Shown: piece by piece, positions 1 through 64,000 of the stretch
Layout of the letters: each line of letters begins with the position of its first letter
Position numbering within the stretch: position 1 is the first letter of the stretch
NCBI RefSeq assembly: GCF_003946545.1
Contig: NZ_RHOA01000002.1
Coordinates: 186,001 to 250,000 of the forward strand
DNA from: Levilactobacillus tangyuanensis
GTDB lineage: Bacteria; Bacillota; Bacilli; Lactobacillales; Lactobacillaceae
Reading direction: 5' to 3'
Length of the DNA stretch: 64,000 nt
Notes under the pieces: generated by a model
Told to the model about the DNA's origin: nothing
Seen by the model: the letters and a program-made list of their open reading frames with translations, nothing else
Databases searched by the model: none
Program-made: the position numbers and the translations under genes

Positions 1-739
1 GAAGCTTGGCAACCTTCGCCTTCTGACCAATGGTCTTCATCGCACTAGCCATCAAGTTATCGGTTGGCAGGTACAGACCCGAAATCTTACCGGTTAGGCC
101 GGCCAAGACACTGGTCACGTCGTTGGTGCTCGTCGCGCTGACAACCTTCAGGTTCAGGTGGTGCTTCTTGGCATAGGCTTTAGCCAGGTTCACCTGTAGG
201 ACTGAATTTTCTTCGGATGAGTTGTACATAATCCCTAATGGCTTGTTGCCCTTGGACATGCTGGCTAATAGCTTTAATTGCAGGCCAACCGGCGTTAAAT
301 CACTGGTCCCACTGACGTTGGTTTGGGGCTTGGCATTTGACTTCACCAGTCCGGCGGCCTTCAAATCGGTCACTGCCGTGACCAGGGTAGGCGTGGTGGT
401 GGTTTTCTTGGCCAAGGCCTGGGCAGCCGGTGTCGCAATCCCGACTAGCAGGTCGTTCTTTTGCCGAACCAATTGTTGGCTCATGGTATTGAGGTTAGCC
501 TGGTCGCCCTGAGCGTTTAAGTAGTGATACGTGACCTTGGTGGTCTTGTGATGGGCCTTCAATTCTTGATTCAGGCCGGCCTTGAACCCCTGGCGGCCTT
601 CATCCAATGACCCGTGTTGCACCACCTGTAAAATCCCAACGTTCAGGTTATCCTTGCCCGAGGCTGACTTGCTGGAACAACCGGCTAAAACCAATCCCAA
701 ACTCATTAACGCGAGACCACTCATAAGTAATTTTTTCAT
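1..739 (-). CDS. TrpX-type ABC transporter substrate-binding lipoprotein (partial, C-terminus off window)
   Basis: This reading frame starts at an ATG (739-737) with GGAGG upstream and runs off the left edge, so about 246 residues are visible. The N-terminus is a lipoprotein signal with lipobox LVLAGC and Cys21. The mature part matches the ABC_sub_bind/TrpX family: it carries VGIATPAAQALA and YNSSEENS-like segments that align with the paralogue at 2569-3561 (VGILQ, IGIATPAAQALA, IYTSSDDS). Its permease and ATPase are presumably beyond the edge. By family it binds a small solute, probably an aromatic amino acid, outside the membrane. A Phe-rich micro-ORF and terminator upstream suggest phenylalanine-linked attenuation. 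Solute identity is inference. Confidence 0.85.
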   Translation of the reverse strand, partial: MKKLLMSGLALMSLGLVLAGCSSKSASGKDNLNVGILQVVQHGSLDEGRQGFKAGLNQELKAHHKTTKVTYHYLNAQGDQANLNTMSQQLVRQKNDLLVGIATPAAQALAKKTTTTPTLVTAVTDLKAAGLVKSNAKPQTNVSGTSDLTPVGLQLKLLASMSKGNKPLGIMYNSSEENSVLQVNLAKAYAKKHHLNLKVVSATSTNDVTSVLAGLTGKISGLYLPTDNLMASAMKTIGQKAKVAKL

Positions 740-890
740 TCTCAATTCCTCCAAGGTTATGTTGTTGACCGTTGCCATGCGGTCCATTTTGTATCATTAA
801 ATGTCAAATGACCCAATGGTCAATTCAACCAATGTCAGCAATGACTGGCCGGTGTACGGGGTGTGAGTGATCGGCTCACCTCAGTGACTG

Positions 891-945
891 GCCTGAAAAA
901 ACAAAAAAACACCAGATAGATTCAAAGTAGAATCTACCTGGTGTT
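891..945 (-). terminator. Intrinsic terminator in the leader of the first ABC operon (attenuator arm)
   Basis: On the minus strand a 16-bp stem (arms 945-930 and 923-908, one G-U pair, 6-nt loop) is followed by a T-rich run (907-891). It lies 150 bp before the gene start and after a Phe-rich micro-ORF. The inner stem sequence repeats in the preceding hairpin, so the two can pair alternatively. Confidence 0.85.
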
Positions 946-967
946 TATCGGGCCCGATATTATTTCT

Positions 968-996
968 CCAGATAGATTTTACCCGTATCTATCTGG
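968..996 (-). other. Hairpin competing with the leader terminator
   Basis: A 10-bp perfect stem (CCAGATAGAT / ATCTATCTGG, 9-nt loop). Its 3' arm can also pair with the 5' arm of the terminator at 930-945, and its 5' arm with the terminator 3' arm, as expected of an attenuator. Confidence 0.65.
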
Positions 997-1032
997 CGCT
1001 AAGTCATGCTTAAAAACTTTAGCTAATCGATA

Positions 1033-1065
1033 GATACGAACGCATTTGTGCGGCGCGTTCGTATC
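1033..1065 (-). other. Leader hairpin after the Phe-rich micro-ORF
   Basis: An 11-bp perfect stem (GATACGAACGC / GCGTTCGTATC). It is enclosed by an 8-nt complementarity between the Phe codons (1100-1107) and 1017-1024, which a translating ribosome would disrupt. Confidence 0.6.
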
Positions 1066-1085
1066 CAACGGTGTGAATACAAACG

Positions 1086-1148
1086 CTATCTAAAGAAAAA
1101 GCTAAAGGCAAATTGGTTATTTAAATGATTAAGGCTATTCGATTTCAT
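1086..1148 (-). CDS. Putative Phe-rich leader peptide (20 aa)
   Basis: ATG at 1148-1146, AAAGGG 11 nt upstream, stop TAG at 1088-1086. The peptide reads MKSNSLNHLNNQ then FAFSFFFR: five Phe among the last eight residues, directly before a set of exclusive hairpins and a terminator. The arrangement is that of classical pheA/pheS leader peptides of enterobacteria, where ribosome stalling at Phe codons decides termination. A well-placed promoter (1188-1216) starts the transcript just upstream. The leader role is inference from codon content and RNA layout; no homologue was searched. Confidence 0.6.
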   Translation of the reverse strand: MKSNSLNHLNNQFAFSFFFR

Positions 1149-1187
1149 AATGGCAAAATCCCTTTCATTTATCAATTTACAAGTCTA

Positions 1188-1216
1188 AGTAAAACATTAA
1201 AAAATAACCATGTCAA
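1188..1216 (-). promoter_or_regulatory. Sigma-A promoter for the Phe-rich leader transcript
   Basis: Minus strand -35 TTGACA (1216-1211), 17-nt spacer, -10 TTTACT (1193-1188). Start point would be near 1181, giving a leader of about 440 nt before the ABC gene. Confidence 0.65.
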
Positions 1217-1230
1217 CCCCATAATCTCAT

Positions 1231-2130
1231 TTATTTCTCATTATCCAAATTGAGGAACTGCCGGTAATCGGCATTCCAGGCCAGCCCCATGGCGCCATCC
1301 CCCACGTGAACCCCGAAGCTAGGCCCAATGGTGGCGGACTTCAAGGTCACGGCTGGTAGCTCCGCCTGGGCCCAAGCCAACCATTGCTGAGTCAGCTCTG
1401 GCTGGTCGGCATTCAGCACCGTCACGGTCAGCTGAGTGGCGGGGTGTCCCTTAAGGCTAGCCGTCAACCGATCGAACAGATCGTGCCAGCCACTCTTCAT
1501 TCGCAACGAGCTCCCTGCCACACGAACCTTCCCCGACGCTTCAAAGACCAGCAAGGGCTTACCGGCCAGCAGTTGCGCATTAGCCGGGCCCCGACTGAGG
1601 TTCAGATCGCCGGTTCTCAGTAATGGCTTGATGGAATCCACCACAAAGCCTAGCTGACAAGTGGCCCGTAGCGCTGCCAGTCGTTCCAGAATCGTTGGCA
1701 CATCGAATCCCTTGGCGACCAGAGCCGCCGCTAAGCGCGCCTGTTCACCCATTGGCGTTAACACACCGCGAGAATCCCACGGCCAAATTTTCACGCTGGT
1801 CACATTCTCTGTAAAGGCGCCTAAGGTATTCACAAAGCCGGAAATGCCCTGCGAGGGGCCAATGATGATCACGTCGGTCACGCCCTGTTTCGCCAAGTCG
1901 TCACAAGTTGCAGCAATCGTCTGCATGGAAATCTGCGGTGCCGTGGGAATCATTTTCTCTCCCTTACTCAATCGCACCAACCGATAGTAGTCCGCGGTAC
2001 TCAGATCTTGGTACTCGTGGTACTGCCGATTGCCAAACATAATCGGTGCTGGTAGCAATGTGATCTGTCGTTCCGTGGCTTCATCGAAGTCAATTCCTGC
2101 CGAAGTATCTGTCAAAATTGCTATTTTCAT
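1231..2130 (-). CDS. DegV family protein
   Basis: A 299-residue protein of normal length for the DegV/EDD family, which binds fatty acids and in Firmicutes serves as the FakB fatty-acid carrier for the FakA kinase. The N-terminal segment ILTDTSAGID is the family signature. The C-terminal stretch around IGPSFGVHVGDGAMG matches the usual closing motif near the lipid head group. I take the ATG at 2130, because GGGAGG lies 10 nt upstream; a longer frame starting at 2151 would run through that site. The gene stands alone between two ABC loci and has a long 5' UTR with a stable hairpin. Family assignment is secure, lipid specificity unknown. Confidence 0.85.
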   Translation of the reverse strand: MKIAILTDTSAGIDFDEATERQITLLPAPIMFGNRQYHEYQDLSTADYYRLVRLSKGEKMIPTAPQISMQTIAATCDDLAKQGVTDVIIIGPSQGISGFVNTLGAFTENVTSVKIWPWDSRGVLTPMGEQARLAAALVAKGFDVPTILERLAALRATCQLGFVVDSIKPLLRTGDLNLSRGPANAQLLAGKPLLVFEASGKVRVAGSSLRMKSGWHDLFDRLTASLKGHPATQLTVTVLNADQPELTQQWLAWAQAELPAVTLKSATIGPSFGVHVGDGAMGLAWNADYRQFLNLDNEK

Positions 2131-2145
2131 GGAGCGACCTCCCTT

Positions 2146-2184
2146 AACCAATCACCGCGAGAACTTACCTCACAGTGATTGGTT
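2146..2184 (-). other. Hairpin in the degV 5' UTR
   Basis: A 10-bp perfect stem (AACCAATCAC / GTGATTGGTT, 19-nt loop) ends about 8 nt before the degV ribosome site. On the plus strand it is followed by only five T, so it could be a weak terminator; on the minus strand it is a leader stem. Confidence 0.5.
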
Positions 2185-2264
2185 TTTCAGTGTTTGTGAG
2201 CCAACTTGACACCGTTGTAACCCGTTATTTACCGTCCAGTATACCAAAAAAAGTCAAAAGATGG

Positions 2265-2293
2265 TTGACGACTTTTCGGCAATGCCTTACACT
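2265..2293 (+). promoter_or_regulatory. Promoter of the trpXYZ-like leader
   Basis: TTGACG (2265-2270), 17-nt spacer, TACACT (2288-2293). Transcription would start near 2300, 270 nt before the structural gene. Confidence 0.7.
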
Positions 2294-2317
2294 AAATTTA
2301 TTCGATTCGGAAGGAAG

Positions 2318-2444
2318 GAAAGTTAGATGCAAATGTCTGCTTACAAACTTAATGGACGTTGGCAAAGCCGGTAATCAAGTCGTCATCGTGTAGATGCGAC
2401 TTGAGCTCCCAGAGCGATTCTCGCATCTGCGCCGGCTAACTTTC
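2318..2444 (+). promoter_or_regulatory. Candidate attenuator RNA with alternative stems
   Basis: Stem A pairs CAAGTCG (2376-2382) with CGACTTG (2397-2403). Stem B pairs AGATGCG (2392-2398) with CGCATCT (2422-2428), and overlaps A so both cannot form. A long-range stem pairs the leader ribosome site GAAAGTTAG (2318-2326) with CTAACTTTC (2436-2444). AGCCGG inside the micro-ORF (2366-2371) can pair with CCGGCT (2432-2437). No T-box AGGGTGG-type element is visible. Confidence 0.55.
2327..2374 (+). CDS. Putative leader peptide (15 aa) with one Trp codon
   Basis: ATG at 2327 follows a strong purine ribosome site (GGAAGGAAAG) and the frame ends at TAA 2374, reading MQMSAYKLNGRWQSR. It holds one Trp and one Tyr codon and is followed by two mutually exclusive hairpins and two terminators, then by a TrpX-type transporter. 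A single Trp is weaker evidence than the usual double Trp of a trp leader. The ribosome site itself (2318-2326) is perfectly complementary to 2436-2444. Leader function is inference. Confidence 0.5.
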   Translation: MQMSAYKLNGRWQSR

Positions 2445-2455
2445 TGATGCAATGG

Positions 2456-2498
2456 CCCGCACGGATGTTTATTATCCGGTTTGCGGGTCTTTTTCTTT
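2456..2498 (+). terminator. First leader terminator of the trpXYZ-like operon
   Basis: Stem CCCGC/GCGGG with inner CGGAT/ATCCG, followed by TCTTTTTCTTT. Confidence 0.75.
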
Positions 2499-2528
2499 GG
2501 GCGCCCAGCCGGTCTGGGCGCCCTTTTT
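2499..2528 (+). terminator. Second, adjacent leader terminator
   Basis: A 10-bp perfect GC-rich stem (GGGCGCCCAG / CTGGGCGCCC, 5-nt loop) followed by TTTTT, 40 bp before the trpX-like start. Two back-to-back terminators ahead of a gene point to controlled readthrough. Confidence 0.8.
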
Positions 2529-2568
2529 GCCGCACCGACCATTCCAAATTAAGTGAGGTTGATTAGAA

Positions 2569-3561
2569 ATGAAACGAATGTACAGTCTCATCGCGCTATT
2601 ATTAATTTTTCTCGGATTCGCTTTTGTTAAGGAACAGCATCAAACCGCCGCTAAACAAGCGGTCCCAACGGTGGGTATCCTACAATTACTTTCCCACCCA
2701 GCCCTCGATGCCATCCATAAGGGCATCATCCATGGCCTCGCCGAGGAAGGCTATCACGTCGGCAAAAACGTCAAGATTGACTTTCAGAATGCTCAAAACG
2801 ACCAAAGCAATCTGAAAACCATGAGCGCGCGGTTCGTCAACGAAGATGCCGATGCCATGATCGGTATTGCCACCCCGGCGGCTCAAGCGTTGGCCAACGC
2901 CAGTTCCAAGACCCCCGTTGTCCTGGGGGCCATCACGGACCCCGAGGGGGCTCACTTGGTTAAGAGCAATGAGCATCCCGGCAACAACGTCACGGGGGTT
3001 TCCGACCAGGCGCCCCTCAAGTCGCAGCTCCAGCTCATCCAAAAGATCATGCCACAAATGAGGACGCTGGGCATCATCTACACCTCATCAGACGATTCCG
3101 CAACAGCCCAATATCATCAGTTCGCCGCATTGTGTAAAAAGGAACACGTTCGCCTAAAGGCCTATTCCATCGCCAACACGAACGACCTGAATCAAGTAGC
3201 CCAAGAGATGGTGAGCCAAGTCGACGCCATATACGTTCCTACCGACAACACCGTCGCCAGTGCCATGCAAACCCTTGTCGCCACCGCAACGGCCAAGAAA
3301 GTTCCCGTCTTCCCAGCCGTCGACACAATGGTCAAGGCTGGCGGGCTGGCAACCCTCAGCATTAATCAATATAAGTTAGGGGTTGAGACGGGTAAGATGA
3401 CGGCCGCCATTCTGAAGGGCAAGAAGCCGGCAGATACCCCAATCCACTTCGAGCGAACCGGTGAGATGACGGTTAACCTGTCACAAGCCAAAAAACTTGG
3501 CATTACCCTGCCAGAATCCGTCATTAAAGAAGCCAAAGAAAATGGGGAGGTCTTCAAATGA
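2569..3561 (+). CDS. TrpX-type ABC transporter substrate-binding protein
   Basis: A 330-residue protein of the ABC_sub_bind family (TrpX of streptococci), the extracellular binder of a small-molecule uptake system. It begins with a hydrophobic segment (about residues 5-21), but there is no lipobox Cys, unlike the paralogue at the left edge, so it is probably held by an uncleaved anchor or released. The two-lobed core is seen in VGILQLLSHPALD, IGIATPAAQALA, NVTGVSDQAPL and IYTSSDDS. It overlaps the permease gene by 4 nt (ATGA), so the three subunits are translated together. The tryptophan assignment comes from family and leader context only. Confidence 0.85.
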   Translation: MKRMYSLIALLLIFLGFAFVKEQHQTAAKQAVPTVGILQLLSHPALDAIHKGIIHGLAEEGYHVGKNVKIDFQNAQNDQSNLKTMSARFVNEDADAMIGIATPAAQALANASSKTPVVLGAITDPEGAHLVKSNEHPGNNVTGVSDQAPLKSQLQLIQKIMPQMRTLGIIYTSSDDSATAQYHQFAALCKKEHVRLKAYSIANTNDLNQVAQEMVSQVDAIYVPTDNTVASAMQTLVATATAKKVPVFPAVDTMVKAGGLATLSINQYKLGVETGKMTAAILKGKKPADTPIHFERTGEMTVNLSQAKKLGITLPESVIKEAKENGEVFK

Positions 3562-4457
3562 GTTTAGCAGTATCCGCAATCGGGCAAGGCCTACTCTGGG
3601 CCGTCTTAGGGGTTGGGCTATTCCTAACCTTCAGAATCTTAGATTTTGCCGACATGACCGTCGAAGGGACCTTTCCATTAGGCGCCGCAACGGCCGTCGC
3701 CGCCATCAGCAATGGCATGAATCCGCTGTTAGCCACCCTCTTAGCCTTCGTGATCGGTGCCATCGCTGGCCTCATCACTGGGTTACTCTACACTAAGGGT
3801 CACATCCCCATCCTCTTGGCCGGCATTCTGGTCATGACCGCCTGTTACTCCGTTAACCTACGGATCATGGGCCGGGCCAACGTTTCCTTATTAGGGAAGT
3901 CAACCCTGTTTAAGAATCACTTCCTGGCATCACTACCCCAATACTTCGACAGCGTCGTCCTGGGGATCTTGGTCATGGTGGTCATCACCGCCATCGTCAT
4001 CTACTTTCTCCAGACCGAAGTTGGCCAAGGGTTCATCGCCACTGGCGATAACCAAACCATGGCCCGTTCCCTCGGAATTAATACCGACAACATGAAAATC
4101 ATGGGCCTCATGGTCTCAAACGGCCTGATCGCCTTTGGTGGCGCCCTGGTTGCTCAAAACAACGGGTATGCCGACGTGAACATGGGCATAGGCATCATCG
4201 TCATTGCGCTGGCCTCAATCATCATTGGTGAAGTGGCCTTTGGCGACCTCACCCTTAACCAACGACTCGTGGCCGTTAGTCTCGGGAGTATCCTGTACCG
4301 TTTCGTCCTGTTATTAGTCTTGAAACTGGGCTTCAGTGCCAACGACCTCAACCTGATTTCCTCAATCATTCTGGCCATCTGCATGATGTTGCCGGTCTTC
4401 AAGAACATCCTGAACTTCAAACACATCTTGAAACGGGGGTTGGATACCAATGACTAA
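3558..4457 (+). CDS. ABC transporter permease (TrpY-like)
   Basis: A 299-residue integral membrane protein of the branched-chain/BPD_transp_2 class, with about eight to nine hydrophobic helices spread over the whole length. Start ATGA overlaps the stop of the binding protein, and its own end overlaps the ATPase start by 8 nt, so the set is one operon. The segment FRILDFADMTVEGTFPLGAA at residues 23-42 is typical of permeases paired with ABC_sub_bind proteins. It would form the membrane channel for the solute captured by the upstream protein. Substrate not visible from sequence. Confidence 0.88.
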   Translation: MSLAVSAIGQGLLWAVLGVGLFLTFRILDFADMTVEGTFPLGAATAVAAISNGMNPLLATLLAFVIGAIAGLITGLLYTKGHIPILLAGILVMTACYSVNLRIMGRANVSLLGKSTLFKNHFLASLPQYFDSVVLGILVMVVITAIVIYFLQTEVGQGFIATGDNQTMARSLGINTDNMKIMGLMVSNGLIAFGGALVAQNNGYADVNMGIGIIVIALASIIIGEVAFGDLTLNQRLVAVSLGSILYRFVLLLVLKLGFSANDLNLISSIILAICMMLPVFKNILNFKHILKRGLDTND

Positions 4458-5220
4458 ACCATTACTCGAATTAAAAAACGTGGTGTTAAAGGTTAATCGC
4501 AACACACCCGAAGAAATAACCATCCTGGATCATCTTAATTTAACGATTAATGATGGCGACTTCATCACCGTTCTAGGGTCTAACGGGGCCGGTAAATCGA
4601 CCCTCTTCAATGCCATTGGGGGCGACCTCAGCATCGATAGCGGGCAGATTCTACTGAATGGCAAGGACATCTCCCACGAATCCGTTGAAAAACGAACGCG
4701 CTTCCTCGCGCGGGTCTTCCAAGATCCTAAGTTGGGCACGGCACCACGGATGACCGTTGCCGAAAACCTCTTGCTGGCCGAGCGGCGAGGCCAACACCGC
4801 AGTCTGGCTCCACGGCAACTGAATCGACAGCTTGACCGCTACAAGGAACTCACCACGACCATGCATGATGGCCTGGATCAGCGATTAACGACCGCCACTG
4901 GCAACTTATCAGGTGGACAACGTCAGGCACTTAGCTTCTTGATGGCCACCCTGAAGCGACCCGAGATTCTGCTTCTCGATGAACACACGGCGGCATTAGA
5001 CCCCCAAACCAGCCAGGATCTGATGCACCTGACTAACGAACGCGTGCAGTCCGAGGCGCTGACCTGCCTCATGATCACTCACCATTTGGAGGATGCCTTG
5101 ACCTATGGCAATCGGCTGATTGTGTTGCACCACGGCCAAGTTTCTTACGATGTTGCCGGCGCCGAAAAGGCCGCCCTGACTAGCGAAAAGCTCTACAGCT
5201 TCTTCGCCGAAATCGAGTAG
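4450..5220 (+). CDS. ABC transporter ATP-binding protein (TrpZ-like)
   Basis: A 256-residue nucleotide-binding subunit. Walker A GSNGAGKST lies at residues 43-51, the signature LSGGQRQAL near 150 and Walker B LLLDEHTAALDP after it, with the switch His in ITHHLED. The catalytic Glu follows the Walker B Asp as usual. It overlaps the permease gene by 8 nt. A GNAT gene begins at its stop codon. The subunit powers import with the two preceding gene products. Confidence 0.9.
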   Translation: MTKPLLELKNVVLKVNRNTPEEITILDHLNLTINDGDFITVLGSNGAGKSTLFNAIGGDLSIDSGQILLNGKDISHESVEKRTRFLARVFQDPKLGTAPRMTVAENLLLAERRGQHRSLAPRQLNRQLDRYKELTTTMHDGLDQRLTTATGNLSGGQRQALSFLMATLKRPEILLLDEHTAALDPQTSQDLMHLTNERVQSEALTCLMITHHLEDALTYGNRLIVLHHGQVSYDVAGAEKAALTSEKLYSFFAEIE

Positions 5221-5225
5221 TGGCC

Positions 5226-5621
5226 ATGGAGATTGTGATTTCAAGTGCCCCGTTCAACCGGGCCGCCGCCTTGTCGTTGCGTCAGGCCATCTTCGTCACC
5301 GAACGAGGCATCCCCCGCGATATCGAGTTCGATGACCGCGATACGCCCGATCGGCTCTACGTGACGGCCTACCAGACACCCGACACGCCCATCGGCACCC
5401 TGCGGCTTGAACCCCTGGCCGACCACCAGATGCGCTTTGGCAGAATCTGCACCAGCCGGATCCTTCGTGGGCAGGGCGTGGGCACCCAGGTCTTAGGTGC
5501 CGCCGAGAAGTGGGCCCGCGAACATGGTTACCTGACCGGCATCGTTCATGGCGAGGTCACCGCCGGCCCGTTCCCTGAGGATGGCGCACCCGTGGTCGTC
5601 TTACAAAAAAGTCTCGATTAA
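5226..5621 (+). CDS. GNAT family N-acetyltransferase
   Basis: A 131-residue single-domain GNAT. The acetyl-CoA loop motif is ILRGQGVGTQVL, and the FVTERGIP segment near the start resembles the ElaA/YjcF group, in which many members act on unknown amines. I use the ATG at 5226; a GTG at 5220 overlapping the ATPase stop is possible and neither has a clear ribosome site, so translation is probably coupled to the ABC operon. A terminator follows. Substrate unknown. Confidence 0.8.
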   Translation: MEIVISSAPFNRAAALSLRQAIFVTERGIPRDIEFDDRDTPDRLYVTAYQTPDTPIGTLRLEPLADHQMRFGRICTSRILRGQGVGTQVLGAAEKWAREHGYLTGIVHGEVTAGPFPEDGAPVVVLQKSLD

Positions 5622-5624
5622 TTT

Positions 5625-5667
5625 AAAAGTCAGCTCTCCAAGCATTAGCTTAGGGGGCTGACTTTTT
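5625..5667 (+). terminator. Terminator of the trpXYZ-like operon
   Basis: Stem AAAAGTCAGC / GCTGACTTTTT with inner AGC/GCT pairing, ending in a T run; starts 4 bp after the GNAT stop. Confidence 0.8.
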
Positions 5668-5755
5668 GTTTACTTTAAATGCTAATATCCTGACCATTTC
5701 GTCGATAAACTCATTTGTTCCACCACTCAGCATTACCGGCTTGATATCTCGATAC

Positions 5756-6613
5756 CTAGTAAGTCTTAATCAATGCCTGGGTGCCATCGTCGCCTAAGTG
5801 GAAGTCATCGACCATGGTCTCATAGAGTTGCTTAGCCTGTTGCGTCGCCGGCAGCCTAAGGTCCATCCGGTCGGCCTCATCTAAGGCAATTCGCAGATCC
5901 TTGAGAAAGTGCTTGGCAAAGAAACCTGGCGTATAGTCTCCCCGCAAGATCCGGGGAACATAATTATCCATGCTCCAATTGTCGGCGCCCCCACTACTCA
6001 AGGTCGCCAGCACCTGGGGCAGGTCCAACTCGGCTGCCTTGGCATAAACTAACATTTCAGTCAGACCGGTCATGGTACCGGCAATCATAATCTGATTGGC
6101 CATCTTCGTGTGCTGGCCCTTCCCGGCCGCACCAAAATAATTCACCCGTTGGCCAATTTGTTGGAACACGGGAATCATTTGATCATAGGCGGAACGGTCA
6201 CCGCCCACCATGACCGTTAGCGTGGCATTTTTAGCGCCAATGTCCCCGCCGGAAACCGGCGCATCTAGAGACTCCAACCCGCGATCGTGGGCTTCTTGCG
6301 TCAATTTAACGGCCAAGGCCGGGGTACTTGTCGTCATATCAACCACGATACTCCCAGGCTCCGCGCCGGCAAAGATGCCATCTGCTTGCGTATAAACCGC
6401 CTCGACGTCTTGAGGATAACCCACCATGGTCATGATAAGTGTTGCCTGGGCCGCCACCGCCTTAGGAGAATCGGCCCACGTTGCCCCGGCATCCAGGACC
6501 GTCTGGGCATGAGCGCGAGTCCGGTTATAAACGATGACCTCATGTCCAGACGCCAACAAGTTCATGACAATTCCGGTACCCATGACGCCCGTCCCAACAA
6601 ACCCAATTTTCAT
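5756..6613 (-). CDS. NAD(P)-dependent beta-hydroxyacid dehydrogenase family protein
   Basis: A 285-residue member of the 3-hydroxyisobutyrate/tartronate-semialdehyde reductase family. It has the Rossmann loop GFVGTGVMGTGI at residues 4-15, the substrate motif DAPVSGGDIGA near 120, and the catalytic Lys in GQHTKMANQ near 170. Length and domain order are those of the family. The ATG at 6613 has GGAGGG 7 nt upstream, so the five extra residues of the longer frame are not used. It is monocistronic, separated from the upstream TerC gene by a terminator. The exact hydroxyacid cannot be read from the sequence. Confidence 0.85.
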   Translation of the reverse strand: MKIGFVGTGVMGTGIVMNLLASGHEVIVYNRTRAHAQTVLDAGATWADSPKAVAAQATLIMTMVGYPQDVEAVYTQADGIFAGAEPGSIVVDMTTSTPALAVKLTQEAHDRGLESLDAPVSGGDIGAKNATLTVMVGGDRSAYDQMIPVFQQIGQRVNYFGAAGKGQHTKMANQIMIAGTMTGLTEMLVYAKAAELDLPQVLATLSSGGADNWSMDNYVPRILRGDYTPGFFAKHFLKDLRIALDEADRMDLRLPATQQAKQLYETMVDDFHLGDDGTQALIKTY

Positions 6614-6660
6614 ACAGCATCCCTCCAATTGCTCACTTTAATTCATGGTACCACGGCAAC

Positions 6661-6683
6661 AAAAAAAGATGGCCGCAGCCATC
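6661..6683 (-). terminator. Terminator of the TerC gene
   Basis: Minus strand GATGGC TGCG GCCATC stem followed by seven T (6667-6661). Confidence 0.75.
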
Positions 6684-6691
6684 CCGGTTAA

Positions 6692-7471
6692 TTATGATTC
6701 AGTTGATTTAGAAGGTTCATCCTGCTTAGCCCGTGTCCGTCGACGTTTGCGAATCACGTGAATAATTAACGTGATCACGATGGCCCCGACGACCACCACG
6801 CCAAACAACGCCGCCGGAATTTCAATATCGATTGCTGGAATTGAGATAAATAACTTAACGGCAATTAGCCCAATCAGGATGTAGGCCATCGGCTCCAGCT
6901 CAGGAATCCGTTGCATGAGCTTCATGATGACTTCGGCAACCCCCCGCATCGCGAGAATCCCAATTAGCCCACCAATTAAAACAATCACGGGGTTCGAAGA
7001 GATGGCCAGTGACGCCAGGACAGAGTCCACAGAGAAAATGATATCCATCATTTCGATTTGTAACACGACCGACCAAAACAGCGGCAAGAGCCGATGTTTC
7101 TTGTCACTCACTAGCTTCCGGGTATGCTTAACCCGCGTCCGCGTAAAGAACTGTAACACCAAGTAAGCCAGGTAAAGGGCACCAACCACTTTGATTTCCC
7201 AAAAATGAATGAGATACGTTCCCAATCCAATAATGATGAACCGAAAAATATAGGCACCCCAAATACCGTAAAACAATGACTCTTCGCGTTGCTTTTGTGT
7301 TGGTAATGATTGCGTTTGCGCGGCCAGGACCACCGCATTATCGACGGAAAGTAAACATTCAATCATGACCAAAGAAAAGATGATTAACCAGTCGTTGCCT
7401 GAGGTAATCACAGTTTCCCAATTATGAAGATCAAAGAATGGCCCATACATTTGGCCTAAGAAATGTAGCAA
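6692..7471 (-). CDS. TerC family integral membrane protein
   Basis: A 259-residue TerC/YkoY-type membrane protein with about seven helices. Two conserved acidic membrane motifs are present: SVDNAVVLAAQ in the second helix and MMDIIFSVDSVLASLA in the middle, both hallmarks of the family, which is implicated in metal (manganese) export and metalation of exported enzymes. The C-terminus is Arg/Lys-rich and cytoplasmic. I accept a TTG start at 7471, with AAGGAG about 12 nt upstream; no better ATG exists before residue 8. I find no yybP-ykoY riboswitch in the short upstream region. Confidence 0.85.
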   Translation of the reverse strand: MLHFLGQMYGPFFDLHNWETVITSGNDWLIIFSLVMIECLLSVDNAVVLAAQTQSLPTQKQREESLFYGIWGAYIFRFIIIGLGTYLIHFWEIKVVGALYLAYLVLQFFTRTRVKHTRKLVSDKKHRLLPLFWSVVLQIEMMDIIFSVDSVLASLAISSNPVIVLIGGLIGILAMRGVAEVIMKLMQRIPELEPMAYILIGLIAVKLFISIPAIDIEIPAALFGVVVVGAIVITLIIHVIRKRRRTRAKQDEPSKSTES

Positions 7472-7699
7472 TGCTTGGTTCAGCTCCTTAATAACTAAAT
7501 TTATTTTTGACTAGTCTACCATATCTCCAGATAACTTGCGACTCATTAAGTCAATCAAGCCGCGATCCTTTTAGCCTGTTAGTAAGTTCACTTATCTCGT
7601 TTACAATTTAAATTATTCAATTTGTCACTGAAATGCCATCATCCTGTTACCCCTTCGCAACCAAAGCGCGTTAAGATGGGGCTACTTTATGGGGAATGG

Positions 7700-9022
7700 A
7701 TGATGATTGTGAAAAAAATCTTGATGTTGGTTGGCACGGCCATGGCTGTCATGAGCCTCACACCAGCCATGACGGCTCACGCTCGCAGTTACTTGACGAT
7801 TACGTCAAGTCAGAAAACAAGCTACAACGCTCGCTTCGTCAGTCAGGGGAGTCGGAACGATGGTATTTATTACTACGCGCCCTACTACACCCAACAGTCG
7901 GCGAAGACACGCGATGCCAGTGGTAAGAACTGGCAGCATCGTTTCGTTCGCGTAACCCAGACCGCCAAGCTTTCAAATGGCGCCACCTTTGTTAAATTCT
8001 CTTGGTACGGCAAGACGATTGGGTGGGTTGACCAGTCAGCGTTACAAAAGTACAGCCGCTCACAGAATGCGGCGGCCCTGATGAACAGCGCCCACTTCCA
8101 GGGTCGGGCGCTCCTCTTCAACAACTTCACCAAGGGCGCCAGCCACATCAGCTTGGGCTACGCCGATGCCACCACCAAAACCGCGACCAATAATGCCACG
8201 TTGTTTCCCATTGCCTCCTTACAGAAAGTCATGACGGGAGCCATCATTGAACAGCTCGCCGCTTCAAAGAAGCTGTCCCTAAACAACAAGTTGAGTAAGT
8301 ATTATCCCGGCGTCAAGAATAGTAGTCGCATCACCCTTCGTCAACTACTTAATCACCGTTCTGGCATCAATATGGATGAAACGACGCCTGGAACACTCTT
8401 AACCTCTCAGGCTGCCGAGATCAACTATACCTTGGCTCAGATGAAGGTTGCGGGTAACGGCGCCTACAACTACACGAACGCCAACTATACCCTGCTGGCC
8501 GGCGTGGCTTCCAAGGTGACCGGCCAAACCTATGACCAGCTGGTTCAAAAGCGAATTATCAAACCACTTGGTCTCAAGAACACCTATTCCTGGAACAACC
8601 TACCTGCCAATAGTTCCGTTGCCAGTGGCTATAAATTTGCCAACGGGAAAAATTATCAAGCTAAGAACGTCTCACAGAAGCTCATGTCTTCCCTGTTGGG
8701 AGCTGGTAATTACTATTCCACGCCAGAGGACTACTACGCCATTCAAAAGGGCATTCGTAATGGGAAGATCCTGACTAAGAACCAGTACTACGACCTGGCG
8801 AACGACTACAAGCTGAACTACGCCGGGGGACTCTACCACTACAGTGGCGGAATCAAACGTGTCCGCGGATCCTTGAGTGGCGGGGGTTACAATAACCTCC
8901 TATACGGATCAGAGGGTAACAAGAAGGGCGTCATTCTCTTTGCTAACCAAAGTCCCACTCGAAACATCGATTCATTAGGAAAAACACTTTATGACCTCGC
9001 CCGTTATTACAACGAAAATTAA
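7700..9022 (+). CDS. Secreted class-C beta-lactamase-like serine hydrolase with GW/SH3-like domain
   Basis: A 440-residue exported protein. A signal peptide (about 1-28, ending TAHA) is followed by a basic, Tyr-rich GW/SH3-like wall-binding module (about 30-118, ending TIGWVDQSAL) and a beta-lactamase/transpeptidase domain. Catalytic Ser173 and Lys176 lie in IASLQKVM, and Tyr258-Thr-Asn260 is the second motif. Such proteins act on cell-wall peptides or esters at the envelope; I see no sign of true beta-lactam resistance. Start ATG 7700 follows GGGGAA; the longer frame from 7622 has no signal sequence or ribosome site. A bidirectional terminator follows. Confidence 0.82.
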   Translation: MMIVKKILMLVGTAMAVMSLTPAMTAHARSYLTITSSQKTSYNARFVSQGSRNDGIYYYAPYYTQQSAKTRDASGKNWQHRFVRVTQTAKLSNGATFVKFSWYGKTIGWVDQSALQKYSRSQNAAALMNSAHFQGRALLFNNFTKGASHISLGYADATTKTATNNATLFPIASLQKVMTGAIIEQLAASKKLSLNNKLSKYYPGVKNSSRITLRQLLNHRSGINMDETTPGTLLTSQAAEINYTLAQMKVAGNGAYNYTNANYTLLAGVASKVTGQTYDQLVQKRIIKPLGLKNTYSWNNLPANSSVASGYKFANGKNYQAKNVSQKLMSSLLGAGNYYSTPEDYYAIQKGIRNGKILTKNQYYDLANDYKLNYAGGLYHYSGGIKRVRGSLSGGGYNNLLYGSEGNKKGVILFANQSPTRNIDSLGKTLYDLARYYNEN

Positions 9023-9024
9023 CT

Positions 9025-9066
9025 AAAAATGACCAGAATGGCATTCCGCCGTCCTGGTCATTTTTT
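9025..9066. terminator. Bidirectional terminator between convergent genes
   Basis: 12-bp stem AAAAATGACCAG / CTGGTCATTTTT with T runs on both strands, serving the serine hydrolase and the GH73 gene. Confidence 0.85.
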
Positions 9067-9070
9067 AGTT

Positions 9071-9691
9071 TTACGTGTCATACTCGTTAAGGTTATAGGT
9101 CGCAATCACGTTGGTTAACTTCTTCGCGTATCTCGGGTCCGTCGCGTAGCCATTGGCCTGCAACAACTTGGCCGCCTCCTGATAGTTCGTGACCGTCTGC
9201 TTAAAATAGCTTCGTTTTAACAAAGCATCATGATCTAGGATGGCCGCCGTCAACGATGGATAGTCACGGAAATTAGCATTCACCTGAATCTTCTTACCAT
9301 TAACGTATTCGGTCGTTGGGAACGTCTTGGTCCGCCCTTCATAACTCCCCTTAACCCCAAATGGATTATTGGCTTGAACAAAGAGTTCTGAGGTCCCCCA
9401 ACTCGATTCAAGAATGGCCTGGGCAATCACAATACTGGGCAATACCTGCCCGTTCTGCCGGTAAACCCGGACAGCCGGAGCGGCCATCTCCTTGATAAAC
9501 TTGCGCTGGTTTTCCGACTCATTATCGGACGATGAACTACTGGTATTGGTCACCGTGGCCCGTTGAAATTCTGTTTTTATTTTTCCCCGCAACATAATTC
9601 CGCTCCCAAGGACCAAGAGGACCATCACAAAGATCCAGGTGGCGGTGGCAGGGTTATTTTGACGGCGTTGTTTTCGACGACGCTTTGGCAC
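9071..9691 (-). CDS. Membrane-anchored GH73 glucosaminidase
   Basis: A 206-residue peptidoglycan hydrolase. A very basic N-terminus (residues 1-11) precedes one membrane helix (about 18-33), a Ser-rich linker, and a GH73 domain from about residue 62. The catalytic Glu95 lies in AILESSWGTS, and YEGRTKTFPTTEY and FRDYPSLTAAILDH are family landmarks. It would cleave N-acetylglucosaminyl bonds at the cell surface as a type II membrane protein. The start is GTG at 9691 with GGAGGG upstream. Confidence 0.87.
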   Translation of the reverse strand: MPKRRRKQRRQNNPATATWIFVMVLLVLGSGIMLRGKIKTEFQRATVTNTSSSSSDNESENQRKFIKEMAAPAVRVYRQNGQVLPSIVIAQAILESSWGTSELFVQANNPFGVKGSYEGRTKTFPTTEYVNGKKIQVNANFRDYPSLTAAILDHDALLKRSYFKQTVTNYQEAAKLLQANGYATDPRYAKKLTNVIATYNLNEYDT

Positions 9692-9808
9692 CCGGATCCC
9701 TCCAATTTCAGTTATAATAGATTCAATTATAGCCAGTTTCTAAACGCAATACCGATTATTCTGTAAAAGCTCAAGAAAAATTAATCTTTTCGAAAGGAGG
9801 AGCCCCGA

Positions 9809-10795
9809 ATGTTCCTAAGTAGCACCATTATTCTTCTATGTATTGCTGCGCTGGCTAACTTCTGGCAACCACGCGGATTGGCCAGCCTGGTCACCACTGG
9901 TCTTTGTGGAGCCGGGATTACCCTGCTGGCCACCATCTCTCATCACCCCTGGGCCCATCTCATCGGTGCCATCGGCTGGACCGCCATGGGCCTCATTGCC
10001 CTGATAGGTGTCGGCATTTTAGCCCTGATTCTAATTGCCCCCCACCGGGTCGTTCGCAAGCATGAACGGCTGACCGTCGGGGTTCTTCTGATCGTCTGGG
10101 CGGCTGTCATTCTCAACATTGGCTGGGTCATCAGCCTCTTGACGGACCGCTTTGACTTTGAAATTTGGGAATGGCTTACCTTCGTTCCCGTGTTCACCTT
10201 ATACATTGGCCTGATCTTTGGTGCCAGCCTACTTGGGGTGATGCGCGCTTGCATCATGCACAGTCGCCAAGCGGATACGATCGTCATCCTGGGCGCCGGT
10301 CTGCTCCGCGGTCATCATATCGGCCGGGTACTCGGTAACCGGCTACGGGCCGGCCTACGATTGGCCAACCAACAAAAAACGCCACCCGTCATCATCGTGA
10401 CGGGTGGCCAAGGACCGGATGAAACGATGAGTGAGGCAGCGGCCATGGCCGGCTTCCTGAAGCGCCAGGGTTACGATGACCAGCGAATCATCTTGGAAGA
10501 CCGGGCCACCAACACCCGCACCAATCTGATCAACAGTCAGCGGTTATGGCAACGCTTGCCGCATGGCGGTGGCCGGGTCGTCGTGGTAACCAGCAATTAT
10601 CATCTGTTTCGCGCGGAGTACCTAGCCAATCGGCTAGGCCTCGTGGTCGGCGGCTACCCTGCCCCCACCCGACCAACCTATCTGCCGCTCGGTTGGTCAC
10701 GCGAGTTTTTAGCCATTCTCATGCTCCATCCCCGGCTTCATCGGGGCGTCCTACTTGCCCTGATCACCGTCAACCTGCTCTGGATGCTCAGTTAA
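9809..10795 (+). CDS. YdcF family (DUF218) membrane protein
   Basis: A 328-residue protein with four to five N-terminal helices (about 1-150) and a DUF218/YdcF domain behind them. The domain shows VILGAGLLRGH, VTGGQGPDETMSEA, EDRATNTRTN and VTSNYHLFRA, which is the usual motif order, and one more hydrophobic segment closes the protein. Family members (SanA/ElyC) are linked to envelope integrity and carrier-lipid metabolism; the reaction is not settled. Ribosome site AAAGGAGGAG lies just upstream. Its 3' end overlaps the convergent amidase gene by 8 bp. Confidence 0.85.
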   Translation: MFLSSTIILLCIAALANFWQPRGLASLVTTGLCGAGITLLATISHHPWAHLIGAIGWTAMGLIALIGVGILALILIAPHRVVRKHERLTVGVLLIVWAAVILNIGWVISLLTDRFDFEIWEWLTFVPVFTLYIGLIFGASLLGVMRACIMHSRQADTIVILGAGLLRGHHIGRVLGNRLRAGLRLANQQKTPPVIIVTGGQGPDETMSEAAAMAGFLKRQGYDDQRIILEDRATNTRTNLINSQRLWQRLPHGGGRVVVVTSNYHLFRAEYLANRLGLVVGGYPAPTRPTYLPLGWSREFLAILMLHPRLHRGVLLALITVNLLWMLS

Positions 10796-11765
10796 GGCTG
10801 GTCGCCTGCAACTCGTTTTCCAGTGGATAAAACCTGGCATCGGTCCAAGTCAGCATGTCCGGGGTTAACCGTAACTTCACCAGGTCGAGACGATTATAGG
10901 GTTGGAAGTAATAGGTTAGCGACTCACAGCAAGTAGCCGCCCGATAGACCGAATAAGTTGGCCGATACTGGCGACTCTTCGGCACGGTGACACTGTTTAA
11001 TAGGTGCCAGGCGCTGACAATCCCAGCCGCCTCATCTGCTGGCAGTTCCGCGCGTTCCTTATAGTAGGCAGCTCGGACAAACCGGCCCCCCGGTGTAAAT
11101 GAACTGCTGGGAACCGGCTTGCCAGAAAAGCTGCCGTTGCTGACACGCGGCGCATTCAATGGCAACGTGCCCGCTAAAAAGTCATCGGTGTAATTGACGT
11201 AGTCGCCCAGTCGTTCCAACTGGCGTTCAAAGTCTTTACTGTTCGTGACCACCCCCAACGGATTGTCACGAACCTTCATTGGAAAATGCGTAGGCTCGAT
11301 CACAACGGTTCGCCCGGTGCGATCGGCGACGGCGAAATGCAGCTCTGCCTCACCAATATTATTCACGGCATACCGATTCGTCATGAGTTGAATCTCAGCG
11401 ATATGGGCCTCGATGTCGTCAACCGAGGCAAACCGACCCAACAAATAAAATGAAAACTCGTACGGCGCTAAGTGAACCAAACCTGGCGCCGGTTTTTCGA
11501 CTAACCGCGACCCATTAGCGAACGTGAGTTTCTGGACGCTAAGTCCCATCTCGTTCACACCATCGGACACGTCAATCTCATCGTCATGAGCACCACCGCC
11601 ACCGATCATGGCGTAGCGGTTGGTGTACCGCCGATTATCATAAAGACTTGCCCACTGATATTGTCGGGGCACAAACAAGGGCTGGACCGCCAAGCGGTGC
11701 CAGTCCATGGTTCTAGCTAGGATGTGCTGGCCATCCTTCGTGATTTGTAAGATACTCGTACACAT
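10788..11765 (-). CDS. Choloylglycine hydrolase family (bile salt hydrolase / penicillin V acylase-like) Ntn amidase
   Basis: A 325-residue cytoplasmic N-terminal-nucleophile hydrolase. The start MCTS exposes Cys2 after Met removal. The expected active-site set is present: Arg18 and Asp21 in LARTMDW, the Asn in DGVNEMGLS, Asn in VVTNSKDF, and Arg in GRFVRAAY. These residues fit both conjugated bile salt hydrolases and penicillin V acylases. Sequence alone does not decide the substrate, so I leave the symbol empty. The genes are convergent with ydcF (8 bp overlap). A small unrecognised gene lies 27 bp upstream and may be cotranscribed. Confidence 0.87.
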   Translation of the reverse strand: MCTSILQITKDGQHILARTMDWHRLAVQPLFVPRQYQWASLYDNRRYTNRYAMIGGGGAHDDEIDVSDGVNEMGLSVQKLTFANGSRLVEKPAPGLVHLAPYEFSFYLLGRFASVDDIEAHIAEIQLMTNRYAVNNIGEAELHFAVADRTGRTVVIEPTHFPMKVRDNPLGVVTNSKDFERQLERLGDYVNYTDDFLAGTLPLNAPRVSNGSFSGKPVPSSSFTPGGRFVRAAYYKERAELPADEAAGIVSAWHLLNSVTVPKSRQYRPTYSVYRAATCCESLTYYFQPYNRLDLVKLRLTPDMLTWTDARFYPLENELQATSLN

Positions 11766-11792
11766 GACCCGTCCTCCTTGCCCTAGGCTGGG

Positions 11793-12068
11793 CTATTCTT
11801 TCGGATCAACCGCTGTCAACAGCTGTTCCACACTGGCAGACCGACTGGCCTTAGCCGCCGTTAACAACGCCTGAAAGCGCCGGTCAATCTCTGGCGCCGA
11901 CTCCCGAATGGCCGAATCGGCCGAAACCGTTGCCGTAATCTGTAAGTAAGCGTACATAACTTGACTCTGATCGAGGCCGGATTCTTGGGACAGCTTGGTG
12001 GCCAATGCGTAACGATCCCCCGTCAACATGGCAGCAAACGGACTTTGATAAGCTTTCTTTGAACGCAT
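11793..12068 (-). CDS. Hypothetical protein (91 aa)
   Basis: I do not recognise this protein. It is a soluble, Ala/Ser-rich, probably helical 91-residue chain (MRSKKAYQSPF start, ending in DPKE) with no Cys, no signal and no membrane segment. I choose the ATG at 12068 because GGAAGGTGG precedes it by 7 nt; the longer frame from 12098 begins inside the untranslated region. It lies 27 bp upstream of the Ntn amidase gene on the same strand without a terminator between, so the two are probably cotranscribed. Confidence 0.65.
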   Translation of the reverse strand: MRSKKAYQSPFAAMLTGDRYALATKLSQESGLDQSQVMYAYLQITATVSADSAIRESAPEIDRRFQALLTAAKASRSASVEQLLTAVDPKE

Positions 12069-12195
12069 GTGGATTCCACCTTCCTTTTTGTAAGTCACTT
12101 TGACTTTACTTTAACGGCTTAACCATTTAAGTCAACTAAAGAGTTTCTTAAACTTTCTTAAATCGGCGAGAATCAGTCCAGACATCCGGTCATTA

Positions 12196-12204
12196 TGGTA
12201 AAAT
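12196..12204 (+). promoter_or_regulatory. Extended -10 promoter element for the MMPL gene
   Basis: TGGTAAAAT (TG-N-TAAAAT) with no good -35. The same ATGGTAAAATNAA string occurs upstream of ltaS. Confidence 0.5.
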
Positions 12205-12270
12205 TAACATTGAACTGCACCCTGCTTGCACGGCGGGAATTTCATTACATAGAGAGGACTCAGATTACAT

Positions 12271-15036
12271 ATGCAAGAACGGATTAGAAAGCTCCATCAT
12301 AACCGAATTTTTGCACTCGTATTCTGGTTAGTTGTGGTCTTTGCGGCCATCGTCACTTTACCAAATGTGAACACTATCATTCAGTATGACGGTCAACCAC
12401 AATTAGCGAATACGAGTCAACCCGTGAAAGCGACCCAGATTCGCAATACCTGGGGTCGCAATCTTAACGGGACCTACACCGTCAATGCGGTCTTCAATAA
12501 TCCCAGTGGCGCCCTAAATAACAAGCAATTGGCGTCCATTAACAAAACCGTTTCCGAACTACAGAAGCGTTCTAGTTATTATGGGATCAAGAAGATTACA
12601 ACCATGACGAACACGCCTACCAGCCAACCTCAATTGTTCTCAAAGGACAAATCCACCGAGGTTGTCCAATTAGCCGTGAGTCATAATCAAGGCACGGTCC
12701 GTCAAATTTCCGGCCAATTGAAGTCTCAAATTTCAACAGTCGGCCTCAACACCTACGTCACCAGCCCCGAAATTGTCAGCGATGCTGCGAACCAGCACAT
12801 CGCTTCCTTCACCTTGATTGTCATCATCATGACCCTAGTCTTAGCGTTGGTTGCTATGGGGATTCTCTTTGCATCAATCATTGCCCCAATTATTAGTTTC
12901 CTTGCTATTTTAATTAGTTATATCTCCACGCTAAGCCTGGCCACCAATTTAGCCTACCATTGGAACTTCGCGTATTCCGAATATACGCCAATCTTCCTGC
13001 TACTAGGCATTGGCCTGTTCACACTCCTCACGAATTTCTGGTTCTTCCGGGAACTTCGTGAACGCGTGGATGACGGTGCCGACAGTCAAGAAGCCACTTC
13101 AGCAGTCATCGCTAGCTTGGGTTACCGAGTGCTTATCAGCACCCTGACCTTAACGATCGCCTTTGGCGGCCTGATGCTATTCGACTTCTCCACCATTCGT
13201 GCCTTTGGCGTCTTGGGCATCGGTTTTGCTATCACCGGGATTGCATCGGTAACCTTGGTGCCCGTCTTTGCCGGTATGCTTGGTTCCAGCCTCTTCTGGC
13301 CTAAGAAGACTCGGCCACAACTCAAGGACCATAAGCTCTGGCATTCACTTGCCCGCTTCGGTCTCTGGCAACCTTGGATTGCCGTCTTGTTGGCCCTGTA
13401 CCTGTTAGGACCCGTTGCCTTTGGATTCCATACCCGCTTAAACTACAATAACACCCAAGATATTCCCAATAACCAAGCCGTGCAGGGTGCGCGGGTCTTA
13501 AGTGCTCACTTTGGCCAAGGTAAATCGACGCCAGTGACGCTTTACATTCAGACCAATAAACGATTAAACAACCAAAATCAATTGTTTGAAATTGATAACT
13601 TGACCAAGAAATTAAAGGCACAACCAGGCGTGGCTTCGGTCACATCCGTTACCCAGCCCGGTGGTCAACCCATCACCCAATACTATGTCTCCAGTCAATT
13701 AAGTTCTCTCAACGAAAACTTGAATGGGGTCATTGGTCAACTAGGTACCCTACGCAAGGATCTCAAGTCCGACAAGTCCAACTTGAAGGAAAAGGACCTC
13801 CAGTCAGAGGTTAAGCGGCTTAGCAAATTGAGTGCGCAAACCAACAGTCTGGTCAGCGACAGCAGTACCCTCTCCGGCTCACTGCAATCAGCCCTCAGCC
13901 AATCCAGCGCTTCTGGTAGCAAGGCTTCCAAAAAGGTTGCCCGCTACATTAACCAGTTGAATGCGGTCAACGCCGAACTGAACAGTGCCGTGGGTACGAT
14001 GTCGAGTTTATCTGGCGCGGCGACCACCACCAATACGGATGTTGGCACGGCCTCCACTAACCTCTCAAGTTACGCCTCCGGTATTAAGTCGGTTAACGAT
14101 AGCTTGGGCACATCTCGTAAGCACGTGAAGGATATGCAGACCTCTTTGAACAGCATTTATGGTTACCTGGGTGGTCTCCAAACTTCCGAAGCTGCTAAGT
14201 CCCTATATCTTTCACCAACTCAGTTAGCCAGCGGTGATTTCCAACAATCCCTGGTCAACTTCACGGATGAAAAGACCAAGGCGACCTACCTAACAATTAC
14301 CTTAAAGCAAGCGCCAAATGCTAAGGACACCACCAAGACTCTGACACACCTGCAAGACTTAACCAAGAGCCAACTTCGTGGGACCTCCCTGAAGGATGCT
14401 AAGTTAACCTACACGGGTCAACCGGTCGTGGCCAGCACCATTCAGCAACAATACCAACACGACTTACCACGAGTCATTGCCCTGGTATTCGGCGTCACCT
14501 TGTTACTCTTGATCGTCTTCAGTCGGTCAATCTTACAACCACTCTACTGGTTCCTAACCTTTGCTGCTTCGGCCTTAGGGAGTTTCCAGCTGACACAAGT
14601 CTTAATGCGGTGGTTAACCGGTAACAACGAGTTTAACTGGCAAGTCCCATTACTGGCATTCATTCCACTAACGGTTCTGGCCGTTGTTGAATTGACTCAG
14701 TTGGCCTTAAGCTTCCGACTGAACGACGCGCCATTACTCGACTGGCTCCTACCTGGCATCAACGAATGTGGGCAAACGATGCGGCATTCCATGTTCCTCG
14801 TTATTGCCAGCGTCCTCGGCCTGTTGGCGGCGGAATCACAGGTCTTAACGGCTGTTGCCCTGATTACCATCTTCACGGCAGTTATCTTCAACCTGTTATT
14901 ACCACTCATGGCCGCCTCCTTCGGGAAGTTGTCCGTGATCATTCCTAACCAAAAGCCTTACCAGTTCCACCTTGGTAACGGTAAAGGTGCTCACCGTCGT
15001 GGTGCTCACGCGAGTCATGACGATTCTGAAGACTAA
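12271..15036 (+). CDS. MMPL/RND family transporter
   Basis: A 921-residue protein with the two-fold RND layout: a first helix (about 12-32), a large extracellular loop, five or six helices (about 178-390), a second long extracellular region, and a final helix bundle (about 735-895). The second loop (about 480-650) is very rich in Ser, Leu and Lys and should form long coiled coils, as in YhgE/MmpL-like exporters of Gram-positives. It probably exports a lipid or hydrophobic compound using the proton gradient. Start ATG 12271 has AGAGAGG somewhat far upstream (13 nt). A terminator follows, so it is monocistronic. Cargo unknown. Confidence 0.85.
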   Translation: MQERIRKLHHNRIFALVFWLVVVFAAIVTLPNVNTIIQYDGQPQLANTSQPVKATQIRNTWGRNLNGTYTVNAVFNNPSGALNNKQLASINKTVSELQKRSSYYGIKKITTMTNTPTSQPQLFSKDKSTEVVQLAVSHNQGTVRQISGQLKSQISTVGLNTYVTSPEIVSDAANQHIASFTLIVIIMTLVLALVAMGILFASIIAPIISFLAILISYISTLSLATNLAYHWNFAYSEYTPIFLLLGIGLFTLLTNFWFFRELRERVDDGADSQEATSAVIASLGYRVLISTLTLTIAFGGLMLFDFSTIRAFGVLGIGFAITGIASVTLVPVFAGMLGSSLFWPKKTRPQLKDHKLWHSLARFGLWQPWIAVLLALYLLGPVAFGFHTRLNYNNTQDIPNNQAVQGARVLSAHFGQGKSTPVTLYIQTNKRLNNQNQLFEIDNLTKKLKAQPGVASVTSVTQPGGQPITQYYVSSQLSSLNENLNGVIGQLGTLRKDLKSDKSNLKEKDLQSEVKRLSKLSAQTNSLVSDSSTLSGSLQSALSQSSASGSKASKKVARYINQLNAVNAELNSAVGTMSSLSGAATTTNTDVGTASTNLSSYASGIKSVNDSLGTSRKHVKDMQTSLNSIYGYLGGLQTSEAAKSLYLSPTQLASGDFQQSLVNFTDEKTKATYLTITLKQAPNAKDTTKTLTHLQDLTKSQLRGTSLKDAKLTYTGQPVVASTIQQQYQHDLPRVIALVFGVTLLLLIVFSRSILQPLYWFLTFAASALGSFQLTQVLMRWLTGNNEFNWQVPLLAFIPLTVLAVVELTQLALSFRLNDAPLLDWLLPGINECGQTMRHSMFLVIASVLGLLAAESQVLTAVALITIFTAVIFNLLLPLMAASFGKLSVIIPNQKPYQFHLGNGKGAHRRGAHASHDDSED

Positions 15037-15050
15037 CTTCAAGCAATAGA

Positions 15051-15090
15051 AAATGCGGTACCGCCTCTGTTGGCGATGCCGCATTTTTTT
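15051..15090. terminator. Terminator between convergent MMPL and MFS genes
   Basis: AAATGCGG / CCGCATTT stem with inner CGCC/GGCG pairing and a seven-T tail. Confidence 0.8.
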
Positions 15091-15103
15091 ATGGCCTAAA
15101 TTT

Positions 15104-16537
15104 TTAACGAACTCGCCGCCGATACAGGCGCCATCCAGTCACGCCCGTGGCCAACAAACAAATAACCAGAGCGACGATGAAGGACACCCGCATGCCAGCG
15201 ATGAAGATCTCTGGGTGCGCCGGCAGGTACGCCGTCACCTTGTGACCGGCGTAATGAGTCATTGATGAGAACAGAACGGTCGTCGCTACCGAGATTCCGA
15301 TGACCATCCCCAGTTCCCTGGCTAAGGCATTCACACCCCCGGCAATTCCCAGATCCTTGACGGGTACGGCGCTCATGACGATAGAATTATTGGGCGCCAT
15401 GAAGATCCCGTTACCTAAGCCGACCAGGCCGATAAAGAACATGAAGATCCAAAGTGGCGTCGTCAATCCGGCAAACATATAGCCCACCTGACTAATGGAA
15501 ATCAAGACGAGCCCCACAAAGGTCAATAGTTCCGGTCCAATCTTATCCGACACGGCACCCGCAACCGGGGCCACCACCACCTGAACGATGGGAAAGGTCA
15601 TCAGGGCATAACCAGCATAGTTGGCGGCCAGCCCCCGGGCATTCTCTAGGTAAAATGGCGCAATCACGTTAAAGAAGAAGTTCGCGATGAAAATGAGAAA
15701 CGCACAGAGAATACTGATTGAAAACTGCCAATTATGAAACAAGCTCAGTGCCAAGATGGGATCGGTCGCCCGTTGTTCCCACCAAATAAAACCGGTCAGG
15801 GTCAGGGCCGCAATGGCGAACAGGCCCAGGATGGCCGGCTGGGTAAAGCCCACCTCTTGGCCAATGAATACCCCGGCAAAGAGGCTCACCATCAGGAGCG
15901 CAAACAGGCCCGCTCCCCTCCGGTCGATGGGTTGCCGGGTAACGACCAGGTCATGAGGCAAGATGACTTGGCCAATCACGAGGGCGACAATGCCCACCGG
16001 CACATTGATCCAGAAGATATACCCCCAGCTCAGGTGAGCCAGTAGGATACCACCGATACCGGGTCCGGCAATGCTGCCCAGGGCCACGAAAGACCCAATC
16101 ATGCCCAAGGCTCGCCCACGTTCACTGAAGGGGAAAACCTCGGTAATAATGCCACTATTGGTGGCCATGGTCATCGCCGCCCCAACGGCCTGAACCACTC
16201 GAGCAATCAATAGAAATGGCAGCCCGGCGCTGAAGCCACACAGGAGAGACCCGACTGTAAACAGCACCGACCCCAGCTTGAAGATGCGAATCTTCCCCCG
16301 ACTATCCCCCAGCTTGCCAAAGAGTAGCAACAGGGAACAGATCACAATCAAGTAGATCGACACCACCCACTCGGCCTGATTCATCGGAATCTTAAGGTCC
16401 CGACTCATCACTGGCAAGGCAATGTTGACGATACTGCCGTCTAGCGTGGACATAAAGGTAAATAGGCAAATGGCAACCAGGATCCACCACCGATGACGCT
16501 GAATGATGGGGTTGTCAGTAAAGCTGGATTGTTTCAC
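15104..16537 (-). CDS. DHA2-family MFS drug/proton antiporter
   Basis: A 477-residue, 14-helix MFS protein of the EmrB/QacA type. The first-helix signature STLDGSIVNIALPVM (residues 30-44), the GRxxG-like loop after helix 2 (GKLGDSRGKIRIF) and motif C in helix 5 (GPGIGGILL) are present. It would export drugs or other amphipathic compounds against protons. The start is GTG at 16537 with AAGGAG upstream. A MerR regulator gene lies just upstream on the same strand, separated by a terminator, so it is the likely regulator of this pump. Confidence 0.88.
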   Translation of the reverse strand: MKQSSFTDNPIIQRHRWWILVAICLFTFMSTLDGSIVNIALPVMSRDLKIPMNQAEWVVSIYLIVICSLLLLFGKLGDSRGKIRIFKLGSVLFTVGSLLCGFSAGLPFLLIARVVQAVGAAMTMATNSGIITEVFPFSERGRALGMIGSFVALGSIAGPGIGGILLAHLSWGYIFWINVPVGIVALVIGQVILPHDLVVTRQPIDRRGAGLFALLMVSLFAGVFIGQEVGFTQPAILGLFAIAALTLTGFIWWEQRATDPILALSLFHNWQFSISILCAFLIFIANFFFNVIAPFYLENARGLAANYAGYALMTFPIVQVVVAPVAGAVSDKIGPELLTFVGLVLISISQVGYMFAGLTTPLWIFMFFIGLVGLGNGIFMAPNNSIVMSAVPVKDLGIAGGVNALARELGMVIGISVATTVLFSSMTHYAGHKVTAYLPAHPEIFIAGMRVSFIVALVICLLATGVTGWRLYRRRVR

Positions 16538-16575
16538 GTTCGTTACTCCTTATCGTTAACTCATTTTTTGGCATC

Positions 16576-16607
16576 AAAAAAGACCCACAAGTTCGGCCTG
16601 CGGGCCC
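16576..16607 (-). terminator. Terminator of the MerR-type gene
   Basis: GC-rich imperfect stem (GGCCCGCAG / CTTGTGGGTC) followed by six T on the minus strand. Confidence 0.65.
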
Positions 16608-16617
16608 GGTTAAATGT

Positions 16618-17088
16618 CTAATTAGGGGTGGCCGCCATCAGGTGCCGGACCTCGGCATTGGGGAGCAACCGATAGTGAACGCCACCCTCGTCCGGCAAAA
16701 TCGCCAACAGCGTTTGCTCGGCATCGAAGGCCCCCAGGTTGAGTGCCATCTCGCCATCAATTTGTAACAAACCCTGTAAGCCTCGGGTGATGAAGCGATG
16801 AATCTGTTGCGCTCGCGTCTGCCGGTCGCCGGCCCGTTTGGCCGCCGCGGCCAGCGTTAAGCCTTCGTCCAAGAAATACTTAATCATAGAGACCTGGATA
16901 AACGTCTTGAACGTATAGACCCGGGCCTGCTTCTCGTCCGGCCGTTCCTGGGATTGAATGAGTCCCTTTTGTTCCCAGTACCGTAGTTGACGGGCCGAGA
17001 CGCCAGTCATCGAGGCAATCTCACCAATTCGAAACACAAGGCGTTTGACATCAAAAACCTGTCGTAACTCATCTGAAAATTCCGCCAT
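16618..17088 (-). CDS. MerR family transcriptional regulator
   Basis: A 156-residue regulator. The winged-helix N-terminus reads FRIGEIASMTGVSARQLRYWEQKGLI (about residues 19-44, split here: FRIGEIASMTGV then SARQLRYWEQKGLI), the MerR signature. A dimerisation helix and a short ligand-binding tail (LPDEGGVHYRLLP) follow. It probably controls the adjacent DHA2 efflux gene. Start ATG 17088 lies 9 nt after GGAAGGGG; earlier ATGs in the frame are on or before this site. No metal-binding Cys cluster is present, so it is of the multidrug/small-molecule type rather than a metal sensor. Confidence 0.82.
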   Translation of the reverse strand: MAEFSDELRQVFDVKRLVFRIGEIASMTGVSARQLRYWEQKGLIQSQERPDEKQARVYTFKTFIQVSMIKYFLDEGLTLAAAAKRAGDRQTRAQQIHRFITRGLQGLLQIDGEMALNLGAFDAEQTLLAILPDEGGVHYRLLPNAEVRHLMAATPN

Positions 17089-17205
17089 GACCGTCATCCC
17101 CTTCCGTGATCTTTTCATTATTTTACCAATATTTGCCAAGAAAAACCAATGGCTGTCATAAAAGTAACGTTTTGTTTAAGACATTTAATGGCATTGCAAC
17201 TGGTC

Positions 17206-17222
17206 TGTTACACAACTGTCAC
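17206..17222 (+). promoter_or_regulatory. WalR-like direct repeat upstream of the NlpC/P60 gene
   Basis: TGTTAC-N5-TGTCAC, one mismatch from the TGTWAH-N5-TGTWAH box of the WalRK (YycFG) system, which controls cell-wall hydrolases in Firmicutes. It lies about 50 bp before the start codon. Confidence 0.45.
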
Positions 17223-17273
17223 ATTACATTGGTATTCTTGAACTTGTAAAAATCATGAGGGGTGTTTATTAGA

Positions 17274-17744
17274 ATGAAGAAAGTTATTAAAACAATTGCA
17301 TCAATTGCACTAGTTTTTGTCGGGTTCGTCGCTTTTAACACCAGTAACACAACGACTGCTTCCGCCGCTAGCGACACGACTTACAAGTCCGTTTACAAAG
17401 TTGCTAAGGCTCACATGGGTGCCCGCTACTCTTGGGGCGCTACTGGTCCTTCTTCCTTTGACTGTTCAGGTTTTACCAGTTACGTTTACAAGAAGGGCGC
17501 TAAGATTAAGTTAGCCCGGACTGCCCAAGCGCAATACAACTCACTGAAGCACGTGACCTACAAGAACATCCAAAAGGGTGACTTGGTCTTCTTCGGTGGT
17601 AGCAAATGGTCCATTTCCCACGTTGGCTTATACGTCGGCGGTGGCAAGATGATCGATGCTCAAAACCGTGGTGTTGTTCGCGAAGCTGTCCACGCTCCTT
17701 GGTGGCATGCTGTTGGTTACGCCCGCGTCGCTGACGCTAACTAA
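17274..17744 (+). CDS. Secreted NlpC/P60 endopeptidase
   Basis: A 156-residue secreted peptidoglycan endopeptidase of the gamma-D-Glu-diamino acid type. The signal peptide (about 1-31, ending ASA) is followed directly by an NlpC/P60 domain. Catalytic Cys64 is in FDCSGF, His116 in SHVGLY, and a third polar residue is expected in the HAPWWHAVG region. There is no LysM or SH3 domain, so wall targeting must come from charge or elsewhere. ATG 17274 is preceded by GAGGGG at 12 nt. The gene is monocistronic with a terminator downstream and a WalR-like box upstream. Codon use looks biased to highly expressed forms. Confidence 0.88.
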   Translation: MKKVIKTIASIALVFVGFVAFNTSNTTTASAASDTTYKSVYKVAKAHMGARYSWGATGPSSFDCSGFTSYVYKKGAKIKLARTAQAQYNSLKHVTYKNIQKGDLVFFGGSKWSISHVGLYVGGGKMIDAQNRGVVREAVHAPWWHAVGYARVADAN

Positions 17745-17791
17745 TTATTCATTGAACCTCATGATTTCAATTGAACGATTTAAATAAGTTA

Positions 17792-17834
17792 AACCGCTGT
17801 TCGCAAGTAATCGACTTGGAACGGCGGTTTTTTT
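17792..17834 (+). terminator. Terminator of the NlpC/P60 gene
   Basis: AACCGCTGTTC / GAACGGCGGTT stem (one G-U) with a seven-T tail. Confidence 0.8.
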
Positions 17835-17887
17835 GATCAAAAAGAGGCCAATCGCTGTTGGCCCCATTAACCCGAATGATTATTTTA

Positions 17888-18328
17888 TTACCGATGACTG
17901 GCGGCATACTCGGCCGTCTGGTGTTCAATACCAGCCTCCATGAACGTCTCACCCACCGGGACGAACCCCAGTTGACGGTAGAAGTCCAATGCGGTGACTT
18001 GCGCATCCAATTCGATATGGGCCACACCAGAAGCCTCGGCATCGTGAATGATTTGTTGGATTAAGGTTCCCGCATACCCTTTTTTCCGGGCATCAGCCAC
18101 CGTAGCAACCCGTTGAATCTTTAGGCGGTTGCCGGCCAACATGTCTAGCCGAGCCGTTGTAACCGGTTCGTCCGCCACATACCCGACGTAGTGCATCTTA
18201 TCCTCATCGGTTCCATCTAGCTCCAGTTTGGGGTCAATCCCCTGTTCATTAATAAATACCGCCTTACGAATCGCTAAGGCATCGTCATAACAGGGATTCA
18301 ATTTCCCCCACGCACGTCGACATTCCAT
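17888..18328 (-). CDS. GNAT family N-acetyltransferase
   Basis: A 146-residue GNAT of the ElaA/YjcF-like group. AIRKAVFINEQGID near residue 19 and the acetyl-CoA loop ARKKGYAGTLIQQI near 80 are visible, and the C-terminal FYRQLGFVPVGETFMEAGIEH (split: FYRQLGFVPVG, then ETFMEAGIEH) is the usual closing strand and His. Start ATG 18328 has GGGAGG 8 nt upstream. It follows the histidine phosphatase gene by 14 bp, so the two form an operon. Substrate unknown. Confidence 0.83.
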   Translation of the reverse strand: MECRRAWGKLNPCYDDALAIRKAVFINEQGIDPKLELDGTDEDKMHYVGYVADEPVTTARLDMLAGNRLKIQRVATVADARKKGYAGTLIQQIIHDAEASGVAHIELDAQVTALDFYRQLGFVPVGETFMEAGIEHQTAEYAASHR

Positions 18329-18342
18329 TGAGTCGGCCTCCC

Positions 18343-19008
18343 TTAATCCTTTTGATTGTAACTTAATACCTGAACATCATCTGGCGTCAGTAATAGGGTC
18401 GTCACGCTGCCATTGGCTGGCCGGACGCTCAGGTCATACTTGCCTTGACCATATCGTTCCATCAGGCTCAACAGGGTATTTCCATGACTAATCAAGAGGA
18501 CATTGTCACCATCCTTCAGCTTGGGTGACCGGCGAATCAGGTCAAACCCTTGGTCAACCCGATTCCAGTATTCTTGATTATCCTCCGCTTGATGGAAGGG
18601 ATCGGCGGCCTTTAAAAAATCCTTCGCCTTGCCAATCGAGTACTTTTCCTCGATGGCCTTAAAGGTCGGGACTCCATGGGGCGCACCGGCAACATACCAG
18701 GCCTGTGCCATGTCGGTTCCCTCATAGTAGCCATAGAATTCCTCACGGAAGAATGGCGCCGACGTCAGCTCGGCAGCCGGGACACTGTGATTGGCTGCCA
18801 GAATCGTCTTAGCGGTCTGTTCCGCTCTGGTGGTGTCGCTGCAGTAGGCCGCGGCGAAATCGACGTCTTGGAGCCGTTTACCGGCATCTCTGGCGTCGGC
18901 CATCCCCGCCTCGGTCAGGGGTGAATTGCTCCACCCTTGTAACTTGTTATAAATGTTGAAATAGGTCTGTCCGTGACGCACGACATACAGGGTTATCTGC
19001 TTGTCCAT
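18343..19008 (-). CDS. Histidine phosphatase (phosphoglycerate mutase-like) family protein
   Basis: A 221-residue member of the histidine phosphatase superfamily. The phosphate-accepting motif VVRHGQTYFN is at residues 8-17, and the second catalytic His is in LISHGNTLLSL. An Arg in YCSDTTRAEQTA completes the phosphate pocket. Members in lactobacilli dephosphorylate small sugar phosphates or act as general phosphatases; true mutase activity is unlikely because the cofactor-dependent mutases are larger. I prefer the ATG at 19008 over a GTG four codons upstream. It heads a two-gene operon with a GNAT gene. Confidence 0.83.
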   Translation of the reverse strand: MDKQITLYVVRHGQTYFNIYNKLQGWSNSPLTEAGMADARDAGKRLQDVDFAAAYCSDTTRAEQTAKTILAANHSVPAAELTSAPFFREEFYGYYEGTDMAQAWYVAGAPHGVPTFKAIEEKYSIGKAKDFLKAADPFHQAEDNQEYWNRVDQGFDLIRRSPKLKDGDNVLLISHGNTLLSLMERYGQGKYDLSVRPANGSVTTLLLTPDDVQVLSYNQKD

Positions 19009-19171
19009 CTCGTATTCCACACCTTTCCCATAAACTTATCTCCAGTTTACCAATTTTTCAGTCTGGTTGCCCCTATTTTCCCGTCCGGCGTTAAAGTTTT
19101 CCTAAACTTCGACTGAACATCGGTCCAACCACAAGGAGTTTGCTAACATGGAGAAGACCTGAAACACCGGT

Positions 19172-19204
19172 TCCCGTAGCTTACGGGAGGAACTATGGTA
19201 AAAT
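19172..19204 (+). promoter_or_regulatory. ltaS promoter with palindrome over the -35 region
   Basis: An extended -10 (TGGTAAAAT, 19196-19204) is preceded by the inverted repeat TCCCGTA GCT TACGGGA (19172-19188), which covers the -35 position. No recognisable -35 hexamer is present, so an activator or repressor at the palindrome is plausible. Confidence 0.5.
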
Positions 19205-19240
19205 GAATCTACTTATCCGTAAATGAAGGAGCATAATATC

Positions 19241-21373
19241 TTGGAACGTTTCAAAAGAATCTGGGCCAGAACCGGCACCCGTATGGGCTTTGTTACCCTG
19301 CTGGTCGTTCTCTTCTGGCTTAAGACCCTGCTCGCCTATTTTGTCGACTTTCGACTTAACCTAAGCGACCCCTTTCAGTTTCTCATTGTCCTTTTGAACC
19401 CGATTGCCACGACCCTATTACTCTTCGGTCTGGCCCTGTTCTTCAAGCGGGCCCGCTTCTTCTACCCGTTTCTCTTCTTAATTGATATTCTCAATACACT
19501 GCTCTTATACATTAACGTCATCTACTTCCGTGAATTCACGGACTTCATGACCGTCAGTACGATGCTGGGTTACTCCAAGGTCGATCAAGGACTTTCGGGC
19601 AGTTCCCTGGCGCTGACCTCACCCCACGACATCCTCTACTGGCTCGACCTGGTCCTGGTCCTGGTGTTATTAGCCACCCGGCGAATCTATATTGACCCAC
19701 GACCGTTGAACAAGCGTGTCGGCTTCGCCGTTATGTCCGCCGCCTTTCTCGCCTTTGCGGTGAACCTGACATTGGGTGAAATGGATCGGCCCCAACTGCT
19801 AACTCGGACCTTCGACCGGACGTATGTCGTCAAATACCTCGGCCTCGATGCCTTCACCGTGTACGATGGCATCAAGTCACAGCACACAAGTGAGCTGCGG
19901 TCGCACGCGAAAAAGTCCGAACTGAGCGGGATCCTAAAGTACCTCCACAAGAACTACGCCGCCCCAGACAAGCAGCTTTATGGCGTGGCCAAACAGAAAA
20001 ACGTGATTGTCATTCACCTGGAAAGCTTCCAACAATTTCTGATCAACAAGAAGGTGAATGGCCAAGAGGTTACCCCATTTCTGAACAAGCTCTACAAGAG
20101 TAAGTCCACCTATAGCTTCGATAACTTCTTCCATGAAGTTGGTCAGGGGAAGACCTCCGATGCCGAAACGATGCTAGAAACCGGCACGTACGGTCTGCCA
20201 CAAGGATCATTATTCACCCAACTCGGCAATGACAACACCTTCCAGGCCGCCCCTGCCATTTTTGATCAGCAGGGCTACTCATCTGCCGTCTTCCATGGGA
20301 ACGTGGCTAGCTTCTGGAATCGGAGTAACACGTACAAGAACCTGGGTTACCAGAACTTCTTTGACGCCAGCTACTACGATACGTCTGGTGACAAGTCCTT
20401 GGGCTATGGCCTCAAGGATAAGTTGTTATTCAAGGATTCCGTAAAGTATCTCCAGCACCTGCAACAACCTTTCTACGTGAAGTACCTGACGGTTACCAAC
20501 CATTTCCCATTCACCTTGGATAAGGAAGACTCGACGTTTAAGACGCCGGACACTGGGGATAAGACGGTGGATAACTACTTCAAGACCGCCCACTACCTCG
20601 ACCAATCCATCAAGGAATTCTACGCCTACCTGAACAAATCGGGTCTGGCCAAGAACTCGATGGTCATGATCTATGGGGACCACTACGGTATTTCCAATTC
20701 CTCTAACAAGAGCTTAGCCAAGCTCATGGGCGTCAACCCCGATGACTGGAATGACTACGACAACGCCCAACTCCAACGGGTTCCACTAATGTTTAACATG
20801 CCTGGCTACAAGAAGGGCAAAGTGGAACACACCTATGGTGGTGAAATCGACGTCTTGCCAACCCTGCTGCATTTGATGGGCATTAGCTCAAAGAAGTACC
20901 TGCAGTTTGGGACCGACCTCTTCTCAAAGGATCACAATCCGATTGTTGCCTTCAGAAATCGCGATTGGGAATCCCCCGACTACACGTCCGTTGATGGGAC
21001 CATCTACAGCAACAAGACTCAGCAGGAAATTCACCCAACTGGAAAGCTCAAAGAAAAGATTGACAAGATTCAGAAACACGTCAATCAGGGACTCAACTAT
21101 TCCGACTCTTTGAACCAGAAGAACCTGTTGCGGTTCTATCATCCGAAGGGCTTCAAGGCCGTCGATCCACAGGACTACAACTACGCCGATGGGCTCTCCA
21201 AGGCAGAGAAACTAGAAAAGAAGCTGGGACTGAAGTCGACCAGCCTCTTCTCTCGCAACAGCGACCGGTCAACGGAAAAGCTCTACGTGACCGATGCCCC
21301 AGAGGCCACCCACAAGTCGACGGATTCTAACCGGATTAAGATTACGAACCAAGACGACACGAGTGGTAAGTAA
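19241..21373 (+). CDS. ltaS: Lipoteichoic acid synthase family protein
   Basis: A 710-residue polyglycerolphosphate synthase. Five N-terminal helices (about 15-180) anchor an extracellular sulfatase-type domain. The nucleophile is the Thr in GQGKTSDAE near residue 305, and metal-binding residues are expected in VVIHLESFQ-like and YGDHYG segments (IVIHLESFQQ, MIYGDHYGIS). The enzyme transfers glycerolphosphate from phosphatidylglycerol to a glycolipid anchor. I place the start at TTG 19241, because AAGGAG sits 9 nt before it and overlaps the first codons of the ATG frame at 19223. The tail beyond the sulfatase domain is about 130 residues, charged and variable. Single gene with its own terminator. 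Confidence 0.87.
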   Translation: MERFKRIWARTGTRMGFVTLLVVLFWLKTLLAYFVDFRLNLSDPFQFLIVLLNPIATTLLLFGLALFFKRARFFYPFLFLIDILNTLLLYINVIYFREFTDFMTVSTMLGYSKVDQGLSGSSLALTSPHDILYWLDLVLVLVLLATRRIYIDPRPLNKRVGFAVMSAAFLAFAVNLTLGEMDRPQLLTRTFDRTYVVKYLGLDAFTVYDGIKSQHTSELRSHAKKSELSGILKYLHKNYAAPDKQLYGVAKQKNVIVIHLESFQQFLINKKVNGQEVTPFLNKLYKSKSTYSFDNFFHEVGQGKTSDAETMLETGTYGLPQGSLFTQLGNDNTFQAAPAIFDQQGYSSAVFHGNVASFWNRSNTYKNLGYQNFFDASYYDTSGDKSLGYGLKDKLLFKDSVKYLQHLQQPFYVKYLTVTNHFPFTLDKEDSTFKTPDTGDKTVDNYFKTAHYLDQSIKEFYAYLNKSGLAKNSMVMIYGDHYGISNSSNKSLAKLMGVNPDDWNDYDNAQLQRVPLMFNMPGYKKGKVEHTYGGEIDVLPTLLHLMGISSKKYLQFGTDLFSKDHNPIVAFRNRDWESPDYTSVDGTIYSNKTQQEIHPTGKLKEKIDKIQKHVNQGLNYSDSLNQKNLLRFYHPKGFKAVDPQDYNYADGLSKAEKLEKKLGLKSTSLFSRNSDRSTEKLYVTDAPEATHKSTDSNRIKITNQDDTSGK

Positions 21374-21384
21374 CCCAATCCATT

Positions 21385-21435
21385 AAAAAAGAAGCTGGCC
21401 GTTCGATCTCCGGATCGAGCGGCCAGCTTCTTTTC
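21385..21435. terminator. Bidirectional terminator after ltaS
   Basis: GAAGCTGGCCG / CGGCCAGCTTC stem with inner CGAT/ATCG, A run before and T run after. Confidence 0.88.
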
Positions 21436-21453
21436 ATTTTCGGTTTAAGATGG

Positions 21454-22443
21454 TTATTCTGGAAGTGTCATCGAGGTACTGTGAACGGGACTGCGCCGGG
21501 TAGGAAAGTATTTAGCCATGATGGCCTGAACCGCCACCGGAGCCTCGCCATAACCGACCGCAATCAGCGGTTGCTTTCCTGGATACATGACCCCATCACC
21601 GATGGCGTAGATGCCGGGAACGCTAGTCGCCATCTGCCGATCAACCGCGATAAGTTGTTGGTCGGTTGCCAGGTCGACATCCCAAGCGGCCAGGGCCGAA
21701 TGGTCAGCCGTAAAGCCGTAACTAACCACCAGATCATCCACTCGTTGCTGACGCAACTCATCCGTAACGCCAACCGGTTTCAGGGTAACCAAAACCTTCC
21801 CCGCCGCTTCGCTCACCTCACGAATCAGATAGGGCGTCTTCACCTGCACACTGGACGCCGCAAGCAAGTCCACCATGTGCGGCAAGCCACGAAACTGGCT
21901 GCGGCGGTGAAGTAACGTGACCGACTTGGCCACCGTTGCTAACATCAGTGCCTGGTCAATGGCCGCATCCCCGCCTCCGGCAATCATCACGTCATGCCCC
22001 TTAAAAGCAGCTAGATTGGGAATACTGTAGAATAGCTTTTTCCCCGTTAGGGCCTCTGCCCCTGGAACGGCTAGTTTCCGCGGAGCAAAGGCACCGTTTC
22101 CCACAGCCACAATCACCGCACGGGTCTGGGTCGTTTCCTGATTGGTTTGTACCAAGAAGCCTGCGGCATTCGCCGTAACGTTGGTGACTGCCGCTCCCGT
22201 CTTGATTGCCAACGGGAACTGGTTCAGCTGCGCTTGTTGTTGCTGAATCAGATTGCGGCCAGAGATGGCGGGAAAACCGGCAATATCCAAAATTTGCTTC
22301 TCCGGATACAGAGCGGCTACCTGGCCACCCAGGTTGGGCAGGCTTTCCACAATCTGAGCCTTGGCGTTGTGCATGCCTGCATAAACGCCGGCAAAGATTC
22401 CGGCGGGACCCCCGCCAATAATTGTTAGGTCATAGTTTTCCAT
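21454..22443 (-). CDS. Ferredoxin/flavodoxin-NADP+ reductase (TrxB-like type)
   Basis: A 329-residue flavoprotein of the thioredoxin-reductase-like ferredoxin-NADP reductase class (YumC). The FAD loop IIGGGPAGIFAG is at residues 7-18 and the NADPH loop IAGGGDAAIDQA near 155, with GDGVMYPG near the C-terminus binding FAD. It has no CxxC pair, which separates it from thioredoxin reductase. The enzyme supplies reduced ferredoxin or flavodoxin from NADPH. The correct start is ATG 22443 with TGGAG upstream; the 120 extra residues of the longer open frame are antisense to the neighbouring gene and spurious. Divergent from a DUF915 gene 46 bp away. Confidence 0.87.
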   Translation of the reverse strand: MENYDLTIIGGGPAGIFAGVYAGMHNAKAQIVESLPNLGGQVAALYPEKQILDIAGFPAISGRNLIQQQQAQLNQFPLAIKTGAAVTNVTANAAGFLVQTNQETTQTRAVIVAVGNGAFAPRKLAVPGAEALTGKKLFYSIPNLAAFKGHDVMIAGGGDAAIDQALMLATVAKSVTLLHRRSQFRGLPHMVDLLAASSVQVKTPYLIREVSEAAGKVLVTLKPVGVTDELRQQRVDDLVVSYGFTADHSALAAWDVDLATDQQLIAVDRQMATSVPGIYAIGDGVMYPGKQPLIAVGYGEAPVAVQAIMAKYFPTRRSPVHSTSMTLPE

Positions 22444-22489
22444 ATTATTGCTCCATTTCATTACTTGTTTACTATCGGAGGCGTTCACC

Positions 22490-23248
22490 ATGAAGCATCG
22501 TCGCGGTCTCATCATCACACTAACCTTAGTCATCATCCTGGGCGCCCTTGGCGGTTGGTGGCACTCCCGATGGCGGGTGCTCAGACAAACTCGGGTTCCC
22601 ACCACGCGAACGGCCACGCTTTTCCTACCGGGGACCCAGGGTGCATGGCTTTCCCTGCGGAGCATGGTTGTCAGCCTGAATCGTCCCCACATGGGGCACT
22701 TCACCCTGACAGCCAAAGTTGGGTTCAATGGGGCTGTCACCTGGGATTCCCACGGCCCATTCGACCCACGGAACCCGCTGATTCCCGTCATCTTCAAGGA
22801 CAATACTCATCCGCGCCGGCAGGCCGACCAATTACGAACCGTGTTAACCGTTCTGCACCGTACCTACGGCATTGACCGCGTTAACTTCGTCGGCCACTCA
22901 TCCGGGGGCACCATTGCCTACGATTACCTCAATCAAGCCGAACACGCGCCGGTCACGGTCGACCGGCTGGTCTGCATTGGTGCCGACTTTCCAGAACGCA
23001 CACCGCTACGTTATCATTACCCACACCTTCATGTTCTAAACATGGCCGGTAGCATCGGCCGTTTCGGCAACGACAGTGAGGTGCCCGTTGACACGGCCAC
23101 GCCGATGAAGGCCTTGGTGCAAGGTCGCGTGGCCAGCTATCGCTTCCAACAAGTCACCGGCCCCATTTGGGACACCCAGCACTCGCTGCTGCACGAAAAT
23201 CCTGAGGTCGATCGACAGATGATCCGATTTCTTTATCCGCCGAGCTGA
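22490..23248 (+). CDS. DUF915 alpha/beta hydrolase, membrane-anchored
   Basis: A 252-residue alpha/beta hydrolase of the DUF915 family common in lactobacilli. An N-terminal helix (about 6-24) anchors or exports it. The nucleophile elbow is GHSSGG near residue 142, with an Asp in the SIGRFGNDSEVPVDT region and a late His (DTQHSLLHEN) to complete the triad. Substrate is unknown; relatives are treated as cell-surface lipases or esterases. GGAGG lies 8 nt before ATG 22490. Its 3' end overlaps the convergent prsW-like gene by 16 bp. A paralogue lies at 27147-27962. Confidence 0.83.
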   Translation: MKHRRGLIITLTLVIILGALGGWWHSRWRVLRQTRVPTTRTATLFLPGTQGAWLSLRSMVVSLNRPHMGHFTLTAKVGFNGAVTWDSHGPFDPRNPLIPVIFKDNTHPRRQADQLRTVLTVLHRTYGIDRVNFVGHSSGGTIAYDYLNQAEHAPVTVDRLVCIGADFPERTPLRYHYPHLHVLNMAGSIGRFGNDSEVPVDTATPMKALVQGRVASYRFQQVTGPIWDTQHSLLHENPEVDRQMIRFLYPPS

Positions 23249-24276
23249 CTATGTTTTAAGATTCGCTGGCCCTGCAATGTTCGGGCCTCCCGCAGACCGG
23301 CATTCGTCAACACGAAGATAGCCAGCCACCCAATGCTAATCAATACCCATTGCTGCAAGTAGAGAATATCCAGCAGCGCAAACGGGGCATTCCAATCCCA
23401 TATCGCATGCAGGCCAATCGCCAGCAGATAGAATCGTAGAAACTTTGGGGCAACCATATTGCTACCGGTCACCGGTTCATGGCGTTCCTTGGCCAGGATA
23501 ATCGCCGCCCCCATGATGGCCGACCAGATCGTGTGCGTGCCAATGGCCTGCCAGCTACGCATCAGCAAGGTTACCAGGCCATATTGCCCGGTATACCCCG
23601 CCGTTTCGAACACAGCAAACCCGGCCCCAATTGCCGCCCCAACCAACAAGCCGTTAAAAATATAATTCAAACGGAAGCGATTGATAAAGTAGGCAATGAC
23701 TAACATCTTGGCCGTTTCCTCGATGAACCCAACGATTAAAGCGGACTCCCATGACGTCCCATTCCCCGATGGAATCAAGGAATAAAGAATCATCGTCGCA
23801 ATCAGTGAGAGAATCCCCCCCACGAGAAAGACGGTCATCAATTGGTAAACCGAGATATTGCGAAAGACATTAATTTCAAAAAACATGATTAATAGTGAAA
23901 ACGGTACCGTCAGTGAGCCGATGAAGATCATCCCGGGCACGGCGTTATTGCTCCGAAAGACCAGGAACAGTAGCGCCAACAACACAAAGCTAGACCCTAG
24001 TAGGGCAAATACCCGTGAAAACAGCCAGGGCTTCACAGGAGCCGCTGAGACGGCTTCTAACGATGGTGTGGTCTCCTTGGTCCCAACGATGAAGAGCGCC
24101 TCCGCATCGTCCAAATTATGAGGTTTAAAGACGGAAGAGAACATCGACAACAGGTGAATCTCAACGACCTTGTTTTCTCCAGTCCACTCATTCATTTCCT
24201 TCGTCGCATCATCCAAGAGATGATGTTGGTAGTTAAAATGACGTTTGGTTAATTTTGTTTTTTCCTTATCTGCCAT
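23233..24276 (-). CDS. PrsW family intramembrane metalloprotease
   Basis: A 347-residue membrane protein with about eight helices after a soluble N-terminal stretch of about 95 residues. The PrsW motifs are present: EETAK in GFIEETAKMLVI near residue 190, His in GTHTIWSAIMG, and His in GLHAIWDWN. These residues bind the catalytic zinc in PrsW/CAAX-type proteases. In Bacillus PrsW cleaves an anti-sigma factor; no anti-sigma gene lies here, so its target is unknown. It overlaps the end of the convergent DUF915 gene by 16 bp. Confidence 0.85.
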   Translation of the reverse strand: MADKEKTKLTKRHFNYQHHLLDDATKEMNEWTGENKVVEIHLLSMFSSVFKPHNLDDAEALFIVGTKETTPSLEAVSAAPVKPWLFSRVFALLGSSFVLLALLFLVFRSNNAVPGMIFIGSLTVPFSLLIMFFEINVFRNISVYQLMTVFLVGGILSLIATMILYSLIPSGNGTSWESALIVGFIEETAKMLVIAYFINRFRLNYIFNGLLVGAAIGAGFAVFETAGYTGQYGLVTLLMRSWQAIGTHTIWSAIMGAAIILAKERHEPVTGSNMVAPKFLRFYLLAIGLHAIWDWNAPFALLDILYLQQWVLISIGWLAIFVLTNAGLREARTLQGQRILKHSQLGG

Positions 24277-24367
24277 CCGGCCAGCGCTCCCCTTTTTATT
24301 TCTCCGTTTTGTTTAGATTCATCTTACCCTGATGCGACATATCCAGCAACTTGGTGATCGGGTGAGC

Positions 24368-24396
24368 TTGCTAAATGTAACCAGTTACATTATAGT
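24368..24396 (+). promoter_or_regulatory. Nucleoside hydrolase promoter with cre-like palindrome in the spacer
   Basis: TTGCTA (24368-24373), 17-nt spacer, TATAGT (24391-24396). The spacer is filled by the perfect inverted repeat ATGTAAC CA GTTACAT (24375-24390), one base off the CcpA cre consensus WTGNAANCGNWNNCA (CA in place of CG at the centre). Confidence 0.6.
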
Positions 24397-24445
24397 TGGA
24401 GTAGGCTATTTGGCCAATTACAGATCGAAGGGGAGACATTATATC

Positions 24446-25402
24446 ATGGCAAAACGTAAAATGATTTTAGACTTAGATACTGGGATTGATGATTCCTTAG
24501 CAATTGCTTACGCATTAGGTGCTCCTGATGTGGACTTAATCGGAATTATCGGTTCCTACGGGAACGTGTTGGTCGAACCAGGTGGCCAAAACTCCTTAAA
24601 GATCTTGGAATTACTCGGTCACACCGATATTCCCGTTTATCTAGGTGAAAGTCATTCTTCAACCAGTGACCACTTTGACCGGATGCAAGTTAGTGCTGAC
24701 ATCCACGGTGAAAATGGGATTGGTCAAGTTGAATTACCTGACCCAAAGCGTTCTATCGAAAAAGAATCCGGTGTGGACTTCTTAATTGACGCCGTTCACA
24801 AGTACGGTAAAGATTTGACGTTGGTCCCAACTGGTCCAATGACAAACTTGGCAGCTGCTATCAAGAAGGCCCCAGAAATTGCGACTGAAATTGGTAACGT
24901 CACCTTCATGGGTGGTGCCTTAACCGTTCCTGGTAACGTGACGGCCTATGCCGAAGCCAACATCAACCAAGATGCTGAAGCCGCTAACGCCGTCTTGACG
25001 AGCCCACTTCACTCAACCATGGTTGGGTTGGACGTCACCTTGCGGACCCTCTTAACTAAGAAGGAAACCCAACAATGGCGTGACTTAGGCACTGTTGCCG
25101 GCGAAAAATTTGCCGACATCGTCGACTACTACATCCAAGCCTACGTGGATGTTAATGACAACCTGGGTGGTTGTGCCTTGCATGACCCATTGGCTGTTGG
25201 GGTAGCCCTTGACCCTAGCTTCGTCACCACGATTGACCTAAACATGGTCGTTAACTACAACAAGGAAACTTACGGCCGGACTATCGGTGATGACAATCGT
25301 CTGAACGAGCCAACTAACGTTAAGGTTTCCGTTGCGGTTGACAAGGATCGTTACTTGAAGACCTTCATGGAATACTTGACGGCCCTCTTCAAGGAAAACT
25401 AA
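24446..25402 (+). CDS. Inosine/uridine-preferring nucleoside hydrolase
   Basis: A 318-residue ribonucleoside hydrolase. The calcium-binding N-terminal motif DLDTGIDDS (residues 8-16) and the later PTGPMTNLAAAI and TFMGGALTVPGN segments are the standard family set. It splits nucleosides into base and ribose for salvage. Start ATG 24446 follows AAGGGGAG. Codon use is strongly biased compared with neighbours, which suggests high expression. Monocistronic: own promoter and terminator. The palindrome between -35 and -10 suggests carbon catabolite or other repression. Confidence 0.9.
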   Translation: MAKRKMILDLDTGIDDSLAIAYALGAPDVDLIGIIGSYGNVLVEPGGQNSLKILELLGHTDIPVYLGESHSSTSDHFDRMQVSADIHGENGIGQVELPDPKRSIEKESGVDFLIDAVHKYGKDLTLVPTGPMTNLAAAIKKAPEIATEIGNVTFMGGALTVPGNVTAYAEANINQDAEAANAVLTSPLHSTMVGLDVTLRTLLTKKETQQWRDLGTVAGEKFADIVDYYIQAYVDVNDNLGGCALHDPLAVGVALDPSFVTTIDLNMVVNYNKETYGRTIGDDNRLNEPTNVKVSVAVDKDRYLKTFMEYLTALFKEN

Positions 25403-25417
25403 TTTTACCTTTACTCA

Positions 25418-25451
25418 GGCGTTCGGCACTTCGGTGTCGAGCGCCTTTTTT
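25418..25451 (+). terminator. Terminator of the nucleoside hydrolase gene
   Basis: GGCGTTCG / CGAGCGCC stem followed by six T. Confidence 0.8.
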
Positions 25452-25490
25452 GTTATTTTTCCTAATCACCTCATACCAGCCTAAGGCCAT

Positions 25491-25520
25491 AAAAAAAGCC
25501 TGTGACAATCGTCACGGGCC
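25491..25520 (-). terminator. Terminator of the 217-aa secreted protein gene
   Basis: Minus strand GGCCCGTGAC / GTCACAGGC stem followed by seven T. Confidence 0.8.
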
Positions 25521-25534
25521 TTTACTGAATCCTA

Positions 25535-26188
25535 TTAGTATTTGTAGTTAAAGTTCTTAACCATCGTGTTGGATAAGGTGGTTGCGTAAGAAGTCGCAAT
25601 TTGCTTAACTTGGGCATCCGTCAAACCAATGCCTTCGTACTTCTTGGTTTGTTGCTTGATCATTGCTGGCTTAACGTACTTCTTGGAATAGCTAGCCGCT
25701 GGGCTGGCCTTAACCTTGGAATAAGTGTAAGTCTTACCGGAGGTTGCTAAACGCCGGTTCGTCTTGTTACCACTCAGCTTCGTGCTAAACTTGGAAGCTG
25801 ACTTCTTGGTTAATTTAAAGGTGTAATTGGTCTTACCAAGTGACGTGGTAGTCTTGCCATTTGTCGTCTTGAATTGCATCAGCTTGTACTTGGTGGTCAA
25901 CGTGCGACCGTTCTTGCTGATCTTCATTGATGAAGGCACACCGTACTTCACGTTGGCACTGGTTCCGTTGAAATCACCGAGGATTAAAATGGTTCCAGTC
26001 TTCTTACCAGACTTAACGGTTTTGAAATAAAAAGCGGATTTGGATTTAGCACTCTTGTAATACCGCTTCAGGTCCGTTTTCGTAAAAGTTGGTTTACTCT
26101 TCGCACTGGCAACAGTTGGTGAAAGTACCCCACCGAATGTTCCTAAAGCCAATCCGACTAACCCCAGTTTTACCACTAATCGTTTCAT
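25535..26188 (-). CDS. Hypothetical secreted protein (217 aa)
   Basis: I do not recognise a family. The protein has a signal peptide (about residues 1-28, ending ASA), then a Lys/Thr/Ser-rich beta-strand-rich body with repeated FKTTNGKT- and KTYTYSK-like stretches and no Cys, and ends in Lys-Tyr. It should be a basic extracellular protein held to the wall by charge. Start ATG 26188 lies 9 nt after AAGGAGG; an ATG two codons earlier is too close to that site. It stands alone with its own terminator. Codon use is biased to preferred codons, consistent with strong expression. Confidence 0.7.
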   Translation of the reverse strand: MKRLVVKLGLVGLALGTFGGVLSPTVASAKSKPTFTKTDLKRYYKSAKSKSAFYFKTVKSGKKTGTILILGDFNGTSANVKYGVPSSMKISKNGRTLTTKYKLMQFKTTNGKTTTSLGKTNYTFKLTKKSASKFSTKLSGNKTNRRLATSGKTYTYSKVKASPAASYSKKYVKPAMIKQQTKKYEGIGLTDAQVKQIATSYATTLSNTMVKNFNYKY

Positions 26189-26267
26189 GACCATAATCCT
26201 CCTTAAAATTCATCCTGTACACATTTTATAGTGCCACTTTATATCTTAATTTGCAAGTTCTCCGCCC

Positions 26268-27083
26268 TTAGGACAGGAGTTCAGAAAATGCCTGTTGCAA
26301 GTAACCCGCTACCCCGGCATGATTATTATCCTCGGTCGTAATGTGCGTTGCCACGGCCTTAACCCCTGGTTGGGCATTAAGCATCGCGACACCATCTCCG
26401 GCCGCCTTAATCATTCCGAGGTCATTCTCGGCATCACCAAAGGCCATCAGGTCTTCGAAGTCCCAGCCAAAATGCGTCAACAATTGGGCTAAGCCCACGG
26501 ACTTATCCATGTCGGCCGCTAGGAATTCTAAGATTTGCGGTTGCGAACGGACCACGTGATAACGATCCTTAAGGTCCGGGGTCAATGCCATAACGGCCTG
26601 GTCTAAGATGCTGGCCTTAGTGGCCATGACAGCCTTACTAAAGAGGTGGTCTGGCAAATTACCAAAGGCCTTGGGCGTGAAGTCCATGGGTGCTCGCAAC
26701 ATATCATGATAAATTGAAGGAACTAAATCCGTGACAGGATAGACCTGCTCGAAATCCAACACGTCTAAAGGGTAGCCCTGAGCCTTGGCGAAATCAAACA
26801 GGGGTTCAAAGTCATGCCGACTCAAGCCACTCTGTGCCAAAGGTTCCTTTGTGTTGTTTTGAATAACTAAGGCGCCGTTAAAGGTAATGGTGAAGTCGTC
26901 AGCAGTCGTCAGGCCTAACTGCTCCAGGTATCCCCAGATCGCATTGATCGGCCGGCCAGTACACAAGACCACCTTAATTCCAGCGGCGTGAAGCTGGCGT
27001 AACGTTGCCACGTTGGTTTCACTAATTGTTTTATCTGTATTAAGCAGCGTCTCGTCTAAATCGAGCGCAATCATCTTTGTCAT
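26268..27083 (-). CDS. Cof-type HAD phosphatase
   Basis: A 271-residue HAD hydrolase with a type IIB cap. Motif I is ALDLDETLLN (nucleophile Asp8, acid Asp10), motif II CTGR with Thr42, a Lys near KSVGLAQLL, and motif IV MAFGDAENDLGMI. This is the Cof/YidA layout of sugar-phosphate and flavin-phosphate phosphatases. GGAGG lies 13 nt before ATG 27083, slightly far; an internal ATG at codon 4 is possible. It lies 63 bp after the DUF915 gene on the same strand and may end that operon. Confidence 0.87.
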   Translation of the reverse strand: MTKMIALDLDETLLNTDKTISETNVATLRQLHAAGIKVVLCTGRPINAIWGYLEQLGLTTADDFTITFNGALVIQNNTKEPLAQSGLSRHDFEPLFDFAKAQGYPLDVLDFEQVYPVTDLVPSIYHDMLRAPMDFTPKAFGNLPDHLFSKAVMATKASILDQAVMALTPDLKDRYHVVRSQPQILEFLAADMDKSVGLAQLLTHFGWDFEDLMAFGDAENDLGMIKAAGDGVAMLNAQPGVKAVATHITTEDNNHAGVAGYLQQAFSELLS

Positions 27084-27146
27084 TATTCGTCTTTAGCCTC
27101 CATTTTCTTCTAGTTTACACGACTCATGCCGTAAAATAAACGGGTA

Positions 27147-27962
27147 TCACGATAAAAGGTCCTGTTGAATCAGTTCCGCAATCTGTTGGTTCTCCGGTAA
27201 ATCCGCGTGATTGGCGTCTGCACCGGTAATCGTCATCTGCGTGAAGCCCTTGACTCGGCCCTGAAAAATATACTTACCGCGGTTCACGCTGTCGAAGGGT
27301 ACAATGCCATCGCCCGTGAAGGTCTTGCTCCCGGCAATCGAGTAGACGATGAGTTGCCGCGGCAATCGGTCACGATCGGCCGTCAACTCTTTAAAGAGTT
27401 GGGTATCCTTATCAGGATCACTGACCTCCAGGTTAAATGGCGTGCCAATCGTCATCAACCGGTCCGCCTTGGCCCCGGTTTTCGCTAGATCATGCTCCAT
27501 GAATAGCGTTAAGACCAAGCCCCCATTGGAATGCCCCATCCCGGAAAAATGATTGAACTTATAGGTGGCCTGTAACGCCTTGAAGGCTATCGTAAACCAC
27601 TTGGCCTGCTTTAATATATTAGCATACCCATCACGGTGATTCTGAAATCCGACCACAATGTACGGCCGCTGGTCGCCGTGCCGGAGTTGCCCGCTGTATT
27701 TGAGATGCCCGTTTTCCATGACCTCAACCCGCAACAGGCTATGTTTATTCTTGGATGATTGATTCAACTGGTTTACCAAATCATTGAAGCGATTCTGAGT
27801 GGCACTTGAACCGGGAACCAAGAAGACTGGCGCCATCGGGCTACGATAGTCCTCACGAACGGCCGTAGCCTGATGGGGTTGCCAGATGAACCCCGGCAAA
27901 CACGCCACGAGCAGTAGGATAACCACGTTCCAGAGACCGGGCCTATGCATGAGTTGCCGCAT
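27147..27962 (-). CDS. DUF915 alpha/beta hydrolase, secreted
   Basis: A 271-residue DUF915 hydrolase, paralogous to the one at 22490-23248. A signal or anchor segment (about 10-30) precedes VFLVPGSSATQNRF, the oxyanion region. The nucleophile elbow is GMGHSNGG near residue 145, and a late His (DANHADLPEN) follows a FTGDGIVPFDS acidic motif. The start ATG at 27962 overlaps the end of the upstream EIIC gene by 20 nt and uses GAGGAGG inside that gene, so translation is coupled. Why a surface hydrolase is coupled to a PTS permease is not known. Confidence 0.83.
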   Translation of the reverse strand: MRQLMHRPGLWNVVILLLVACLPGFIWQPHQATAVREDYRSPMAPVFLVPGSSATQNRFNDLVNQLNQSSKNKHSLLRVEVMENGHLKYSGQLRHGDQRPYIVVGFQNHRDGYANILKQAKWFTIAFKALQATYKFNHFSGMGHSNGGLVLTLFMEHDLAKTGAKADRLMTIGTPFNLEVSDPDKDTQLFKELTADRDRLPRQLIVYSIAGSKTFTGDGIVPFDSVNRGKYIFQGRVKGFTQMTITGADANHADLPENQQIAELIQQDLLS

Positions 27963-29253
27963 GATCCACCGCCTCCTCCATCAATTGTCGCTGAGCCAAC
28001 TGCGTCCACTTCACGAATGGCCAATAGATCAGGGTGCAGAGGGCCAGATCAATCAGGGCCAGCCATAGTGCCGACCAGTGACCGCCCGTCCCCAAGTAGC
28101 CGATTAAGGGACCCGGTGTTCCGGTGGCCAACGGATAGGCCGCCGCCGGTACCCACTGCAATCTGATGCAGAGCCAACTCAGACTAATGCTGGCCAGCGG
28201 CGCCAGAATGAATGGAATGCCCAGGATCGGACTCAACATGACTGGCAGCCCGACCATGAGCGGTACGCCATAATTTCCCAACGTCGGCAGGAGGCATAGG
28301 CTACCCAACCGGCGTTGCGCCCGGTTGGGCCGGCAGAGGAACCAGGCCAACAATAAGGCCAGCAACATGCCGCTGCCCCCCATATTGGCATACACGCCGA
28401 TGACGGTGTGGACGGTCAGGGGATGGGGAATGACGCTCCCCGGGTGATCCATGACGGCCGCCAGGTTTTGGGCCGTTTGAACCGTCTCGCCTTTAATCGT
28501 AGCCAACGGACCCAGGACCCCAATCCACTGTAAAAGGCCACTAAGCGAGCTATAGCCAAACAGGCCCAACACGAAATGGGACAAATGAAATGGCCAATGC
28601 ACCAGCGTCAAGAAGGCACTGCTAAGACTGGCCTTTTGCGTGCTCGTCCATAGCAAGCCTCCCGTTGCCAACAAGACCAGCCAGACGCTGGTAATGGTGA
28701 CCGTTTGGCTCAAACTTTCTCGAACAATCTGTTCCCGCTGAAGGGCCCAACGGTAACCGTTACCGACGAGCAACCCCACCAGAATGCCAATCAGAATCCC
28801 CTGCGTGCCCAAATTAGTGGACACCCAGTGGACGGTATGAAGTGAAAGCACCGATGCTCGACTAACATTTAAAAATTTTAGTCCCACCACGGCGGTCATC
28901 CCGGCCAGCAACCGGTCGGCAGTCGCTCGGGTGATGGGCGCAACCAAATAAAAACTGACCGCAAAGGCCATAATAATTGCGGTAAATCCCAGGGTCCCCG
29001 CGCTAATCAGGCGAAGATACTGGCGCAACAGCTTCAGCTGAAATAACCAGTGGCTAACATTTAACGTTTGATAATAATACCCGCTCGTCTGTAGCCAGGC
29101 CTGGTCGATGAAGTCGGCAATACTGCCAATGAGCACCAACGGTAATGTTAACCGTAGGGCCCGATAGACGGCATTGAATTGTCGATTATGATGCAGCTTC
29201 ACATCTAAGTTGATTAGCCATTGGCCACAGCGCCCTACCTTCATTTCCAGCAT
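27943..29253 (-). CDS. Orphan PTS EIIC-like membrane protein (cellobiose/lactose family) lacking the NEP glutamate
   Basis: A 436-residue membrane protein of the PTS EIIC cellobiose/lactose family with about ten helices. LTLPLVLIGSIADFI near residue 33, YANMGGSGMLLALLLAW in the middle, and GLPVMLSPILGIPFILAP near 330 match EIIC. In active members the last stretch is preceded by NINEP, whose Glu contacts the sugar; here it reads NYGVP, so the Glu is Val. No EIIA or EIIB gene is nearby. It may bind another ligand or act as a sensor. GGAGG precedes ATG 29253; it sits between a HAD phosphatase gene and a coupled DUF915 gene. Confidence 0.78.
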   Translation of the reverse strand: MLEMKVGRCGQWLINLDVKLHHNRQFNAVYRALRLTLPLVLIGSIADFIDQAWLQTSGYYYQTLNVSHWLFQLKLLRQYLRLISAGTLGFTAIIMAFAVSFYLVAPITRATADRLLAGMTAVVGLKFLNVSRASVLSLHTVHWVSTNLGTQGILIGILVGLLVGNGYRWALQREQIVRESLSQTVTITSVWLVLLATGGLLWTSTQKASLSSAFLTLVHWPFHLSHFVLGLFGYSSLSGLLQWIGVLGPLATIKGETVQTAQNLAAVMDHPGSVIPHPLTVHTVIGVYANMGGSGMLLALLLAWFLCRPNRAQRRLGSLCLLPTLGNYGVPLMVGLPVMLSPILGIPFILAPLASISLSWLCIRLQWVPAAAYPLATGTPGPLIGYLGTGGHWSALWLALIDLALCTLIYWPFVKWTQLAQRQLMEEAVDHAATHA

Positions 29254-29344
29254 GCGCTCACCTCCGTTATCTACCTGCGATTGTATCGCGCCAAGGGACC
29301 GAACGAGCCAGCTGGAGATTCAGTTAGTGTGGCCGTCACGCAAA

Positions 29345-30169
29345 CTACTGACCGGCCTCATCAATCCAATGTTGCATTTGTTTCAAGACCACGCCATCAT
29401 CATGATTTCCTAGGTGACGGGGAATCTGTGCCAGTAGCTCGGAAGCCCCGTTGCCGACCACGAAACCCTGTCCGACCAGTTGTAACATGGCCAAGTCATT
29501 GCCGGAATCGCCAAATGCCGCCATGGCCTTTGCTGGAATTCCCCATTTTTGGCCAAGTAGATTCAACGCACTCGCCTTGCTAACGCCGGGCAGACTCACA
29601 TTCATTCCCCCAAGACCGCTACTCGTTGCCCACAGGTCCCCCGCGAACTGATGATTAAATGCCACAACTTGTTCATGAATATCTGAGCGTTTCCAGGTGA
29701 TATCTAGCTTCAGAATCGCTTCATTCACCGCCGTCAATCGCGGCACACTGGTTAATTGTGGATAGAAGACTCGCGAGGCGTGGAAACGTTCACTATCGGC
29801 GGGGAGTTCGGTATACGCCCGTTCCCGACCACAAGCGATGAGATAATTTTGGGCCATCATGGGCGACTCTTGTAGCCAGGCAACCGCCTCTCGCCATTGT
29901 GACTGAGGGATGGCGGTCTCCGACAGAACCGCCCCATTTCCGGCCACGATTAGCGCCCCATCCTCAACCACGAAGGTTAATTGTTGACGGTTCGTCAGGC
30001 TGCCAAATAAATCCAACACATGGCCATAGGGATCTCCCGTCGCGATGACTACGCGAATCTTCAGGTCACGACAGCGGCCTAGTAGCTGGTCAAAAGCCCG
30101 CCTGGGGTATTGTCCTGCATGGTCTAAGAAGGTTCCGTCTAAATCGGTTGCGATTACCTGAAGTTGCAT
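29345..30169 (-). CDS. Cof-type HAD phosphatase
   Basis: A 274-residue HAD hydrolase of the Cof class. Motif I is ATDLDGTFLD (Asp8/Asp10), motif II IATGDP with a Thr, and motif IV AFGDSGNDLAML near residue 215. The start is ATG 30169 with AGGACGC just before it; the 52 extra residues upstream in the open frame lack a ribosome site. It is the first gene of a HAD - EIIC-like - DUF915 operon (91 bp gap to EIIC). Pairing with an EIIC suggests sugar-phosphate dephosphorylation, but the EIIC is atypical. Confidence 0.85.
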   Translation of the reverse strand: MQLQVIATDLDGTFLDHAGQYPRRAFDQLLGRCRDLKIRVVIATGDPYGHVLDLFGSLTNRQQLTFVVEDGALIVAGNGAVLSETAIPQSQWREAVAWLQESPMMAQNYLIACGRERAYTELPADSERFHASRVFYPQLTSVPRLTAVNEAILKLDITWKRSDIHEQVVAFNHQFAGDLWATSSGLGGMNVSLPGVSKASALNLLGQKWGIPAKAMAAFGDSGNDLAMLQLVGQGFVVGNGASELLAQIPRHLGNHDDGVVLKQMQHWIDEAGQ

Positions 30170-30280
30170 GCGTCCTGATGCCTCCGTTCCAAGTGCTCTA
30201 GTAAAATCAATCATACCGGAAGATCCCCAATGACGGCAAGCTGACGTGCTTACAATTATTGTTATACCAACGATTGCCAC

Positions 30281-30318
30281 AAAAAAGCCGACCAGAATTG
30301 GACAACTCTGGTCGGCTG
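30281..30318 (-). terminator. Terminator of the first D,D-carboxypeptidase gene
   Basis: Minus strand 11-bp stem AGCCGACCAGA / TCTGGTCGGCT with a six-T tail. Confidence 0.88.
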
Positions 30319-30348
30319 AATTCATTTATTCACTTTACTTGCGACAGC

Positions 30349-31518
30349 CTAGTTATTCATGCTGCTGTAACTGTAGGCCTTGTTCATCAATGATTGGGTT
30401 TCCGTAAACTCGTTTTCATCGTGAAGAACCACCGTGATTACCCGGTGCTTGCCGGACTTCTGGCCAGTTCCCACGAAACAGTAACCGGCTAACGGCGTGT
30501 ACCCTGTCTTCAGGCCATCAACGTTGAGCGATGACTTGTAATACTTACGACCGGCCAACATATTGTTGTAGTTGTACGCCGTTTGGCCGTCAACGGTCTT
30601 GGACCCAATGGACCCATCGGTCAAGACGCGTGGATAATCCTGAATCAGGTGCCGGGCAATCAAGGCGACGTCCTTGGCCGAAACCATGTTGGCATTAGCG
30701 CTGCCGTAATTGTAGCCAAAGACCTTCAGATCACTGTTTTCGAGGCCTGATGCTGACACAAAGCTGGCCTTATCCAGGTTCCAGGCCTTGGCCTGGGCAT
30801 TCATTTGCTTAATAAACTTGGCGTTACTACCGGCAACCCATTGCCCCAGGGCAATCGCCGCGTTGTTAGAAGAATCTAGCAGCGCTGCATAGTACAGGTC
30901 TTGAACCGTGTACTTGTGGCCCGACTTAAAGACGAAGCCCCCACACCCGGCATCCTTGCTCATCGCAACTAGGCCGGCATCACTGGTCTTCACCACGTCA
31001 CTCCACTTACCAGAACCACTGTTCACCTTTTGCAAAGTTAAGTAGAGCGTCATAATCTTGGAGACCGAGGCGATTGGCCGGGCCGTGTTCGCACTCTTTG
31101 ACCAAACCGCCTCGCCAGTGGTGTAATCCATGGCAACCGCATTCTTGGCATACTTCAAGCCAAATGGGGCCGTCCCCTTAACCAGATAACCATGCCAGGT
31201 CCAGCCCTTGACGGACCCCGCCTTGTTTTGAACATAGTAATAGATACCCTTGGTGTTGCCGTGTTTCAAGGTCGCGTGCTTGGTCACGTACCAGGTGGTA
31301 TTCGGATACCCCTTCATTGTGGCCAGCTTCTTGCTGTGAGCCTTGTTATAGATGGCCCCAGCCGTACTCTTCTTGTGGTAGGCGGCCTTGGTCACATTCG
31401 TCGTTGAGACCGTGCTATAGGCCGCCGCATGGGCCGTAGCCGCGGTGCCCATCGTGCCACCCAGTGCCACCGTAAATAACAGAGCTAGAACGGCGCGCTT
31501 TGCTTGCATGATTTTCAT
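30349..31518 (-). CDS. Secreted D-alanyl-D-alanine carboxypeptidase with GW/SH3-like domain
   Basis: A 389-residue S11-family penicillin-binding protein. The signal peptide (about 1-32) is followed by a GW/SH3-like module (about 35-120, ending VKGWTWHGYLVKG) and the peptidase domain. Catalytic motifs are SVSK (Ser in IASVSKIMTLY near 162), SSN (DSSNNAAIAL) and KTG (DGLKTGYTPLAG). It trims the terminal D-Ala of peptidoglycan stem peptides. There is no C-terminal amphipathic anchor of the usual DacA type, so the N-terminal module probably binds the wall. GAGGAG precedes ATG 31518. The upstream gene is a close paralogue of equal length. Confidence 0.88.
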   Translation of the reverse strand: MKIMQAKRAVLALLFTVALGGTMGTAATAHAAAYSTVSTTNVTKAAYHKKSTAGAIYNKAHSKKLATMKGYPNTTWYVTKHATLKHGNTKGIYYYVQNKAGSVKGWTWHGYLVKGTAPFGLKYAKNAVAMDYTTGEAVWSKSANTARPIASVSKIMTLYLTLQKVNSGSGKWSDVVKTSDAGLVAMSKDAGCGGFVFKSGHKYTVQDLYYAALLDSSNNAAIALGQWVAGSNAKFIKQMNAQAKAWNLDKASFVSASGLENSDLKVFGYNYGSANANMVSAKDVALIARHLIQDYPRVLTDGSIGSKTVDGQTAYNYNNMLAGRKYYKSSLNVDGLKTGYTPLAGYCFVGTGQKSGKHRVITVVLHDENEFTETQSLMNKAYSYSSMNN

Positions 31519-31604
31519 TATGTACTCCTCGCTTCCCAAACGTTAAATCCTTCTTGCTCACCCTACCACGATCGCGAAACCCGACACAAGGTTCTCCGTC
31601 ATTT

Positions 31605-31621
31605 TGTAATCTGGTTGTAGA
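31605..31621 (+). promoter_or_regulatory. WalR-like direct repeat near the first D,D-carboxypeptidase gene
   Basis: TGTAAT-N5-TGTAGA, one mismatch from the WalR box, 90 bp upstream of the minus-strand start and in opposite orientation. Tentative. Confidence 0.3.
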
Positions 31622-31690
31622 AGACGACATCATCTCGTAATCCACCTTTTTGGCGCTTAACTAATCAGCACCTAACCAATAAAGACGACC

Positions 31691-31720
31691 AAAAAACGAC
31701 ACCGCAAATTAACGGTGTCG
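31691..31720 (-). terminator. Terminator of the second D,D-carboxypeptidase gene
   Basis: CGACACCG / CGGTGTCG stem with six T on the minus strand. Confidence 0.82.
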
Positions 31721-31738
31721 CTTGCCTAACCAATTGTC

Positions 31739-32908
31739 TTAGTTAGCCATACTCTTGAAGCTGTATGCGTGATCCATCAAGGATCGGGTTTCGGTAAATT
31801 CGTTGGCATCGTGCAAAACCACGGTAATAACGCGGTGCTTGCCGGACTTTTGACCAGTCCCGACGAAACAGTAGCCGGCTAACGGCGTGTACCCCGTCTT
31901 TAAGCCATCAACCTTGAGCGAGGCCCGGTAATACTTCCGTCCCTTCAGCAAGTTGTTGTAATTGTAGCAAAGTTGCCCATTAACTCGCTTGGACCCAACC
32001 TGACCATCCTGCAAGACCCGTGGATAATCGCGCATCAAATGACGCGCGATTAACGCCACATCCTTGGCGGAAACCTTGTTGGCATTAGCGGAGCCATAAC
32101 CATAGCCGTAACGGCGTAGGTCACTGTTTTCCAAGCCAGATGCCGAAACAAAGTGGGCCTTGTCAAGCTTCCAGGCCTTGGCCTGGGCGTTCATCTTCTT
32201 AATAAACTTGGCATTGCTACCGGCGACCCATTGGCCCAGCGCGATGGCCGAGTTGTTGGAGGAGTCTAGGAAGGCGGCATCGTATAACTGCTTGACCGTA
32301 TACTTATGACCATAGGTAAAGTGGAAGCCCCCATAGGCAGCACTGCGACTCATGGAAACCAACCCATGACTTTTAATCTTGATCTTCTTATTCCAGTTGC
32401 TGGACTTGCCATCAACCTTCTTCAACGTCAGGTAAAGCGTCATGATCTTGGTAACCGACGCGATTGGCCGGGCCGAATTGCCATTCTTTGACCAGACCAC
32501 CTTACCGGTGGATTCGTCCATAGCAACGGCTGCCTTGGCCTTACTCAACGTAAATGGTGCCTTCCCCTTCTTCAGGTAGCCATGCCAGATCCAGCCCTTA
32601 ATGTTGCCCTTACCGTTCTTGACATAGAAATAAATGCCTTTGGTCTTGCCATGCTTCAATGTGGCCCGTTGGGTCGCATACCACGTGGTGTTGGGGTGTG
32701 ACTTAAGGTTAACCACCTTACGCGTGTGCTTCTTGTTGAAGATGGCCCCCTTGCGACTCTTCTTGTGGTAAGCCGTCTTCTTAACTGACTGCGTTGAGAC
32801 GGTATGATACGTGGCCGCTTGTGCCGGCACTTGTTGACTGGCAATGCCACCCATGGTCCCGATAACGAGGACCGCCAGTAGGCGCGACTTGATATGTAAG
32901 TTTGCCAT
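31739..32908 (-). CDS. Secreted D-alanyl-D-alanine carboxypeptidase with GW/SH3-like domain (paralogue)
   Basis: A 389-residue paralogue of the downstream gene with the same order: signal peptide (about 1-31), GW/SH3-like module (about 35-120, ending IKGWIWHGYLKKG) and S11 peptidase. Motifs are SVTK (IASVTKIMTLY), SSN (DSSNNSAIAL) and KTG (DGLKTGYTPLAG). The N-terminal module is more Lys/Arg-rich than in its neighbour. The long C-terminal shared stretches show a fairly recent tandem duplication. Each copy has its own terminator, so they can be expressed independently. GGAAAGGA precedes ATG 32908. Confidence 0.88.
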   Translation of the reverse strand: MANLHIKSRLLAVLVIGTMGGIASQQVPAQAATYHTVSTQSVKKTAYHKKSRKGAIFNKKHTRKVVNLKSHPNTTWYATQRATLKHGKTKGIYFYVKNGKGNIKGWIWHGYLKKGKAPFTLSKAKAAVAMDESTGKVVWSKNGNSARPIASVTKIMTLYLTLKKVDGKSSNWNKKIKIKSHGLVSMSRSAAYGGFHFTYGHKYTVKQLYDAAFLDSSNNSAIALGQWVAGSNAKFIKKMNAQAKAWKLDKAHFVSASGLENSDLRRYGYGYGSANANKVSAKDVALIARHLMRDYPRVLQDGQVGSKRVNGQLCYNYNNLLKGRKYYRASLKVDGLKTGYTPLAGYCFVGTGQKSGKHRVITVVLHDANEFTETRSLMDHAYSFKSMAN

Positions 32909-32997
32909 GATAAAATCCTTTCCCTTCAACTATTATTAATATAACTAACTATTAGACTAGCACGAATGTCAGAGCCTCGACAGCGTTCAAAGGCCAT

Positions 32998-33014
32998 TGT
33001 AACGCGCTTGTGTT
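32998..33014 (+). promoter_or_regulatory. WalR-like repeat upstream of the second D,D-carboxypeptidase gene
   Basis: TGTAAC-N5-TGTGTT, one mismatch from the WalR box, 90 bp before the minus-strand start. The spacing from the gene equals that of the site at 31605. Tentative. Confidence 0.3.
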
Positions 33015-33131
33015 GCCCGTAATATTTTCGTAAAAAACAATTGCTCCTCTGAACCGCTAAGCGGATCAATCTAATGATTGGTCGGCCCAGTTGCAATCCG
33101 GGAACAAATTGGGTACGCTGGAGACAATTCA

Positions 33132-33212
33132 ATTGAACTGGGGTGCCGCATCGGCTGAGATTAAACCCATTGAACCTGCTCTGGTTAGTACCAGCGAAGG
33201 GAACGCGAACTT
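33132..33212 (+). ncRNA. TPP riboswitch (THI element)
   Basis: The conserved core is present in order: GGGGTGC (from 33140), GGCTGAGA (about 33153-33160), ACCC, TGAACCTG (about 33170) and CCAGCGAAGGGAA (about 33191-33203). A terminator follows 16 nt later, then ykoE. Thiamine pyrophosphate would bind and promote termination. Confidence 0.93.
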
Positions 33213-33227
33213 TCTGCGATCAATGAC

Positions 33228-33256
33228 CCCCACTAACTTGGTTAGTGGGCTTTTTT
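33228..33256 (+). terminator. TPP riboswitch expression-platform terminator
   Basis: CCCACTAAC TTG GTTAGTGGG stem with six T, 45 bp before ykoE. Confidence 0.88.
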
Positions 33257-33300
33257 ATTCGACGGTGACCCAGTCAATACCACATAGGAGGCATCATCTG

Positions 33301-33861
33301 ATGAAAGCTTGGCATTTACGCGATATTATTCTGGTAACGATTTTAGCAATCTTTATGGGTGTGATTTTCTTTGTTATCGGCCCGGTCTATACAATTCTCT
33401 CGGCAGCACTAGCACCGGCAGGGCTGCAACCCCTGGCGAATGAAATTCTCTTAGGCATTTGGGTCATGGCGGGACCCCTCGCCGGCTTCATCATTCGGAT
33501 TCCCGGTGCGGCTACGCTGGGTGAACTCTTAGGTGCCGTCGTCGAAATGTTCTTGGGTGGTGTCTGGGGTGCGTCTACGTTAATCTCCGGTGTCGTTCAA
33601 GGCTTTGGGTCAGAACTTGGGTTCATCCTGACTGGGTACAAGCGCTATAACTGGCTAACCTTGGTCATTAGCGCCTTAACAACGACCATCGTGACCTTCA
33701 CCTGGAGTCTGTTCAAGGAAGGTTACGCATCGTATCATCTGGGCTTCCTGGCCATGTTGTTCACGGTCCGCTTCATCTCCGTCTTCCTGTTTGGTGGTGT
33801 CCTAACCAAGCTCATCACGAACTTGTTGTCCCGGGCCCACGTCGTCAAGAATGTCCGTTAA
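33301..33861 (+). CDS. ykoE: ECF transporter S component for HMP/thiamine precursor (YkoE)
   Basis: A 186-residue membrane protein with five to six helices, the substrate-binding S component of the YkoEDC energy-coupling-factor transporter. LRDIILVTILAIFMGVIFF at the N-terminus and GAATLGELLGAVVEMFLGGVWG (split: GAATLGELLGAV, VEMFLGGVWG) in the middle are typical of YkoE. It binds the pyrimidine moiety of thiamine (HMP) or a related compound. AGGAGG lies 10 nt before ATG 33301. The TPP riboswitch upstream and tenA downstream confirm the pathway. Confidence 0.9.
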   Translation: MKAWHLRDIILVTILAIFMGVIFFVIGPVYTILSAALAPAGLQPLANEILLGIWVMAGPLAGFIIRIPGAATLGELLGAVVEMFLGGVWGASTLISGVVQGFGSELGFILTGYKRYNWLTLVISALTTTIVTFTWSLFKEGYASYHLGFLAMLFTVRFISVFLFGGVLTKLITNLLSRAHVVKNVR

Positions 33862-33888
33862 TTCTGCTGTCTGTTTGGAGGGTTGCTT

Positions 33889-35304
33889 GTGGCAGTCGTA
33901 AACGTTACTCATCTCACTTATCATTATGCCCATCAGTCTAAACCGGTCTTAAACGACCTCAATGTGACCTTTCCCACCGGTAAATTCTCGCTATTAACCG
34001 GCGCTTCCGGTGGTGGAAAGTCCACCTTGCTCAAATTAATGGCGGGACTGATGCCGCTCAGCGATACCGGGACCATCACCTATGACGGCCGCCCCTGGTC
34101 CAGCATTCCTGCCGGCCAGCGTTCACAAACCGTGGCCATGTTGTTTCAGGAGCCCAGTCTGCAATTCACCATGGACACCGTGGAAAATGAATGTCGCTTT
34201 GTTTTAGAAAACCTCCAGGTTGACCCGGCGACCATGCCCGACCGGATCGCCGCATCGTTAGCCTTCATTGGCATTACCGCCCTCCGTCATCGAAACCTGA
34301 TGACCCTTTCTGGAGGGGAACAGCAAAAGGTCGCGCTGGCCATCATTGTCGCCATGGATAGCGACGTCATTCTTCTCGATGAACCCTTTGCCAGCATCGA
34401 TCCCATCGCTCGCCAAGTCCTGTTGGACAAGCTCGTCGCCCTATGCACCGACCACGGCAAAACCATTGTCCTCGCCGACCATGATTTGAGTGGCTACGCC
34501 GAATGGGTCGACCATCTGGCGGTTCTCGAGCATGGCCAGGTCAACCTGTTGTCACCCAGCGAGACCCAGGCCCGTTTTGCCAATTTTACGCCGGCAAAGC
34601 TGGCAATCCATCCGGCCATGCCACGCCCCACCAATCCAATTGTTCTGCAGGGATCCCAGATCCGCTTGTATCAAGGCGACCGCGACCTAATCAAGCCCCA
34701 GAACCTGGCGTTTTACGAGCATAAGACCACGTTGATCACCGGTCCAAATGGGAGCGGTAAATCCACGCTTTTTCGCGCACTGGTTCGTCTCGGCCACTAT
34801 CAGGGAACCTTTAACTATCATGAAACCAACATTCAAAAAATTCGGCAACGGCGCTATGCCCGTCAAGTTTCCCTCATGTTTCAAACCGCCGCGGCTCAAT
34901 TTCTAAACGTGACGGTGGCGGAAGAGTTGGCACTGTCCTTAAAGTATGGGCGTACTAAGGACTTTCCGAGCGAACGAATTGACCAACTGTTAGAACGGCT
35001 CGACTTAAGTGGTCGTCACGACCAAGTCCTCTATTCACTCAGCAGCGGGCAACAAAAGAAACTCCAATTACTATGTATGCTGATTATGGCCCCACCGGTT
35101 CTCTTGCTGGATGAGCCCTTCAAGGGCCTCGACCTGGCCTCTGTCACCACGGTCGTGGCCATTCTCAGAGAAATTCAAGCCGAATTCAAGCTGACGCTTA
35201 TCTTGGTCAGCCATCAACTAAGTGGCCTGGATGATCTGGTCGACTACCATTTACAACTCGATCATCAACACTTACAGTACGTGGGGGTGTTCCATGAATC
35301 CTAG
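33889..35304 (+). CDS. ykoD: ECF transporter duplicated ATPase (YkoD)
   Basis: A 471-residue protein with two ABC ATPase domains in tandem. The first has Walker A GASGGGKST near residue 40 and signature LSGGEQQK with LLDEPFAS. The second, from about 250, has GPNGSGKST, LSSGQQKK and LLDEPFKG. The fused pair replaces the EcfA/EcfA' dimer and powers HMP uptake with YkoE and YkoC. The start is GTG 33889 with GGAGG 7 nt upstream. Its end overlaps the ykoC start by 11 nt. Confidence 0.9.
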   Translation: MAVVNVTHLTYHYAHQSKPVLNDLNVTFPTGKFSLLTGASGGGKSTLLKLMAGLMPLSDTGTITYDGRPWSSIPAGQRSQTVAMLFQEPSLQFTMDTVENECRFVLENLQVDPATMPDRIAASLAFIGITALRHRNLMTLSGGEQQKVALAIIVAMDSDVILLDEPFASIDPIARQVLLDKLVALCTDHGKTIVLADHDLSGYAEWVDHLAVLEHGQVNLLSPSETQARFANFTPAKLAIHPAMPRPTNPIVLQGSQIRLYQGDRDLIKPQNLAFYEHKTTLITGPNGSGKSTLFRALVRLGHYQGTFNYHETNIQKIRQRRYARQVSLMFQTAAAQFLNVTVAEELALSLKYGRTKDFPSERIDQLLERLDLSGRHDQVLYSLSSGQQKKLQLLCMLIMAPPVLLLDEPFKGLDLASVTTVVAILREIQAEFKLTLILVSHQLSGLDDLVDYHLQLDHQHLQYVGVFHES

Positions 35305-35947
35305 TCTAAAACTCGCATGGGTGGTTCTCTTGGCACTGGAGCTCTCATTTACCCAGGTCTGGACCGTCAATGTCGTGCTCATCGTCATTTGCCTAGCATT
35401 GATGATTTGGCGCCGAGTGGCTATTAAACGACTCCTATGGCTCACGGGTGTCCCGTTATTCTTTGCGAGTGCCCTAGTCTGGTCGTTAACGCTGCAAGGA
35501 TCCGCCTCCCACCACTTTCTCATCGTCATTTTTACCCGGATGTTTGTTTACGTCTATCTCGGTGGCCTCTTTACTCAGACCACCGATCCCTTAACTCTTA
35601 CCCGTTCACTGGAACAAAATGCCCACCTACCCGCTAAGTTTGCCTATGGCTTTCTGGCAGCCTTTAACCTGATGCCCAAGATCAAGGCCGAGGTGGCCAG
35701 CATTAAGGCGGCCGCACTCATGCGTGGTCAGGTGCTCCACGTCTGGTCACCGCAACTCTATTTCAAGGCCATCTTGACGGCCATGCACTGGTCCGATCAA
35801 CTTAGCCTGGCCATGGTGTCCCATGGCTTTGTCGAAGGCGCCCCGCGAACCCACGCAGCGGTCATCCCCCTGCGGCATCGCGACTGGTGGCTGACCGGTG
35901 GCAGTCTTGTGCTAATTCAAGTGGGCTTGTTCATTGGCCTACCCTAA
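35294..35947 (+). CDS. ykoC: ECF transporter T component (YkoC)
   Basis: A 217-residue membrane protein with four to five helices, the coupling T subunit that joins YkoE to the ATPase. The AAALMRGQ segment near residue 140 (IKAAALMRGQVLHV) is the conserved coupling-helix motif. It starts inside the end of ykoD (11-nt overlap) at ATG 35294, with GGGGGTG just upstream, so translation is coupled. Shorter than the 260-residue EcfT norm but usual for YkoC. Confidence 0.87.
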   Translation: MNPSLKLAWVVLLALELSFTQVWTVNVVLIVICLALMIWRRVAIKRLLWLTGVPLFFASALVWSLTLQGSASHHFLIVIFTRMFVYVYLGGLFTQTTDPLTLTRSLEQNAHLPAKFAYGFLAAFNLMPKIKAEVASIKAAALMRGQVLHVWSPQLYFKAILTAMHWSDQLSLAMVSHGFVEGAPRTHAAVIPLRHRDWWLTGGSLVLIQVGLFIGLP

Positions 35948-35969
35948 TCAACTGTAAAGGAGCCTGACC

Positions 35970-36632
35970 ATGTTTACCGATACTGCCCATGAGGCCACCC
36001 GATCCCTATGGCTGGCCTCCAAGCATCATCCATTCATTCAACAGCTCCAGGCCGGAACACTGCCAATGGCAACCTTTCGGGACTATCTTATTCAGGACCA
36101 CCATTATCTATTAGAATTCGGTCGGCTCTATGATTTAGCAGCGACGCAATGTTCACGACCCGACCAGGCCGCCCAACTGCACGCCAACGCCGAGGATCTC
36201 CGCCATGGAGAAATTGCGACCCGTGAGACCTTTTTCGAAAAGCTTGGCATTACTCCGGCGATGATTGCCAACACTCCCGTCGCCCCAACCAACTACGCCT
36301 ACACGAGTCACCTCTACCGGTCGCTGGCAACCGCCGGCGTTCCCGGAGCCATAGCCGGACTCCTGCCCTGTTACTGGCTCTATGCCGAGATTGGCGAAGG
36401 CCTGGCCACTAAGGACTCGCCGATCCCCATTTATCAGGCTTGGATCGACACCTATACCGCTAGTGATTATACCGACGCCATGAGCGATCAACTGGCCCTA
36501 GCCAACGCCGTCGCCACGCCGGATAATCAGGCGGAGCTCTGCCAAATTTTCATTCGCAGCAGCTGGTATGAGCTGAACTTCTGGCAAATGGCCCTCGATC
36601 ACGAACAATGGTGCGTTCCAGAACCCAGCTAA
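35970..36632 (+). CDS. tenA: TenA-type aminopyrimidine aminohydrolase (thiaminase II)
   Basis: A 220-residue all-helical TenA protein. The active-site Cys is in GLLPCYWLYAEIG near residue 130, a tyrosine and glutamate follow, and the final Glu lies in SSWYELNFWQMAL near 200. TenA hydrolyses degraded thiamine pyrimidines to HMP for reuse. It is the last gene of the TPP-controlled ykoEDC-tenA operon, 22 bp after ykoC with AAAGGAG upstream. No thiE, thiD or thiM is in the window, so the phosphorylation steps are encoded elsewhere. Confidence 0.92.
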   Translation: MFTDTAHEATRSLWLASKHHPFIQQLQAGTLPMATFRDYLIQDHHYLLEFGRLYDLAATQCSRPDQAAQLHANAEDLRHGEIATRETFFEKLGITPAMIANTPVAPTNYAYTSHLYRSLATAGVPGAIAGLLPCYWLYAEIGEGLATKDSPIPIYQAWIDTYTASDYTDAMSDQLALANAVATPDNQAELCQIFIRSSWYELNFWQMALDHEQWCVPEPS

Positions 36633-36665
36633 GCAACGAACGTACTGATGATGACCGATTCGCGG

Positions 36666-36671
36666 TATAAT
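36666..36671 (+). promoter_or_regulatory. -10 element for the 120-aa membrane protein gene
   Basis: Consensus TATAAT 33 bp before the ATG; the -35 (TACTGA at 17 nt) is weak. Confidence 0.45.
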
Positions 36672-36704
36672 GAGTTATCGAATTAAAGAAAGCAGGTGTT
36701 GGCC

Positions 36705-37067
36705 ATGAGAGTCTCCCATCGCTTGACGTTTCTAGAATTTTTCGGTTATCTCGCCCTATTTTTGGGAATTGGGATTCAATTGTATGCCCTCATCAGCCAC
36801 CCCGGTAGCCGGGTCAGTGGCGATGACATGTTCGGGGGCGCCGTTGTGTTATGCCTGGCAATTGCCTTCATTCACAGTGGCCACCTTCTCCTGAATCTCA
36901 TTTTGATTGGCCTTAGTGGCTTGGGATTTGGCTACTTTACCTTCATTCACACACAGAGTTGGTGGTGGACCGTGATCCTAGCGGTGGCTACCGTCAGCTT
37001 TCTCATCTACCTGTTGGACCTACGTGGTGACACGCGTCGCCGCCAAAGCAACTGGTTTCACTTCTAA
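36705..37067 (+). CDS. Hypothetical membrane protein (120 aa)
   Basis: I do not recognise a family. The protein has four hydrophobic segments (about 10-28, 43-62, 63-80 and 85-103) and a basic tail (RRRQSNWFHF-like end), so it should be a small four-helix membrane protein with a cytoplasmic basic end. I use ATG 36705 with AGCAGGTG before it; a GTG at 36696 overlaps that site. It is monocistronic with its own -10 and terminator. Confidence 0.7.
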   Translation: MRVSHRLTFLEFFGYLALFLGIGIQLYALISHPGSRVSGDDMFGGAVVLCLAIAFIHSGHLLLNLILIGLSGLGFGYFTFIHTQSWWWTVILAVATVSFLIYLLDLRGDTRRRQSNWFHF

Positions 37068-37082
37068 ATTAACGAACGCTCA

Positions 37083-37107
37083 AGGCTGGCTATGCCAGTC
37101 TTTTTTT
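37083..37107 (+). terminator. Terminator of the 120-aa membrane protein gene
   Basis: AGGCTGGC TAT GCCAGTCT stem with a seven-T tail. Confidence 0.82.
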
Positions 37108-37111
37108 ATCC

Positions 37112-37148
37112 AAAAAGAAACAGGCCAGCCCGGAGGTTGACCTGTTTC
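37112..37148 (-). terminator. Terminator of the minus-strand hairpin-rich transcript
   Basis: Minus strand GAAACAGG / CCTGTTTC stem followed by TTTTT. Confidence 0.75.
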
Positions 37149-37276
37149 CCTGCTTGGTAAACTACAAGTGACTGTAGTCTTGTAATCATTATGATTACCA
37201 CGATTAAGAATGTAACAGTCGAGCAACTCGACTCCGGGGTGGAAGGATAACTTCCACATTGTAACCACGCCTGTAA
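37112..37276 (-). ncRNA. Candidate structured 3' UTR or small RNA with five hairpins
   Basis: After the stop of a 50-aa ORF, the minus strand holds five consecutive stems: 37239-37257 (GTGGAAG/CTTCCAC), 37217-37233 (AGTCGAG/CTCGACT), 37182-37198 (GTAATC/GATTAC), 37161-37178 (ACTACA/TGTAGT) and the terminator. The segment has no open frame of note. The array is denser than a normal 3' UTR and would suit a processed sRNA. Function unknown. Confidence 0.45.
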
Positions 37277-37429
37277 CTAACGGCGTGCCTGTTGCGGGCG
37301 AGTGATGACTGGATCGGAACTGGACTGGGTCACCGAATGTTTCCCCATGGTGTACCAGGCCACGCCGCTACCAACTGCCAATATAACAACCGCAATGACT
37401 AAACCAGCTATCACTCGTTTCAAATTCAT
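37277..37429 (-). CDS. Small single-pass membrane protein (50 aa)
   Basis: ATG 37429 with GAGGTGACAGG upstream, stop TAG at 37279-37277. The protein starts MNLKRV, has one clear membrane helix (about residues 7-27, IAGLVIAVVILAVGSGVAW) and a short polar tail ending in PQQARR. It could be a signal-anchored microprotein or a short secreted peptide. I do not recognise it. It is followed on the same transcript by five hairpins and a terminator. Confidence 0.6.
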   Translation of the reverse strand: MNLKRVIAGLVIAVVILAVGSGVAWYTMGKHSVTQSSSDPVITRPQQARR

Positions 37430-37673
37430 CCTGTCACCTCATACTTCCCGCAATTCATCATTCACATTATCTATCAAGTGTACCCGATGAATGTCACAGG
37501 AATATGACAGGTTAAAAATAAAGTGATAACAATTTAAAAACAGTCTAATTGCCGTCACTCCGCCAATTATCGTATTGGGTATTAGTTTACGCAATTTTAC
37601 ACCGTTCATCAAGTAGAATCGAAAAAAAGTTGGCAAACCCAGGACTTATCGGCCCGTTTTAAGGAATTTTTAG
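37430..37673. other. Intergenic region without a gene
   Basis: AT-rich spacer between the divergent 50-aa and 64-aa genes. I see no further ORF with a ribosome site and no strong repeat; it presumably holds the two promoters. Confidence 0.5.
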
Positions 37674-37679
37674 TATAAT
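37674..37679 (+). promoter_or_regulatory. -10 element for the 64-aa gene
   Basis: TATAAT 45 bp before the ATG at 37724; no clear -35. Confidence 0.45.
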
Positions 37680-37723
37680 AAAGGCAAGCAAGTCAATTGG
37701 ATTATCATTTGGAGGGATTATTA

Positions 37724-37918
37724 ATGAGTCAAGAATTAAATGATCTGGCTGAAGCAATCATTGCCTACCAAAAGAAATACGATAAGACAGATGGTGAAAT
37801 GGCTTTTGGTTCTCGCGTCTCCGTCGAACGGTTTCACGGTATCAAGACCGGTGAACTTGAACCAACCGGTGATGAACAAACCGCTTTGAAGGCATTCATC
37901 GCCAGCAAGCCCCACTAG
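37724..37918 (+). CDS. Small soluble protein (64 aa), resembles the LBP_cg2779 family
   Basis: A 64-residue acidic helical protein starting MSQELNDLAEAI with the central segment FGSRVSVERFHGIKTGE. GGAGGG lies 8 nt before the ATG. From memory it resembles the short lactobacillar LBP_cg2779 family; the segment around SVERFHGIKTG looks like a helix-turn-helix-type recognition region, but that is only an impression. It has its own promoter element and a very strong terminator. Function unknown. Confidence 0.65.
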   Translation: MSQELNDLAEAIIAYQKKYDKTDGEMAFGSRVSVERFHGIKTGELEPTGDEQTALKAFIASKPH

Positions 37919-37983
37919 CCAAGCGACTGACGTCGGTGACCAACCATCATGGTCGCCCGCTTTAACCAAGGAACGATCGAATA

Positions 37984-38023
37984 AGGACCGGCATCGTTAT
38001 CATCAACGATGCCGGTCCTTTTG
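37984..38023. terminator. Bidirectional terminator
   Basis: Perfect stem AAGGACCGGCATCGTT / AACGATGCCGGTCCTT, loop of 8 nt or less, between the 64-aa gene and the convergent macrodomain gene. Confidence 0.9.
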
Positions 38024-38026
38024 GGT

Positions 38027-38542
38027 TTAATCGGCTAAATTTCCCCAAGCAGCTCGGTATGCCGCGGCCGTGGCCTCATCAAAGGCCACCAGTCGCACAT
38101 GCTCCAGGCTGGAGGTGTGTTCCAAGAAAGTTTCAATCGTTTGCGTGGCAACGGCTGCGGCCTCGGCCAATGGATAGCCGTAGGCGCCGGTGCTAATCGA
38201 TGGGAAATCCACCGTTCGGCAATCATGGTCGGCAGCCAAGCTTAGGCTATGACGATAGCAATCAGCGAGTAGCTTATCCTCGCCGTGCTCACCATCCTGC
38301 CAAACCGGTCCCACCGTGTGGATGACCCACTTGGCCGGCAGGTTAAACCCCGGCGTGATCTTGGCTTCACCCGTTGGACAACCATTCAGTGGCACACAGG
38401 CCTGAAATAATTCGGGTCCGGCCGCCCGATGAATCGCACCATCGACCCCACCACCACCTAGCAATGTGGTGTTAGCCGCATTGACAATGGCATCAACCTT
38501 ACTTGTGGTGATATCACCACGAATGACCGTAAATTCTGCCAT
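38027..38542 (-). CDS. Macrodomain protein, O-acetyl-ADP-ribose deacetylase
   Basis: A 171-residue stand-alone macrodomain of the YmdB type. The ADP-ribose contacts are visible: [16 protein letters not shown] at residues 8-23 and the [14 protein letters not shown] loop near 30-43, then a [10 protein letters not shown] phosphate loop near 105. It hydrolyses O-acetyl-ADP-ribose or removes ADP-ribose from targets. AAAGGAG precedes ATG 38542; the extra ten residues of the longer frame are not used. It ends a run of four minus-strand genes, 5 bp after a zinc-ribbon gene. Confidence 0.88.
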
Positions 38543-38547
38543 ACTGA

Positions 38548-38796
38548 TCACTCCTTTGACCAGGGCCACCAATGATGCCGCCGTGGCTTGGCCGCGTCGG
38601 CATCTTCTGCGTGCAGCCGCTTCATGCCTTCACGGTAAGGATTGGCGTACAGGGACCCTAGATTAAACTTCTTTGTCTCTGTCTTTGGCGCTCCAGTTGT
38701 TTCTCGCACCGCCTGGAGGTCAAACTGACAATGTGGACACAGCTCGTCCGTTGGCGCAACGGACGAGCCACACTGCGGACAAAACTTTAATGCCAT
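38548..38796 (-). CDS. Zinc-ribbon protein (82 aa)
   Basis: An 82-residue protein with an N-terminal zinc ribbon: CPQC at residues 6-9 and CPHC at 20-23. The remainder is polar and ends in the basic-aromatic tail [12 protein letters not shown] know no function; such ribbons often mediate protein contacts at membranes. It starts 17 bp after the gene at 38814-39155 and ends 5 bp before the macrodomain gene, so all are probably one operon. Confidence 0.75.
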
Positions 38797-38813
38797 CCCA
38801 TTCTCACTCCTCT

Positions 38814-39155
38814 TTACTCACGATGTTGCTGTCTAGCCTGATTACGACTTCGATTGCGCTCGCTGACCTGAGCGGCCTCCTTCGCGGCCAAAGCCGCCCG
38901 TTTCTCACGGGCCTTAGCCCTAGCTCGTTTCTCCGCCGCCTGCTTAGCCTCTTCAGCCTTACGCTTGGCCTGACTGCGATAACTGAAATAGCTCCATAGG
39001 CTCACAGCCACCAACGCTAATAAGATCTGCAACGGCACCAGCCGCCAGTCAACGTGCTTAGCAAACATCGCATCATAAATAATCAGTAGTACGGACATTG
39101 CCCCGACTACCGCGATTGTATCCCGGAACCACCGGGGAAGTCGCCGCCATTTCAT
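38814..39155 (-). CDS. Hypothetical membrane protein with charged coiled tail (113 aa)
   Basis: Two hydrophobic helices (about residues 13-31 and 40-56) are followed by a long Ala/Lys/Arg/Glu-rich helix (about 60-113), which should be a cytoplasmic coiled coil. The start MKWRRLPRWF is strongly basic. I do not recognise a family. It lies between the four-repeat protein gene (36 bp gap) and the zinc-ribbon gene (17 bp gap) and is probably cotranscribed. Confidence 0.72.
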   Translation of the reverse strand: MKWRRLPRWFRDTIAVVGAMSVLLIIYDAMFAKHVDWRLVPLQILLALVAVSLWSYFSYRSQAKRKAEEAKQAAEKRARAKAREKRAALAAKEAAQVSERNRSRNQARQQHRE

Positions 39156-39191
39156 GTTAAAAAACTCCCTGCTTGAATGACCGGCCCTCGC

Positions 39192-40355
39192 TTAGAGGTC
39201 ACCTTCCACTCGTAATTGATGTTCCACCAAATAGGCATCTAAGTAGCCAAAAGCGACTTCATCCACCGCCGAAAGTTGGTAGATTTGCCCAACCTGGTCC
39301 AATTGACTCTCAACGACCTGGTGGAAGATAAACTTGCCGCCACCAACGCGATCCGGATAACCTAACATCGTTGATCCATCGTGAAGGCGGATCCGAATGA
39401 TCGTCCGGAAGGCCGCCGCCTGCGTTAACCGTGCTTGGAACTGGTCCACGGTCCGGTCAAATAACCGTTCATCATTTAAGACCGGCTGAAGCTGCTGTTG
39501 CCGCGCCTGATTGAGCATCGTAAAGACCCGCATCGTTTGCAAGTAGTCCGATGATAACACCACGGCATGGAGCTCCGACAACCGCATCAATGAATAGCCA
39601 CCAAACTGCCCGGTCATGTCGACCAGGTTCAAGACCACAGCGTCCGCCGTCACCACATTCACGCGGCCCACGAAGAAGAGGTCCTCATCGTTCTTAGGAA
39701 TCAAAGCCACCAATGGTGCCTGGCCTTCCAGGCGTTTCAGGGTCTCGATCATCTCATCGTGGTCATCAATCAGCGTTGACGCCACGTGCTTTAATTGCGT
39801 CAAGTGTGGTGTTGCCAGTCCCTGAAGACTGAGCTCTTGTCCTTGAAATTCAATGACATCGATATTGGCCGGGTCAATAACGAGGTCCGACTGATCGGTA
39901 AAATCAAATTTGTTAAATAATTTAATTGTGACCTGATCACTGGCAACCGCCGCAACCCGGCCCTCATAGAAGTGTTCATCGTCTTTTAAGACGAGCATGA
40001 TCACCAAGTGGTCAACCCAGGCATGACTCAAGACCTGCTGTCGCAGATTTCGCTGGTTATCGAAGCGTAGCGTCAAGCCACCGGCCTGAACGAAGTCTTC
40101 ATCGGCAGCCGTCTGAATTCGAAAAGCCATGTTGTCCAAGTCATCACTGGAAAATTCCACTTCATCAATAATAGGTACTGCCAGGAAAACCGCACCATCC
40201 GGCAGGCCATAGTCATCAAAAGTCGCCAAAATAAGGCCGGCATCACTAACTGCGGTCACATAGCCCGTGTAAACGACTTCTTGGTCGGTTTGATACACGT
40301 TGACCAATAAATGCTGGGCCAATGCCCGGTTTAAATCATTCACAATTGAATTCAT
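39192..40355 (-). CDS. Unrecognised protein with four internal beta-rich repeats (387 aa)
   Basis: I know no family for this soluble 387-residue protein. It is built of four related units of about 65-75 residues (near 13-80, 102-170, 205-272, 312-380). Each has the pattern of a strand, two acidic residues, YxG or GxV, a strand ending in a short aliphatic run, and a closing hydrophobic-V-x-F segment: for example TDQEVVYTGYVTAV, DDEHFYEGRVAAV, NDEDLFFVGRVNVV and DGSTMLGYPDRV. The pattern recalls small beta-barrels such as LSm folds. It heads a likely four-gene operon with a coiled membrane protein, a zinc ribbon and a macrodomain. Ribosome site AAAGGGGG precedes the ATG. Confidence 0.75.
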   Translation of the reverse strand: MNSIVNDLNRALAQHLLVNVYQTDQEVVYTGYVTAVSDAGLILATFDDYGLPDGAVFLAVPIIDEVEFSSDDLDNMAFRIQTAADEDFVQAGGLTLRFDNQRNLRQQVLSHAWVDHLVIMLVLKDDEHFYEGRVAAVASDQVTIKLFNKFDFTDQSDLVIDPANIDVIEFQGQELSLQGLATPHLTQLKHVASTLIDDHDEMIETLKRLEGQAPLVALIPKNDEDLFFVGRVNVVTADAVVLNLVDMTGQFGGYSLMRLSELHAVVLSSDYLQTMRVFTMLNQARQQQLQPVLNDERLFDRTVDQFQARLTQAAAFRTIIRIRLHDGSTMLGYPDRVGGGKFIFHQVVESQLDQVGQIYQLSAVDEVAFGYLDAYLVEHQLRVEGDL

Positions 40356-40433
40356 TCGACGACCCCCTTTTTTAATTTATCTGAAAAGCTTATCACAATT
40401 GACCCAAAATAGCCCGCTAAAGCCCCGCCAGAT

Positions 40434-41408
40434 CTACGAAACGGCGGTCCGCAAGAAGTCCTTGAGGTCATCGCCCGTTAAGCCGGCACTCAGGCCGACT
40501 AACAGCTTGATGCGGGCCTTTTGGCCATTTAGGCCTTGGCAGAGCATCAACCCCATCTTCCGGAGCTGAATCCCCCCACCATCGTAATCGTAAATATCCT
40601 CGGCGACGCCATTATAACACCGTGAAACCAGAACTAAAGGAATCTGCCGGTCCAGCAAGCGTTGAACGGCCGGCAAGGTTCGCGGCGGTAAGTTACCTGC
40701 CCCCAGGCCCTCAATCACAACACCCGCGGTGGTATCGTTGTCGAGAAAGTCAAACAGGCTACCATCCATCCCGGCATACGCCTTGATCAGGTAGACGTGA
40801 TCAATGACCTGGTCAATCTGACAGGTGGCCTGGCGAATCAACTGCTGAAAGTAAACGGCGTGGTCCTTGGCCACAATCCCAATCGGCCCAAACGTTGGGG
40901 TCCGGAAGGTGGCCACGTTGGTCGTATGGGTCTTGGTCACGTAACGAGCGGAATGAATCTCATCGTTCATCACAACCATGACGCCATTGCCCTGTGAGGC
41001 ATCGTCTGCGGCCACTTCGATGGCGGACTGGAAATTATACATTCCATCCGATCCAATCTCATTAGAGGAGCGCATGGCCCCTGTTACCACGACTGGAATC
41101 GTGTTAGGGAGCGTCAGGTCAAGGAAATAGGCGGTTTCTTCCAGTGTATCGGTACCGTGAGTAATCACGACGCCGTCAATGCCATCGGCCTCTGCCCGGA
41201 GGATTCGTTGCTGAATCTTCAGCATTTCTACCGGCGTCACGTGTGGCGACGGTAGATTAAACATTTCATCGGTGACGAGTTGCACCCGTCCCGCTAAAAT
41301 AGTGGCTTCTTGAGCAATCGGGTTCTTCGCGTTCGGAACCACATCCCCCTGGGCGTTTTGGGACATCGAAATCGTCCCACCGGTATGGATGGCCAGAATC
41401 TTCTTCAC
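40434..41408 (-). CDS. Asparaginase (type I)
   Basis: A 324-residue bacterial asparaginase. The first catalytic Thr is in HTGGTISM (residues 7-14), and the second triad in THGTDTLEETA near 90-100 supplies Thr and Asp; the Lys follows near residue 160. It deaminates asparagine to aspartate in the cytosol. I use the GTG at 41408, with AGAGG 8 nt upstream; the 13 residues before it have no ribosome site. It is monocistronic and divergent from a microprotein gene across a palindrome at 41450-41465. Confidence 0.87.
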   Translation of the reverse strand: MKKILAIHTGGTISMSQNAQGDVVPNAKNPIAQEATILAGRVQLVTDEMFNLPSPHVTPVEMLKIQQRILRAEADGIDGVVITHGTDTLEETAYFLDLTLPNTIPVVVTGAMRSSNEIGSDGMYNFQSAIEVAADDASQGNGVMVVMNDEIHSARYVTKTHTTNVATFRTPTFGPIGIVAKDHAVYFQQLIRQATCQIDQVIDHVYLIKAYAGMDGSLFDFLDNDTTAGVVIEGLGAGNLPPRTLPAVQRLLDRQIPLVLVSRCYNGVAEDIYDYDGGGIQLRKMGLMLCQGLNGQKARIKLLVGLSAGLTGDDLKDFLRTAVS

Positions 41409-41449
41409 AACATCAACCTCTTTCCAAAAAAATATTCGTACCCACATTG

Positions 41450-41469
41450 TACCCTATTTAGGGTAGAAT
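41450..41469. promoter_or_regulatory. Palindrome TACCCTATTTAGGGTA overlapping divergent -10 elements
   Basis: A 16-bp palindrome (6-bp arms, 41450-41465) overlaps TACAAT on the minus strand (41451-41446, asparaginase) and TAGAAT on the plus strand (41464-41469, microprotein). It could control both genes. Confidence 0.5.
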
Positions 41470-41496
41470 TAATCTAGGTCGAGAGGAGGTTTTACA

Positions 41497-41646
41497 ATGT
41501 CTCAGAAACAATCAAAGTATCCCCGGTTCGGCGACAACCTGCATCCCAAATCAAATAGTTGGTCCGGTGGTTTCATGGACTGGGGTCCGGTCATGGACTG
41601 GTTTGGAACGGCTTTCAAGCAACTTTGGCACAAGATTAAAAAATAA
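41497..41646 (+). CDS. Trp-rich microprotein (49 aa)
   Basis: ATG 41497 with GAGAGGAGG 6 nt upstream, stop TAA at 41644-41646. The protein is 49 residues, basic at both ends, with four Trp in an amphipathic middle (NSWSGGFMDWGPVMDW then FGTAFKQLWHKIKK). It has no classic signal peptide or membrane helix. The C-terminal basic amphipathic helix suggests membrane contact. I do not recognise it. It stands alone between asparaginase and a purine riboswitch. Confidence 0.65.
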   Translation: MSQKQSKYPRFGDNLHPKSNSWSGGFMDWGPVMDWFGTAFKQLWHKIKK

Positions 41647-41707
41647 TTTGCCGTTGTTTTTTAAAAATAGCCGTGGTAAAGTAAGTGACATTCCAATAAA
41701 AAATATA

Positions 41708-41788
41708 AGTGATTGCCTATATAATGCCAAGATAAGGTTGGCGAGTTTCTACCCAGAGCCGTAAACTCTGGACTATAAGCAAATTGAG
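41708..41788 (+). ncRNA. Purine riboswitch, guanine/xanthine type
   Basis: Conserved features in order: TATATAAT (about 41718), GATAAGGTTGGCGAGTTTCTACC (two parts, 41731-41753), GAGCCGTAAACTC (P3 loop) and GACTATAAGC (41771-41780). The C in GACTATA corresponds to C74 of the xpt aptamer, which selects guanine or hypoxanthine rather than adenine. Confidence 0.92.
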
Positions 41789-41792
41789 GACG

Positions 41793-41836
41793 AAACTCTT
41801 TTTGCCGATGAAGAGGATTCGTCGGTCGAGTTTTTC
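41793..41836 (+). terminator. Purine riboswitch terminator 1
   Basis: AAACTC / GAGTTT stem enclosing CCGATGAA / TTCGTCGG, T run after it. Confidence 0.75.
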
Positions 41837-41838
41837 TT

Positions 41839-41868
41839 AGCCCCCTTTTTGCAAAGGGAGCTTTTTTT
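41839..41868 (+). terminator. Second terminator ahead of the purine permease
   Basis: AGC-CCCTTTT / AAAGGG-AGCT stem followed by seven T; only 3 bp after the first terminator. Confidence 0.72.
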
Positions 41869-41922
41869 GTTTTCAAAAATCAACCTTGGCGGCGTATGGG
41901 CCCACGAGAAGGAGGAACTTTC

Positions 41923-43305
41923 TTGCAGTCCACAAAATCCGCAACACCAGTATCGTCAACCGAATCTACCGCCGACGCGGCACTACCACTATGGCGAGCA
42001 GCCATTCTGGGGTTTCAGCATTTATTAGCCATGTATTCCGGTGACGTCCTGGTTCCCCTTTTGATTGGGGGCGCGTTACATTTCAATGCCATGCAAATGG
42101 CCTACTTAATCAGCGCGGATATCTTCATGTGTGGGGTTGCAACCCTGCTTCAACTCAAGCGCACACCGCTAACCGGGATTGGCCTGCCGGTCGTCCTTGG
42201 GTGTGCCGTTCAAGCCGTCACACCCCTGAGTGCGATCGGCACGCAATACGGCGTTGGCGCCATGTATGGCGCTATTATCAGTGCCGGAATCTTTGTCTTC
42301 CTGAGTGCCGGCTGGTTCTCGAAGATTAAGTCACTCTTTCCACCCGTTGTGACCGGTTCCCTGATTACCATCATCGGGTTCACCCTGATTCCCGTTGGTT
42401 TTCAGGATCTTGGTGGTGGGAGTGCCACGGCCAAGAACTTTGGCGATCCCAAGTTCTTACTGGTCGGCTTCCTGACCATGGGGATCATTCTCGGGTTGAA
42501 CGCCTTTGCTAAGGGCTTCATGAAGTCACTGGCCATCCTGGCCGGTATCTTAATCGGCACGTTTATCGCGGCTGCCATGGGCATGGTTAACCTCAGCGCC
42601 GTTGATCAAGCCAATTGGTTCCATTTGCCCCAATTCTTCTACTTTGGCACGCCCAAATTCGAATGGTCTTCCATCCTAACCATGATCCTGGTATCCCTGA
42701 CCACCATGGTTGAGTCCACCGGGGTCTTCTTCGCCCTGGCCGACATCACCGGGAAGAAGCTGAACGAACAAGACTTGAAGCGCGGCTACCGGGCCGAGGG
42801 CATCGCCGTGATTCTGGGCGGCCTGTTCAATACCTTCCCTTATTCCACCTTCTCCGAAAACGTTGGCGTCGTTCAGCTTTCCGGGGTCAAGACGCGCAAG
42901 CCCCTCTACTTTTCAGCACTCTTCTTAATTCTGTTGGGCCTGCTGCCAAAGATTGGCGCCCTGGCCACGGTCATCCCCGACCCCGTCCTGGGTGGTGCCA
43001 TGATCGTCATGTTTGGGATGGTCGGTGTCCAAGGGATTCGGATGCTCCAACAGGTCGACTTCCAAAATAACAACAACCTCCTAGTCTCGGCTATTTCCAT
43101 TGGTTTGGGCTTGGGCGTCACCGTCTACCCCCAGATTTTCCAGGCACTGCCCCAATCACTGCAAATCATCATGAACAATGGGGTGGTCATCGGCAGCTTC
43201 TCCGCCGTCATTCTGAATGTCATTTTCAACTTACGGTCCCAACGCACGCCTGCATCGGCGCAGGCCCAGATGAATACCGACGCACAACCTAAAACAAAAG
43301 CTTAA
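41923..43305 (+). CDS. pbuX: Xanthine/uracil permease family transporter (NCS2)
   Basis: A 460-residue NCS2 nucleobase:cation symporter with 14 membrane segments. The early helix LAMYSGDVLVPLLIG, GIGLPVVLGCAVQAVTPL, and the VESTGVFFALADITGK segment with the substrate-binding Glu are all visible, and FPYSTFSENVGVVQLSGVKTR (split: FPYSTFSENVG, VVQLSGVKTR) is the NCS2 signature. Control by a guanine-type riboswitch points to xanthine or guanine uptake. I use TTG 41923, because AAGGAGG lies 7 nt before it and within the longer frame. The symbol follows the riboswitch context and is tentative. Terminator downstream. Confidence 0.88.
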   Translation: MQSTKSATPVSSTESTADAALPLWRAAILGFQHLLAMYSGDVLVPLLIGGALHFNAMQMAYLISADIFMCGVATLLQLKRTPLTGIGLPVVLGCAVQAVTPLSAIGTQYGVGAMYGAIISAGIFVFLSAGWFSKIKSLFPPVVTGSLITIIGFTLIPVGFQDLGGGSATAKNFGDPKFLLVGFLTMGIILGLNAFAKGFMKSLAILAGILIGTFIAAAMGMVNLSAVDQANWFHLPQFFYFGTPKFEWSSILTMILVSLTTMVESTGVFFALADITGKKLNEQDLKRGYRAEGIAVILGGLFNTFPYSTFSENVGVVQLSGVKTRKPLYFSALFLILLGLLPKIGALATVIPDPVLGGAMIVMFGMVGVQGIRMLQQVDFQNNNNLLVSAISIGLGLGVTVYPQIFQALPQSLQIIMNNGVVIGSFSAVILNVIFNLRSQRTPASAQAQMNTDAQPKTKA

Positions 43306-43310
43306 GCCTC

Positions 43311-43346
43311 ACACCCGCCACGGTAAATACCATGGCGGGTGTTTTT
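43311..43346 (+). terminator. Terminator of the purine permease gene
   Basis: ACACCCGCCA / TGGCGGGTGT stem with inner GGTA/TACC and a T run. Confidence 0.88.
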
Positions 43347-43393
43347 AGATATTATGCTTCTTATACCAAATTCCCCCTCCCCCGTGACTTTCT

Positions 43394-43423
43394 TTGGCTT
43401 ACCTTAACCGCAACAGGTATAAT
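43394..43423 (+). promoter_or_regulatory. Promoter of the ABC exporter operon
   Basis: TTGGCT (43394-43399), 18-nt spacer, TATAAT (43418-43423), 32 bp before the ATG. Confidence 0.65.
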
Positions 43424-43454
43424 AGTCCTATCATTATCACCGAGGAGAATTGCC

Positions 43455-44351
43455 ATGCTAAGTATTCAGCATATCAGCAAAAAATTTGCCACGGTTCAGG
43501 CGTTGGACGACGTCAGCTTTGACGTACCCGATGGCCAAATCTTAGGATTGATTGGGCAAAACGGGGCCGGCAAGTCGACCACCTTTCACAGCATCCTGAA
43601 CTTTATTCAATTCGAAGGTCAAATCACCTGGCGCGATGCCCCGCTGTCGACTGACAGTTTCGATGACATTGGGTATCTGCCTGAGGAACGCAGCCTGTTA
43701 CCCAAGCTAACCATCGAACAACAGATCGTGTATTTGGCCCGGCTCAAGGGACAATCGGCCAAGACAACCCGACCACAGATCGACGACTGGCTGGAACGGT
43801 TCAACGTCAAGGGAACCCGTCGCAGCAAGATCAAAGATCTTTCAAAAGGAAATCAACAAAAGGTGCAGTTAATTTGTACCCTCATTCATCATCCCAAGCT
43901 ACTCATTCTCGATGAACCCTTCAGCGGCCTCGATCCCGTAAACGCCGACCTGTTAAAACAGGCAATTATCGCCGCAAAGAACGAAGGCGCCGCCATCATT
44001 TTCTCCAGCCACGACATGGAACACGTGACGGCCCTGTGTGACCGATTGGTCATGCTGCGCCACGGTAAAGTGGTCTTACACGGCACCCTGGATGATGTCC
44101 GTAACCAATTTGGCAAGACCCAACTGAGTGTCACCACCGACTGGTCGGCCGCCGACCTGGCCGCCCTCGACCACGTCACCCAGGTCATTCACGGTCATAC
44201 GAACCACTACCTGCTCCATCTCGATGATCCGGCTGCCGGGCCAGCTATCTTCGATGCCCTGACGCACGGCCATTACATCGAAGAATTTAGCCAACAGCCG
44301 CCCACTCTGGACGAAATCTTCCGCTTGAAAGTAGGTGAGGAACATGACTAA
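43455..44351 (+). CDS. ABC transporter ATP-binding protein (NatA-like exporter)
   Basis: A 298-residue ATPase of the DrrA/NatA class. Walker A is GQNGAGKST (residues 36-44), the signature LSKGNQQKV, Walker B LLILDEPFSGLDP and the switch SSHDMEH. The C-terminal 80 residues form the extra domain typical of exporters. GAGGAG precedes ATG 43455; the 41 residues upstream in the open frame cover the promoter and are not translated. It overlaps the permease gene by 8 nt. The pair resembles sodium or drug exporters (NatAB), cargo unknown. Confidence 0.88.
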   Translation: MLSIQHISKKFATVQALDDVSFDVPDGQILGLIGQNGAGKSTTFHSILNFIQFEGQITWRDAPLSTDSFDDIGYLPEERSLLPKLTIEQQIVYLARLKGQSAKTTRPQIDDWLERFNVKGTRRSKIKDLSKGNQQKVQLICTLIHHPKLLILDEPFSGLDPVNADLLKQAIIAAKNEGAAIIFSSHDMEHVTALCDRLVMLRHGKVVLHGTLDDVRNQFGKTQLSVTTDWSAADLAALDHVTQVIHGHTNHYLLHLDDPAAGPAIFDALTHGHYIEEFSQQPPTLDEIFRLKVGEEHD

Positions 44352-45561
44352 GACCTGGGTTGTGATGTTTGAAACGTATCTACGGCAAATCAAGACCTGG
44401 AGCTTTCTGTTCATGATTCTCGGTCCCTTCCTGATGTTCGGCCTAACCGCCGGCCTCAGTTACCTGTCCGCCGACAGCGCCAAAAGCAGTCAACAGCTGG
44501 CCGTCATCAGTCAGTCGGCGCCCTTACGCCAGGCTTATATCAAGAGCCATGGGGATGGGCTGAACACCAAGATCACCACGACCAGCCAGGCAAAAAAGGC
44601 CGTGAAGGCCAACCATCTCGCTGGCTACCTTGTGCTCAGTGTCGATAAGCAACAGATTCGGGGCGACTTCCACGGCACCCAGGCCCTCTCAGGTGGCCAA
44701 CGGGCCCAGGTGCAGAACTTTCTAAGCGCCTATCAGGCGCAAGCCAACACCGTACAAGCCAAGTTAACCGCCAAACAACAGGCCGTCTTGAATCGAACAC
44801 CAACCTTGGCATCCCACATTTCAACCAAGAGTGGGACGGCAAATGCCGTTAAGGTCGCGTCTTTCTGGGCCTTTGTCACCCTGCTCTACATTATTCTGAT
44901 TACCTACTCCTCCATCACCGCCCAAGAAATTGCCGCGGATAAGGGAACAAAATTAATGGAGGTCATCTTCTCCAGTACCACGGCTACCAGCTACTTTGTT
45001 GGGAAGATCGGCGGAATTCTGTTGATGATTCTGACGCAAATCGCCGTCTACCTGGTCGGTGGTGCGGCGGCCTATCAATGGGCCGGTAACAGTCGTACCT
45101 TCAAGCCCTTCTTGACCAGCAATCGCTCGTTAATCGACGGCATCCTGCACAACTTTCTCAGTATCAACCTGCTATACCTGTTCCTTGGTGTCGTCATCTT
45201 CATCCTATTGGCGGCCTACAGTGGGGCCCTGGTTTCCAAGGCCGAGGATGCCTCGAAGGCGGCTCAGCCAACGGTTATGTTGGGAATGCTCGTCTTCTTC
45301 ACCACCTTCCCCTTCCAAAACAACCTGGATGCCATCCCGGTTAAGATTCTTTCCTATGTCCCGTTCTTCTCCTCATACTTCATGCCATTGCGACTAATCA
45401 ACGGCACAACCAGCGCGTGGGAAGTCGTCATTTCCCTGGTCATTCTTCTGGCGGCAATTGCGGCAGGGGCGCTCATGATCGGCAAACACTATCAACGACT
45501 CATGTTGCAAAACGATAATCGTTCTCTGTGGCAACAGCTCTTACATCGAAAACATTCATAG
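44344..45561 (+). CDS. ABC-2 type permease (NatB-like)
   Basis: A 405-residue ABC-2 permease. One helix near residues 20-40 is followed by an extracellular domain of about 130 residues (peptidase-fold like, as in NatB/YhaP), then five or six helices from about 175. ITAQEIAADKGTKLMEVIFSS (split: ITAQEIAADKG, TKLMEVIFSS) is the cytoplasmic ABC-2 motif that contacts the ATPase. Start ATG 44344 lies within the end of the ATPase gene with GTGAGG before it. Its partner is the preceding gene. Confidence 0.87.
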   Translation: MTKTWVVMFETYLRQIKTWSFLFMILGPFLMFGLTAGLSYLSADSAKSSQQLAVISQSAPLRQAYIKSHGDGLNTKITTTSQAKKAVKANHLAGYLVLSVDKQQIRGDFHGTQALSGGQRAQVQNFLSAYQAQANTVQAKLTAKQQAVLNRTPTLASHISTKSGTANAVKVASFWAFVTLLYIILITYSSITAQEIAADKGTKLMEVIFSSTTATSYFVGKIGGILLMILTQIAVYLVGGAAAYQWAGNSRTFKPFLTSNRSLIDGILHNFLSINLLYLFLGVVIFILLAAYSGALVSKAEDASKAAQPTVMLGMLVFFTTFPFQNNLDAIPVKILSYVPFFSSYFMPLRLINGTTSAWEVVISLVILLAAIAAGALMIGKHYQRLMLQNDNRSLWQQLLHRKHS

Positions 45562-45581
45562 TCACTTAACTAAATTCCCTC

Positions 45582-45609
45582 TTAACGTCTGATTGTGGCG
45601 TGGTATAAT
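45582..45609 (+). promoter_or_regulatory. tRNA-Ala promoter
   Basis: TTAACG (45582-45587), 16-nt spacer, extended -10 TGGTATAAT (45601-45609), about 16 bp before the tRNA. Confidence 0.7.
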
Positions 45610-45624
45610 TAAGAGAGAATTTAG

Positions 45625-45697
45625 GGGCCCTTAGCTCAGCTGGGAGAGCGCCTGCTTCGCATGCAGGAGGTCGTCGGTTCAAATCCGGTAGGGTCCA
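45625..45697 (+). tRNA. tRNA-Ala (anticodon CGC)
   Basis: A 73-nt cloverleaf. Acceptor arms GGGCCCT and AGGGTCC pair with a G3-U70 wobble, the alanine identity element, then discriminator A. The anticodon stem CCTGC/GCAGG holds the loop TTCGCAT, so the anticodon is CGC, reading GCG. T-loop TTCAAAT is standard. CCA is not encoded. The gene is a single tRNA unit with its own promoter and terminator, not in a cluster. Confidence 0.95.
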
Positions 45698-45724
45698 TTG
45701 AACATGCGTCTCAGAGAAAAACAA

Positions 45725-45773
45725 GCGACAAAAAAGGCGTGAGCTAAAATTTAGCTCACGCCTTTTTTGTCGC
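45725..45773. terminator. tRNA terminator: perfect 24-bp palindrome
   Basis: Arms 45725-45748 and 45750-45773 are exact inverse complements around one central A, and include the A and T tracts on each side, so the element ends transcription on both strands. Confidence 0.88.
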
Positions 45774-45864
45774 CGTTAAGTTCCCTACCAGTCTCCCGAC
45801 TCTAGCGTCAATTGGGCCACCATCGCCCACAGTTACGGGACTAGAGTATCCGGTTAAATTTTCC
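45774..45864. other. Intergenic segment without a gene
   Basis: No ORF with a ribosome site and no strong repeat seen here; part of the 340-bp gap between the tRNA and the hydrolase gene. Confidence 0.5.
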
Positions 45865-45905
45865 AAGTTACAATTCTTGATAATTGTAACTTTATGAGTT
45901 AGAAT
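45865..45905 (+). promoter_or_regulatory. Operator palindrome and promoter of the hydrolase gene
   Basis: An 11-bp inverted repeat AAGTTACAATT / AATTGTAACTT (45865-45875 and 45882-45892, 6-nt gap) overlaps the -35 TTGATA (45877-45882); -10 TAGAAT is at 45900-45905 after 17 nt. The layout is that of a dimeric repressor site of HxlR, MarR or TetR type. No such regulator gene is adjacent. Confidence 0.7.
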
Positions 45906-46035
45906 TAGTTTAATCATTAAATAAACGAACAACTATGGTTCATTGCCTACTGAAAAACTGCCGCCCGTTGCCCCATAAACTATCGATACTCCATGAACAA
46001 AGTCGTCACTTACTTTGCTGGAAAGGAATAATCCA

Positions 46036-46872
46036 ATGACCTCATACATTAATGTCCCCACCAAGACCCTTGTCACCCCGGAAAACAAAACCTTCGCCTA
46101 TCGTGAAATCGGCGTAGACTCAACTGTCCCAGTAATCGGCCTCGTACACCTGTCCGGTAATCTCGATAATTGGCAGCCCGCCGTTATCGACGGTCTCGCC
46201 AAAGAACACCGGCTAATCCTCCCCGACTACCAAGGCGTCGGTGGTTCCGGGGGCAAGGCGACCGCAACCATCCAAGGGATGGCCGAAGAAATTCGCGAGT
46301 TTATCCACGCCCTCGGCTTTAAACAGGTCGACCTGTTTGGGTTTTCCATGGGTGGTTTCGTTGCCCAAGAAGTGATCAACCAGGAACCCTCGTTGGTTCG
46401 ACGCGCCCTGCTGACCGGAACCGGTCCCCGTGGCGGCCAAGGAATTGGCGATGTCACTAAGATTTCCGACCGGTCATTAGCAAGAGCCCTGGTCACCTTC
46501 ACTGACATTAAGACCTACCTCTTCTTCACCCGGACAACCAATGGCAAGCAACAGGCCGTCAAATTTTTAAAGAGCCTGAAGGAACGGCAGACCGGCCGGG
46601 ACCGCTCCATCGGTTGGCGCGCCTACCGGACGCAACTGAACGCCATTCATCAATGGAGTACGGAACAACCCATTAATTTCTCCCGGCTCGAAACGCCGGT
46701 CCTAGTGGCTAACGGTGATAGTGACGCCATGGTCCCCACCCGGCCTAACAGCTACGACCTGGCCAAGGCCTTCAAGAATAGCCAGCTCATTATTTACCCG
46801 GATGCCGGTCACGCGGGTGTCTTCCAATTCGGCAAAGACTTCGTCAAGCAAGCTAACCAATTCTTAAAATAG
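46036..46872 (+). CDS. Alpha/beta hydrolase
   Basis: A 278-residue alpha/beta hydrolase without signal peptide. The HLSGNLDNW oxyanion segment, nucleophile elbow GFSMGG near residue 112, acid in LVANGDSDAMVPT and His in YPDAGHAGVFQF make a full catalytic set. The sequence style is that of hydrolases induced together with redox or quinone stress genes in lactobacilli, where a palindromic HxlR/MarR site controls expression. AAAGGAATAATCC precedes ATG 46036. Substrate unknown. Monocistronic with a terminator about 50 bp downstream. Confidence 0.85.
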   Translation: MTSYINVPTKTLVTPENKTFAYREIGVDSTVPVIGLVHLSGNLDNWQPAVIDGLAKEHRLILPDYQGVGGSGGKATATIQGMAEEIREFIHALGFKQVDLFGFSMGGFVAQEVINQEPSLVRRALLTGTGPRGGQGIGDVTKISDRSLARALVTFTDIKTYLFFTRTTNGKQQAVKFLKSLKERQTGRDRSIGWRAYRTQLNAIHQWSTEQPINFSRLETPVLVANGDSDAMVPTRPNSYDLAKAFKNSQLIIYPDAGHAGVFQFGKDFVKQANQFLK

Positions 46873-46921
46873 TCGTCGCACAATGGCAACGGCCAGATAT
46901 TAAGCCCTAGGCGGCTTAGGT

Positions 46922-46951
46922 GCAGCTAACCAATGTGTTAGCTGCTTTTTT
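46922..46951 (+). terminator. Terminator of the alpha/beta hydrolase gene
   Basis: GCAGCTAAC / GTTAGCTGC stem and six T. Confidence 0.88.
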
Positions 46952-47054
46952 GATCTCACCCTCATGGTCTCACGATTCACAGGATCGTCCGTCCTGATGG
47001 TAACACGTCACAGGAAAGGTCAATGACCCCAATCGCCACAATCAGTCCATCAAT

Positions 47055-47389
47055 GACGTTGTGAAAATCGGTCACGACCCCTACGCTACCGCGTTCGCGA
47101 CGTCAATCATCATGCCAAGTCGAATGGTCGCACCGGTTATCTGACCGCTAACGCAGGCCTCGTGGCACCAACCTACTACGCCACTGCGCCCAAACACGTT
47201 CGCGTTCTTAATTCACACGGCGTGAATGCCTACCGTTCCAGCAAGCTAGCTGGTAAGGCCATGAGGTATTACCGTGTCGGCCAAGTCTTGAAAATTAAGA
47301 CCATCAAGCATTATCATTTGACCACCCGCTTCCAATTAACCAATGGCCACTACATCACCGCTAACAAGACCCTGGTGATTAAGAAGTAA
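47055..47389 (+). pseudogene. Remnant of a DUF5776 surface-protein repeat region
   Basis: The plus frame reading RTGYLTANAGLV, then APTYYATAPKHVRV, and LKIKTIKHYHLTTRFQLTNG (split at LKIKTIK / HYHLTTRFQLTNG) with final YITANKTLVIKK is a DUF5776/SLAP-like repeat, normally found at the C-terminus of large secreted lactobacillar surface proteins. Upstream the frame closes at a TGA near 47052 and no start, ribosome site or signal peptide exists. An adjoining frame (VVKIGHDPYAT) looks like a shifted piece of a preceding repeat. It is therefore a decayed end of a lost gene. An internal GTG at 47162 could give 75 residues, but there is no ribosome site. Confidence 0.65.
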
Positions 47390-47391
47390 TC

Positions 47392-47429
47392 AAAAACGCC
47401 CGCGAACATTAACCTTCGCCGGCGTTTTT
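47392..47429. terminator. Terminator after the DUF5776 remnant
   Basis: AAAACGCC / GGCGTTTT stem with T run, also usable by the convergent TMEM175 gene. Confidence 0.7.
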
Positions 47430-47441
47430 ATTTGGCTTCAT

Positions 47442-48032
47442 TTAAAATAACTGGTCACTGTCATTTGGTGTGTAAATGGCCATCACGATCAATTCAATCA
47501 AGGTGAAGACCAGGCAGATTGGTGGCCAGAAATGAATCGTCCCCATCACAGCCATCCAAATGACCCAAAACCACCAACGCGTGTTCATCCGATAGACCGA
47601 CATGTGCCGAATCTTAGTGGCAACCTTGGGCTGGTCCGTCCGATTCGCGGCCACGATAACGTATGAAAGTAGCGCATAGGCCAGTTGCCACAAGGTAAAA
47701 ATTAGAAAATAGAACAATTCCGGTTGTGACCGGTCGATAAACCGGCCGGCCCAGGCCGTCGAGACCGGCAACATCGCCATCACCAGAATCCACAGATTGT
47801 TGGCCCAATAGATCCCCTTCGTCACCCGCTTAGTCAGCGAAAACATGTAATGGTGGTTGTACCAGGCCACCCCAATGAACAGAAAACTGATGAGGTAGGC
47901 AATCAGATAACTCCAATCAGCCGCAAGTGCCGAGAAGGTCGGCTCCTCCGGGGTCTTAAACTCCAACACCATAATGGTTAAAATAATGGCCACCACCGCA
48001 TCGGTAAACGCTTCAACTCGTCCTTTATTCAT
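47442..48032 (-). CDS. TMEM175 family (DUF1211) membrane protein
   Basis: A 196-residue protein with six helices. It opens with RVEAFTDAVVAIILTIMVLE, the first-helix signature of prokaryotic TMEM175 potassium channels (R-x-x-x-F-S/T-D). The mid segment FIGVAWYNHHYMF is also characteristic. In bacteria these form tetrameric, weakly selective K+ channels. The C-terminal helices are amphipathic. The gene is monocistronic, facing the terminator at 47392-47429. Family certain, physiological role open. Confidence 0.87.
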   Translation of the reverse strand: MNKGRVEAFTDAVVAIILTIMVLEFKTPEEPTFSALAADWSYLIAYLISFLFIGVAWYNHHYMFSLTKRVTKGIYWANNLWILVMAMLPVSTAWAGRFIDRSQPELFYFLIFTLWQLAYALLSYVIVAANRTDQPKVATKIRHMSVYRMNTRWWFWVIWMAVMGTIHFWPPICLVFTLIELIVMAIYTPNDSDQLF

Positions 48033-48145
48033 TCGCGTACTCTCCTAATAAATTTCATTATTACCAGATTAGCACTTTACTGTCCTCACACAACCATTTA
48101 CGCCCTGGATTACCGGCTTTACGTCAATACACCATTTTGGGCCAA

Positions 48146-48181
48146 ACAAAAACCATCCATGAAATGGTCGTCATGAATGGT
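48146..48181 (-). terminator. Terminator overlapping the stop of the YcxB-like gene
   Basis: Minus strand ACCATTCATG / CATGGATGGT stem followed by TTTTTG. The TGA stop of the gene (48173-48171) lies inside the stem. Confidence 0.7.
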
Positions 48182-48671
48182 GGCTTCCGTGCTGCTTTTT
48201 AGCCAACTGAGTCAAAAAGCGCCGTAAATCAACCGGCAATTCTTGCTTCCTAAATAGTAACGTCCGGTGTCGGTTCAACCGCAGATAGAAGGCTGAATGG
48301 GTCTTCTTAACGCGATACAGTTGTTGGTAATAAATGGTCGTGGATTCATTAAAGTAATGCATAACCACTCGGTCATCGAAGAACGCAAAGGTTGTCGGAC
48401 CATCCCAAATATTTTGCCACTGCTGCAAATACTGATGCGCCCAGCGATTGCCATAGTAAGTTATGTAGGCGATCTCTGCGGCAACTAGAATAAGCGTTTC
48501 ACCACTAATCCAACCCAGTGGCAGCAACGCCGTGTAGTACTCCGTACAGGTCAGAATAATCCATAGTGGTGTCAGCAGGGCCAATAAGTTGCGACCCGTC
48601 GTGTGCCAAAATAAGCGTCGAACATCGCTCAATGTATACTCCAGCGTGACCGTCATTGGTTCATTTTCCAT
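48171..48671 (-). CDS. YcxB-like membrane protein
   Basis: A 166-residue protein with two membrane helices (about 32-50 and 55-75) and a C-terminal cytoplasmic domain. The WDGPTTFAFFDDRVVMHYFNEST (split: WDGPTTFAFFDD, RVVMHYFNEST) and YYQQLYRVKKTHSAFYL segments match the YcxB-like C-terminal domain, whose function is unknown. I use ATG 48671 with AAAGGAGG upstream. A possible 41-codon reading frame ends 30 bp before it on the same strand. Confidence 0.75.
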   Translation of the reverse strand: MENEPMTVTLEYTLSDVRRLFWHTTGRNLLALLTPLWIILTCTEYYTALLPLGWISGETLILVAAEIAYITYYGNRWAHQYLQQWQNIWDGPTTFAFFDDRVVMHYFNESTTIYYQQLYRVKKTHSAFYLRLNRHRTLLFRKQELPVDLRRFLTQLAKKQHGSHHS

Positions 48672-48702
48672 TAACCCCACCTCCTTTGTGACATTAAATC
48701 AA

Positions 48703-48828
48703 TTATAATCCAAATTGTTTCAGAAGCCAGTCAGTTCGAATAAGTTCTGTCCACGGCAGACGACGGTTGACGGTCACATTACCGATAACCGTTGCCCATA
48801 GAATCGCGGTCGCGATGCCCATTGCCAT
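48703..48828 (-). CDS. Possible small membrane protein (41 aa), doubtful
   Basis: An open frame on the minus strand reads MAMGIATAILWATVIGN, then VTVNRRLPWTELIRTDW and LLKQFGL, with one hydrophobic helix and an amphipathic tail. It ends about 30 bp before the YcxB-like gene and could be cotranscribed. There is no convincing ribosome site, so it may be a remnant or chance frame. Confidence 0.25.
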   Translation of the reverse strand: MAMGIATAILWATVIGNVTVNRRLPWTELIRTDWLLKQFGL

Positions 48829-48888
48829 CGCCGCTAGTTCATTGAAAAAGTTGCGTATCTGTTCATTTCATTTTAAGTCTAAACCCGC

Positions 48889-48894
48889 TATAAT
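48889..48894 (+). promoter_or_regulatory. -10 element of the pot operon
   Basis: TATAAT 57 bp before potA; the -35 is weak (TTTCAT at 17 nt). Confidence 0.5.
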
Positions 48895-48951
48895 TAACAG
48901 AGTTGAAACCGTTTTATTAAACGGAAATTTTCTATAAGAGGAGGTGCCCTG

Positions 48952-50064
48952 ATGACCGAACCAATTGTTGAACTTGAACAGGTCACCAAAAGCTACGGGA
49001 CTCACACGGTCCTAAAGGACATTAGTATCACACTTGAACCGGGAAAGTTTTACACCCTCCTGGGACCTTCCGGCTGTGGTAAGACCACCATTCTCAGAAC
49101 CATCTCCGGTTTTACCTCAGTCACCTCGGGCAACGTCCTATTCAACGGGAAACGAATCAACGAGGTTCCCGCCAACAAACGTAACGTTAACACGGTCTTT
49201 CAAGACTACGCCCTCTTTCCACACATGACGGTCGCAGAAAATGTGGCCTTTGGCCTGACGCTTAAAAAGATGCCCAAGGACCAAATTGCCGAACGGGTGG
49301 CCAACGCCCTGAAATTGGTCCAACTTGCCGAATTCGGTGACCGGGCCATCGATGAACTTTCCGGTGGACAACAACAACGGATCGCGATTGCGCGGGCCAT
49401 TGTCATGCAGCCACAGGTTCTGCTCCTCGACGAACCCCTATCGGCTTTGGATGCCAAGCTCCGTCGCGAAATGCAATACGAACTGCGTGACCTGCAGCAA
49501 CGTTTAGGCATTACTTTTCTCTTCGTGACCCATGATCAAGAGGAAGCTCTCGCCATGAGCGATGAGATCTTTGTCATGAATAACGGCGAGGTCCTCCAAA
49601 GTGGCTCTCCCGTTGATATTTATGATGAACCGATTAATCATTTTGTCGCCGACTTCATTGGCGAGAGTAATATCTTACCCGGAAAAATGATGGGTGATTA
49701 CCAGGTGGCCTTCGGTGGTCACCAATTTGAGTGCGCTGATGCCGGCATTCCAGCGCACGAACCCGTCGAAATTGTCATTCGACCGGAAGACCTCAATCTA
49801 ACCGAACCGGAACATGCCAAATTAAAGGTCACAATCGATACCCAACTCTTCCGTGGTGATTACTATGAAATCGCCGCGACGGACAGTTTGGGTAACGACT
49901 GGCTGATTCACTCCGTTAATCCCGCCGAGGATGGCGAAACCATCGGCATCACCTTCCGTCCACAGGACCTGCATGTCATGCGGTACGACGAGAAAGAAGA
50001 AGAGTTCGATGCTCGTCTAGAAACCTATGAGGGAACGGAGGATGATGACCTTGACGAAACGTAA
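48952..50064 (+). CDS. potA: Spermidine/putrescine ABC transporter ATPase
   Basis: A 370-residue ATPase with Walker [10 protein letters not shown] (residues 38-46), signature [25 protein letters not shown] and a C-terminal TOBE domain (about 240-345) that regulates uptake. Order and overlaps with potB, potC and potD identify the polyamine importer. A short acidic tail ([11 protein letters not shown]) follows the usual end. AGGAGG lies 7 nt before ATG 48952. The last codons contain the potB ribosome site. Confidence 0.92.
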
Positions 50065-50866
50065 GACCTGGTTTTACTTCATCCCCTATGGCCTCTGGTT
50101 GGCCCTCTTTGTCATTGCCCCATTGGCTCTCATCTTTTACCAATCCTTCTTTAGTCTCGACCATCATTTTACTTTCAGTAACTACACCACTTATTTCCAA
50201 TCGCTAACCTACTTAAAGATGACCCTCAACTCGGTCTGGTATGCCCTGTTGATCACGGTCTTTACTGGTCTGATCAGTTATCCCACGGCTTACTTCTTGC
50301 ATGGGTTGAAGCACCGTCAATTCTGGCTGTTGCTGGTTATCCTACCCACCTGGATTAATATCTTACTTAAGGCCTACGCTTTTATTGGAATTTTCAGCCA
50401 GGCGGGCCTCGCCAACCAATTTCTTAGCTTCATTGGCATCGGGCCGCAACAGATTCTATTCACCAATGCCAGCTTTATCTTCGTGGCAACCTACATCCAG
50501 ATTCCCTTCATGATCCTGCCCATTTACAATGCGCTCGACGACCTGAGTCCGGCCTTTATCAATGCCAGTCAGGACCTCGGCGCGAGCGGTTGGCAAACCT
50601 TCCGGCGGGTTATCTTTCCCTTGACCTTACCCGGTGTGAAGGCCGGTGTTCAAGCCGTGTTTATCCCCTCGCTATCCCTCTTCATGTTGACCCGCCTTAT
50701 CGGTGGCAACAAGGTGATTACCCTGGGGACGGCTATCGAAGAACACTTCCTCACGACCATGAATTGGGGCATGGGCTCAACCATTGGGGTTGTCCTCATC
50801 GTCGCCATGGTCATTGTGATGTTACTCACCGGCGACCAAAAACCGAAGGGGGGAACGCCACGATGA
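50042..50866 (+). CDS. potB: Spermidine/putrescine ABC transporter permease
   Basis: A 274-residue permease with six helices. The EAA loop, here [20 protein letters not shown] (residues 171-190), is the ATPase contact site. It overlaps potA by 23 nt. The start is uncertain: two ATGs at 50042 and 50045 sit right after GGAGG, and a TTG at 50051 has better spacing to it. I list the first ATG, which has GAGGG 8 nt further up. Works with PotC as the membrane channel. Confidence 0.88.
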
Positions 50867-51666
50867 GCAAACGACTATCGAATGCCTTCTTAATTCTGGT
50901 GTTTATTGTTCTCTATGCCCCCATTGTTTTCCTGATTGTTTATTCCTTCAGCGCTGGCGATACGATGACGGCCTTTCACGGCTTCACTTGGCAACACTAT
51001 CGCGATCTTTTCAGTGACTCCCGGATGCTGGCAATCGTGGCCAACACCCTGTTGGTTGCCCTCTTATCGGCCCTAATTGCCACCCTAGTTGGCACCCTGG
51101 GGTCGCTAGGAATCAACCGCACCACCAACCATGTCACCAAGGAATCCCTACTCGCCTTAAATAACGTCCTCATGGTATCGCCAGACGTCATCATTGGGGC
51201 CAGCTTTCTGATCTTCTTCACCATGCTCAAGATTCCCTTAGGCTTCGTGTCCGTTCTACTGAGCCACATTGCCTTTGAGATTCCGATTGTGGTTTTAATG
51301 GTGCTCCCCCGATTACGCGAAATGTCGAGTTCCATGCTGGACGCCGCACAAGACCTGGGCGCAACCACCAAACAACTGCTATCGCAGGTTATCATTCCCT
51401 TCATTTCACCAGGGATCTTCGCCGGCTTCTTTATGGCCCTGACCTACTCGCTCGATGACTTTGCCGTCACCTTCTTTGTGACCGGGAACGGCTTCTCAAC
51501 GATGTCGGTTGAAATCTACTCCCGGGCTCGTCAGGGGATTAACCTGGAAATCAACGCCCTGTCCGGCGTCATGTTCCTCTTCTCACTCTTGTTGGTCGCC
51601 GGCTACTACTGGATTGAACAGGCCAGTTCTCGCCGGAAGCAACGGAAACGGAGGGCGACTTCATGA
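50863..51666 (+). CDS. potC: Spermidine/putrescine ABC transporter permease
   Basis: A 267-residue permease with six helices and the EAA loop DAAQDLGATTKQLLSQVIIP. The first segment LSNAFLILVFIVLYAPIVFL is typical of PotC. Start ATGA overlaps the potB stop by 4 nt and GGGGGG lies just upstream. The open frame extending back to 50590 is antisense-like read-through of potB in another frame and is not used. Confidence 0.9.
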   Translation: MSKRLSNAFLILVFIVLYAPIVFLIVYSFSAGDTMTAFHGFTWQHYRDLFSDSRMLAIVANTLLVALLSALIATLVGTLGSLGINRTTNHVTKESLLALNNVLMVSPDVIIGASFLIFFTMLKIPLGFVSVLLSHIAFEIPIVVLMVLPRLREMSSSMLDAAQDLGATTKQLLSQVIIPFISPGIFAGFFMALTYSLDDFAVTFFVTGNGFSTMSVEIYSRARQGINLEINALSGVMFLFSLLLVAGYYWIEQASSRRKQRKRRATS

Positions 51667-52733
51667 AACGATTAATGACCCTGATTGTCGGCCTATTGGC
51701 CATCTGTGGGCTGTTGGGCTATTCCAGCCAACAACTTGAGCGCTCAAGTGGCAGCACGGGTAGCCACGTCCTCAATCTCTATAACTGGGGCGATTACATC
51801 GACCCTAAGCTACTCACTAAATTCCAAAAGGAAACGGGTTACCATGTCAACGTTGAAACGTTCGATAGCAATGAAGCGATGTACACCAAGATTAAGCAGG
51901 GTGGCACCCATTACGATTTGGCCATTCCCAGCGAATACATGGTCGCCAAGATGAAACGGGCTCACTTACTCCAGCCCCTCGACAAGAGTCGCCTGACGGG
52001 CTGGAACAACTACGACCCCCGCTTCCTAAATGAGTCGTTCGATCCCGGCAACCGCTACTCCATGCCTTATTTCTGGGGAACCCTTGGGATTATCTATAAC
52101 GATAAAACCATTAAACCCGGAACGGTCGACCATTGGAACGACCTTTGGTCTAGTAAGTATCGCGACCAAATTATGTTGATCGATTCCGCCAGAGACATCA
52201 TGGGGATGGCCCTAGTCTCGCAGCATGAATCCATGAATGCCACCAACCCCACCGTCCTGCGGAATGCCGAAAATAAGCTCAACGCCCTTGCACCAAATGT
52301 TAAGGCCGTCGTTGCTGACGAAATCAAGATGTACATGAGTCAAGACGAAGCGCCATTAGCAGTCGATTGGTCCGGTGAAGCTGCCGAGATGTTGGCCAAC
52401 AACCATCATCTCCACTACGTTGTTCCTAGCGAAGGCAGTAATCTGTGGATTGACAACCTCGTCATTCCCAAGACGGCACAGCATGAAAATGCCATCTACG
52501 CTTTCCTAAACTTCATGAGCGACCCCAAAAATGCCGCCCAAAACGCGGAATATATTGGCTACGCTACGCCAAATCGGCAAGCCAAGGCGTTATTACCGAA
52601 GTCAGTTCGAAATGACCGACAGTTCTATCCGGATAACACCACCTTGGATCATCTCCAGATCTATAAGGACTTATCGCCGGCCAAGGTCCAACTTTACAAC
52701 GACCGGTACCTAGAGTTTAAAATGCATCACTAA
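51663..52733 (+). CDS. potD: Spermidine/putrescine-binding protein
   Basis: A 356-residue solute-binding protein. Mature start LNLYNWGDYIDP near residue 38 is the classic PotD/PotF entry with the polyamine-binding Trp and Asp; YFWGTLGIIYN and VDWSGEAAEML follow in the expected places. The N-terminal helix (residues 4-20) contains Cys16 in LLAICG, but the residue before it is Ile, not Gly/Ala/Ser, so the lipobox is non-canonical and the protein may stay anchored by an uncleaved helix. It overlaps potC by 4 nt and ends the operon. Confidence 0.9.
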   Translation: MKRLMTLIVGLLAICGLLGYSSQQLERSSGSTGSHVLNLYNWGDYIDPKLLTKFQKETGYHVNVETFDSNEAMYTKIKQGGTHYDLAIPSEYMVAKMKRAHLLQPLDKSRLTGWNNYDPRFLNESFDPGNRYSMPYFWGTLGIIYNDKTIKPGTVDHWNDLWSSKYRDQIMLIDSARDIMGMALVSQHESMNATNPTVLRNAENKLNALAPNVKAVVADEIKMYMSQDEAPLAVDWSGEAAEMLANNHHLHYVVPSEGSNLWIDNLVIPKTAQHENAIYAFLNFMSDPKNAAQNAEYIGYATPNRQAKALLPKSVRNDRQFYPDNTTLDHLQIYKDLSPAKVQLYNDRYLEFKMHH

Positions 52734-52737
52734 CCCG

Positions 52738-52781
52738 AACGCCTAATAACCAGGACTTTGGTCTTGGCCATTAGGCGTTTT
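52738..52781 (+). terminator. Terminator of the pot operon
   Basis: AACGCCTAAT / ATTAGGCGTT stem with inner CCAGGAC/GTCTTGG pairing, T tail. Confidence 0.85.
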
Positions 52782-52788
52782 GTGATCG

Positions 52789-52832
52789 AAAAAGGCCCGT
52801 GAGCCAACGCCGCATCGTTAACTCACGAGTCT
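52789..52832 (-). terminator. Terminator of the pst operon
   Basis: Minus strand GACTCGTGAG / CTCACGGGCC-type stem with inner AACG/CGTT and five T, directly after pstB. No phoU gene follows. Confidence 0.82.
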
Positions 52833-52833
52833 T

Positions 52834-53637
52834 TTAACCGAAGCTTCCGGCAATATAATCTTGGGTCACTGGAATCTGTGGATTACTAAACATCGTCCCA
52901 GTCGGCGTATATTCCATCACGTGCCCCAAGTGGAAAAAGGCACATTGACTGCTGACCCGGGCCGCCTGTTGCATGTTATGGGTCACGATAATAATCGTGT
53001 ACTGCTTCTGCAGTTCTAATAGCGTCTCTTCAACCTTGACCGTTGAAATTGGATCCAACGCGCTACAAGGTTCGTCCAACAACAACACGTCCGGCGCCAT
53101 GGCAATGGAGCGGGCAATACAGAGTCGTTGTTGCTGGCCCCCCGATAGCGATAAGGCACTCTTATCCAGCGTGTCCTTAACCTCATCCCACAGGGCAGCG
53201 CCCCGGAGACTCTTTTCAACCCGTTCATCAAGGTCAGCCTTTGACTTAACACCATTGGCCTTCAACGCGTAAACAATATTTTCTCGAATTGATTTTGAGA
53301 ATGGATTGGGTCGTTGAAAGACCATCCCGATATGCTTACGAATCTCGTAAATGTTCACGTTTGGCTCATTAATGTTGACCCCGTGATACCAGATCTTACC
53401 GGTCACCGTTGCGATGCCGTCGTTCATTCGGTTCAGTGACCTCAGATAGGTCGACTTCCCCGAACCGGACGCGCCAATCAAGGCCGTAATCTGGTTCTTT
53501 GGAAAGCCCAAGTTGGCATCGTGCATCGCATGGTTAGCGCCATAGAACACCTGCAGATCCTCCGTTTTTAGCGCCAACGTGGTTTGCGCATCGAACGACT
53601 GAACGGCCGTTTCTTCAAATGAGTATTGTTTTAACAT
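52834..53637 (-). CDS. pstB: Phosphate ABC transporter ATPase
   Basis: A 267-residue PstB. Walker A GASGSGKSTYLRSLNRMND (residues 54-72) with the following NRMND is diagnostic, then [28 protein letters not shown] and VTHNMQQAARVS. It drives high-affinity phosphate uptake with PstC, PstA and PstS. The first 20 residues are a variable extension. It ends the operon, and a terminator follows two bases after the stop. Many lactobacilli have a second pstB and phoU after this point; neither is here. Confidence 0.93.
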   Translation of the reverse strand: MLKQYSFEETAVQSFDAQTTLALKTEDLQVFYGANHAMHDANLGFPKNQITALIGASGSGKSTYLRSLNRMNDGIATVTGKIWYHGVNINEPNVNIYEIRKHIGMVFQRPNPFSKSIRENIVYALKANGVKSKADLDERVEKSLRGAALWDEVKDTLDKSALSLSGGQQQRLCIARSIAMAPDVLLLDEPCSALDPISTVKVEETLLELQKQYTIIIVTHNMQQAARVSSQCAFFHLGHVMEYTPTGTMFSNPQIPVTQDYIAGSFG

Positions 53638-53649
53638 TGGTCGTCCCCC

Positions 53650-54537
53650 CTACTTACTTGCCGTGACACGGCGATACAAGAAGTTCCCTAACAACCGCGC
53701 ACCCAGATTGAATAATAGCACCGCCAAGATTAGGATGGCTGAGGCCGCCGCAGAAAGTTGTGCCGCGTTGCTAGCCATTCCCTCGGTATTAATCTTCCAG
53801 ATGTGAACCGCCAACGTCTCCGCTGGTCGTAATGGATTCAAGGGACTAGCCGGATCCATCGGATTCCAATCGGAGAAGTTCGTGACTGGCGCACTTTGAC
53901 CCGCAGTGTAAATCAAGGCAGCGGCTTCGCCGAACACTCGACCCGCACTCAAGACCACCCCGGTCACAATTCCGGGTAGGGCAACGGGTAAGATAATGCC
54001 AATCTCTGTCTTCCACTTGGATAGGCCCAGCGATAGCCCCGCTTCTCGTTGACTACGCGACACGGCGCTCAGTGATTCCTCAATGTTCCGCGTTAATAAT
54101 GGGAGGTTAAAGAACGTTAACGCAATCGCCCCAGAAATAACTGAGAACCCCATCTTGAACTTCACAACGAAGAGTAAGAAACCAAAGAGGCCGACAACCA
54201 CGGAAGGCAATGAGCTCAGGACTTCGATCGCCGAACGGATCAGGCTCGTCCGCCAATTGTCCTTGGCATATTCGGCCAGATAAATCCCGGCCCCCAATGA
54301 GATTGGCAGTGAGATTAACATCGTCAGAACTAACAGGTAGAAGGAATTGAATAACTGAACGCCAATTCCTCCGGCCCCACTCATGGGGTCAGACGCCCCC
54401 GTTAGGAACTGCCAACTCACGTGTGGCAAGCCGGCACTCAAAATGTAAACCAATAAGAACAGCAAAATTCCCACAACGGCGGCGACAATTAAGTCAATCA
54501 CGACCGTGGCAACGCGGTCTCGTTGTTTAGCGTTCAT
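53650..54537 (-). CDS. pstA: Phosphate ABC transporter permease
   Basis: A 295-residue PstA with six helices. SGAGGIGVQLFNSFYLL, IYLAEYA near residue 88 and GLSLGLSKWKTEIGIILP (the ATPase contact) are typical. It overlaps pstC by 11 nt and precedes pstB by 12 bp. Together with PstC it forms the phosphate channel. Confidence 0.92.
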   Translation of the reverse strand: MNAKQRDRVATVVIDLIVAAVVGILLFLLVYILSAGLPHVSWQFLTGASDPMSGAGGIGVQLFNSFYLLVLTMLISLPISLGAGIYLAEYAKDNWRTSLIRSAIEVLSSLPSVVVGLFGFLLFVVKFKMGFSVISGAIALTFFNLPLLTRNIEESLSAVSRSQREAGLSLGLSKWKTEIGIILPVALPGIVTGVVLSAGRVFGEAAALIYTAGQSAPVTNFSDWNPMDPASPLNPLRPAETLAVHIWKINTEGMASNAAQLSAAASAILILAVLLFNLGARLLGNFLYRRVTASK

Positions 54538-55480
54538 GTTTTAATTGCCCCCTCTTAGCGATGAACCGAACCAAGGCGTTGAAGAATAATGACATCAGTA
54601 ACAAGATTAAGGCCAGCGACCATAAGGCATTGTTTGGCAGCGTACCGTCGATGGTATCCCCAATGCCTGAGGTCAGTTGACTCGTCAGCGTTGATGCCGC
54701 GGAGATGAGGTTCTTGGGCATGACGGCCGCATTCCCGATCACCATTTGAACAGCTAAGGCTTCCCCAAAAGCCCGGGCCATCCCAAAAATAACGGCGGTC
54801 AGAATTCCGGAAGTCGCCGAACGAAGAATAACCCGCGAAATGGTTTGCCAACGCGTGGCGCCCAGGGCCAATGAGGCCTCCTTGTAATACCGTGGAACCG
54901 CCCGCAGACTATCAACCGTCATTGACGTAATGGTTGGTAACACCATGACGAATAGGACGAAGGTGGCCGAGATAATCCCAAAGCCAGAGCCCCCAACTAA
55001 ATGACGCATGAAGGGAACGACCACTGCCAAACCAATGAACCCGTAGACAACTGAGGGAATCCCCACCAGCAATTCAATCACGGGCTGTAAGAGTTTCCGT
55101 CCCCGATTTGGTGAGATTTCCGTCATAAAGATGGCGGTCCCGATGGCAAACGGTGTCGCCACGATCGCCGCGGCAAAGGTGACGGCAAACGACCCCACAA
55201 TCATGGGCGCCGCGCCAATGTGCCCGGTATCCGGTGCCCAGTTTGTGCCTGTCAGGAATTTCAAAACACTCACATGGTTCTGCGTAAACGTGGCAATCCC
55301 TTTAGATGTGATAAACCAAAGCATCGAGGCCACCACCAGGATAATCGCGCCAATACACAAGTAGCTAATCCCCCGACCAACCCAGTCTTCACGGGTGGCG
55401 CGAGTGGCATGATGGAGCCGGGCATCCCATTCATTGGTTTGGGAATCCGGCTTGTTAAGTTGTAAATTAGTTTGTTCCAT
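54527..55480 (-). CDS. pstC: Phosphate ABC transporter permease
   Basis: A 317-residue PstC with six helices. IPSVVYGFIGL near residue 145, LPTITSMTVDSLRAVPRYY and ASLALGATRWQTISRVIL (contact loop) are the family landmarks. A hydrophilic stretch of about 35 residues precedes the first helix. A strong terminator lies between pstS and this gene, so it needs readthrough or a second promoter. Confidence 0.92.
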   Translation of the reverse strand: MEQTNLQLNKPDSQTNEWDARLHHATRATREDWVGRGISYLCIGAIILVVASMLWFITSKGIATFTQNHVSVLKFLTGTNWAPDTGHIGAAPMIVGSFAVTFAAAIVATPFAIGTAIFMTEISPNRGRKLLQPVIELLVGIPSVVYGFIGLAVVVPFMRHLVGGSGFGIISATFVLFVMVLPTITSMTVDSLRAVPRYYKEASLALGATRWQTISRVILRSATSGILTAVIFGMARAFGEALAVQMVIGNAAVMPKNLISAASTLTSQLTSGIGDTIDGTLPNNALWSLALILLLMSLFFNALVRFIAKRGQLKHER

Positions 55481-55496
55481 AAGTTGACTCCCCCTT

Positions 55497-55531
55497 TAAA
55501 AAAAGTGAAGGTGCTGCAAACGCACCTTCAC
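55497..55531 (-). terminator. Intra-operon terminator between pstS and pstC
   Basis: Minus strand perfect 10-bp stem GTGAAGGTGC / GCACCTTCAC, 7-nt loop, followed by seven T. It should make pstS RNA more abundant than pstCAB RNA. Confidence 0.88.
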
Positions 55532-55561
55532 CCCTGTGACTAACACCATACGCAATCGGTC

Positions 55562-56458
55562 TTAGTTTTGTGTTACGACACCCTTGGCATCCTTGGCAAC
55601 TTTCATGTCGTGGATACTGATGTAACCCATGTCCTTAACCAAGCTGTCTTGAACCGTCTTGGAGTTCATGTAAGTCAAGAAAGCAGCCGTTGCAGCATCT
55701 GGCTTGCCCTTCGTGTACATGTGTTCGTAAGACCAGATCTTCCACTTGTTGTTTTCAACATTGTTATCCGTTGGTGTGATGTTGTTGATGGAAACGGCTT
55801 GTAATTTGTTCGTGAAGTATGAGAAGGCCAAGTAACTAATGGCCCCAGGCGTTGAAGAAACAATCTTTTGAACGGCACCGTTAGAGTCTTGTTCTTGAGA
55901 CTTTACAGCGGTTGCACCCTTCAGGACGGCATTTTCAAAGGTTGCTCGCGTCCCACTACCTTGGGCCCGGTTCACAATCACAATCTTTTGGTCTTTACCA
56001 CCGACTTCTTTCCAGTTGGTAATCTTTCCAGTAAAGATTTGCTTCAATTGGGCCATCTTCAAGTTCTTAACCCCGGTGTCCTTGTTAACGACTGGTGCCA
56101 TCCCAACGACGGCTACCTTGTGGTCAGTTAACTTGTCGGCCTTGATACCATCCTTTTCTTCGGCGAAGATATCGGAATCACCGATGGAAACGGCGCCGGC
56201 TTGAACTTGACTCAAACCAGTCCCGGAACCACCACCTTGAACCGTCAAGGTAACCTTGCTGTTCTTAGTCGTGAAGTTGGTGCCGGCCTTTGCGGCTAAT
56301 GGTTGTAAAGCAGTTGAGCCCACCGCCGTGACCTTACCGGACAACGCCTGACTGCTACTACTGCTCTTGCTGCTGGTTGAACTCGTGGCCTTACCACAAC
56401 CAACCAGTAATAAACTAATTGCCGCAATCCCCATTGCTAACTTTGACCCATTATTCAT
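55562..56458 (-). CDS. pstS: Phosphate-binding lipoprotein
   Basis: A 298-residue PstS. The lipoprotein signal ends in LLLVGC with Cys21, followed by a Ser-rich linker. VTAVGSTALQPLA, TVQGGGSGTGLSQVQAG and NRAQGSGTRATFE hold the Ser, Gly and Arg/Asp phosphate-binding positions. ATG 56458 is preceded by GGAG; the 15 residues upstream in the open frame lie in the leader. Codon use is highly biased, as expected for an abundant surface protein. Direct repeats resembling Pho boxes lie 130-150 bp upstream. Confidence 0.93.
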   Translation of the reverse strand: MNNGSKLAMGIAAISLLLVGCGKATSSTSSKSSSSSQALSGKVTAVGSTALQPLAAKAGTNFTTKNSKVTLTVQGGGSGTGLSQVQAGAVSIGDSDIFAEEKDGIKADKLTDHKVAVVGMAPVVNKDTGVKNLKMAQLKQIFTGKITNWKEVGGKDQKIVIVNRAQGSGTRATFENAVLKGATAVKSQEQDSNGAVQKIVSSTPGAISYLAFSYFTNKLQAVSINNITPTDNNVENNKWKIWSYEHMYTKGKPDAATAAFLTYMNSKTVQDSLVKDMGYISIHDMKVAKDAKGVVTQN

Positions 56459-56588
56459 CTCTGTCACTCCATGTCTTTTTAAGATATTGTAGAACCACCA
56501 CATCGTAAGCTAAGCACTCCTTGTGGTGCCTCCCCTTAACTTACAATTTAGATTCTAAGCGATTAATATGTAGTCTTCGTCGCAATCA

Positions 56589-56605
56589 TGTAAATTTTCG
56601 GTAAA
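56589..56605 (-). promoter_or_regulatory. Pho-box-like direct repeat upstream of pstS
   Basis: Minus strand TTTACC-N5-TTTACA (56605-56600 and 56594-56589), matching the 11-bp period TTHACA repeats bound by PhoP in Firmicutes. It lies 130 bp before pstS. Confidence 0.5.
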
Positions 56606-56653
56606 TGTTGCCAAACTCCCCATAAATCCCTTTATGTAAGGGATTTACCGAAA
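56597..56653. repeat. Nested inverted repeats in the pstS upstream region
   Basis: Outer arms TTTCGGTAAAT (56597-56607) and ATTTACCGAAA (56643-56653) are exact inverse complements. Between them lies AAATCCCTT / AAGGGATTT (56624-56632 and 56638-56646, partly overlapping the outer arm). The set lies between divergent pstS and the 116-aa gene. Confidence 0.7.
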
Positions 56654-56677
56654 GCAGTAAATAAAGGTTCGTTCCTA

Positions 56678-56715
56678 ATTGAATGATTGCGATTCAATCA
56701 TAAAATGACTAGAAT
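56678..56715 (+). promoter_or_regulatory. Promoter and inverted repeat for the 116-aa gene
   Basis: TTGCGA (56687-56692), 17-nt spacer, TAGAAT (56710-56715). The inverted repeat ATTGAAT / ATTCAAT (56678-56684, 56692-56698) brackets the -35. Confidence 0.6.
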
Positions 56716-56736
56716 GAAATTAAGAGGTGATTCGCA

Positions 56737-57087
56737 ATGGCTAAAAAAAATGAACGGGTAGCCCGCGAAGCCATCATTACAGATATGAATGACTTTCTGA
56801 TGGACTATGCGGCTGAACGATTGGGCAAGGACCCCAAGTTGGCACAATCGGTGTTCGCTGCCGCCAAAGATGACTTAACCGGCTTAGACTCGTTGTTCAA
56901 GGATAATGGTGTCGGCCGCCGGACGAAATACTTGGAAGTTGCTTCCGGGTTTCTCCACGATGAGGTCCAAACGGCCGAAGCCGATCCCAACACCGACTAC
57001 GATGCCGAGAGTACCGCATTGGCCAAGGAAGCTATGGCTTACCTGGGTAACCACGCCGGGGACTTCGACCGTTGGGAAGAAGCCTAG
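56737..57087 (+). CDS. Hypothetical soluble protein (116 aa)
   Basis: A 116-residue acidic, helical protein with no Cys and no membrane segment, starting with the basic MAKKNERVAREA and ending FDRWEEA. I do not recognise a family. GAGGTG lies 8 nt before ATG 56737. It has its own promoter and terminator and is divergent from pstS across nested palindromes, so it may share phosphate-linked control. Confidence 0.7.
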   Translation: MAKKNERVAREAIITDMNDFLMDYAAERLGKDPKLAQSVFAAAKDDLTGLDSLFKDNGVGRRTKYLEVASGFLHDEVQTAEADPNTDYDAESTALAKEAMAYLGNHAGDFDRWEEA

Positions 57088-57109
57088 GCACTTAAAATTT
57101 GCCAAAGTT

Positions 57110-57145
57110 AAAGGCATTAGGATAATTAATCCTAATGCCTTTTTT
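57110..57145. terminator. Bidirectional terminator
   Basis: 14-bp perfect stem AAAGGCATTAGGAT / ATCCTAATGCCTTT with loop AATTA between convergent genes. Confidence 0.92.
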
Positions 57146-57148
57146 GTT

Positions 57149-57352
57149 CTATTGCCACTGCCACAGGTCGGCCTTCATATTGGTCGCAATGATCTGGGCC
57201 AACAGGTCAATAAATTGGTCTGGCATATATTTCGTGGTATCGAATTCAGTTGGCTGACCGTTAATCTTGGTAATCACCAACCCCTGGCTCTCGAGTGTTA
57301 GCCCATACTTAGGGGCAATCTCGCAGAGTCGTTTCACTTGTTCTTCACTCAT
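57149..57352 (-). CDS. Hypothetical small protein (67 aa)
   Basis: A 67-residue soluble protein, MSEEQVKRLCEIAPKYGLTL at the start and a Trp-rich end (DLWQWQ). It has a plausible alpha-beta-alpha pattern but I recognise no family. I use ATG 57352, with GGAG 8 nt upstream; the six residues before it are not needed. The HPr-like gene lies 63 bp upstream on the same strand, so both may be transcribed together from the cre-bearing promoter. Confidence 0.62.
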   Translation of the reverse strand: MSEEQVKRLCEIAPKYGLTLESQGLVITKINGQPTEFDTTKYMPDQFIDLLAQIIATNMKADLWQWQ

Positions 57353-57415
57353 TGGCCAATCTCCATTCACGCAACTACTCTGAGCTTACGCAAAACGTCG
57401 ATGACCGTCAAGCGC

Positions 57416-57679
57416 TTAATAGCAGTACTTGTCCTTGGCTAATTGTTGATGAAGGGCCGCCGCTAATTGGGCCTCGTCTGGGCCGTCAGTCACCACTTGG
57501 ACAAAGTGACCGGCATGGTCGGCCAATAAGCCAACTTCATCTCGATCCCGGGGATTAATTTCAACATCATGAACCTTAATCGTGGCCTTGGCCTGGTGTC
57601 GTTGACAGATCCTAACAAATGCTTCGGTTTCGTCTACTTTTGGCATGTCTTGGTGCAACTGGAACCCAATTGTCTTCAT
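57416..57679 (-). CDS. HPr-like protein lacking both phosphorylation sites
   Basis: An 87-residue protein whose second half follows the HPr fold pattern: AFVRICQRHQAKATIKV for helix 1 and strand 2, EINPRDRDEVGLLADHAGHF for the region of HPr KSIMGVMSL, and VTDGPDEAQLAAALHQQL for the closing strand and helix (HPr: ADGADENDAL). The active-site IHARPA is replaced by KVDETE, so His15 is absent, and the regulatory Ser46 segment reads RDRDEVG. It cannot work in the normal phosphorelay; a binding or regulatory role is possible. GAGGTG precedes ATG 57679. A perfect cre box lies in its promoter. Confidence 0.65.
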   Translation of the reverse strand: MKTIGFQLHQDMPKVDETEAFVRICQRHQAKATIKVHDVEINPRDRDEVGLLADHAGHFVQVVTDGPDEAQLAAALHQQLAKDKYCY

Positions 57680-57699
57680 CAAAAATCACCTCTGGTCCA

Positions 57700-57728
57700 A
57701 TTGTAAACGATTACATTAGTTTTGCCAA
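57700..57728 (-). promoter_or_regulatory. Promoter of the HPr-like gene with perfect cre site
   Basis: Minus strand -35 TTGGCA (57728-57723), 17-nt spacer, -10 TACAAT (57705-57700). TTGTAAACGATTACA (57701-57715) fits the CcpA consensus WTGNAANCGNWNNCA at every defined base and covers the -10 and spacer, so repression by CcpA is expected. Confidence 0.72.
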
Positions 57729-57796
57729 CCCTTTTTAACGATCCGCCATGGCGTTGGCGGCCGCGAACGCACGTTCAATCTCCCCGTGAAATATGG

Positions 57797-57802
57797 TATG
57801 AT
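57797..57802 (+). promoter_or_regulatory. Extended -10 of the helicase operon
   Basis: TGGTATGAT (TG at 57794-57795, TATGAT 57797-57802), only about 25 bp before the TTG start. The -35 (TTCAAT) is weak. Confidence 0.45.
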
Positions 57803-57826
57803 ATTGCCAGAAATGGAGGCGTTCCT

Positions 57827-60193
57827 TTGATCAAACTAGGTGTCCGAGAATTAGTTGAATTTACCTTACGAACTGGCGATCTGAGTAACGTCTCTGGCAG
57901 CCAGAACACGGCCCTCTTGGGGGCCCAAATTCATCGCCGCCTGCAGAAGCAACGCGGTGCCGACTATCAAAAGGAATATTATCTAGACCAAGAACTGACC
58001 CTAAACGAGCAGGAATATCTGCTCCACGGACGAGCCGACGGCGTGACCTTAACCGCCGACCAGGCCAGTATCGAAGAGATCAAGACGTCCGAGACCGTCT
58101 TCGACAAGCTCAGCGACAACACGCTAACCCTTTACTGGGCGCAGGTTAAGATCTATGCCTACCTGCTCATGCAAAAGGAATCCGAGCTGGACGAGGTTAC
58201 GCTGACCCTGACGTACTTTCAAACCAACACGGAAGAAATCACGCAGACCGACCAAACAATCAGTCGCGAGGCTGCGACGACCTTCTTTCAACAGGTCATT
58301 GACGAGTACGTCACCTGGCTAAAGTTTCGTTCCGATCTGCGTGATCAACGGGACCCGACCATTCATCGCCTCACCTTTCCCTTCGACCACTATCGGCCGG
58401 GACAGCGCGAGCTAGCGGTGGCCGTCTACAAGACGATTCTAACGCAGCAACGCTTGTTTGCCGAGGCTCCCACCGGAACCGGTAAGACCATTTCGACCCT
58501 TTTCCCCACGATTAAGGCGATTGGCGAGGGCGAGATTCAGCGAATCTTCTATTTAACGGCCAAGCAAAGTACCCGGCGAGTGGCCGAAGAGGCCCTCGAC
58601 CTGATGGCCACCCAGGGCCTCAAAATAAAAAGCATCACGTTAACCGCCAAGGACAAGATTCGTTTTCCCGAGGAGGCCGACCTTCAGCCCGAGGAGAATC
58701 CCTACATGCTGGGCTACTATGATCGCTTGAAGCCTGCCTTACTCGACCTGATAAAGAATCATGATCAGCTCACCCGCCCGGTCATCGAGGCCGTGGCCCG
58801 GGACCACACCCTGGATCCGTTTGAATTTCAACTGGACGCCAGTCTGTTTTGTGATGTCGTCATTGGCGACTATAACTACCTATTTGATCCCCAGGTTCAC
58901 CTGCAACGCTTCTTCGCGACCCCCGACCCCGACAACTTCTTTCTCATCGACGAGGCCCACAACCTGGTCAGCCGTTCGCGAGAAATGTATTCGGCGGCCA
59001 TCAGTAGTCGCCCGCTCGACCATCTTCTAAGACTCAGCGAGGATGCCAGCGCCGCAACGCCGAAGCTCCGCCGGCGATTGAGTGATTTAAGGGCCACCTT
59101 TGATGACCTGGCGGCACCCCTGATCGCCGATCAGGCCACAGACAGTACCTTCCTCACACCACCGGAAAACTTCGAGCACGACCTATCCCGGCTGGTGGAG
59201 GCCGTTCACGACTGGCTCATCGACCAACCCCAGACGCCATTTGTTCAGGCCGTTCTGGACTACTACTTCGTCGCCATTAGCTACCAACGAATCAGCGAGT
59301 ATTATGACGATACTTATCGCATGCGACTCGCCATTGAGGATGGCAATATCACTCTCAAACAACTCTGTTTAGACCCTAGTGCCTTTCTGGCCGATAGTCT
59401 GGCGCTGGGCCATGGTGCGGTGCTCTTCTCGGCCACGTTGTCCCCCTTGGACTACTACCAGGCCGTTTTGGGCGGGCAGCCCGATAGCCTGGCTTACCGG
59501 TTAGATTCGCCCTTCCCTCCGCAGCACCAAGAAATTCTAGTGGCCAACTACATTCAAACGACCTATCAACGACGCGATGCCAATTTGGCCAATATCTTGT
59601 TGGCCATCAAGAACCTCATCGATGGCAAGGTGGGGAATTACCTCATTTTCCTCCCCTCTCATCAATATCTGGTCACGGTCAGCCAGGCCTTTCAAATGGC
59701 CTATCCTCACGTCAAGACGGTGATCCAGCAGAGCCAGATGGCCGAAGCCGACCGAACCGCCTTCTTGGCCAACTTTACCAGTGACCCGCAGACCACCCTG
59801 GTTGGTTTTGCCCTCCTCGGTGGCATCTTTGCCGAGGGAATCGACCTCAAGGCCGACCGCCTAATTGGCGTGGGCATCGTCAGTGTGGGGCTTCCCGGAA
59901 TTAATCCCGAAACCGATCTGATTCGCGACTACTTCGATGTTCAATCCCATCAGGGATTTGCCTTCGCCTATCAACTGCCTGGCCTCAACAATGTTTTTCA
60001 GGCGGCCGGTCGCCTAATTCGCGGCTCTCACGACGTCGGCGTCATTTTACTCATGGATCAGCGATTCGCCAGTCCGCGCTATACCAACCTGTATCCCAAG
60101 CACTGGCAACATTTCCAGCGGGTGTACCGCCCGGAACAACTTGCCCCAACCATCCACGCATTCTGGCAAAAGGAGGCCGGCCATGAAGACTAA
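57827..60193 (+). CDS. Fusion of Cas4-like nuclease and DinG/XPD-type helicase, Fe-S cysteines lost
   Basis: A 788-residue protein. Residues 1-115 form a PD-(D/E)xK nuclease of Cas4/RecB type: His36, Asp71 in HGRADGV, Glu84-Ile-Lys86 and QVKIYAYLL. A superfamily 2 helicase of the Rad3/DinG group follows: Walker A APTGTGKT (Lys220), DEAH in FLIDEAHNL near 400, FSATLSPLDYY near 540 and QAAGRLIRG near 725. Relatives hold a 4Fe-4S cluster between Walker A and DEAH; here the stretch near 279-293 keeps its shape (KIRF, EENPYMLGYYDR) but has no Cys. TTG 57827 is 7 nt after GGAGG. It overlaps the next gene by 11 nt. Confidence 0.83.
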   Translation: MIKLGVRELVEFTLRTGDLSNVSGSQNTALLGAQIHRRLQKQRGADYQKEYYLDQELTLNEQEYLLHGRADGVTLTADQASIEEIKTSETVFDKLSDNTLTLYWAQVKIYAYLLMQKESELDEVTLTLTYFQTNTEEITQTDQTISREAATTFFQQVIDEYVTWLKFRSDLRDQRDPTIHRLTFPFDHYRPGQRELAVAVYKTILTQQRLFAEAPTGTGKTISTLFPTIKAIGEGEIQRIFYLTAKQSTRRVAEEALDLMATQGLKIKSITLTAKDKIRFPEEADLQPEENPYMLGYYDRLKPALLDLIKNHDQLTRPVIEAVARDHTLDPFEFQLDASLFCDVVIGDYNYLFDPQVHLQRFFATPDPDNFFLIDEAHNLVSRSREMYSAAISSRPLDHLLRLSEDASAATPKLRRRLSDLRATFDDLAAPLIADQATDSTFLTPPENFEHDLSRLVEAVHDWLIDQPQTPFVQAVLDYYFVAISYQRISEYYDDTYRMRLAIEDGNITLKQLCLDPSAFLADSLALGHGAVLFSATLSPLDYYQAVLGGQPDSLAYRLDSPFPPQHQEILVANYIQTTYQRRDANLANILLAIKNLIDGKVGNYLIFLPSHQYLVTVSQAFQMAYPHVKTVIQQSQMAEADRTAFLANFTSDPQTTLVGFALLGGIFAEGIDLKADRLIGVGIVSVGLPGINPETDLIRDYFDVQSHQGFAFAYQLPGLNNVFQAAGRLIRGSHDVGVILLMDQRFASPRYTNLYPKHWQHFQRVYRPEQLAPTIHAFWQKEAGHED

Positions 60194-60866
60194 ATTAACC
60201 TTAGCACTCGAACACACCCTGTATGCCTACTGTCGCGACGCGGGGGCATCCCCCGTTGAAGAGGTGACGATGCCCGACGACCAGGGCATTGTGGATACGC
60301 TAAGCTACCAGGAACTCCCCACCGGCGAGATCGAATGGCGCTGTTACGAGCTCAAGGTGACCAAGAGTGACTTCCATTCGCAGGCGAAGCTCTCCTTCGT
60401 CGGTCATTACAATTACTTTGTTCTTCCATTGAAATTATACGATCAGGTGGCCGACGAAATTCCGACTGGCATTGGCGTGCTGATCTACCGGCCATTCAAT
60501 CCGACAATGTTATCGACCGCCAGCGAACCGCCAGTGACGCCGGGCTACCTGACCGTTGCCCGGACACCACGCCGACAAGACCTGCAGGTACCGGCCACCG
60601 AACTCACCACCTGCTTCATCGCTTCGCAGGCCCGCGAGGTCCACAAGGCTAAACAAATGGCGACCGGACTCAAGCAGTACAGCACGGAACAGCTCTATCA
60701 CGAGCTCAAGAAACGCCATCAGCACTACGATATCTACGATCCCAATCGAAACTTCTATGACCGATTCATCGAAGACACTGAGGCAACGGCCGTCACCGCC
60801 CTTCAAAGCGAAGTAGACGCCCTCAATCTAGAAATTTATCAGCTCCAGCATCCCGAGGAGGCGTGA
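60183..60866 (+). CDS. Putative PD-(D/E)xK nuclease-like protein
   Basis: A 227-residue protein. The N-terminal 110 residues look like a small restriction-endonuclease fold: Asp38 in GIVDTLSY, Glu56-Leu-Lys58 in CYELKVTKSDF, and a following FVGHYNYFVLP strand, as in MmcB/VRR-type DNA repair nucleases. The C-terminal part is helical and probably a coiled coil (EVDALNLEIYQLQHPEEA). ATG 60183 overlaps the helicase end by 11 nt and uses AAGGAGG inside it. The next gene starts 4 bp after its stop. Nuclease activity is inferred from motifs only. Confidence 0.65.
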   Translation: MKTKLTLALEHTLYAYCRDAGASPVEEVTMPDDQGIVDTLSYQELPTGEIEWRCYELKVTKSDFHSQAKLSFVGHYNYFVLPLKLYDQVADEIPTGIGVLIYRPFNPTMLSTASEPPVTPGYLTVARTPRRQDLQVPATELTTCFIASQAREVHKAKQMATGLKQYSTEQLYHELKKRHQHYDIYDPNRNFYDRFIEDTEATAVTALQSEVDALNLEIYQLQHPEEA

Positions 60867-60870
60867 CGTC

Positions 60871-61791
60871 GTGTATTATTTTCCGTACTTTAGGGGCCGC
60901 CAATACGATCTGCAAGCCTTGAAGGCCGTCGCCCAACAACACCTGCTGCCGGCAAATATCATCCCCATCATCGAACCCGTCCGCGACATTGCCGCACTGC
61001 CCAAGACCATCGCGGCCTTTGTGGCGCACGATCAACCACTCGTGGTCATCGCCAATTCAACGGTTAGTGACTACGCCTTGACTCAGCAGAAACTCCATGA
61101 TTGGTCCGCCTGGCAAGACAACCCAGCCCTCATCATCGGCCACGTCCTGACACCAACCCTGGTCGAAGCGGATGTGACTCCCCAGCCAGAACATCAAACG
61201 TTATTGGTCGCCCGGCAATACGATGATCTAGTTGCCGCCAAACAGGCCGGCCTCCTCAATGCCCCAACTCATTTGTTGGTGCCACCGGAGGCTCGGATTC
61301 GCCGGCTGTTGGATCGACCAACGATCCAGCTCTTCGATCACGCCTGGCTACCGGAACATCCCCGTACCTATGCCGATCTACCAGATGGCCTGTTCAGTGA
61401 TGACTGGGCCACCGATCTGCTGACCCCCTACGTGGGCTACAGCGACTACGGTATTGGTGGCGGTCACTACAGCGAGCACGGCTACCCGGCCCGCGCCGTC
61501 ACCATCCATCTGACCTATTTCAAAGGGTCACAGTTGCGCATCCACCGCTTTGTCTCGGACGATCATACCGACTTCAAGCACCCGAAAGAAAAATTTTTCC
61601 AGGCGGTGGCCAAGCTGGCCGACTGGTTGCCAAAGCAGGCCGCCTCGGTACAAACGGCGGCCCAACAACTCGCCGACTATCACACCACGCAACATTTTCC
61701 TGGCCTGGGCGTGGTAAAACGTCTGAGTATCATGCACCATCTTCAGGTCATGGCCGCCTATTTCAAACAAAACTATCCTCATTCAGACTAA
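60871..61791 (+). CDS. sce7725 family protein
   Basis: A 306-residue protein that I recognise, from the opening YYFPYFRGRQYDLQALK, as an sce7725 family member, a group of unknown function. ANIIPIIEPVRD and later GIGGGHYSEHGYPARAVTIH (residues 189-208) are its other conserved parts; the pattern of strands suggests a TIM-barrel-like or beta-alpha fold, but no catalytic set is clear. In other genomes the family travels with sce7726-type proteins; here its partners are a helicase-nuclease and a PD-(D/E)xK protein. GTG 60871 lies 9 nt after GGAGG. Last gene of the operon. Confidence 0.65.
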   Translation: MYYFPYFRGRQYDLQALKAVAQQHLLPANIIPIIEPVRDIAALPKTIAAFVAHDQPLVVIANSTVSDYALTQQKLHDWSAWQDNPALIIGHVLTPTLVEADVTPQPEHQTLLVARQYDDLVAAKQAGLLNAPTHLLVPPEARIRRLLDRPTIQLFDHAWLPEHPRTYADLPDGLFSDDWATDLLTPYVGYSDYGIGGGHYSEHGYPARAVTIHLTYFKGSQLRIHRFVSDDHTDFKHPKEKFFQAVAKLADWLPKQAASVQTAAQQLADYHTTQHFPGLGVVKRLSIMHHLQVMAAYFKQNYPHSD

Positions 61792-61823
61792 AAAAGACGT
61801 CTGGGAAAATCCCAGGCGTCTTT
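61791..61823 (+). terminator. Terminator of the helicase operon
   Basis: AAAGACGTCTGGG / CCCAGGCGTCTTT stem, loop AAAAT, begins at the stop codon. Confidence 0.85.
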
Positions 61824-61840
61824 GCTATCTCTAAATCACT

Positions 61841-62884
61841 TTATTTAACTGGTATGACACAGACACCTTCCGGCACCATGAAACCCTTTTGTTTTAAGGT
61901 TAGCTTCCCGCTCGTGGCATCCCGAGCATACAGACTCGCATTATCCGAGTTCTGATTAACCACGAGAACCAAGCGTTGACTGGAATCCCAATTGAAGTCG
62001 CGAGGGAAGTCACCCTCCGTGCTAATCCGCTGAACGGTTGTCAACGTTCCAGCATCGTCAGCCGCAAAGACCGTGAGCGAGTTGTGTCCACGATTAGAAA
62101 CATAGATGAACCGGCCATCGGCACTCATGCGAATGGCTGCAGCCCCGTTATGTTCTGTCCAATCGTCCGGAATCGTCGAAACAATGCCCTTCAGGGTTAA
62201 GACACCTGAGGCGGCATCGTAGGCCAGTGTTGCCACGTTGCTACTCAATTCGCCAACCAGGTAAGCCACACCCTTATCAGCATCGAAAGTAATGTGCCGC
62301 GGGCCGAAACCATCTGGCAATGCCAACTGACTCACTAGGGTCAACTTGCCGGCATCGGTGACATCATAGATGTACACCCGGTCGGTACCCAAGTCACAAA
62401 CCACCAATCGGTGATCCGGTGTCAGGTCAGCGAAGTGTGGGTGCGGGCCATCCGTTTGTTCTGGCGCCGTTCCGACTGGTCCTTGATCGACCACTTCATC
62501 CGCTTGAGTCAACGTGCCATCAGCAGCAATCGCGTAAACGGTGACTGCAGCCGTATGATAATTGGCCGTGTAGACCAGCTGTCGGTCCTCATCCACCGCC
62601 ACGTAGGCCGGTGACGACCCTGTGCGTAGGACTTGTTGAATGGCCCGAGGCTTCACATCGGTTACGTCATAGATGATCAACCCGCCTTGGGTGTGCCCAT
62701 CCGTTTCTTTTTTATTGATGACATACAACCGCTGAGCCGCCGCCTTTGCGAGGTAAGTGGGACTACCTGCAGACGCCAGCCATTCACAATCAACCAACCG
62801 TTCAGCCTTGGAATCGACGCTCACCCGATAAATTCCGCGACTGATGCGCTTGGTGTAGGTCCCAATATAAAAATCTTCCGTCAT
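61841..62884 (-). CDS. Lactonase family protein (6-phosphogluconolactonase-like beta-propeller)
   Basis: A 347-residue seven-bladed propeller of the YkgB/Pgl lactonase family. Each blade shows a repeat of the type VYTANYHTAAVTVY, HFADLTPDHRLVVCDLG, YIYDVTDAGKL, YVSNRGHNSLTVF and LVVNQNSDNASLY; the HPHFADLTPD and GFGPRHITFD motifs near residues 135 and 190 line the active centre. It probably hydrolyses 6-phosphogluconolactone in the oxidative pentose phosphate route. AAAGGGG precedes ATG 62884. Monocistronic. Confidence 0.85.
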   Translation of the reverse strand: MTEDFYIGTYTKRISRGIYRVSVDSKAERLVDCEWLASAGSPTYLAKAAAQRLYVINKKETDGHTQGGLIIYDVTDVKPRAIQQVLRTGSSPAYVAVDEDRQLVYTANYHTAAVTVYAIAADGTLTQADEVVDQGPVGTAPEQTDGPHPHFADLTPDHRLVVCDLGTDRVYIYDVTDAGKLTLVSQLALPDGFGPRHITFDADKGVAYLVGELSSNVATLAYDAASGVLTLKGIVSTIPDDWTEHNGAAAIRMSADGRFIYVSNRGHNSLTVFAADDAGTLTTVQRISTEGDFPRDFNWDSSQRLVLVVNQNSDNASLYARDATSGKLTLKQKGFMVPEGVCVIPVK

Positions 62885-62959
62885 GAATGCTGCCCCTTTC
62901 TCTTGCCGTACTTACTATTAAGTATAGCACAGCCGATCTGATACCACCGATAAAGTCAC

Positions 62960-62988
62960 TGGTCACCATCGGTAATTACCGATACAAT
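62960..62988 (+). promoter_or_regulatory. Promoter with perfect 16-bp palindrome in the spacer
   Basis: TGGTCA (62960-62965), 17-nt spacer, TACAAT (62983-62988). The palindrome ATCGGTAATTACCGAT (62968-62983) fills the spacer. A further ACCGAT half site lies upstream (62947-62952). Confidence 0.6.
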
Positions 62989-63020
62989 GGATATAAATGT
63001 TCAGAAAGGACGCGAGCCAT

Positions 63021-63473
63021 ATGGCCAGCTTTGAGGGCTACCACCCACTTTTAACCCGTCGATATCGTTTCGATTGGTTAACCCGCTTCAATTTAAAAAA
63101 TGTTGCCGACTTAACCCAGCAGGAGCTGTCCCCGACAGCCGACTGGATCAATGCCACCATGCGTGACACCATGGATCGCCGCAAATTGGTCTGGGGTATC
63201 GAAGACCGGGCCACCCACAAGCTCGTGGCCTGGGGCGGCTTCCCAACCCTCGATCTCGGCGAACAAACCGGGCAGGTCTACGTTCTGGGACGACCGTTGC
63301 CCACTGCTGATCAACAAGAAATTCTGGAACGTCTCGTAGCATTTGGCCGTGACGAATTGCAGCTGAGCACCCTCACCCTCCAAACCGCTAAGCATCTGGA
63401 TCCCGAGGCCCTTGAGGCTGCTGGCTTCAATAGTAAATCCCCGCAACATTGGGAATGGCATCGTTACCGTTAA
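63021..63473 (+). CDS. GNAT-like acetyltransferase domain protein
   Basis: A 150-residue protein with weak GNAT features: GIEDRATHKLVAWGGF and LGEQTGQVYVLGRPL give the paired strands, LERLVAFGRDEL the following helix, and LEAAGFNS the C-terminal helix-strand. The normal RxxGxG acetyl-CoA loop is not seen (LPTADQQ in its place), so activity is doubtful. AAAGGAC precedes ATG 63021. It is single, with a palindrome-bearing promoter and a strong terminator. Confidence 0.6.
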   Translation: MASFEGYHPLLTRRYRFDWLTRFNLKNVADLTQQELSPTADWINATMRDTMDRRKLVWGIEDRATHKLVAWGGFPTLDLGEQTGQVYVLGRPLPTADQQEILERLVAFGRDELQLSTLTLQTAKHLDPEALEAAGFNSKSPQHWEWHRYR

Positions 63474-63490
63474 GCATCATTAAGCCACTT

Positions 63491-63540
63491 AAAAACCCGT
63501 CAGGCCGAAGAAATCCTTCAGCCTGACGGGTTTATTTTTA
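63491..63540. terminator. Bidirectional terminator
   Basis: 13-bp perfect stem AAACCCGTCAGGC / GCCTGACGGGTTT between convergent genes. Confidence 0.9.
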
Positions 63541-64000
63541 GTCTTTTTCAACGACGCGTTGATTCAATGACCGGGCAATGGCCAACGATTCACTCTCGTA
63601 GGCATCATGCACCCCAAGGTAGTAGCAGGCTAAGCTCCCGAGAATAACGCCGACGAAGTCCAGCGGATAGGCCAGCAAACCGCTACCGCCGAATTGATGG
63701 CTACCAATGACCGACATCAACGTCAACCAGACCATCTCGGCCAATAACCACCGACCACCACGCAAGCTCGCGCGCAACGACTGCCAACCAGCCGGGCGGC
63801 AAATCTCATAATACACGTAGAAAATCAGGCCTAACGCAATGACCCCAAAGACCTCAATCGTAGTGGGCCACTTCGCCCAGTATATCGCCAGGCTGGCCAA
63901 AACATAGGCCAACGGTGACCACCACTGTGAGGCGTGCAGGCGAAACGGCCGGACAAACTCCGGTGCCTGACGTCGTAACGCATTCACCGTGACTGGACCC
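63538..64000 (-). CDS. APC-family amino acid permease (C-terminal part, N-terminus off window)
   Basis: The minus frame enters from the right edge (GPVTVNALRRQAPEFVRPFRL) and ends at 63538, giving about 153 residues. The opening is the cytoplasmic loop of APC permeases (typically ALRKxxPxxxRPFR), followed by four or five helices and the polar tail NQRVVEKD. The GTG within VNALRR could be mistaken for a start, but the upstream sequence is in frame and conserved, so this is the end of a larger permease. Substrate not determinable. Confidence 0.8.
   Translation of the reverse strand, partial: GPVTVNALRRQAPEFVRPFRLHASQWWSPLAYVLASLAIYWAKWPTTIEVFGVIALGLIFYVYYEICRPAGWQSLRASLRGGRWLLAEMVWLTLMSVIGSHQFGGSGLLAYPLDFVGVILGSLACYYLGVHDAYESESLAIARSLNQRVVEKD

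Follow-up and report, generated by a model that had tools for sequence, protein, structure and literature searches.

A probable phenylalanine-codon attenuator upstream of a putative aromatic amino acid ABC importer in Levilactobacillus, with tyrosine- and tryptophan-codon relatives across the Lactobacillales

An ABC importer operon in Levilactobacillus tangyuanensis is preceded by a short Phe-rich leader ORF and a chain of mutually exclusive RNA arms that ends in an intrinsic terminator. We read this leader, with a probability of about 0.86, as a ribosome-mediated transcription attenuator that responds to how far tRNA-Phe is charged and governs an ABC importer for an aromatic amino acid, probably phenylalanine, and as one member of an order-wide family of leaders carrying Phe, Tyr or Trp codons. 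The Phe-rich peptide would very probably sense starvation and in this way determine transcription of the transporter. Control by charged tRNA-Phe through leader translation had been proposed in a first-pass annotation of the same sequence; it is supported by the conserved Phe codons, the retention of the competing arms and the co-occurrence of the leader with the transporter orthologue, and is also favoured by the existence of sister leaders in which Tyr or Trp codons stand before other transporter clades.

The leader and its proposed mechanism

The window, i.e. the whole 64,000-nucleotide stretch of DNA that was analysed, carries the Phe leader near its start, on the minus strand:

1188-1216, minus strand: leader promoter, with -35 TTGACA (1216-1211), a 17-nt spacer and -10 TTTACT (1193-1188), read from the sequence
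1160-1166, minus strand: leader ribosome-binding site GAAAGGG, read from the sequence; a purine-rich site is kept in the alignment of 34 leaders
1086-1148, minus strand: Phe leader ORF of 20 codons, MKSNSLNHLNNQFAFSFFFR-stop, read from the sequence
1086-1107, minus strand: arm S1, the Phe codons plus the stop (S1:c and S1:e pairing in 56 leaders)
1075-1086, minus strand: arm a, GCGTTTGTATTC (a:b pairing in 56 leaders)
1055-1066, minus strand: arm b, GGATACGAACGC, partner a or c (b:c pairing in 56 leaders)
1017-1043, minus strand: arm c, GCGTTCGTATCTATCGATTAGCTAAAG, partner b, d or (its tail) the Phe codons (c:d pairing)
984-996, minus strand: arm d, CCAGATAGATACG, partner c or e (d:e pairing in 56 leaders)
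968-978, minus strand: arm e, AATCTATCTGG, partner d, S1 or f (e:f pairing in 56 leaders)
946-959, minus strand: perfect 14-nt palindrome TATCGGGCCCGATA, within the loop of the e:f antiterminator
930-944, minus strand: arm f, the 5' arm of the terminator and 3' arm of the antiterminator
902-923, minus strand: arm g, the 3' arm of the terminator, plus the U tract (terminator scan)
1-739, minus strand: ABC_sub_bind substrate-binding lipoprotein, 322 aa, running past the window start (PF04392)

The promoter, ribosome-binding site, 20-codon ORF, terminator and ABC gene listed in the first-pass annotation are thus all present in the sequence. In an alignment of 34 leaders (the window's own and 33 others) the -35 TTGACA is without variation, the -10 is TT[T/A]ACT, and the ATG and stop of the leader ORF are kept, with all ORFs 20 codons long; in other genera the ORF has 20-23 codons or more. 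The TTGACA-17-TTTACT pair was absent from the list produced by a sigma-70 scan of the window, whose stated filter asks for A as the second letter of the -10. Five Phe codons (residues 13, 15, 17, 18 and 19) fall within the last eight codons of the ORF. The part of S1 made up of Phe codons, CTTTAGCT (1107-1100), pairs exactly with the tail of arm c, AGCTAAAG (1024-1017), as the first-pass annotation had stated, and another part of S1, TTTCTTTAGATAG (1098-1086), can pair with arm e. That annotation had also described three stems with competing arms; the competition holds, but the count was too low, the layout being a chain of S1 and seven arms a-g in which neighbouring pairings are mutually exclusive, plus a short palindromic hairpin. 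The terminator scan placed an intrinsic terminator with a T tract at 946-907 (minus strand). Folding of the leader gave -89.3 kcal/mol (z -8.8) in one run and -85.1 kcal/mol (z -9.5) in a second, and in each run none of 200 shuffles folded equally well.

The binding protein encoded behind the leader matches PF04392 with 170 bits over its in-window part and is 96% identical to its L. senmaizukei counterpart. Against the NCBIfam TrpX model (NF041285) it scored 302 bits, below the curated cut-off of 390. PF04392 includes three solved relatives of the protein (3lft, 6hni and 3lkv), whose ligands are Trp, Tyr and Phe. In locus L001 the binding-protein gene is followed by a 323-aa ORF that we take as the permease by its position and appearance; an NCBIfam search with this ORF at 1e-10 gave no match. 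A family search found no prephenate dehydratase in this genome, the enzyme being present in 14/14 control genomes, and the cell therefore probably depends on phenylalanine import. The genes behind the sister leaders described below encode aromatic transporters, trpB, aroE and DAHP synthase. The substrate of this importer is probably phenylalanine.

In the proposed mechanism, arm e would be captured by d:e (or S1:e) when the RNA is untranslated or when a ribosome at the stop codon masks arm a, and with arm e captured the f:g terminator would form. When Phe-tRNA is scarce, a ribosome would stall on the Phe codons, masking S1 and leaving arm a free; formation of a:b would then allow c:d to form, which would release arm e. 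Free arm e could pair with f before g is synthesised, the terminator would fail and the transporter genes would be transcribed. Readthrough would accordingly be expected to rise under phenylalanine starvation, and the importer to transport phenylalanine.

We used equilibrium folding to follow these pairings with the ribosome placed at different codons. In the full untranslated leader RNA the probability of f:g was 1.0. In the RNA before f, the probability of d:e was 0.99 with the ribosome at the stop; stalls at F17 and F15 gave 0.08 and 0.00, respectively, but a stall at F18 already gave 0.96, and therefore in the model only stalls up to F17 differ before f. With the ribosome A site on F15-F18 and the RNA extended up to f, the probability of e:f was predicted to be 0.97-0.98. 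The same pairing still had a probability of 0.75 with the ribosome at the stop, f present and g absent, so that a kinetic, co-transcriptional course of folding has to be assumed. Helix S1:c was seen only before d is transcribed (0.97), after which c:d and S1:e replace it. Across 56 leaders, the comparison of a ribosome at the stop with one at F17 gave the expected sign for d:e before f in 28/56 (no clear difference in the rest) and for e:f in 40/56, and the reverse sign in none for either pairing. Equilibrium folding therefore agrees with the mechanism in part, i.e. in its direction, but taken alone it does not yield a sharp switch in every species.

Conservation of the codons and of the competing arms

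A search with the transporter protein gave 34 named loci with an orthologue of at least 76% identity, one of them (L051) in Lactiplantibacillus plantarum, which has a Phe-type leader; a 35th locus (L066) holds an Enterococcus paralogue (43%) and, as read by eye, carries a Trp leader. FAFSFFFR-stop is kept in 33/34 of the orthologous loci, the 34th (L047) being one in which the contig end falls before the leader. Among these 33 leaders the terminal codons differ only as TTT/TTC and AGA/AGG, and all five Phe codons are retained. The alignment upstream of orthologues that the first-pass annotation had suggested as a check thus finds the Phe codons in 33/33 readable loci and the paired arms with them; relatives that keep the stems and lose the ORF or its Phe codons, the case it had named as counting against its reading, were not encountered.

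We then searched 397 Lactobacillaceae genomes with a degenerate DNA pattern for FAFSFFF followed by an Arg-type codon and a stop. The pattern was present in 56/397 genomes, from 5/40 genera, and a backward control pattern had no matches in the 397 genomes among those listed. Each of the 30 loci fetched with the pattern is closely followed, on the same strand, by the transporter orthologue (59-87% identity). We searched 151 genomes for the leader pattern as well as for the binding protein; the pattern was carried by 11/11 genomes with an orthologue (E 1e-89 or better, the next being 4e-60) and by 0/140 without one. Two Levilactobacillus genomes (G033 and G034) are without both the Phe leader and its binding protein, having kept only the Trp-type protein.

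The competing arms were examined in an alignment of 56 distinct leaders drawn from 65 (L047 and eight duplicate segments were left out); 30 of the 56 (L067-L096) had been picked by the leader pattern and are therefore no test of that pattern's conservation. Overall, 94.8-100% of cells were paired in each helix: 444/448 in S1:c, 681/718 in S1:e, 668/672 in a:b, 616/616 in b:c, 556/560 in c:d, 555/560 in d:e, 594/616 in e:f and 849/889 in f:g. The palindrome in the e:f loop could form a hairpin in 349/356 of the cells with letters. The weak point of e:f is a U-U mismatch at one pair in 16/56 leaders. Shifting the partner by 1-3 columns reduced pairing from 98% to 23-46%, a fall that is partly expected as the arms were defined on one sequence. 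That all of the mutually exclusive pairings are conserved is the mark of a switch.

Compensating changes point the same way, covariation of the stems being what the first-pass annotation had named as support. At one position of b:c three pair types occur, and pairs changed on both sides number two in c:d and six in f:g. In the terminating set (b:c, d:e and f:g) 66 cells were changed on both sides, compared with 22.8 after shuffling (0/500 shuffles as high); in the antiterminating set (a:b, c:d and e:f) there were 8 such cells, compared with 3.7 (2/500 as high), coming from only 3 pairs changed on both sides, compared with 1.7 (13/500 as high). In the most distant leaders (L095 and L096) arms c, d, e and f are, by eye, altered together with the alternatives retained. 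Because the leader nucleotides are nearly invariant, it is difficult to tell constraint on the codons from constraint on the pairing.

Sister leaders with tyrosine and tryptophan codons

A divergent paralogous operon lies on the plus strand of the window:

2265-2293, plus strand: promoter-like site TTGACG-17-TACACT (promoter scan)
2327-2374, plus strand: ORF of the sister leader, which contains a Trp codon, MQMSAYKLNGRWQSR-stop
2454-2528, plus strand: Trp-leader hairpins, two in tandem (2454-2497 and 2499-2528), both terminator-like
2569-3561, plus strand: TrpX binding protein (NCBIfam NF041285, 490.6 bits, cut-off 390; PF04392)
3558-4457, plus strand: permease-like ORF (ABC transporter models, below their cut-offs among the matches listed)
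4450-5220, plus strand: ABC ATPase-like ORF (ABC transporter models, below their cut-offs among the matches listed)

A single window thus carries Phe and Trp versions of the leader side by side. An LNGRWQSR ORF is found within 350 nt of the paralogue in 20/28 loci, and the LNGRWQSR DNA motif occurs in the remaining eight, 395-814 nt upstream in seven of these. A Levilactobacillus Trp-leader alignment of 22 distinct rows was selected by a pattern that includes the motif and therefore does not prove the motif's conservation.

We extended the comparison to 114 Lactobacillaceae binding-protein loci, which with the two of the window make 116, 115 of them with a readable gene. A script labelled an aromatic leader in 102/115 rows (83/102 with a ribosome-binding-site flag) and none in 13. 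One label is wrong, a Tyr label given to L190 for an ORF that lies 650 nt upstream. The typical leader has the shape (H/Q)LN-x-aromatic run-R or G-stop, with ends such as FAFSFFFR, FFGSFFG and SFFFGFFR in the Phe type, AYYYGYYG, RYYYSYFR and the mixed RFYFSYFR in the Tyr type, and RWQSR, AWWQSQL and AWWWLG in the Trp type.

In a tree of 114 rows (L243, in which the binding-protein ORF was not found, and L213, cut at 235 aa, were left out) the two main groups were fully supported and differed in their leaders. Of the 42 rows in the Phe/Tyr clade, 20 are labelled Tyr, 18 Phe, 4 none and 0 Trp; of the 72 in the other clade, 62 are labelled Trp and 9 none, the last being the one wrong Tyr label. 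The leader label changes 17 times on the tree, compared with a mean of 47.5 after shuffling (0/200 shuffles as low). Near copies add to the clustering of labels on the tree; the split between Trp and Phe/Tyr is itself deep. Within the Phe/Tyr clade Phe and Tyr leaders are intermixed, but the window's own branch is all Phe (7/7). A looser look at the rows without a leader found Trp-ending ORFs in 5/9 of those in the Trp clade (L179, L198, L206, L236 and L249), and no convincing Trp-ending ORF in L188, L192, L224, L234 or the mislabelled L190; each of the four in the Phe/Tyr clade (L169, L171, L172 and L189) closely follows a further binding-protein gene of its genome and may therefore be the second gene of an operon.

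The sister leaders also coincide with two catalogued RNA families, RF02863 and RF04312, the only ones reached in an Rfam scan of 700-2700 at E up to 5. The window's Phe leader aligns with the whole RF02863 model (884-1105, minus strand, 37.7 bits, E 4e-4) and is related to it by E-value, though the gathering score of 61 was not reached. Both window leaders match RF04312 weakly, with 27.7 and 26.8 bits (E 0.34 and 0.52) against a gathering score of 59; the latter match is that of the Trp leader, at 2387-2498 on the plus strand. The RF02863 cut-off was reached by 3/20 other Lactobacillaceae leader stretches, and 20 further Lactobacillaceae loci (ten with and ten without a trusted aromatic label) gave no Rfam match at the gathering score. 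Among 148 Lactobacillales genomes, RF04312 was matched in 87 at E 0.001 (over the cut-off in 35) and RF02863 in 83 (over the cut-off in 37); these counts are not exclusive because weak places overlap (e.g. in G484, G532 and G410).

We read the best 30 loci of each family, out of 103 and 114 listed places for RF04312 and RF02863, respectively, all over the cut-off except L280. A Trp leader (e.g. WQSWRR or WQNWRR) stands at the start of the RF04312 model in 30/30 of these best loci, and under a stricter rule in 28/30, compared with 43/1410 control windows. In 27 of the best 30 its end lies 9-21 nt ahead of the start of the model, a count that omits L261, L266 and L268, whose Trp leaders were read by eye and then by script. 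Downstream there is a binding protein in 24/30 of these loci and trpB in three of the remaining six; two loci (L254 and L269) have no ORF of at least 110 aa and one (L251) has, by eye, an intron-like reverse transcriptase. For RF02863, a Tyr/Phe leader of the YFSYFR kind, terminating just inside the model start, was found in 29/30 of the best loci by a looser script rule that has no control of its own, and in the thirtieth (L294) by eye; a strict rule with a ribosome-binding site and at least four aromatic residues in the last nine gave 14/30, compared with 3/1472 controls, and undercounts. The genes downstream of these 30 loci encode a binding protein in 13, a shikimate dehydrogenase-like protein (aroE) in 16, of which the four checked by Pfam were all confirmed, and DAHP synthase in one (L307).

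RF04312, the 'trpB motif', was published as a strong riboswitch candidate found mostly before an uncharacterised amino-acid-like ABC transporter, and its authors did not exclude a classic attenuator (PMC11109978). RF02863 goes back to sRNA_2410 of Enterococcus faecium, a 195-nt RNA by RNA-seq that gave two transcripts on Northern blots (PMC5593968). The sister aromatic leaders appear to explain both of these families of unknown function: the trpB motif follows the same logic with Trp codons, although catalogued as a riboswitch candidate, and sRNA_2410, although catalogued as an sRNA gene, has members with Tyr/Phe leaders and a two-transcript pattern of the kind that a terminated leader might give. 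This offers a testable identity for a riboswitch candidate with more than 900 examples and for an Enterococcus 'sRNA'. That the leader codons change from one aromatic amino acid to another (Phe, Tyr, Trp) in step with the transporter clade and the downstream pathway supports their being read as codons, and this pattern argues that they specify the amino acid sensed. Leader codons could then serve as a simple predictor of substrate for many unassigned ABC_sub_bind transporters.

Alternative explanations and known systems

Control of the Phe-leader transporter by a T-box deserves almost no credence, since no T-box family match (RF00230) was obtained in the window at the gathering score, or in 700-2700 when E values up to 5 were allowed. 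T-boxes are nevertheless frequent in Firmicutes for amino-acid transport, and one controls trpX in Streptococcus suis (PMC9382623). We regard it as highly improbable that the leader holds a constitutive 5' terminator that just limits expression, with a short ORF there by chance: this would suit the stability of the terminator and the frequency of 5' terminators in Firmicutes (PMC2965389), but the ORF, the Phe codons and the mutually exclusive helices are conserved over several genera, and the sister leaders carry other aromatic codons. The leader might instead be a riboswitch or protein-binding RNA, a folded RNA that itself binds a ligand or protein, with an ORF of no consequence, as has been proposed in print for the trpB motif; the highly conserved palindrome in the e:f loop, which the attenuator leaves unexplained, would fit this. 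However, the arms alternate in attenuator fashion, and a short Trp-codon ORF lies right before the model start in 30/30 of the best RF04312 loci. The motif's own authors, who called it a strong riboswitch candidate, kept a classic attenuator open (PMC11109978). We consider this explanation very unlikely for the Phe leader.

The remaining alternatives give the nascent chain a role. In an arrest peptide of the TnaC kind, which responds to tryptophan, the chain itself (the conserved Q-L-N plus the aromatic tail) would stall the ribosome on sensing free phenylalanine or another ligand, and not through a lack of charged tRNA. The peptide does appear to be constrained: the LN motif retains its Leu although all six codons are in use (TTA 16, TTG 17, CTA 5, CTG 28, CTT 2 and CTC 2, i.e. 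70/73 unique Phe/Tyr ORFs, selected by a filter for L/V/I/M before N through which three or more chance ORFs passed), a sign of selection on the peptide; LN was read by eye in 28/30 of the best RF02863 leaders, and R or G commonly precedes the stop. Even so, several Trp leaders are without LN (e.g. L252, L254 and L260), the choice among Phe, Tyr and Trp follows the transporter clade, as codon-specific sensing predicts, and a sensor of free ligand would be expected to stall in times of plenty, turning the importer on at the wrong time. We therefore hold a pure arrest peptide to be quite unlikely. A modular variant is doubtful, yet deserves some weight: Q-L-N might prime stalling in the tunnel, the exchangeable Phe, Tyr or Trp tail might set the specificity, and RF04312 and RF02863 would be the 3' halves of such elements. 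If true, the Lactobacillales would possess one order-wide, nascent-chain-assisted sensor for all three aromatic amino acids.

Ribosome-mediated attenuation by charged tRNA-Phe, the reading that we prefer, places the leader among a known kind of regulator. Leader-peptide attenuators of proteobacteria include those of trp, pheA, pheST and his. The Phe leader shares with them a leader ORF with cognate codons, alternative arms and an intrinsic terminator, and with the his leader a long chain of alternating arms; it differs in that no sequence relation to them was detected in the Rfam scan of 700-2700 and in that here an importer would be controlled, in Lactobacillales. In Firmicutes, leader peptides for His and Leu are in print (PMC2965389, PMC9413887, PMC5794164); these too are leader-peptide attenuators, for other amino acids, genes and lineages, and T-boxes are named there for the histidine genes of Lactobacillales (PMC2965389, PMC9413887). 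The uORFC-13-1 candidate before aroF in Acholeplasma (24 examples; PMC8632094) is alike in being a predicted uORF that contains one or more Phe codons and stands before a terminator and ahead of an aromatic pathway gene, but it belongs to another lineage and gene, and the likeness is one of description. The first-pass statement that Firmicutes mostly use T-boxes, made in setting them against proteobacteria, needs softening in the light of the published His and Leu leader peptides and this Phe candidate. The trpX T-box of S. suis controls the same transporter family by tRNA charging, but there the RNA reads the tRNA directly, and the available text of that paper makes no mention of a leader peptide (PMC9382623). 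In the literature that our search covered, mostly papers outside subscription, we found no report from Lactobacillales of leader peptides for Phe, Tyr or Trp. Ribosome-mediated attenuators are therefore a known kind, of which the Phe, Tyr and Trp leaders of Lactobacillales appear to be an unreported and wide-reaching instance. If our reading is correct, the Lactobacillales sense all three aromatic amino acids by leader peptides, within the Firmicutes, which are usually credited with T-boxes.

Further features of the window

Between arms e and f of the Phe leader, whose e:f and f:g pairings form the antiterminator and the terminator respectively, lies a highly conserved perfect palindrome. It may fold into a hairpin that assists antitermination, make the polymerase pause, or act as a site at the DNA level. 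The divergent operon for the paralogous transporter (TrpX operon) is preceded by a leader of its own, and the gene between the two divergent operons was named by eye.

Features of the window (positions, strand, description)
946-959, minus: perfect 14-nt palindrome TATCGGGCCCGATA
1231-2151, minus: putative DegV-like protein gene
2327-2528, plus: Trp leader of the TrpX operon, comprising ORF MQMSAYKLNGRWQSR with a Trp codon and two tandem terminator-like hairpins
33129-33219, plus: TPP riboswitch (Rfam, above gathering score)
41697-41795, plus: purine riboswitch (Rfam, above gathering score)

The leader motif of the TrpX operon is also found in relatives, and in seven of them (L038, L041, L043, L044, L046, L049 and L061) it lies 395-814 nt away from the TrpX gene, not close by. 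Locus L104 (genome G129) has a match to the Na+ riboswitch model RF03071 near a binding-protein gene (505-564, plus strand), on the opposite strand to the leader.

Leader peptides of relatives and paralogues

Nearly all Phe/Tyr leaders and most Trp leaders (loci L032-L096, of which L067-L096 were picked by leader pattern, and L137-L310) carry Q-L-N or H-L-N directly ahead of the aromatic tail. The Leu of this motif is conserved despite being encoded by six different codons, and the Asn codon is almost always AAT (132/137).

In some genomes binding-protein paralogues adjoin one another, each with its own leader, and these leaders differ in their Tyr and Phe codons (L143, L146 and L153 in G137; L147 and L152 in G043; L149 and L151 in G111). 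Such neighbours provide a natural series for specificity tests.

Relation to two Rfam families

Members of the Enterococcus 'sRNA_2410' family (RF02863) start within a YFSYFR-like leader and are followed by aroE, a DAHP synthase gene or a Tyr/Phe-type transporter (30 loci, L281-L310, the best 30 of 114 places listed); 'sRNA_2410' is therefore probably a terminated attenuator leader. The 'trpB motif' (RF04312) has been published as a riboswitch candidate (PMC11109978). Because a Trp leader ORF precedes it in 30/30 loci (L251-L280, the best 30 of 103 places listed), this motif probably represents the 3' portion of an attenuator of the Trp type.
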